NCBI GenBank assembly: GCA_024655865.1
Contig: JANLFM010000005.1
Span: forward strand, 1,695 to 17,578
DNA: 15,884 nucleotides
DNA from: Caldisericota bacterium
GTDB taxonomy: Bacteria > Caldisericota > JANLFM01
Direction of reading: 5' to 3'
Shown: in pieces, positions 1-15,884 of the stretch
How the letters are laid out: every line of letters starts with the position of its first letter
Position numbering within the stretch: the first letter of the stretch is position 1
Made by a program: the position numbers and the translations under genes
Notes under the pieces: generated by a model
Told to the model about the DNA's origin: nothing
The model's database searches: none
The model's input: only the letters and a program-made list of their open reading frames with translations

Positions 1-18
1 ATTTCTTTTTACTTCTAT

Positions 19-915
19 CTACTTGAGCTTGTTCACCGGGCTGGCTTTCCTCTGTGCCCGCGCCAAGTCGTTCTGGGTCAAGCTCAAATACCTCTGGGTG
101 ACGGCATAGGAGGTGTGGCCCAAAAGGCGCCTCACGGTCTCCAGGTCCGCTCCGTTCTGGAGGTAAGAGGTGGCCGAGGTGTGGCGGAAAAGGTAGGGGT
201 AAAGTCTGCCCACCTGACTTCTTTCTTTGAGGAGGCGCATGATGGAGCGCAGGGCGTAGTAAGTTAAAGGCCTTCCGTCTGAGGTGGTGAAGAGTGCATC
301 CTCCATAGGTGGGGCTTTCCTCTTCTTCAGGTAGGCCTGAATGGCCCTCTTGGTAACCGGGGAAAGAGGAAGCATCCTTTCCCCGGTCTTACCGCGCACC
401 CTGATGTAATCTCCCTGGAAGTCCTTCAAGGTCAGGCTCAGGAGTTCTCCGGGCCTCAGGGCGCAATCAATTAGAAGAAGTAAGATGGCCTGATTTCTCT
501 GCGAGTTCCTCTCTAATTTTTTAACGATATCTAAGAGTTCCTGAAGGGCAGAGGGAGTCAAGGTGGGAAGGAGCCTTCTGGGGACTTTTACTCCAGGAAA
601 ACCGGTTAAGGGGTTTGTTTTGATAAAGCCCTGGTTATGGGCCCAGCGCAGGAAAGTCTTCAGGCTCCTCAAATAAATGCTGATGCTCTCCGGTCCGTTC
701 CCGGATTCCTTCAAGTGTGCGACGAAGGCATAGATATCCGCCTTCTCTAAACTCTGGCCGTTGAGGAAACGGAGGAACCTTTCCAATTTCTCCCGGTAAA
801 TTTTCAGGGTGCGCGGGGAAAAACCCCTGAGGTCGCATTGCTTTAAATAGAGGGAAATTAAAGAGCCAACTGCCGTTTGAAAATGGTCTTCCTTTTTAGT
901 GCCTGCAGGTCGCAT
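19..915 (-). CDS. Tyrosine recombinase / phage-type integrase, XerC/D-like
   Basis: A 298-residue tyrosine site-specific recombinase, which would cut and rejoin DNA through a covalent 3'-phosphotyrosine link. Residues about 15-100 form the N-terminal SAM-like (core-binding) domain and about 115-285 the catalytic domain. Visible catalytic residues are Arg154 in LRPGELL, Lys176 in RGKTGER, Arg244 in YLFRH, His267 in LLGH and the nucleophile Tyr276 in QRYLSL. The first position of the usual HxxR box is Tyr241 instead of His, a variant seen in some integrases. Length fits the Xer/integrase range. The ATG is preceded by GGGAG at a spacing of 10 bases, and that sequence lies directly after the truncated tRNA-Lys T loop. 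Whether it is a chromosomal Xer protein or an element integrase is unclear. Its position at a broken tRNA favours an element, while its simple Xer-like size would fit either. The TAG stop lies 18 bases from the window edge. Confidence 0.9.
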   Translation of the reverse strand: MRPAGTKKEDHFQTAVGSLISLYLKQCDLRGFSPRTLKIYREKLERFLRFLNGQSLEKADIYAFVAHLKESGNGPESISIYLRSLKTFLRWAHNQGFIKTNPLTGFPGVKVPRRLLPTLTPSALQELLDIVKKLERNSQRNQAILLLLIDCALRPGELLSLTLKDFQGDYIRVRGKTGERMLPLSPVTKRAIQAYLKKRKAPPMEDALFTTSDGRPLTYYALRSIMRLLKERSQVGRLYPYLFRHTSATSYLQNGADLETVRRLLGHTSYAVTQRYLSLTQNDLARAQRKASPVNKLK

Positions 916-930
916 CCAGAGCCAACTCCC

Positions 931-989
931 TTCGAACCTGCGACCCTCTGCTTAAAAGGCAGATGCTCTACCGTCTGAGCTAACGGCCC
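931..989 (-). tRNA. tRNA-Lys(UUU), truncated after the T loop
   Basis: The 5' four-fifths of a tRNA is clear: acceptor strand GGGCCGT (989-983), D arm GCTC...GAGC (980-965), anticodon stem TCTGC/GCAGA (963-959 and 951-947) around loop CTTTTAA with anticodon TTT at 956-954, variable loop GGGTC, T-stem strand GCAGG (941-937) and TTCGAA (936-931). After this the cognate 3' T-stem strand CCTGC and acceptor strand ACGGCCC are absent; the sequence continues GGGAGTTGGCTC into the recombinase leader. TTGGCTC (925-919) could pair six of seven positions with the 5' acceptor strand using two wobbles, but the T stem cannot form and the universal G53-C61 pair is lost. I therefore regard the gene as broken or degenerate. 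It has its own strong promoter upstream. No CCA is encoded. Confidence 0.75.
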
Positions 990-1002
990 ACGGAATCGTT
1001 TT

Positions 1003-1031
1003 ATTTTACATAGAGCAGAAGTGCAGGTCAA
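1003..1031 (-). promoter_or_regulatory. Sigma-70-type promoter of the tRNA-Lys gene
   Basis: On the minus strand, TTGACC (1031-1026) is followed by a 17-base spacer and TAAAAT (1008-1003), close to the vegetative consensus. The predicted start, about 996, lies some 7 bases before the tRNA 5' end at 989, the short leader expected for a tRNA transcript. It sits in the gap after dnaB. Confidence 0.75.
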
Positions 1032-1062
1032 ACTGAAAAAGTGACATCTATTGACTTCCGAG

Positions 1063-2406
1063 CTAGTACTCCTCCTTGTGGCTACGCTCTATGGATATGA
1101 ATTTGGTATACTCGGCAAGGAATTTCAGCTCTATTACATCGGTTGGCCCATTGCGGTGCTTGGCGATGTTCACCTCAGTGATCCCTGGATTGGTGACATT
1201 CCGTTGGTAGACATCGGGCCTGTAAAGCAGGATCACCACATCCGCATCTTGCTCTATGGAGCCGGACTCCCGCAAATCAGAAAGCTGGGGCTTTTTGCTT
1301 TCCCTTTTCTCTACCTCTCGGGAAAGCTGAGATATCACTATGAAGGGCACCTGAAGTTCTCGAGCGAGATTCTTCAAGCTCCTGGTAATCTCCGAAATTT
1401 CCTGAACCCTGTTTTCAGCCCTACCGCGGCTACTCATCAATTGAAGGTAGTCCACAATTACCAACCCCAGCCCTGATTTCGCCTTCAATTTTCGTGCCTT
1501 GAGTCTGACCTCCATTACAGAAACTCCCGGTGTGTCGTCGATGTAGATAGGAGCATGGTAGAGGTTACCGTAGGCATCAGAGAGGCGTCGGTAGTCCTGA
1601 TCGTCGAGGAATCCACTTCTTAGCCTTTGATAGTCAACCATGGCCTGGGAGCAAAGGACCCTCTGCACGAGCATATCTGCAGACATTTCCAGGGAGAATA
1701 TGGCCACGGGAATTTTTTCCTTCAGTGCCACATGCTCTGCTATGTTTAAACAGAAGGAAGTTTTCCCTACCGATGGGCGGGCAGCCACGATAATTAAATC
1801 GGATGGCTGGAACCCCATAGTAATCCGGTCTAAGGCCTCGAAACCTGAGGGAACTCCTGTATAGAGCTTTTTTCGCCGATAGAGGCTCTCGATTCGCTCA
1901 AAGCTCTTCCTGGCAAGTTCATCCATAGATACGAGATCGCTGGAGAGGCGTTTCTGGGCAATCATGTAGACAAGCTTCTCCGCCTGATCCACAAGTTCTT
2001 CGACGTTGGTTTCGGTGTCGTAGCCCAGGCCAGCGATTTTCGTCCCCACCTCGATTAAGCGCCTGAGGATGGCTTTCTCCTCCACGATCCGGGCATAGTA
2101 GGAAACGTTAGAGGCTGTAGGGACCACCTGTGCCAGAGAAGCAATATAGGATGCTCCACCCACCATTTCCAGCTTCCCTCTATCCTTCAGGGCATCAACC
2201 ACTGTGACGATATCCACGGGCTCGCCCTTTTCGAAGAGGTCAGAGATAATGCCAAAAATGATGCCGTGAGGCTCACGATAAAAGTCAGACGGGACAAGGA
2301 TCTCCAAAGCCTGGGCTATGGCATCCCGGTCGAGAAGCATGGATCCTAATACCGCTTGCTCCGCTTCTAAACTGTAAGGAGGAAGGCGGGTTAGTTCTGT
2401 TTTCAC
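1063..2406 (-). CDS. dnaB: Replicative DNA helicase DnaB
   Basis: The hexameric helicase that unwinds DNA at the replication fork and partners with primase. The 447-residue protein has normal family length. Residues about 7-110 are the N-terminal helical domain (YSLEAEQAVLGSML...), followed by a linker helix and the RecA-like ATPase from about 180. Walker A is ARPSVGKTS at 209-217, Walker B is LVIVDYLQLM at 315-324, the conserved DLRESGSIEQDAD stretch is at 377-389 and the arginine-finger region KHRNGPT is at 416-422. No intein interrupts it. Translation starts at GTG (2406-2404); AAGGAGG for this start lies inside the last codons of rplI, 10 bases upstream, and only five bases separate the genes. 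It is the last gene of the rpsF-ssb-rpsR-rplI-dnaB run, matching the rplI-dnaB neighbourhood of Bacillus. Confidence 0.97.
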   Translation of the reverse strand: MKTELTRLPPYSLEAEQAVLGSMLLDRDAIAQALEILVPSDFYREPHGIIFGIISDLFEKGEPVDIVTVVDALKDRGKLEMVGGASYIASLAQVVPTASNVSYYARIVEEKAILRRLIEVGTKIAGLGYDTETNVEELVDQAEKLVYMIAQKRLSSDLVSMDELARKSFERIESLYRRKKLYTGVPSGFEALDRITMGFQPSDLIIVAARPSVGKTSFCLNIAEHVALKEKIPVAIFSLEMSADMLVQRVLCSQAMVDYQRLRSGFLDDQDYRRLSDAYGNLYHAPIYIDDTPGVSVMEVRLKARKLKAKSGLGLVIVDYLQLMSSRGRAENRVQEISEITRSLKNLARELQVPFIVISQLSREVEKRESKKPQLSDLRESGSIEQDADVVILLYRPDVYQRNVTNPGITEVNIAKHRNGPTDVIELKFLAEYTKFISIERSHKEEY

Positions 2407-2411
2407 TTCCT

Positions 2412-2864
2412 TTACTCCTCCTTTTTGACTACCTCTACCTCCAACTCAACATAAACATCACGAAAAAGTTTAATAGGAACGGTGTGCACACCCACATTGC
2501 GGATGGATTCCTCAAGTAAGACCATTCTTTTGTCAAGGTGATACCCGAATTGCTTCTCGATTGCTTCCACTATCTGCTGAGAAGTCACAGAGCCAAAAAG
2601 CCTTCCCTTTTCCCCCGCCTCAGCTTGAATCATTAACCTTTTTCCTTTTAGGGCTTCAGCGATGGAGAGAGCCGCCTGACGGTCCTTCGCCTCCCTCTGC
2701 TTTAAAGCGGCCTTTTTCTGTTGATAAACCTGAACGATACCGGGATGAGCTTCTAGTGCAATGCCTCTGGGAATTAAAAAATTTCGTGCAAATCCATCGC
2801 TGACGTTGACCACCTCTCCCTCCTTACCTAACGAGGGATAATCCTTCAAAAGAACTACTTTCAT
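2412..2864 (-). CDS. rplI: 50S ribosomal protein L9
   Basis: Large-subunit protein L9, which binds 23S rRNA near the base of the L1 stalk. The 150 residues match the usual 147-150. The N-terminal domain carries the L9 signature ([19 protein letters not shown] then [13 protein letters not shown], about 6-37). A long connecting helix (about 40-75) leads to the C-terminal domain that begins near residue 78. The ATG overlaps the rpsR stop in an ATGA arrangement, so translation is probably coupled to S18. The usual Bacillus insertions between rpsR and rplI (yybS and gdpP) are absent. Confidence 0.97.
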
Positions 2865-3118
2865 TTCTGATCAGAGGTGTAAGGTATCAAAGCCATTTCC
2901 CTTGCGCGTTTAATTGCCCGTGCCAGCACCCTCTGATGCTTGGCGCAATTTCCCGTTACCCTTCTGGGGATAATCTTGCCCTTTTCGGTAAGGAACCTTT
3001 TTAGCCTATTGATGTCCTTGTAATCGATATCCACCACTTTTTCAGCGCAAAACACACAGAATTTTTTCTTAGGTCTTCTATCTTTGGATACCCTGATCTT
3101 CCTTCTTTGAACTTCCAT
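2861..3118 (-). CDS. rpsR: 30S ribosomal protein S18 (zinc-binding form)
   Basis: Small-subunit protein S18, which pairs with S6 in the platform of the 30S subunit. It has 85 residues with the conserved core ([17 protein letters not shown] then PRRVTGNC and [21 protein letters not shown]). Cys21, Cys24, Cys58 and His61 form a probable zinc site, that is the C+ paralogue type; zinc-free S18 lacks these cysteines. The ATG has GGAGG six bases upstream, overlapping the ssb stop codon TAG. The stop overlaps the rplI start. Neighbouring rpsF encodes its binding partner S6, and the complex may act on the rpsF leader. Confidence 0.97.
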
Positions 3119-3128
3119 TTATGTCCTC

Positions 3129-3569
3129 CTATAGGGGAATGTCATTTCCAGTATCAGGAACAACGTCGCCGGTTCCCAGCTCAGAAAGCTCTTCTTCTTC
3201 AGATTCAGGCAGCTCTGGCAACTCAACCGTTTCCGCTGGAGCTCCAGCCCTTTCTAAGAATTTTACCTGCCTGGCAATAACTTCCGCTTTTTTCCTTTTT
3301 TGCCCGTCCTGGGTTTCAAAAGAGCGAATAGCAAGGCGACCCTCAACAAAAACGAGTCGCCCTTTTTTCAAATAATTAGCGACGTTGACAGCTTGCTTGC
3401 GCCAGACTACGACATCAATAAAATCAGTATTGGTCCTGCGTTCCCCGGATGGGGTCTGCGATACAGTATCCACGGCAACGGTGAAAGTTGCCACAGATGT
3501 GCCCTGAGGTGTAAACCTCAAATTCGGATCGGCTGTGAGCCGTCCAATTAGAAAAACTCTGTTAAGCAT
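3129..3569 (-). CDS. ssb: Single-stranded DNA-binding protein
   Basis: Essential SSB, which coats single-stranded DNA during replication and repair and recruits partners through its C-terminal tip. Of 146 residues, about 1-108 form the OB fold (LNRVFLIGRLTADPNLRFT..., DFIDVVVWRKQAVNVANYLKKG, VEGRLAIRSFE, KKAEVIARQVKFLER). Then comes an unusually acidic linker rich in Glu and Pro, ending in DTGNDIPL. The common tip is DDDIPF; here Leu replaces the terminal Phe. The ATG overlaps the last eight bases of rpsF and is preceded by GGAGG at five bases. The rpsF-ssb-rpsR order is widespread in bacteria. Confidence 0.97.
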   Translation of the reverse strand: MLNRVFLIGRLTADPNLRFTPQGTSVATFTVAVDTVSQTPSGERRTNTDFIDVVVWRKQAVNVANYLKKGRLVFVEGRLAIRSFETQDGQKRKKAEVIARQVKFLERAGAPAETVELPELPESEEEELSELGTGDVVPDTGNDIPL

Positions 3570-3864
3570 CTTTACCTCCGTGTTCCAATTTTAAAACCAT
3601 GAAACGCAATACCTCGGGCATGAGTTTGAGCTGCCTTTTAATCTCGGAAATACCTCCGGGATTTTGACTGAAGTGCAGGAAATAATAAAATCCTTCTTTT
3701 TCCTTGTCGATTGTGTAGGCCAGCTTGCGCTTGCCCCAGGAATCCACCTTGGTGATCTCTCCTCCGGATTCACGGATAATATTCTGGATCCTTTCCATCA
3801 CTTTATCCGCCTCCTCCGGGGAAAACGTAGGTCTGAGAATTAAACAGGTCTCATAAAAACGCAA
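3562..3864 (-). CDS. rpsF: 30S ribosomal protein S6
   Basis: Small-subunit protein S6, which binds 16S rRNA as a heterodimer with S18. The 100 residues match the family. It starts MRFYETCLILRP and contains the KVDSWGKRKLAYTIDKEKEG segment typical of S6, plus PEVLRFMVLKLE near the end. The start codon is TTG at 3864, eight bases after GGGAG; no in-frame ATG fits the conserved N terminus. It is the first gene of the rpsF-ssb-rpsR-rplI-dnaB unit, with its own promoter and a structured leader directly upstream. Confidence 0.96.
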   Translation of the reverse strand: MRFYETCLILRPTFSPEEADKVMERIQNIIRESGGEITKVDSWGKRKLAYTIDKEKEGFYYFLHFSQNPGGISEIKRQLKLMPEVLRFMVLKLEHGGKDA

Positions 3865-3872
3865 CTAAATCA

Positions 3873-3912
3873 CTCCCTTCGGGCTAAATGGTTCCGCCTA
3901 AGCGGAACAGGG
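3873..3912 (-). promoter_or_regulatory. Structured rpsF leader, candidate S6:S18 autoregulatory RNA
   Basis: On the minus strand a perfect 7-bp hairpin, GTTCCGC-TTAG-GCGGAAC (3908-3891), is flanked directly by CCCT (3912-3909) on its 5' side. On its 3' side is a 12-base single-stranded segment ending CCCGA (3890-3879), then AGGG (3878-3875). CCCT and AGGG can pair, so the element becomes a stem with a large 3' bulge carrying CCG next to the closing stem. AGGG is part of the rpsF Shine-Dalgarno sequence GGGAG (3877-3873). This layout resembles the known S6:S18-binding leader motif of rpsF mRNAs. The pairing is seen directly; the regulatory role is inferred. No U tract follows, so it is not an intrinsic terminator. 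Confidence 0.6.
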
Positions 3913-3928
3913 TTAAAAATTTCATTGT

Positions 3929-3957
3929 ATTTTACCACATTGAAGGAAAATTTCTAA
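3929..3957 (-). promoter_or_regulatory. Probable promoter of the rpsF operon
   Basis: On the minus strand, TGGTAAAAT (3937-3929) is an extended -10 element. Seventeen bases upstream is TTAGAA (3957-3952), a weak -35 that overlaps the stop codon of the upstream membrane-protein gene. Predicted initiation near 3922 would give a leader of about 58 bases containing the hairpin at 3891-3908. Confidence 0.55.
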
Positions 3958-4928
3958 TCGCCCTGCTTGGCTCCGCAAGAAGGACAAAATTGAGCTTGGG
4001 GATCGATGCTCGCTCCACAGGACTGGCAGGTTTTTTTCTCTTCAGGTTTTTGTTCCTCCAGCTTTGATGAACCTTCGAGGATCCCTGGCGCTTCAATTTC
4101 TAATTCTGTTTCAACTTTAGCTTCTTTTAAGATCAGGGAGGTCCGAGAGTAATGACCGGCGAACCACCCCCAAATAAAGGCCAGCAAAAGAAAGGCTATT
4201 GGGGCGCTAACCCGGGCTGGGTCCATGAAGATACCGGTGAATTCCCAGACCAGCTGCTGGAATGAAGCATAAGCTGTATAGAGAAACTGGAAGGTGAACT
4301 CGGTGGTGAAGACGAACAAGGCTGAGGAAAAAGCTCCCCACCCTGGAGATAATGAAATATATCCTGATAGGGCTGCGTAAAAGAGATAAAGGGTAAGGCG
4401 AAGAAGTTCGGGAGAATTGAGAAAGGAAAGGAAACGAGAAGGAATCCAGTTGTGATATAGGGTTATGCCAAAAATGATCCCCAGGGCCAGACTGAAAATC
4501 AGCCAGTAGGGACCTGGTGCAGAGTGCAAGGTAATCCTTTTGCTTCTGGCGATGGGCGCATAGTGAGCAAGGAAAAAGCTTTTTTCTACTGGCACTGCAG
4601 AGAGGATCACAGCCCCTAAAAGGAGCAACAGAGCAATTGAAGGTGCATAGAGCTGCCCAGGATCAATATTAGCTAATTTTTCCCAGAGAGGGATAATCGC
4701 TGCCACAATGAGACTAAGAAGAGCGCCTAGGGCGGGCCACCACCACTTGCGCATAACGGGAATTTGAGCCAGAAGCCATAAAAAAAGCAACACGCCCCAG
4801 GCCGCTGGCATCAAGGATCTGTACGGTTCAATGAAGAGTTTTCCTAAGAGGGAAAACTTCAATTCCAGGCCCACGAGAGCCCCAAATATGACGTCAATCA
4901 ATAAGATGATTAAATTACGAATGACCAT
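3954..4928 (-). CDS. Polytopic membrane protein with C-terminal zinc ribbon, function unknown
   Basis: I do not recognise the family. The 324-residue protein has about eight hydrophobic membrane-spanning stretches (roughly 4-24, 41-58, 62-82, 94-113, 139-159, 176-194, 198-220, 241-259). Next is a charged, Glu-rich linker (265-299) and a C-terminal zinc ribbon with Cys301-x2-Cys304 and Cys315-x2-Cys318. No catalytic motif, transporter signature or signal peptide distinct from the first helix is evident. The ATG has AAAGGAGG nine bases upstream, and only 17 bases separate it from the ychF stop, so it is probably the last gene of the rpsO-to-ychF unit; the next promoter lies just after it. Bacillus has the membrane protein YybS (DUF2232) elsewhere in the corresponding cluster, but I see no clear resemblance. 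Zinc ribbons of this double-CxxC type often occur as accessory tails on membrane proteins, so the ribbon does not reveal function. Confidence 0.85.
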   Translation of the reverse strand: MVIRNLIILLIDVIFGALVGLELKFSLLGKLFIEPYRSLMPAAWGVLLFLWLLAQIPVMRKWWWPALGALLSLIVAAIIPLWEKLANIDPGQLYAPSIALLLLLGAVILSAVPVEKSFFLAHYAPIARSKRITLHSAPGPYWLIFSLALGIIFGITLYHNWIPSRFLSFLNSPELLRLTLYLFYAALSGYISLSPGWGAFSSALFVFTTEFTFQFLYTAYASFQQLVWEFTGIFMDPARVSAPIAFLLLAFIWGWFAGHYSRTSLILKEAKVETELEIEAPGILEGSSKLEEQKPEEKKTCQSCGASIDPQAQFCPSCGAKQGD

Positions 4929-4945
4929 TTCTTTTTACCTCCTTT

Positions 4946-6037
4946 TTAAACTTGAAATTTAAAATAAAGAACATCCCCATCCTGTACCTTATAATCCCTG
5001 CCTTCAGACCGCAAAAGACCCTTCTCTCTCGCCAGGACCCATCCTCCCGCTTTTACCAAATCCTCCCAGTAGACAACTTCTGCTTTGATAAAGCCCTTCT
5101 CCATATCAGTGTGTATTTTCCCGGCAGCACTCTGAGCCCTGGTACCTGAGGGAATGGACCAAGCCCGTACTTCCGAACTCTGGATTGTGAAAAATGTGAT
5201 CAGGTTCAGCATCCGGTAGGAACTTTGAATTAGTTCTTCCAGGGAACTACGCTCAATCTTTGCTTCTTTTAGATACTCCTCCCTTTCTTCAGGAGAGAGA
5301 TCCCACAATTCTTTCTCCAGCAAAGCACAAACTCTGATTGCGGGCATAAAAGGGAAGCGCTTCTCGAATTCCTTAGAAAGATCGAGGAGCTCGCCGTCTC
5401 CTTGAAGCTGTTTCTCGGAGACATTGACTAAAGCTATCATAGGTTTCAATGTCAGGAACCCGTATCCAGAGAGAGTTTGTTTTATTTCCTGAGGATACTC
5501 TGATAAAGTTTTAAAATCGCCCCTATTTAATAAACCCTGGATTTCCTTCAAGGCGCTTGCTTCCTGCTGAAGCTTTAAAGAGGTCCCCTTGGGAACCTTT
5601 TCCAGGTAGGATAAACGGCGAGAGAGAATATCCAGATCACTCAGTGCCAGTTCGGAGAGAACAAGCTCCAAATCCCTCAAAGGATCCACATTCCCTTCTA
5701 CGTGCACTACTTCGGGATCAAGAAAGGCTCTGAGCACAATCACCAGGAGATCCATCTCCCGCATCTTCCCTAAAAACTGGTTTCCCAAACCTTCCCCCTT
5801 GCTGGCCCCTCTGACCAAACCGGCAACGTCCACAAACTCTATGGCGGCATAGACAGTCCTTTCTGGCTTAGTGACCTTAGCAATTTGCTCCACCCTAAAA
5901 TCAGGAACAGGCACCACACCAATATTGGGATCAATTGTACAAAAAGGATAGTTATTCACCGGGACTTTAACCTTAGTAAGAGCGGTGAAAAGTGTGGATT
6001 TGCCAACGTTAGTCAGTCCTACTATCCCTATCCTCAT
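4946..6037 (-). CDS. ychF: Ribosome-associated Obg-family ATPase/GTPase YchF (EngD, Ola1 type)
   Basis: Universally conserved P-loop NTPase of the Obg group, which binds ribosomes and typically prefers ATP. The 363 residues equal normal length. G1 is GLTNVGKS (7-14), the characteristic NNYPFCTIDPN follows at 28-38, and G3 is DVAGLVRGASKGEGLG (70-85). The G4 position reads NVSE (205-208) instead of NKxD, as expected for YchF and consistent with relaxed nucleotide specificity. A helical coiled-coil insert covers about 120-195, and the C-terminal TGS domain starts near 276 and ends in VQDGDVLYFKF. The ATG has GGAGG six bases upstream and lies 29 bases inside the DUF951 gene. Adjacency to DUF951 and closeness to rpsF-ssb-rpsR match Bacillus (yyzM-yyaF-rpsF). 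Confidence 0.97.
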   Translation of the reverse strand: MRIGIVGLTNVGKSTLFTALTKVKVPVNNYPFCTIDPNIGVVPVPDFRVEQIAKVTKPERTVYAAIEFVDVAGLVRGASKGEGLGNQFLGKMREMDLLVIVLRAFLDPEVVHVEGNVDPLRDLELVLSELALSDLDILSRRLSYLEKVPKGTSLKLQQEASALKEIQGLLNRGDFKTLSEYPQEIKQTLSGYGFLTLKPMIALVNVSEKQLQGDGELLDLSKEFEKRFPFMPAIRVCALLEKELWDLSPEEREEYLKEAKIERSSLEELIQSSYRMLNLITFFTIQSSEVRAWSIPSGTRAQSAAGKIHTDMEKGFIKAEVVYWEDLVKAGGWVLAREKGLLRSEGRDYKVQDGDVLYFKFQV

Positions 6038-6230
6038 TGGTACCCTCCAATACTTTACGGATCATTCGCTCGAGACGAGCACGAGGAACCAAAACTGAAT
6101 GCCCGCATTTCGTGCAACGAATCCTGATATCGGCACCCAGGCGAGTCACGACCCAGAGATCGTTACCACAGGGATGCTTTTTGCGCAGGAGGAGGACGTC
6201 TCCAAGATTTAAGGGAATTGGGGGCTTCAT
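6009..6230 (-). CDS. DUF951 small zinc-finger-like protein (YyzM family)
   Basis: A 73-residue protein of the DUF951 family, whose function is unknown. It shows the family pattern LGDVLLLRKKHPCGNDLW (9-26), then RLGADIRIRCTKCGHSV (30-46) with LVPRARLERMIRKVL. Cys21, Cys39 and Cys42 are possible metal ligands. Its start overlaps the ftsK stop as ATGA with no separate ribosome binding site, so it is probably translated by coupling from ftsK. It overlaps ychF by 29 bases. The DUF951-ychF pair is conserved in Bacillota, suggesting a role linked to ribosomes or YchF, but this is inference. Confidence 0.92.
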   Translation of the reverse strand: MKPPIPLNLGDVLLLRKKHPCGNDLWVVTRLGADIRIRCTKCGHSVLVPRARLERMIRKVLEGTNEDRDSRTD

Positions 6231-8194
6231 TTGAACTTCAAACTCTGCTGGTCAGGGCTGCGAAGGACTTGCCGCGGCTTAGATCCAGAGGCAGGACCGA
6301 CAATGCCCCTTTGTTCCATAAGATCGATTAGCCTACCTGCTCGGGCGTAACCAATCTTCAATTTCCGTTGGAGCATGGACGCTGAACCCTCTCCAGTTTG
6401 AAGGACCAGGGCCACCGCTTTCTCAAATAGGGGATCCTCAACCTCCTCAAATTTTTCCTCCTCCCCCTCGGTGTATTCAGGCAAGGGTCTGAATTTAGGA
6501 GCAGGTGCCTGCTGGTACCAGAAATTCACCAGACGGTCGATTTCTTCCTCGCTCACATAAGCTCCTTGCAGGCGCACGGGCTTAGGGTAACCAACGGGAT
6601 AGAAAAGCATGTCTCCTTTCCCCAGGAGTTTTTCCGCTCCACCCATATCGAGGATGACCCGGGAGTCCATTAATGAAGCCACGGCGAAAGAAATCCGGGA
6701 AGGAATGTTCGCCTTAATCAACCCCGTAATTACGTCAGTGGAGGGACGTTGGGTGACGAGAACCAAATGGATACCTGTAGCCCGAGCTAACTGTGCTAAA
6801 CGGCAGATATAGTGTTCCACCTCCGCAGGAGCGACCATCATAAGATCAGCTAATTCGTCAATCATCACCACAAGATAAGGGAGTTGAGAATTTGTGCCAT
6901 TTTCCTTGATTTTTAAGTTGTAGGCCTCGATATCCCGGGCGCCAGCTTCGGAGAACTTTGCCAGCCGGTCCTCCATTTCCTCAACCACGTCTCTGAGCAC
7001 CAGGGCTGCCTGTTTGATATCCACAACAAGCGGGTACAGGAGGTGAGGGAGGGTACGATAATTGTAAAGCTCTACCCGTTTAGGATCTATCAGAATAAAG
7101 CGAACGTCATCCGGGGTAGCCCGGTATAGAATTCCACAGAGCAGAGAGTTCACGCAGACGCTCTTTCCAGAACCTGTGGCGCCTGCAATAAGTAGGTGGG
7201 GCATGTCCCTCAAGTCGGCTACTACGGGATGACCCCCAATATCTTTGCCTAAGGTAAGCGGGAGTCTGGTTCTGGCGTTTTGATATTCCTCGCTGTCTAT
7301 GATCTCCCTGAGGTAAACCGTGGAGATAGTTTCCAGGGGGACCTCAATCCCGATTAAAGGTTTTCCGGGCACAGGGGTTTCGATCCGGATCCCTGGTGAA
7401 CCCAGAGCGAGGGCGATATCATCCGCCAGGTTTAAGACCTTGGCCACCCTGATTCCAGGTTCCAGCATAAGTTCATACCTGGTGATAGCGGGTCCCACCT
7501 CGATGTTTTTTACCTTGGCCTCCACGCTGAAGCCCCTTAAAAGCTGTTCCAGAATCTGAGCAACATTCCTTGTCTCCCTGCGCGGGGTCCTTCCTGAGTC
7601 GGCTGGCGGTTTTTTCAAAAGATCGAGTGGCGGAAGAGTGTAAATTTGCTCTACGTGAGGTTCCACTTGTTCCGGGGTCTCTTTCTTAAGGCGGGTAGCT
7701 GGTTGCTTGGATCTATGAAGGGGTACCACTATTTTCTCCCCCGTCTTTTTTCCCCAAGGTAATAAGGACCAGAAAACAGAGAGCAAAACCCCCAGAACAG
7801 AAATCGTAACAACCAGGGGAAATAGCCAGGGGTTTCTATTGAGGGTATTCGAGATCAGCTCCCCTCCTTGCTCCAAAAACCCCAAAAGAAATGTTAAAAG
7901 CAGAAAGAGTAAAGTATACGAGGTATAAAAACGGATCCGAGAGGTAACCATGCGCCAGAGCAGCGCCCACCCGACAAAGAAAAGCGGGAAAACAAACAAA
8001 TTCCACCGAAAGAGTTTCCACAAATAAGAGGCCACCGGCGGCAGGTAAAGGTAAAGACTGACCAGCGCCAGAAGGGAAACCAGAACCAAAAAAATCAGGA
8101 GCAAGCGTTTTTCCAGGAAGTGCCTCTCTACCTCCCCCTCCCTTTTAGCCTTCCCTTTCTTAAGAGCTTTTCTCTTTCTGTTATTCGTGTTCAT
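6227..8194 (-). CDS. ftsK: DNA translocase FtsK/SpoIIIE
   Basis: Septum-anchored motor that pumps chromosomal DNA during division or resolves dimers with Xer recombinases. Of 655 residues, four membrane helices lie at about 29-51, 62-80, 89-107 and 122-146. A short linker follows (150-205), then the alpha/beta RecA-like motor from about 212. Walker A is GATGSGKS (338-345), Walker B is LVVMIDELAD (441-450) and TQRPS is at 481-485. A C-terminal winged-helix gamma domain at about 586-645 (KLKIGYARAGRLIDLMEQRG) should read orienting DNA sequences. The linker is much shorter than in E. coli FtsK, and total size is nearer SpoIIIE (about 790) or smaller. The ATG lies inside the last 14 bases of the RNase J gene, with GAGGA just upstream. 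The rnj-ftsK neighbourhood recalls Bacillus rnjB-tepA-spoIIIE. Confidence 0.96.
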   Translation of the reverse strand: MNTNNRKRKALKKGKAKREGEVERHFLEKRLLLIFLVLVSLLALVSLYLYLPPVASYLWKLFRWNLFVFPLFFVGWALLWRMVTSRIRFYTSYTLLFLLLTFLLGFLEQGGELISNTLNRNPWLFPLVVTISVLGVLLSVFWSLLPWGKKTGEKIVVPLHRSKQPATRLKKETPEQVEPHVEQIYTLPPLDLLKKPPADSGRTPRRETRNVAQILEQLLRGFSVEAKVKNIEVGPAITRYELMLEPGIRVAKVLNLADDIALALGSPGIRIETPVPGKPLIGIEVPLETISTVYLREIIDSEEYQNARTRLPLTLGKDIGGHPVVADLRDMPHLLIAGATGSGKSVCVNSLLCGILYRATPDDVRFILIDPKRVELYNYRTLPHLLYPLVVDIKQAALVLRDVVEEMEDRLAKFSEAGARDIEAYNLKIKENGTNSQLPYLVVMIDELADLMMVAPAEVEHYICRLAQLARATGIHLVLVTQRPSTDVITGLIKANIPSRISFAVASLMDSRVILDMGGAEKLLGKGDMLFYPVGYPKPVRLQGAYVSEEEIDRLVNFWYQQAPAPKFRPLPEYTEGEEEKFEEVEDPLFEKAVALVLQTGEGSASMLQRKLKIGYARAGRLIDLMEQRGIVGPASGSKPRQVLRSPDQQSLKFK

Positions 8195-9833
8195 TTTCCT
8201 CTAAAAGGTCCACGAGAATCAGGGGCCTTTTTTTCAATTTTTTAAAGATCGTCTTCTGGAGCGCCTCCCTTACCTTTTGCTTGCATGCGTTTAACGCCAG
8301 GTTCTCTCCTATACATTGATTTAAAACCAAAATCACCTGTTGGCGCAACTCTTCCTGAATTTCCAAGGCAATTTTTTCAGGCAAAAAACCCTTAAAATGA
8401 ATTTCTGGTCCAATAATTTTCTTCTTCTTACGATTTATGTAAGTCAAAAGGACAACGATACCCTCCTGGGCCATATGCTGCCTTTCCCTGAGCACTGTGC
8501 TTGCCAGATCATCTACCGAAAGGCCATCCACAAAGTTCGCGGAGATCGAAATGCGCCCTTTGACGAAAGCCCTACCGGGGGAAAAGCTAACAATGTCCCC
8601 GTTTTCCAGGATAAAAACCTGGGACTCCTTAATACCCATTTGCTGAGCTAAACGTGCGCTTCTCACCAGGTGGCGGTATTCACCGTGCACGGGTATGAAA
8701 TAGCGCGGCCTGGTAAGGTTAATCATCAATTTGATATCCTCGCTAAATCCGTGTCCAGATACATGGGCATCAGAAAAGGGGCCGTAGATCACTTCAGCTT
8801 TTTGGCGAAAGAGGTTATCGACGGTCTCGGCAACCAAGGTCTCGTTGCCCGGGATGGGGTCCGCAGAGAAAACCACGGTATCTCCAGGCTCGAGCTTGAT
8901 CTTCTTGTGCTCTCCGGAGGCGATTCGAGAAAGCGCCGATAAAGGCTCCCCCTGGCTGCCTGTCGTGATGATCACAACAGATTTGCGCGGAAAACGGGAA
9001 AGATCCTCGGTTTTTATCAATGTCCCTTCGGGGATTTTCAGATAGCCCAGTTCCTGCGCCACGCTCACAACCCTTACTAAAGACATCCCGTCTATCAGAA
9101 CCTTGCGACGGAATTCATGGGCTGTGGTAATGATTTGCTGAATTCGGTGCACATTGGAGGCAAAGGTGGTAACAATGATGCGGTGAGGGGCTGATCGGAA
9201 GATCTCCTCGAAGACCGCTTTAACTTTTTGCTCAGAAGGAGCGAATCCTGATCTTTCTGCATTGGTAGAATCGCACAGAAGACAGAGCACTCCTTGCCGG
9301 GATAGTTCGGCGAAGCGTGCGAGGTCTATTTTTCTTCCGTCCACAGGAGTCTGATCAAATTTAAAATCACCGGAATAAATTACAGTTCCTAACGAGGTTT
9401 TGATTGCTAACCCTACGCACCCGGGAACGCTATGGGTAACTTGAAGGAACTCTACCGAGAAGGGGCCGAGATGCAAGGTATCCCCTGGAGTGACAGGCGT
9501 TGCATTCCAATCAATTCCCAGTTCCTTAATTCGGCCCTCGGCCAGTCCTAAGGTGATATCTGTACCAAAAACTGGAGCAGGTACCTGTTGAAGAAGATAT
9601 GGGAGCGCTCCCACGTGGTCCTCGTGTCCGTGAGTCAGAAGAACGGCCAGAACCTTTTCCCTGTTGGCCACAAGATAGGAAAAATCGGGGATAATCAAAT
9701 CGACCCCCGGAGTTTTTTCATCAGGAAATTTAACGCCGGCATCTACCACCAGGAAACGGTCGTTGAATTTAAAGACGAGCATGTTTTTCCCTATTTCCCC
9801 CAGTCCACCCAAGGCTAAAAACTCAAGGTTCAT
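8181..9833 (-). CDS. rnj: Ribonuclease J
   Basis: Metallo-beta-lactamase/beta-CASP ribonuclease with 5'-to-3' exonuclease and endonuclease activity in mRNA decay and rRNA maturation. The 550 residues match the usual 550-560. Zinc-ligand motifs are THGHEDH (67-73), His134 in THSVPG, Asp156 in YSGDF and His382 in PVHGEYRH. The beta-CASP domain (about 205-345) is followed by SDAHVSGHGF (353-362), characteristic of RNase J, and a C-terminal domain ends the protein. The ATG directly follows the udg stop codon (TAAATG), with AGGAG six bases upstream. Only one paralogue is visible here, so J1 versus J2 cannot be decided. Being in one operon with pnp, it likely helps form the cell's main mRNA-decay set. 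Confidence 0.97.
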   Translation of the reverse strand: MNLEFLALGGLGEIGKNMLVFKFNDRFLVVDAGVKFPDEKTPGVDLIIPDFSYLVANREKVLAVLLTHGHEDHVGALPYLLQQVPAPVFGTDITLGLAEGRIKELGIDWNATPVTPGDTLHLGPFSVEFLQVTHSVPGCVGLAIKTSLGTVIYSGDFKFDQTPVDGRKIDLARFAELSRQGVLCLLCDSTNAERSGFAPSEQKVKAVFEEIFRSAPHRIIVTTFASNVHRIQQIITTAHEFRRKVLIDGMSLVRVVSVAQELGYLKIPEGTLIKTEDLSRFPRKSVVIITTGSQGEPLSALSRIASGEHKKIKLEPGDTVVFSADPIPGNETLVAETVDNLFRQKAEVIYGPFSDAHVSGHGFSEDIKLMINLTRPRYFIPVHGEYRHLVRSARLAQQMGIKESQVFILENGDIVSFSPGRAFVKGRISISANFVDGLSVDDLASTVLRERQHMAQEGIVVLLTYINRKKKKIIGPEIHFKGFLPEKIALEIQEELRQQVILVLNQCIGENLALNACKQKVREALQKTIFKKLKKRPLILVDLLEENEHE

Positions 9834-10406
9834 TTAAATCTCCTTCAGTAATCTTCTTAAAATTTGGAAGTCCTCAACTAAAAGCTGGTGCATGGAATCA
9901 TGGTATAGAGCAGCTGCCGGATGGAAAGTGGGAAAGAAAACAATCCCATCCTTGGCAATCCGGGAGCCATGCACCTGGGAAATGGTTCTTGTGGGATCGA
10001 CCAGAGTGTGGAGGGCGTGTCTTCCAAGAGTGCAAATGATTTTGGGGCAGATCAGTCCGATCTGACCAACAAGAAAGGGGTTGCAGGCTAAAATTTCAGC
10101 GGGAAGAGGGTCTCTGTTTCCAGGGGGACGACACTTTACCACGTTTGTGATGAAAACCTCCTTACGGGAAAGGCCCAAGGAACCTATAAGGGAATCCAGA
10201 AGTTTTCCCGCTTGACCCACAAAAGGACGCCCCTGAAGATCTTCCTGTTCCCCCGGAGCCTCCCCAACAAACATCAACGTGGCAAAAAGATTACCCTCGC
10301 CTGGAACTGCGTTTTTTCGATACTGCCATAGCTCACAGGCCTGGCAATTCAGGATTTCTTTTTTAATTTCCTCGTAAATTTCTTTTCTTTCATCCAGTAT
10401 GGCCAA
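9834..10406 (-). CDS. udg: Uracil-DNA glycosylase, family 4 (iron-sulphur)
   Basis: Removes uracil from DNA, starting base-excision repair. Family 4 is shown by four cysteines for a 4Fe-4S cluster (Cys21, Cys24, Cys92, Cys108, numbered from the chosen start), motif A GEAPGEQED (48-56), GRPFVGQAGKLLD, the TNVVKCRPPGNRDP segment and motif B FHPAAAL with His162. I place the start at TTG 10406, where AGGAGGAGG lies just upstream inside the end of dut. This gives 190 residues and about 20 residues before the first cysteine, typical for the family. The reading frame stays open to another TTG at 10436 (200 residues), which has no ribosome binding site. It overlaps dut by 17 bases and abuts rnj. Pairing with dUTPase makes a uracil-exclusion module. 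This family is frequent in thermophiles. Confidence 0.95.
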   Translation of the reverse strand: MAILDERKEIYEEIKKEILNCQACELWQYRKNAVPGEGNLFATLMFVGEAPGEQEDLQGRPFVGQAGKLLDSLIGSLGLSRKEVFITNVVKCRPPGNRDPLPAEILACNPFLVGQIGLICPKIICTLGRHALHTLVDPTRTISQVHGSRIAKDGIVFFPTFHPAAALYHDSMHQLLVEDFQILRRLLKEI

Positions 10407-10827
10407 ACCCTCCTCCTGAACGAAAAGTAGAGTCAAGTTCAGAAACCGGGTTTAGTTGTGCCCTAACAACAGGGGCGATGACTAGCTGGGCAATCCGAGC
10501 TCCCCTTTCTATGGTAAAGGGAGCAGCACCTAAATTAATTAGTATCACCTGCACCATTCCCCGATAATCGCTATCTATGGTTCCTGGGGCATTTAAAACA
10601 GTGACGCCGTAGTTCAGTGCAAGACCACTTCGAGGTCTGATCTGCCCTTCATAACCCTCAGGAATAGCGATGTAGAAACCACAGGGAACTAACCTCCATT
10701 CTTTTGCAGGAATGGTAACCGTGGAGCTTGCTATCAGATCCAAGCCAGAAGATCCAGGGGTCATATAACGGGGAATTGGAAGGTCTGAAGCTGAAGGGTC
10801 AACTTTAATAGGAATCAAAAGCTCCAA
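10390..10827 (-). CDS. dut: Deoxyuridine 5'-triphosphate nucleotidohydrolase (dUTPase)
   Basis: Trimeric all-beta dUTPase, converting dUTP to dUMP and pyrophosphate, which keeps uracil out of DNA and supplies thymidylate synthesis. All five motifs are present in 145 residues: PGSSGLDL (24-31), RPRSGLAL (64-71), GTIDSDYRG (82-90, with catalytic Asp85), RGARIAQL (108-115) and the glycine-rich C-terminal arm RSGGGFGHTG (136-145), which closes over the active site. The start is TTG at 10827; GGGGA in the last pnp codons is the likely ribosome binding site, about 12 bases away, so initiation may be weak or coupled. A second TTG at codon 4 is an alternative. Nine bases separate it from pnp. Confidence 0.96.
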   Translation of the reverse strand: MELLIPIKVDPSASDLPIPRYMTPGSSGLDLIASSTVTIPAKEWRLVPCGFYIAIPEGYEGQIRPRSGLALNYGVTVLNAPGTIDSDYRGMVQVILINLGAAPFTIERGARIAQLVIAPVVRAQLNPVSELDSTFRSGGGFGHTG

Positions 10828-10836
10828 GGCCTTTGG

Positions 10837-12975
10837 CTATCCCCTTTTGTCAGGGGGAGTTTTTCCGCCTTTGTCCTGTTCGGGGGCATTTAAGTCGTCA
10901 GGAAGCCCTTTACGGCTAAGCCCAATTCGGTGTTGTTCGTCGATTTTGATCACCTTTACTAATACCTGGTCCCCAACCTTGAAAAGATCCTCTATTTTGC
11001 CGATTCTTTTATCGGAAATCTGGGAAATGTGCAAAAGGCCCTCTTTCCCTGGGGCAATCTCAATAAAGGCACCGTAAGTGGCCAGACGGGTGACTTTTCC
11101 CATGTAAACGCTTCCGATTTCCACGTCCCCTACAAGCAAATCAATCTGCTGTTTGGCTTTCTGGCAAGCTTCGGCTGAGGGAGCTGTAATAAAAACGCGA
11201 CCTGTCTGCTCGATATCAATCACCGCGCCTGTTTCCTCAATTATTTTCTTGATCACTTTACCCCCAGGGCCAATTACTTCCCGAATCTTGTCCGTATCTA
11301 TCTCCATCACCAGCACTCGAGGAGCGTTGGGGGAAAGTTCCGGCCTGGGAGCAGGAATAGTCTCCTTGATTTTCTCCAGAATAAACAAACGAGCATCGCG
11401 AGCCTGGGATAGAGCTTTTTTCAAAATATCAATATCGATTCCCTTGATCTTCATGTCCATCTGCAAGGCGGTGATGCCTTTAGCTGAGCCAGCGACCTTG
11501 AAATCCATATCACCAAGGGCATCTTCCATTCCTTGAATATCTGTCAGGACAGCTACTTTATCGCCTTCCTTGATCAACCCCATGGCAATTCCTGCTATGG
11601 GCGTTTTGATGGGGACTCCTGCATCCATGAGAGCCAGAGTGCTTCCACAAACTGAGGCCATGGAGGTAGATCCGTTGGACTCGAGCACTTCAGATACCAG
11701 TCTTATTGTGTAGGGGAAGTCATCCTGGGAAGGAATTACTGGCAGGAGCGCTCTCTCGGCGAGGGCCCCGTGGCCGATTTCTCGCCTCCCCGGCCCCCTT
11801 AGCGGGCGGACCTCTCCGGTCGAGAAAGGAGGGAAGTTGTAGTGGTGCATATATCTCTTGTATTCCTCAATCCCCAGACCCTCAATTATTTGCACTTCGC
11901 CGATGGCACCCAGGGTGAGGATCGTGAGCACCTGAGTCTGCCCTCGGGTAAAAAGACCGCAGCCGTGAACCCTGGGAAGAATCCCTACTTCGCAGGAAAT
12001 AGGCCTGATTTCCTCAGGCCTTCTCCCATCCGGTCTGATACCTTCCTCGAGGATCATCCTGCGGGTTTCTTCCTTGAGGATTTTCCGTTCGATCTCTTGA
12101 ATTAAAAGGTCCTGGTCAGGGAAATCAGGTGAGAGTTTGGCCCTGATCTCTTCATCAATTTTGGCCAGAGTTTCCTCGCGCTGCTTTTTCTCGGCAATTT
12201 TAATTGCCTCCCTGATAAGGGGTCGTGCTGCCTCGTCGACAGCAGTCACTAGTTCAGGAGGAGGCAGAGTTTCCACAATCTCTAACTTCGGCTTGCCACA
12301 AACCTCAACCAGGGATTTCTGGAGGTCGATGATCTGCTTAATTTCCTGGTGTGCGTACTTCAGGCCCTCCAGAATCAACTCCTCAGGCGCCTCCTTTGCC
12401 CCGGCTTCCACCATAATTATGGCATCTTCGGAGGCAGCCACAATCAAATCCAGTTGGCCTTCCTCAATTTCTACGTAAGAGGGGTTTACCACGAACTTAT
12501 CGTTAAGGTAGCCAATACGCACTGCGCCGATGGGACCGGAAAAGGGAATCGGGCTCATAGAAAGGGCCGCTGAGGCTCCGATCATAGCCGCAATGTCGGG
12601 AGGGTAATTGGGGTCTGCAGCCAATACTTTGGCCACTATTTGCACGTCGTTTCGCATGGAGGAAGGAAAGAGGGGGCGAATGGAACGGTCGATAAGGCGG
12701 GATCTAAGAATCTCCTTCTCAGAAGGTCTGCCCTCTCTCTTGAAGAATCCTCCGGGGATTTTTCCTGCGGCATAAAGCCTTTCCTCATAATCCACAACTA
12801 AGGGGAAAAAGTCTATCCCCTCTCTAACCGTGGGAGAGATGCAGGCCGTGACCAATACCACGTTATCTCCGTGACGTACCGTAACCGCACCGGCAGCCTG
12901 TTTTCCCAGTTTGCCCGTTTCTAAGGTGAGCTTTTTTCCGCCGATTTCTACTTCTTGAATAGTAACGTTTTCCAA
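10837..12975 (-). CDS. pnp: Polyribonucleotide nucleotidyltransferase (PNPase)
   Basis: Phosphorolytic 3'-to-5' exoribonuclease and polymerase, acting as a trimer in mRNA turnover. Its 712 residues contain a first RNase PH domain (about 5-145, with [10 protein letters not shown] at 75-84), a helical linker (about 240-310), a second RNase PH domain (about 315-540, with [15 protein letters not shown] at 396-410 and catalytic Asp485 and Asp491 in MEDALGDMD), a KH domain with GPGG at 569-572, and an S1 domain (about 620-690, [15 protein letters not shown]). A short charged tail ends in DKRG. Translation begins at TTG 12975, with AAGGAAG seven bases upstream inside the rpsO end; the gap to rpsO is four bases. 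The rpsO-pnp pair is conserved across bacteria. No long leader hairpin of the E. coli autoregulation type fits in this gap. Confidence 0.98.
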
Positions 12976-12979
12976 GCTA

Positions 12980-13249
12980 TTACTTCCTTAAGCCTAAAGC
13001 CTTAATCAAGTTAGTGTACCTTTCAGTTGATTGCTTCTTTAAGTAGTTGAGCAATCTTCTCCTTTCACCCACCATCTTCAGAAGCCCTCTCCGAGAGTGG
13101 TGATCCTTAGTGTGGATTTTCAGGTGCTCAGTCAAAAGGTTTATCCTTTCCGTGAGAATTGCTATTTGCACCTCGGGTGAACCAGTATCCAGTTCATGGA
13201 TCTGGTATTTTTTGATAATTTCCTGCTTTTGCTCCTTACTTAAAGTCAA
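12980..13249 (-). CDS. rpsO: 30S ribosomal protein S15
   Basis: Small-subunit protein S15, an early binder of 16S rRNA at the h20-h21-h22 junction. It has 89 residues, the standard length, with [19 protein letters not shown] (18-36) and the RNA-binding [15 protein letters not shown] and [10 protein letters not shown] segments. The start codon is TTG at 13249, five bases after a perfect AAAGGAGG. It heads the long rpsO-pnp-dut-udg-rnj-ftsK-DUF951-ychF unit and has a structured leader and promoter directly upstream. Confidence 0.97.
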
Positions 13250-13253
13250 TTTT

Positions 13254-13320
13254 TCCTCCTTTATATCTTTCCATTTTTCCCCAAACCGAGCATATAGTCT
13301 GGAGGAGGCTATGGCTCAGT
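13254..13320 (-). promoter_or_regulatory. Structured rpsO leader, candidate S15 autoregulatory pseudoknot
   Basis: On the minus strand ACTGAGC (13320-13314) pairs with GCTCGGT (13291-13285) over seven positions, with one G-U. After a small internal loop, ATAG (13312-13309) pairs with CTAT (13297-13294), leaving an 11-base loop, CCTCCTCCAGA. The loop segment TCCTCC (13306-13301) is an exact complement of GGAGGA (13259-13254), the rpsO Shine-Dalgarno region. A pseudoknot covering the ribosome binding site is therefore possible. S15 is known to repress its own translation through a pseudoknot in E. coli and through other folds elsewhere. The complementarity is seen; binding of S15 is inferred. 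Confidence 0.65.
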
Positions 13321-13333
13321 ATGAGGTAATAAT

Positions 13334-13362
13334 ATTCTAACATAGATAGAATGCAGGGTAAA
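13334..13362 (-). promoter_or_regulatory. Probable promoter of the rpsO-pnp operon
   Basis: On the minus strand, TTTACC (13362-13357) is separated by 17 bases from TAGAAT (13339-13334), with TGT directly before the -10 as an extended element. Predicted start near 13327 gives a leader of about 78 bases that begins just before the hairpin at 13320. Confidence 0.65.
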
Positions 13363-13363
13363 G

Positions 13364-14122
13364 TTAAGGCTCGTTCCCGAGGAACGAGACGACTATCTCA
13401 TTTTGATTAAGGCCAGGAATGCTCAGGGGGTTGTGGAAATCTAAAGGACAAATCAGCTCTCCGTAGTTCAAGCTGACAAGGTAGCGTCCGGGAGGTGGCT
13501 GGGTTTTACCCTCCTCTTTTAAAAAATAGAGGTCAGAGGAACCCTGTTTTAGGAAGCGTAAAGTGAGAGGGGTACAGAGGAACCTGTTGGCTTCCGTGAC
13601 CTTACCTTCCTGGATAAGCTTTCTAATCAAGGACGAGGAAACAATTTCTCCTGAAGACAATCTCACAAGTGGTATTTTTACTACCTGGAAGCCATATTCT
13701 TTACCAAAGAGTTCAAGGGACAGAACGTCCCCCTCCCTGTTCCGGCCAAAGGTAAAGTTCTGGCCGACGACCACTATTTTGGCTTTTACTCTCTTTATGA
13801 GAATATCTTCCACGAATTTACGGGGAGAAAGTAAGGAAATCCCTTTGTCGAACCTGAGCACAAAGACCATGTCCAATTTCAACTTCAAGAAGAGCTGGAT
13901 TTTTTCTTCCAGGGTAGTGATCAAAAGATAATCCTTGCGCTGGAAAAATAACGGAGGAGGAGGATCAAAGGTTACGACTCCTGCTTCCAACCCACTTTCA
14001 CTGGCAAGCGCGGTCACCTGGGAAAGCAACCTGCGATGGGCCAGATGCAGGCCATCGAAAACCCCTATTCCTATCGCGGTTTCTTTCTGGGATTGATCAT
14101 CCGGAAGGAAGAGCAGGCTCAT
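13364..14122 (-). CDS. ribF: RibF-type FAD synthetase, riboflavin-kinase domain reduced or missing
   Basis: Related to bifunctional riboflavin kinase/FMN adenylyltransferase, but 252 residues instead of about 300-320. Residues about 15-185 are the nucleotidyltransferase (FAD synthetase) domain: GVFDGLHLAHRRLL (20-33), TFDPPP (51-56), VVVGQNFTFGRNREGD (117-132) and the VSSSLIRKLIQEGKVTEANRFL stretch (161-182). The HxGH signature appears as HLAH, with Ala for Gly. The following 70 residues contain short beta-like segments (PPPGRYLVSLNYGELICPL) but none of the riboflavin-kinase hallmarks, such as GFPTAN. FMN adenylylation is therefore the supported activity, and kinase activity is doubtful. The ATG overlaps the truB stop as ATGA. 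No FMN riboswitch is visible. Confidence 0.88.
   Translation of the reverse strand: MSLLFLPDDQSQKETAIGIGVFDGLHLAHRRLLSQVTALASESGLEAGVVTFDPPPPLFFQRKDYLLITTLEEKIQLFLKLKLDMVFVLRFDKGISLLSPRKFVEDILIKRVKAKIVVVGQNFTFGRNREGDVLSLELFGKEYGFQVVKIPLVRLSSGEIVSSSLIRKLIQEGKVTEANRFLCTPLTLRFLKQGSSDLYFLKEEGKTQPPPGRYLVSLNYGELICPLDFHNPLSIPGLNQNEIVVSFLGNEP
13370..13388 (-). repeat. Perfect hairpin at the ribF 3' end
   Basis: CTCGTTCC and GGAACGAG form an eight-base perfect stem around a three-base loop, overlapping the last ribF codons. No T-rich run follows in the direction of transcription (CCTTAACTTT), so it is at most a weak terminator or a 3'-end stability element separating ribF from the rpsO promoter. Confidence 0.4.
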
Positions 14123-15000
14123 TTACAGATTTTTTCAGCTTTTAGCAGGGCTTTGCCGCAAACTCTGGCCAGCCCGAGAAAATTCCCTCTACGGTCTTTA
14201 AGGCGCAGCAAGCTTCCAACCTCGGAAACTGAAGAGGAAGGAAAAGGGTGTCCGTTGAAGAAGGAGGAAAGATAGCGATCGCCGATAATTACCACGGGGT
14301 ATTCAGAAAGGGCTTCCTCCACCGGGATAAGCTTTTCTTTTCCCTCGTTGATCTCGTTGATTGTTTGAGCGCTTTCTAAGGAAAAAGGGCCAGATCTTAC
14401 ACGCACGATAAATCCGGCGCAAGCAGTGCCACCCAATAACTTTCCCAACTCACGCGCCAGGCTGCGCACGTAAGTACCAGCGGAGCAACTCATCCAGAGG
14501 CGCGCTTTAGGGTAAGCCCCATGTGTAAAGTTCAGAAGTTCAAGGTTATAAATCTCTACTTCTGCTTCCCTCTGGGGTACTGATGCCGGATTCTCCTGAG
14601 CTAGCTCGTAAAACCTCTTCCCCTTCTCCCTCTTGGAAGAGAAAGGAGGAACTCCTTGCTTTATTCGACCAACAAGATTGGGAAGGGACTGTTTTAGATG
14701 AGATTCCTCGACGTTCATGGGGGTTTCTTTTATTACGTTTCCCCAGACGTCATAAGTATCAGTCTCCAGACCAAAAATTACCTCGAAAACGTACTCTTTA
14801 TTACTTGGAAGGTATGAGAGGAATTTTGTGGCGCTACCTAAAGCAATGACTACGACGCCGCAGGCGGGCATGTCAAGAGTTCCAGAGTGGCCCATTTTTA
14901 ACTTCGGCCAGCGCTTACGCAATAACCTGATCACGTCAAATGACGTGATACCCGGTGGCTTGATAACATTAAGAAAGCCGTCAACTCCTAAGGATGTCAT
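14119..15000 (-). CDS. truB: tRNA pseudouridine(55) synthase TruB
   Basis: Converts U55 in the T loop of tRNAs to pseudouridine. The 293-residue protein has the TruB opening GFLNVIKPPGITSFDVI (8-24), the catalytic loop GHSGTLD with Asp43, LGSATKFL, the KEYVFEVIFGLETDTYD region (68-84) and SCSAGTYVRSLARELG (about 171-186). A C-terminal domain covers about 225-290. The residues after the catalytic Asp read MPACG, where most homologues have PxAxG; the nucleophile itself is intact. The ATG lies 20 bases inside nrnA with GGAGG nine bases upstream; the stop overlaps ribF. The nrnA-truB-ribF order is common in Bacillota. Confidence 0.95.
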   Translation of the reverse strand: MTSLGVDGFLNVIKPPGITSFDVIRLLRKRWPKLKMGHSGTLDMPACGVVVIALGSATKFLSYLPSNKEYVFEVIFGLETDTYDVWGNVIKETPMNVEESHLKQSLPNLVGRIKQGVPPFSSKREKGKRFYELAQENPASVPQREAEVEIYNLELLNFTHGAYPKARLWMSCSAGTYVRSLARELGKLLGGTACAGFIVRVRSGPFSLESAQTINEINEGKEKLIPVEEALSEYPVVIIGDRYLSSFFNGHPFPSSSVSEVGSLLRLKDRRGNFLGLARVCGKALLKAEKICK

Positions 15001-15884
15001 TCCGGATTGCCTCCGTCAGTTTTCTCCTTGCCTCTTCCCAATCACCGTGAACGGTACATCCTGCTGCAGCAGCATGGCCCCCTCCGTTAAATTGTACCGC
15101 TACCCTGGTCAGATCAATGCCAGGATTCGCCCTCATGCTCACTTTGAAAAATTTGGGGTGAATTTCTTTGAAAAGGAGGTAGACTTTAGGCTCTCGCCAA
15201 TTTTTCCAGATATTCATGATGTAATCGGAGTCAAATCCTTCCGGTAAATTCAGGGAATGATGAAGAACCGAGTAGGCGATTGGCGGCTCAAAAACCATAT
15301 TATCCAGTGCACGAGCTAAGATCCTCAATTCCTCCTCTGAGAGCGAAAAAAACAGGGAGGAGATTTCCGGACCTGACCCTCTGGATAGAACTTCAGCCGC
15401 TATTTTTAAGGTTTGGGGCCGGGTGTTCTGAAATTGAAACCCATTAGTGTCAGCATAAATAGCTAGGTAGAGTGAATCCCAGACGATTTTGGGAGCGCTG
15501 AACCCCTCATTCAGGAGCATTTCTGCAAGGATCTCGCCCGTAGAGGAGTACTCGGTGTGCACCACGTTCCAACTGCCAAAATTGGTGTTAGTAGGATGAT
15601 GATCTATATTAACTACGTGGGCGAAATTGCTCGATTCCCCAATTTCCGCTCTCTCTAAATCAGAAGTGTCCAGGCAAATCAAAGCAGACTCAGAGGCCTC
15701 GGGGGAAACATCGGGAACAATTTTCAAGCTACCAAGGAGCGGGAGATATTTTTGAGGAAAGGAATCTTGGAAGAAAAGCAAGACGTCCTTCCCTCTACTC
15801 GACAAGAAATGGCCCATGGCTAAGCAACTACCGACAGCATCGCCATCTATGCCCTTGTGAGTAGAGGGAAGGACGTCTTGCTTT
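14981..15884 (-). CDS. nrnA: DHH/DHHA1 nanoRNase/pAp phosphatase (NrnA-like), 5' end missing
   Basis: Phosphoesterase that degrades 2-5 nucleotide RNA fragments and often also pAp. The N terminus is lost at the window edge. Visible DHH-domain motifs are DGDAVGS (15847-15827), LDTSD, IDHHPTN and YADTNGF, followed by a DHHA1 domain with NGGGHAAAAG near the C terminus. An internal ATG at 15817 would give 278 residues but cannot be the true start, since the DGDA metal-binding motif lies upstream in the same frame. The frame is open to the edge, yet bases 15859-15884 are an inverted copy of nrnA bases 15775-15800, so reliable coding ends at about 15858. Part of the first motif and the start codon are absent. 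It overlaps truB by 20 bases. Confidence 0.9.
   Translation of the reverse strand, partial: KQDVLPSTHKGIDGDAVGSCLAMGHFLSSRGKDVLLFFQDSFPQKYLPLLGSLKIVPDVSPEASESALICLDTSDLERAEIGESSNFAHVVNIDHHPTNTNFGSWNVVHTEYSSTGEILAEMLLNEGFSAPKIVWDSLYLAIYADTNGFQFQNTRPQTLKIAAEVLSRGSGPEISSLFFSLSEEELRILARALDNMVFEPPIAYSVLHHSLNLPEGFDSDYIMNIWKNWREPKVYLLFKEIHPKFFKVSMRANPGIDLTRVAVQFNGGGHAAAAGCTVHGDWEEARRKLTEAIRNDILRS
15775..15884. repeat. 26-base perfect inverted repeat at the window end (probable fold-back artefact)
   Basis: Bases 15775-15800 and 15859-15884 are exact reverse complements over 26 bases, separated by 58 bases. The inner copy encodes a normal part of NrnA (RGKDVLL). The outer copy replaces the expected upstream coding sequence and reaches the very end of the window. 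This is the signature of a fold-back chimera at a contig end. Confidence 0.85.

Follow-up and report, generated by a model that had tools for sequence, protein, structure and literature searches.

The question raised by this locus is whether the leader of rpsO, the gene for ribosomal protein S15, is an autoregulatory element and, if so, whether it belongs to a known class or forms one of its own. S15 leaders are a textbook case of one protein being controlled by unrelated RNA folds. The stretch of Caldisericota DNA analysed here (hereafter the window) is 15,884 nt long and belongs to a genome of 1.82 Mb (G000). The earlier note on this DNA had proposed an S15 leader with a pseudoknot between a loop and the Shine-Dalgarno (SD) sequence by which the ribosome binding site would be masked, and this remains the best-supported reading: with a probability that we put at roughly 75%, the rpsO leader is a diverged form of the Bacillota-type autoregulatory S15 leader, forms a loop/SD pseudoknot, and mediates repression by S15.

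Gene arrangement and promoter

On the minus strand, rpsO (uS15; 12980-13249; PF00312, E = 1.3e-37) starts with TTG and is followed by pnp (PNPase; 10837-12975, minus strand), which begins 4 nt past the rpsO stop codon; the order ribF-rpsO-pnp is as in Bacillus. Six genes (rpsO, pnp, dut, UDG, RNase J, and ftsK) are overlapping or spaced by about 10 nt or less, a 189-nt gap separates this run from ychF, and a promoter-like site precedes rpsF. The nine-gene unit envisaged earlier was therefore overstated, and direct S15 control of the whole gene run is not supported; coupling of the adjoining pnp to the control of rpsO is possible.

A sigma-70-type promoter-like site (13362-13334, minus strand) lies ahead of the leader hairpin described below, with a -35-like hexamer TTTACC (13357-13362), a 17-nt spacer, and a -10-like hexamer TAGAAT with a TG extension (13334-13339). 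Given the usual spacing from -10 to +1, transcription is predicted to start at approximately 13327, just 5' of the hairpin, and a comparable promoter layout was observed 5' of the hairpin in the leaders L087 and L089. A start downstream of 13300, which the earlier note had raised as an argument against a leader, was rejected because the promoter-like site sits upstream.

Elsewhere in the window, the rpsF leader (3865-3930, minus strand) contains a hairpin, GUUCCGC-UUA-GGCGGAAC, and then CCCGAAGGGAG ahead of the start; a promoter-like site is present at 3956-3929. It is a candidate S6:S18 leader, for which no Rfam match was obtained.

Architecture of the leader

The rpsO leader comprises about 78 nt on the minus strand (ACCUCAUACUGAGCCAUAGCCUCCUCCAGACUAUAUGCUCGGUUUGGGGAAAAAUGGAAAGAUAUAAAGGAGGAAAAA) and folds into a three-part hairpin of 16 bp (13326-13279). 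The lowest helix, P1a, pairs CCUCA (13322-13326) with UGGGG (13279-13283, assigned from the fold) and shows compensatory changes in structure-aligned relatives. A U.U mismatch separates it from P1b, in which ACUGAGC (13314-13320) pairs with GCUCGGU (13285-13291, assigned from complementarity and the fold) over 7 bp including one U.G, so that P1b contains a C-G followed by a U.G, i.e., a C-G/U-G tandem. Beyond an internal loop (C/AU), P2 pairs AUAG (13309-13312) with CUAU (13294-13297, from the fold) and carries an 11-nt apical loop, CCUCCUCCAGA (13298-13308). The folding energy of the 49-nt hairpin was -19.1 kcal/mol, compared with -10.2 +/- 2.4 kcal/mol for dinucleotide shuffles (z = -3.7; none of 200 shuffles was as good). 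P1a, P1b, and P2 are all present in the minimum-energy structure, in which two extra pairs close within the apical loop. The earlier description of a two-part hairpin was right about helix 13320-13314/13291-13285 but missed the lower one (13326-13322/13283-13279), and the hairpin is longer than had been described.

The apical loop is an exact complement of the SD sequence AGGAGGA (13254-13260, minus strand), its proposed pseudoknot partner, in two equally exact registers: UCCUCC (13306-13301) with GGAGGA (13259-13254), and CCUCCU (13308-13303) with AGGAGG (13260-13255). The first of these, with GGAGGA ahead of the TTG start, had been noted previously with the right coordinates. A 6-nt loop/SD match is expected by chance in 1.5% of random 11-mers and 2.5% of shuffled loops, and in roughly 416 kb of the source genome (twenty 20-kb stretches plus the window), such a match was carried by six of the 252 genes that have an SD, rpsO being one of them. 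The match in a single genome is thus not rare and, taken alone, would not carry the claim; it rises above chance because it is conserved in all four relatives and fits the covariance model described below. A chance hairpin was rejected on the same grounds of conservation.

Conservation within the class

Sampling at the family, order, and class levels yielded the same five genomes. All five have retained the hairpin together with a loop/SD match of six pairs. In one of them (G004), both loop and SD have changed (UCCCUC/GAGGGG), and the pairing is shifted one base further on. Since MAFFT misaligned P2 of L088 and L090 among the five family leaders, these were aligned by hand to fit the structure; in that alignment, pairing is seen in 73 of the 80 stem cells, 9 of the 16 pairs have changes on both sides, and none of the five leaders departs from the C-G/U.G/G-C run of P1b. 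In an unfitted alignment of the five rows, covariation measures were no higher than those of shuffles, although the true register was 86.8% paired, compared with at most 57.8% for slid registers.

Loop/SD pairing across a wider sample

Among S15 loci from 80 other genomes, a recurrent leader was found, with the layout GAACC..GCUAGG....CGA..CUCCGACG....CUUGGC...UGGnGAU...AAGGAGGUGA. Its structure, including the loop/SD helix, covaries strongly across 46 of these leaders (score of 0.303 vs. 0.126 +/- 0.011 for shuffled alignments and at most 0.114 for slid versions of the structure), with nearly all double changes falling within the two stems.

The loops of these leaders are complementary to the SD region. 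Most Bacillota loops contain CUCC, the complement of GGAG, with CUCCGA nearly invariant. In Syntrophomonas-like leaders the register is shifted, UUCACC matching GGUGAA on the 3' side of the SD core. In the Bacillus leader UCACC matches GGUGA; relatives within the phylum of the window show UGGCC/GGCUA, CCCUCC/GGAGG, and UCCUC/GAGGA. When SDs were swapped between leaders, loops scored higher with their own SD, both in the full set of 71 leaders (p = 0.0005) and in the subset of 21 loops that lack CUCC (p of about 5e-5). Neither value is corrected for common descent, and loop boundaries in the extra families were set by hand. The CUCC loops alone showed no preference for their own SD on swapping (p = 0.45), as is expected because loop and SD are both invariant there.

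These data bear on the strongest alternative, according to which S15 binds a folded hairpin or three-way junction, a CUCC-like loop is kept for S15 or tertiary contacts, the SD match is incidental, and repression is steric. The near-invariance of CUCCGA in most Bacillota loops and the lack of own-SD preference in CUCC loops are compatible with it, and the literature names a three-way junction for the Bacillus-type operator (PMC10931766; PMC4684408). Speaking against an incidental match are the changed loops (UUCACC, UGGCC, CCCUCC, UUCCUC, and UCCCUC), which mostly still complement their own SD region, and the better fit of non-CUCC loops to their own SD than to those of others, and we regard this alternative as unlikely. 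The sequences of the relatives give good grounds for proposing that a loop/SD pseudoknot is conserved, and they suggest that loop/SD pairing may be a general part of the S15 switch.

The pairing is not universal. In one genus of the window's phylum (L120 and L124-L135), the rpsO leaders keep a CUCGG..CUGGG hairpin with a loop, UUCCGGCUGGA, that lacks a good SD complement, and loop/SD pairing has there been lost or replaced. The rpsO leaders of a further family, f2 (L091, L093, L094, L101, and L105), are different, with a hairpin CCUUAACC..GGGUUAAAGG. Most of the 5' strand of this hairpin, CCUUAACCU, is complementary to AGGUUAGG adjoining the SD as well; the two mutually exclusive helices would make a possible switch.

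Relation to known S15 leaders

The Bacillota (Firmicutes) S15 leader has been validated for Geobacillus kaustophilus / B. stearothermophilus (PMC4684408), reportedly also in work by Scott and Williamson from 2001 and 2005. The window leader has in common with the Bacillota leader its position before rpsO, the P1a-P1b-P2 layout, the C-G/U.G in P1b, and a loop complementary to the SD region. It differs in that P1b lacks the rRNA-type G.U/G-C pair beside the internal loop, so that of the GU/GC recognition motif of the class only the C-G/U.G tandem is kept, and in that its loop has a repeated anti-SD (CCUCCUCC); the genome set also places its lineage in another phylum. Whereas the published Bacillota fold is a three-way junction, the window leader is drawn as a hairpin plus a loop/SD pseudoknot, and on a sequence-level view its secondary structure shows no third conventional helix of the kind that would mimic 16S h20-h21-h22.

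A covariance model of the 46 other leaders, nearly all from Bacillota and with the SD included (R1), matched the window at 13332-13252 with 24.3 bits over the full length of the model. In a search of the whole 1.8-Mb genome, this site ranked first (E = 0.055), the runner-up scoring 19.7 bits, although part of the score at the window was contributed by the SD. R1 also recovered rpsO leaders at 49 bits in Bacillus velezensis and 46 bits in Listeria, as well as leaders in several more genomes from the phylum of the window. With a model of the same type cut before the SD (R2), the sister leader L089 (genome G004) was recovered with E = 0.00028, the window leader matched weakly (10.4 bits, E = 0.52), and the L088 and L090 leaders were not found. 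The homology of the window leader consequently rests on L089 as an intermediate, with which it aligns, together with position and layout. The records L136 and L137, which contain ribF-rpsO-pnp, are PLSDB 'plasmid' entries of Bacillus velezensis (0.8 Mb) and Listeria (0.4 Mb) but resemble chromosome fragments.

An Rfam scan of the window gave no match to RF00114, the gammaproteobacterial S15 leader, even at E values up to 5. The same scan found no S15 match in five of six Bacillota-type leaders, the exception being a weak RF00114 match, under the gathering score, in a Thermincola leader; the Rfam comparison proposed in the earlier note is therefore silent on novelty, because Rfam misses Bacillota-type leaders too. 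The E. coli leader (RF00114) shares with the window leader a U-G/C-G tandem and a pseudoknot, the latter published for E. coli and proposed for the window leader. The U-G/C-G element is required in the E. coli operator (PMC10931766), and in the mycobacterial rpsO leader, whose 5' UTR forms a pseudoknot upstream of the start codon, it is needed for repression by S15; kissing loops have been proposed for M. tuberculosis (PMC8470358).

The earlier suggestion of a distinct class, i.e., an S15 leader that evolved independently in this lineage only and converged on an anti-SD loop, draws on the weak match of the SD-free model at the window, the failure to match L088 and L090, and the ease with which S15 regulators arise (PMC5100602). 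We consider it quite improbable, since the SD-free model does recover L089 from the same family, R1 scores no site in the genome higher than the window leader, and the layout is common to the Bacillota (Firmicutes) S15 leader. Still less probable is a structure independent of S15, such as a hairpin shielding the mRNA from RNase J or an element that simply lowers translation or is sensitive to temperature: only a few nt separate the hairpin from the predicted 5' end and an RNase J gene is encoded downstream, but the layout and the loop/SD match are common to rpsO leaders of many lineages including that of Bacillus, to which the experimentally validated, S15-responsive leader of Geobacillus kaustophilus belongs (PMC4684408).

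Proposed mechanism and implications

For the favored reading of a diverged Bacillota-type leader, we propose that the 5'-terminal hairpin (P1a-P1b-P2) would display a loop with the letters of the 16S rRNA tail. That tail, the anti-SD, carries CCUCCU, and because the loop has the same letters, loop and 30S subunit would compete for one SD. S15 in excess of its 16S rRNA sites would bind the hairpin or pseudoknot, probably contacting the C-G/U.G tandem in P1b, which resembles the U-G/C-G element of the E. coli and mycobacterial operators, together with the stacked helices. Binding would stabilise the loop/SD pairing and thereby block initiation at rpsO, and pnp may be affected through coupling.

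A broader proposal is that an H-type loop/SD pseudoknot, instead of or besides the three-way junction, is the regulatory core, conserved but previously undescribed, of Bacillota-type S15 leaders as a whole and extends into a neighbouring phylum. We advance this tentatively, with the odds against it. The loop/SD pairing offers a simple compensatory-mutation test of the mode of repression, and the analysis shows that a leader class unrecognised by an Rfam scan can still be captured in a model and traced into other lineages. If the broader proposal is true, a loop with the sequence of the 16S tail would tie the operator of Bacillota and beyond to those of E. coli and mycobacteria, which are pseudoknots.
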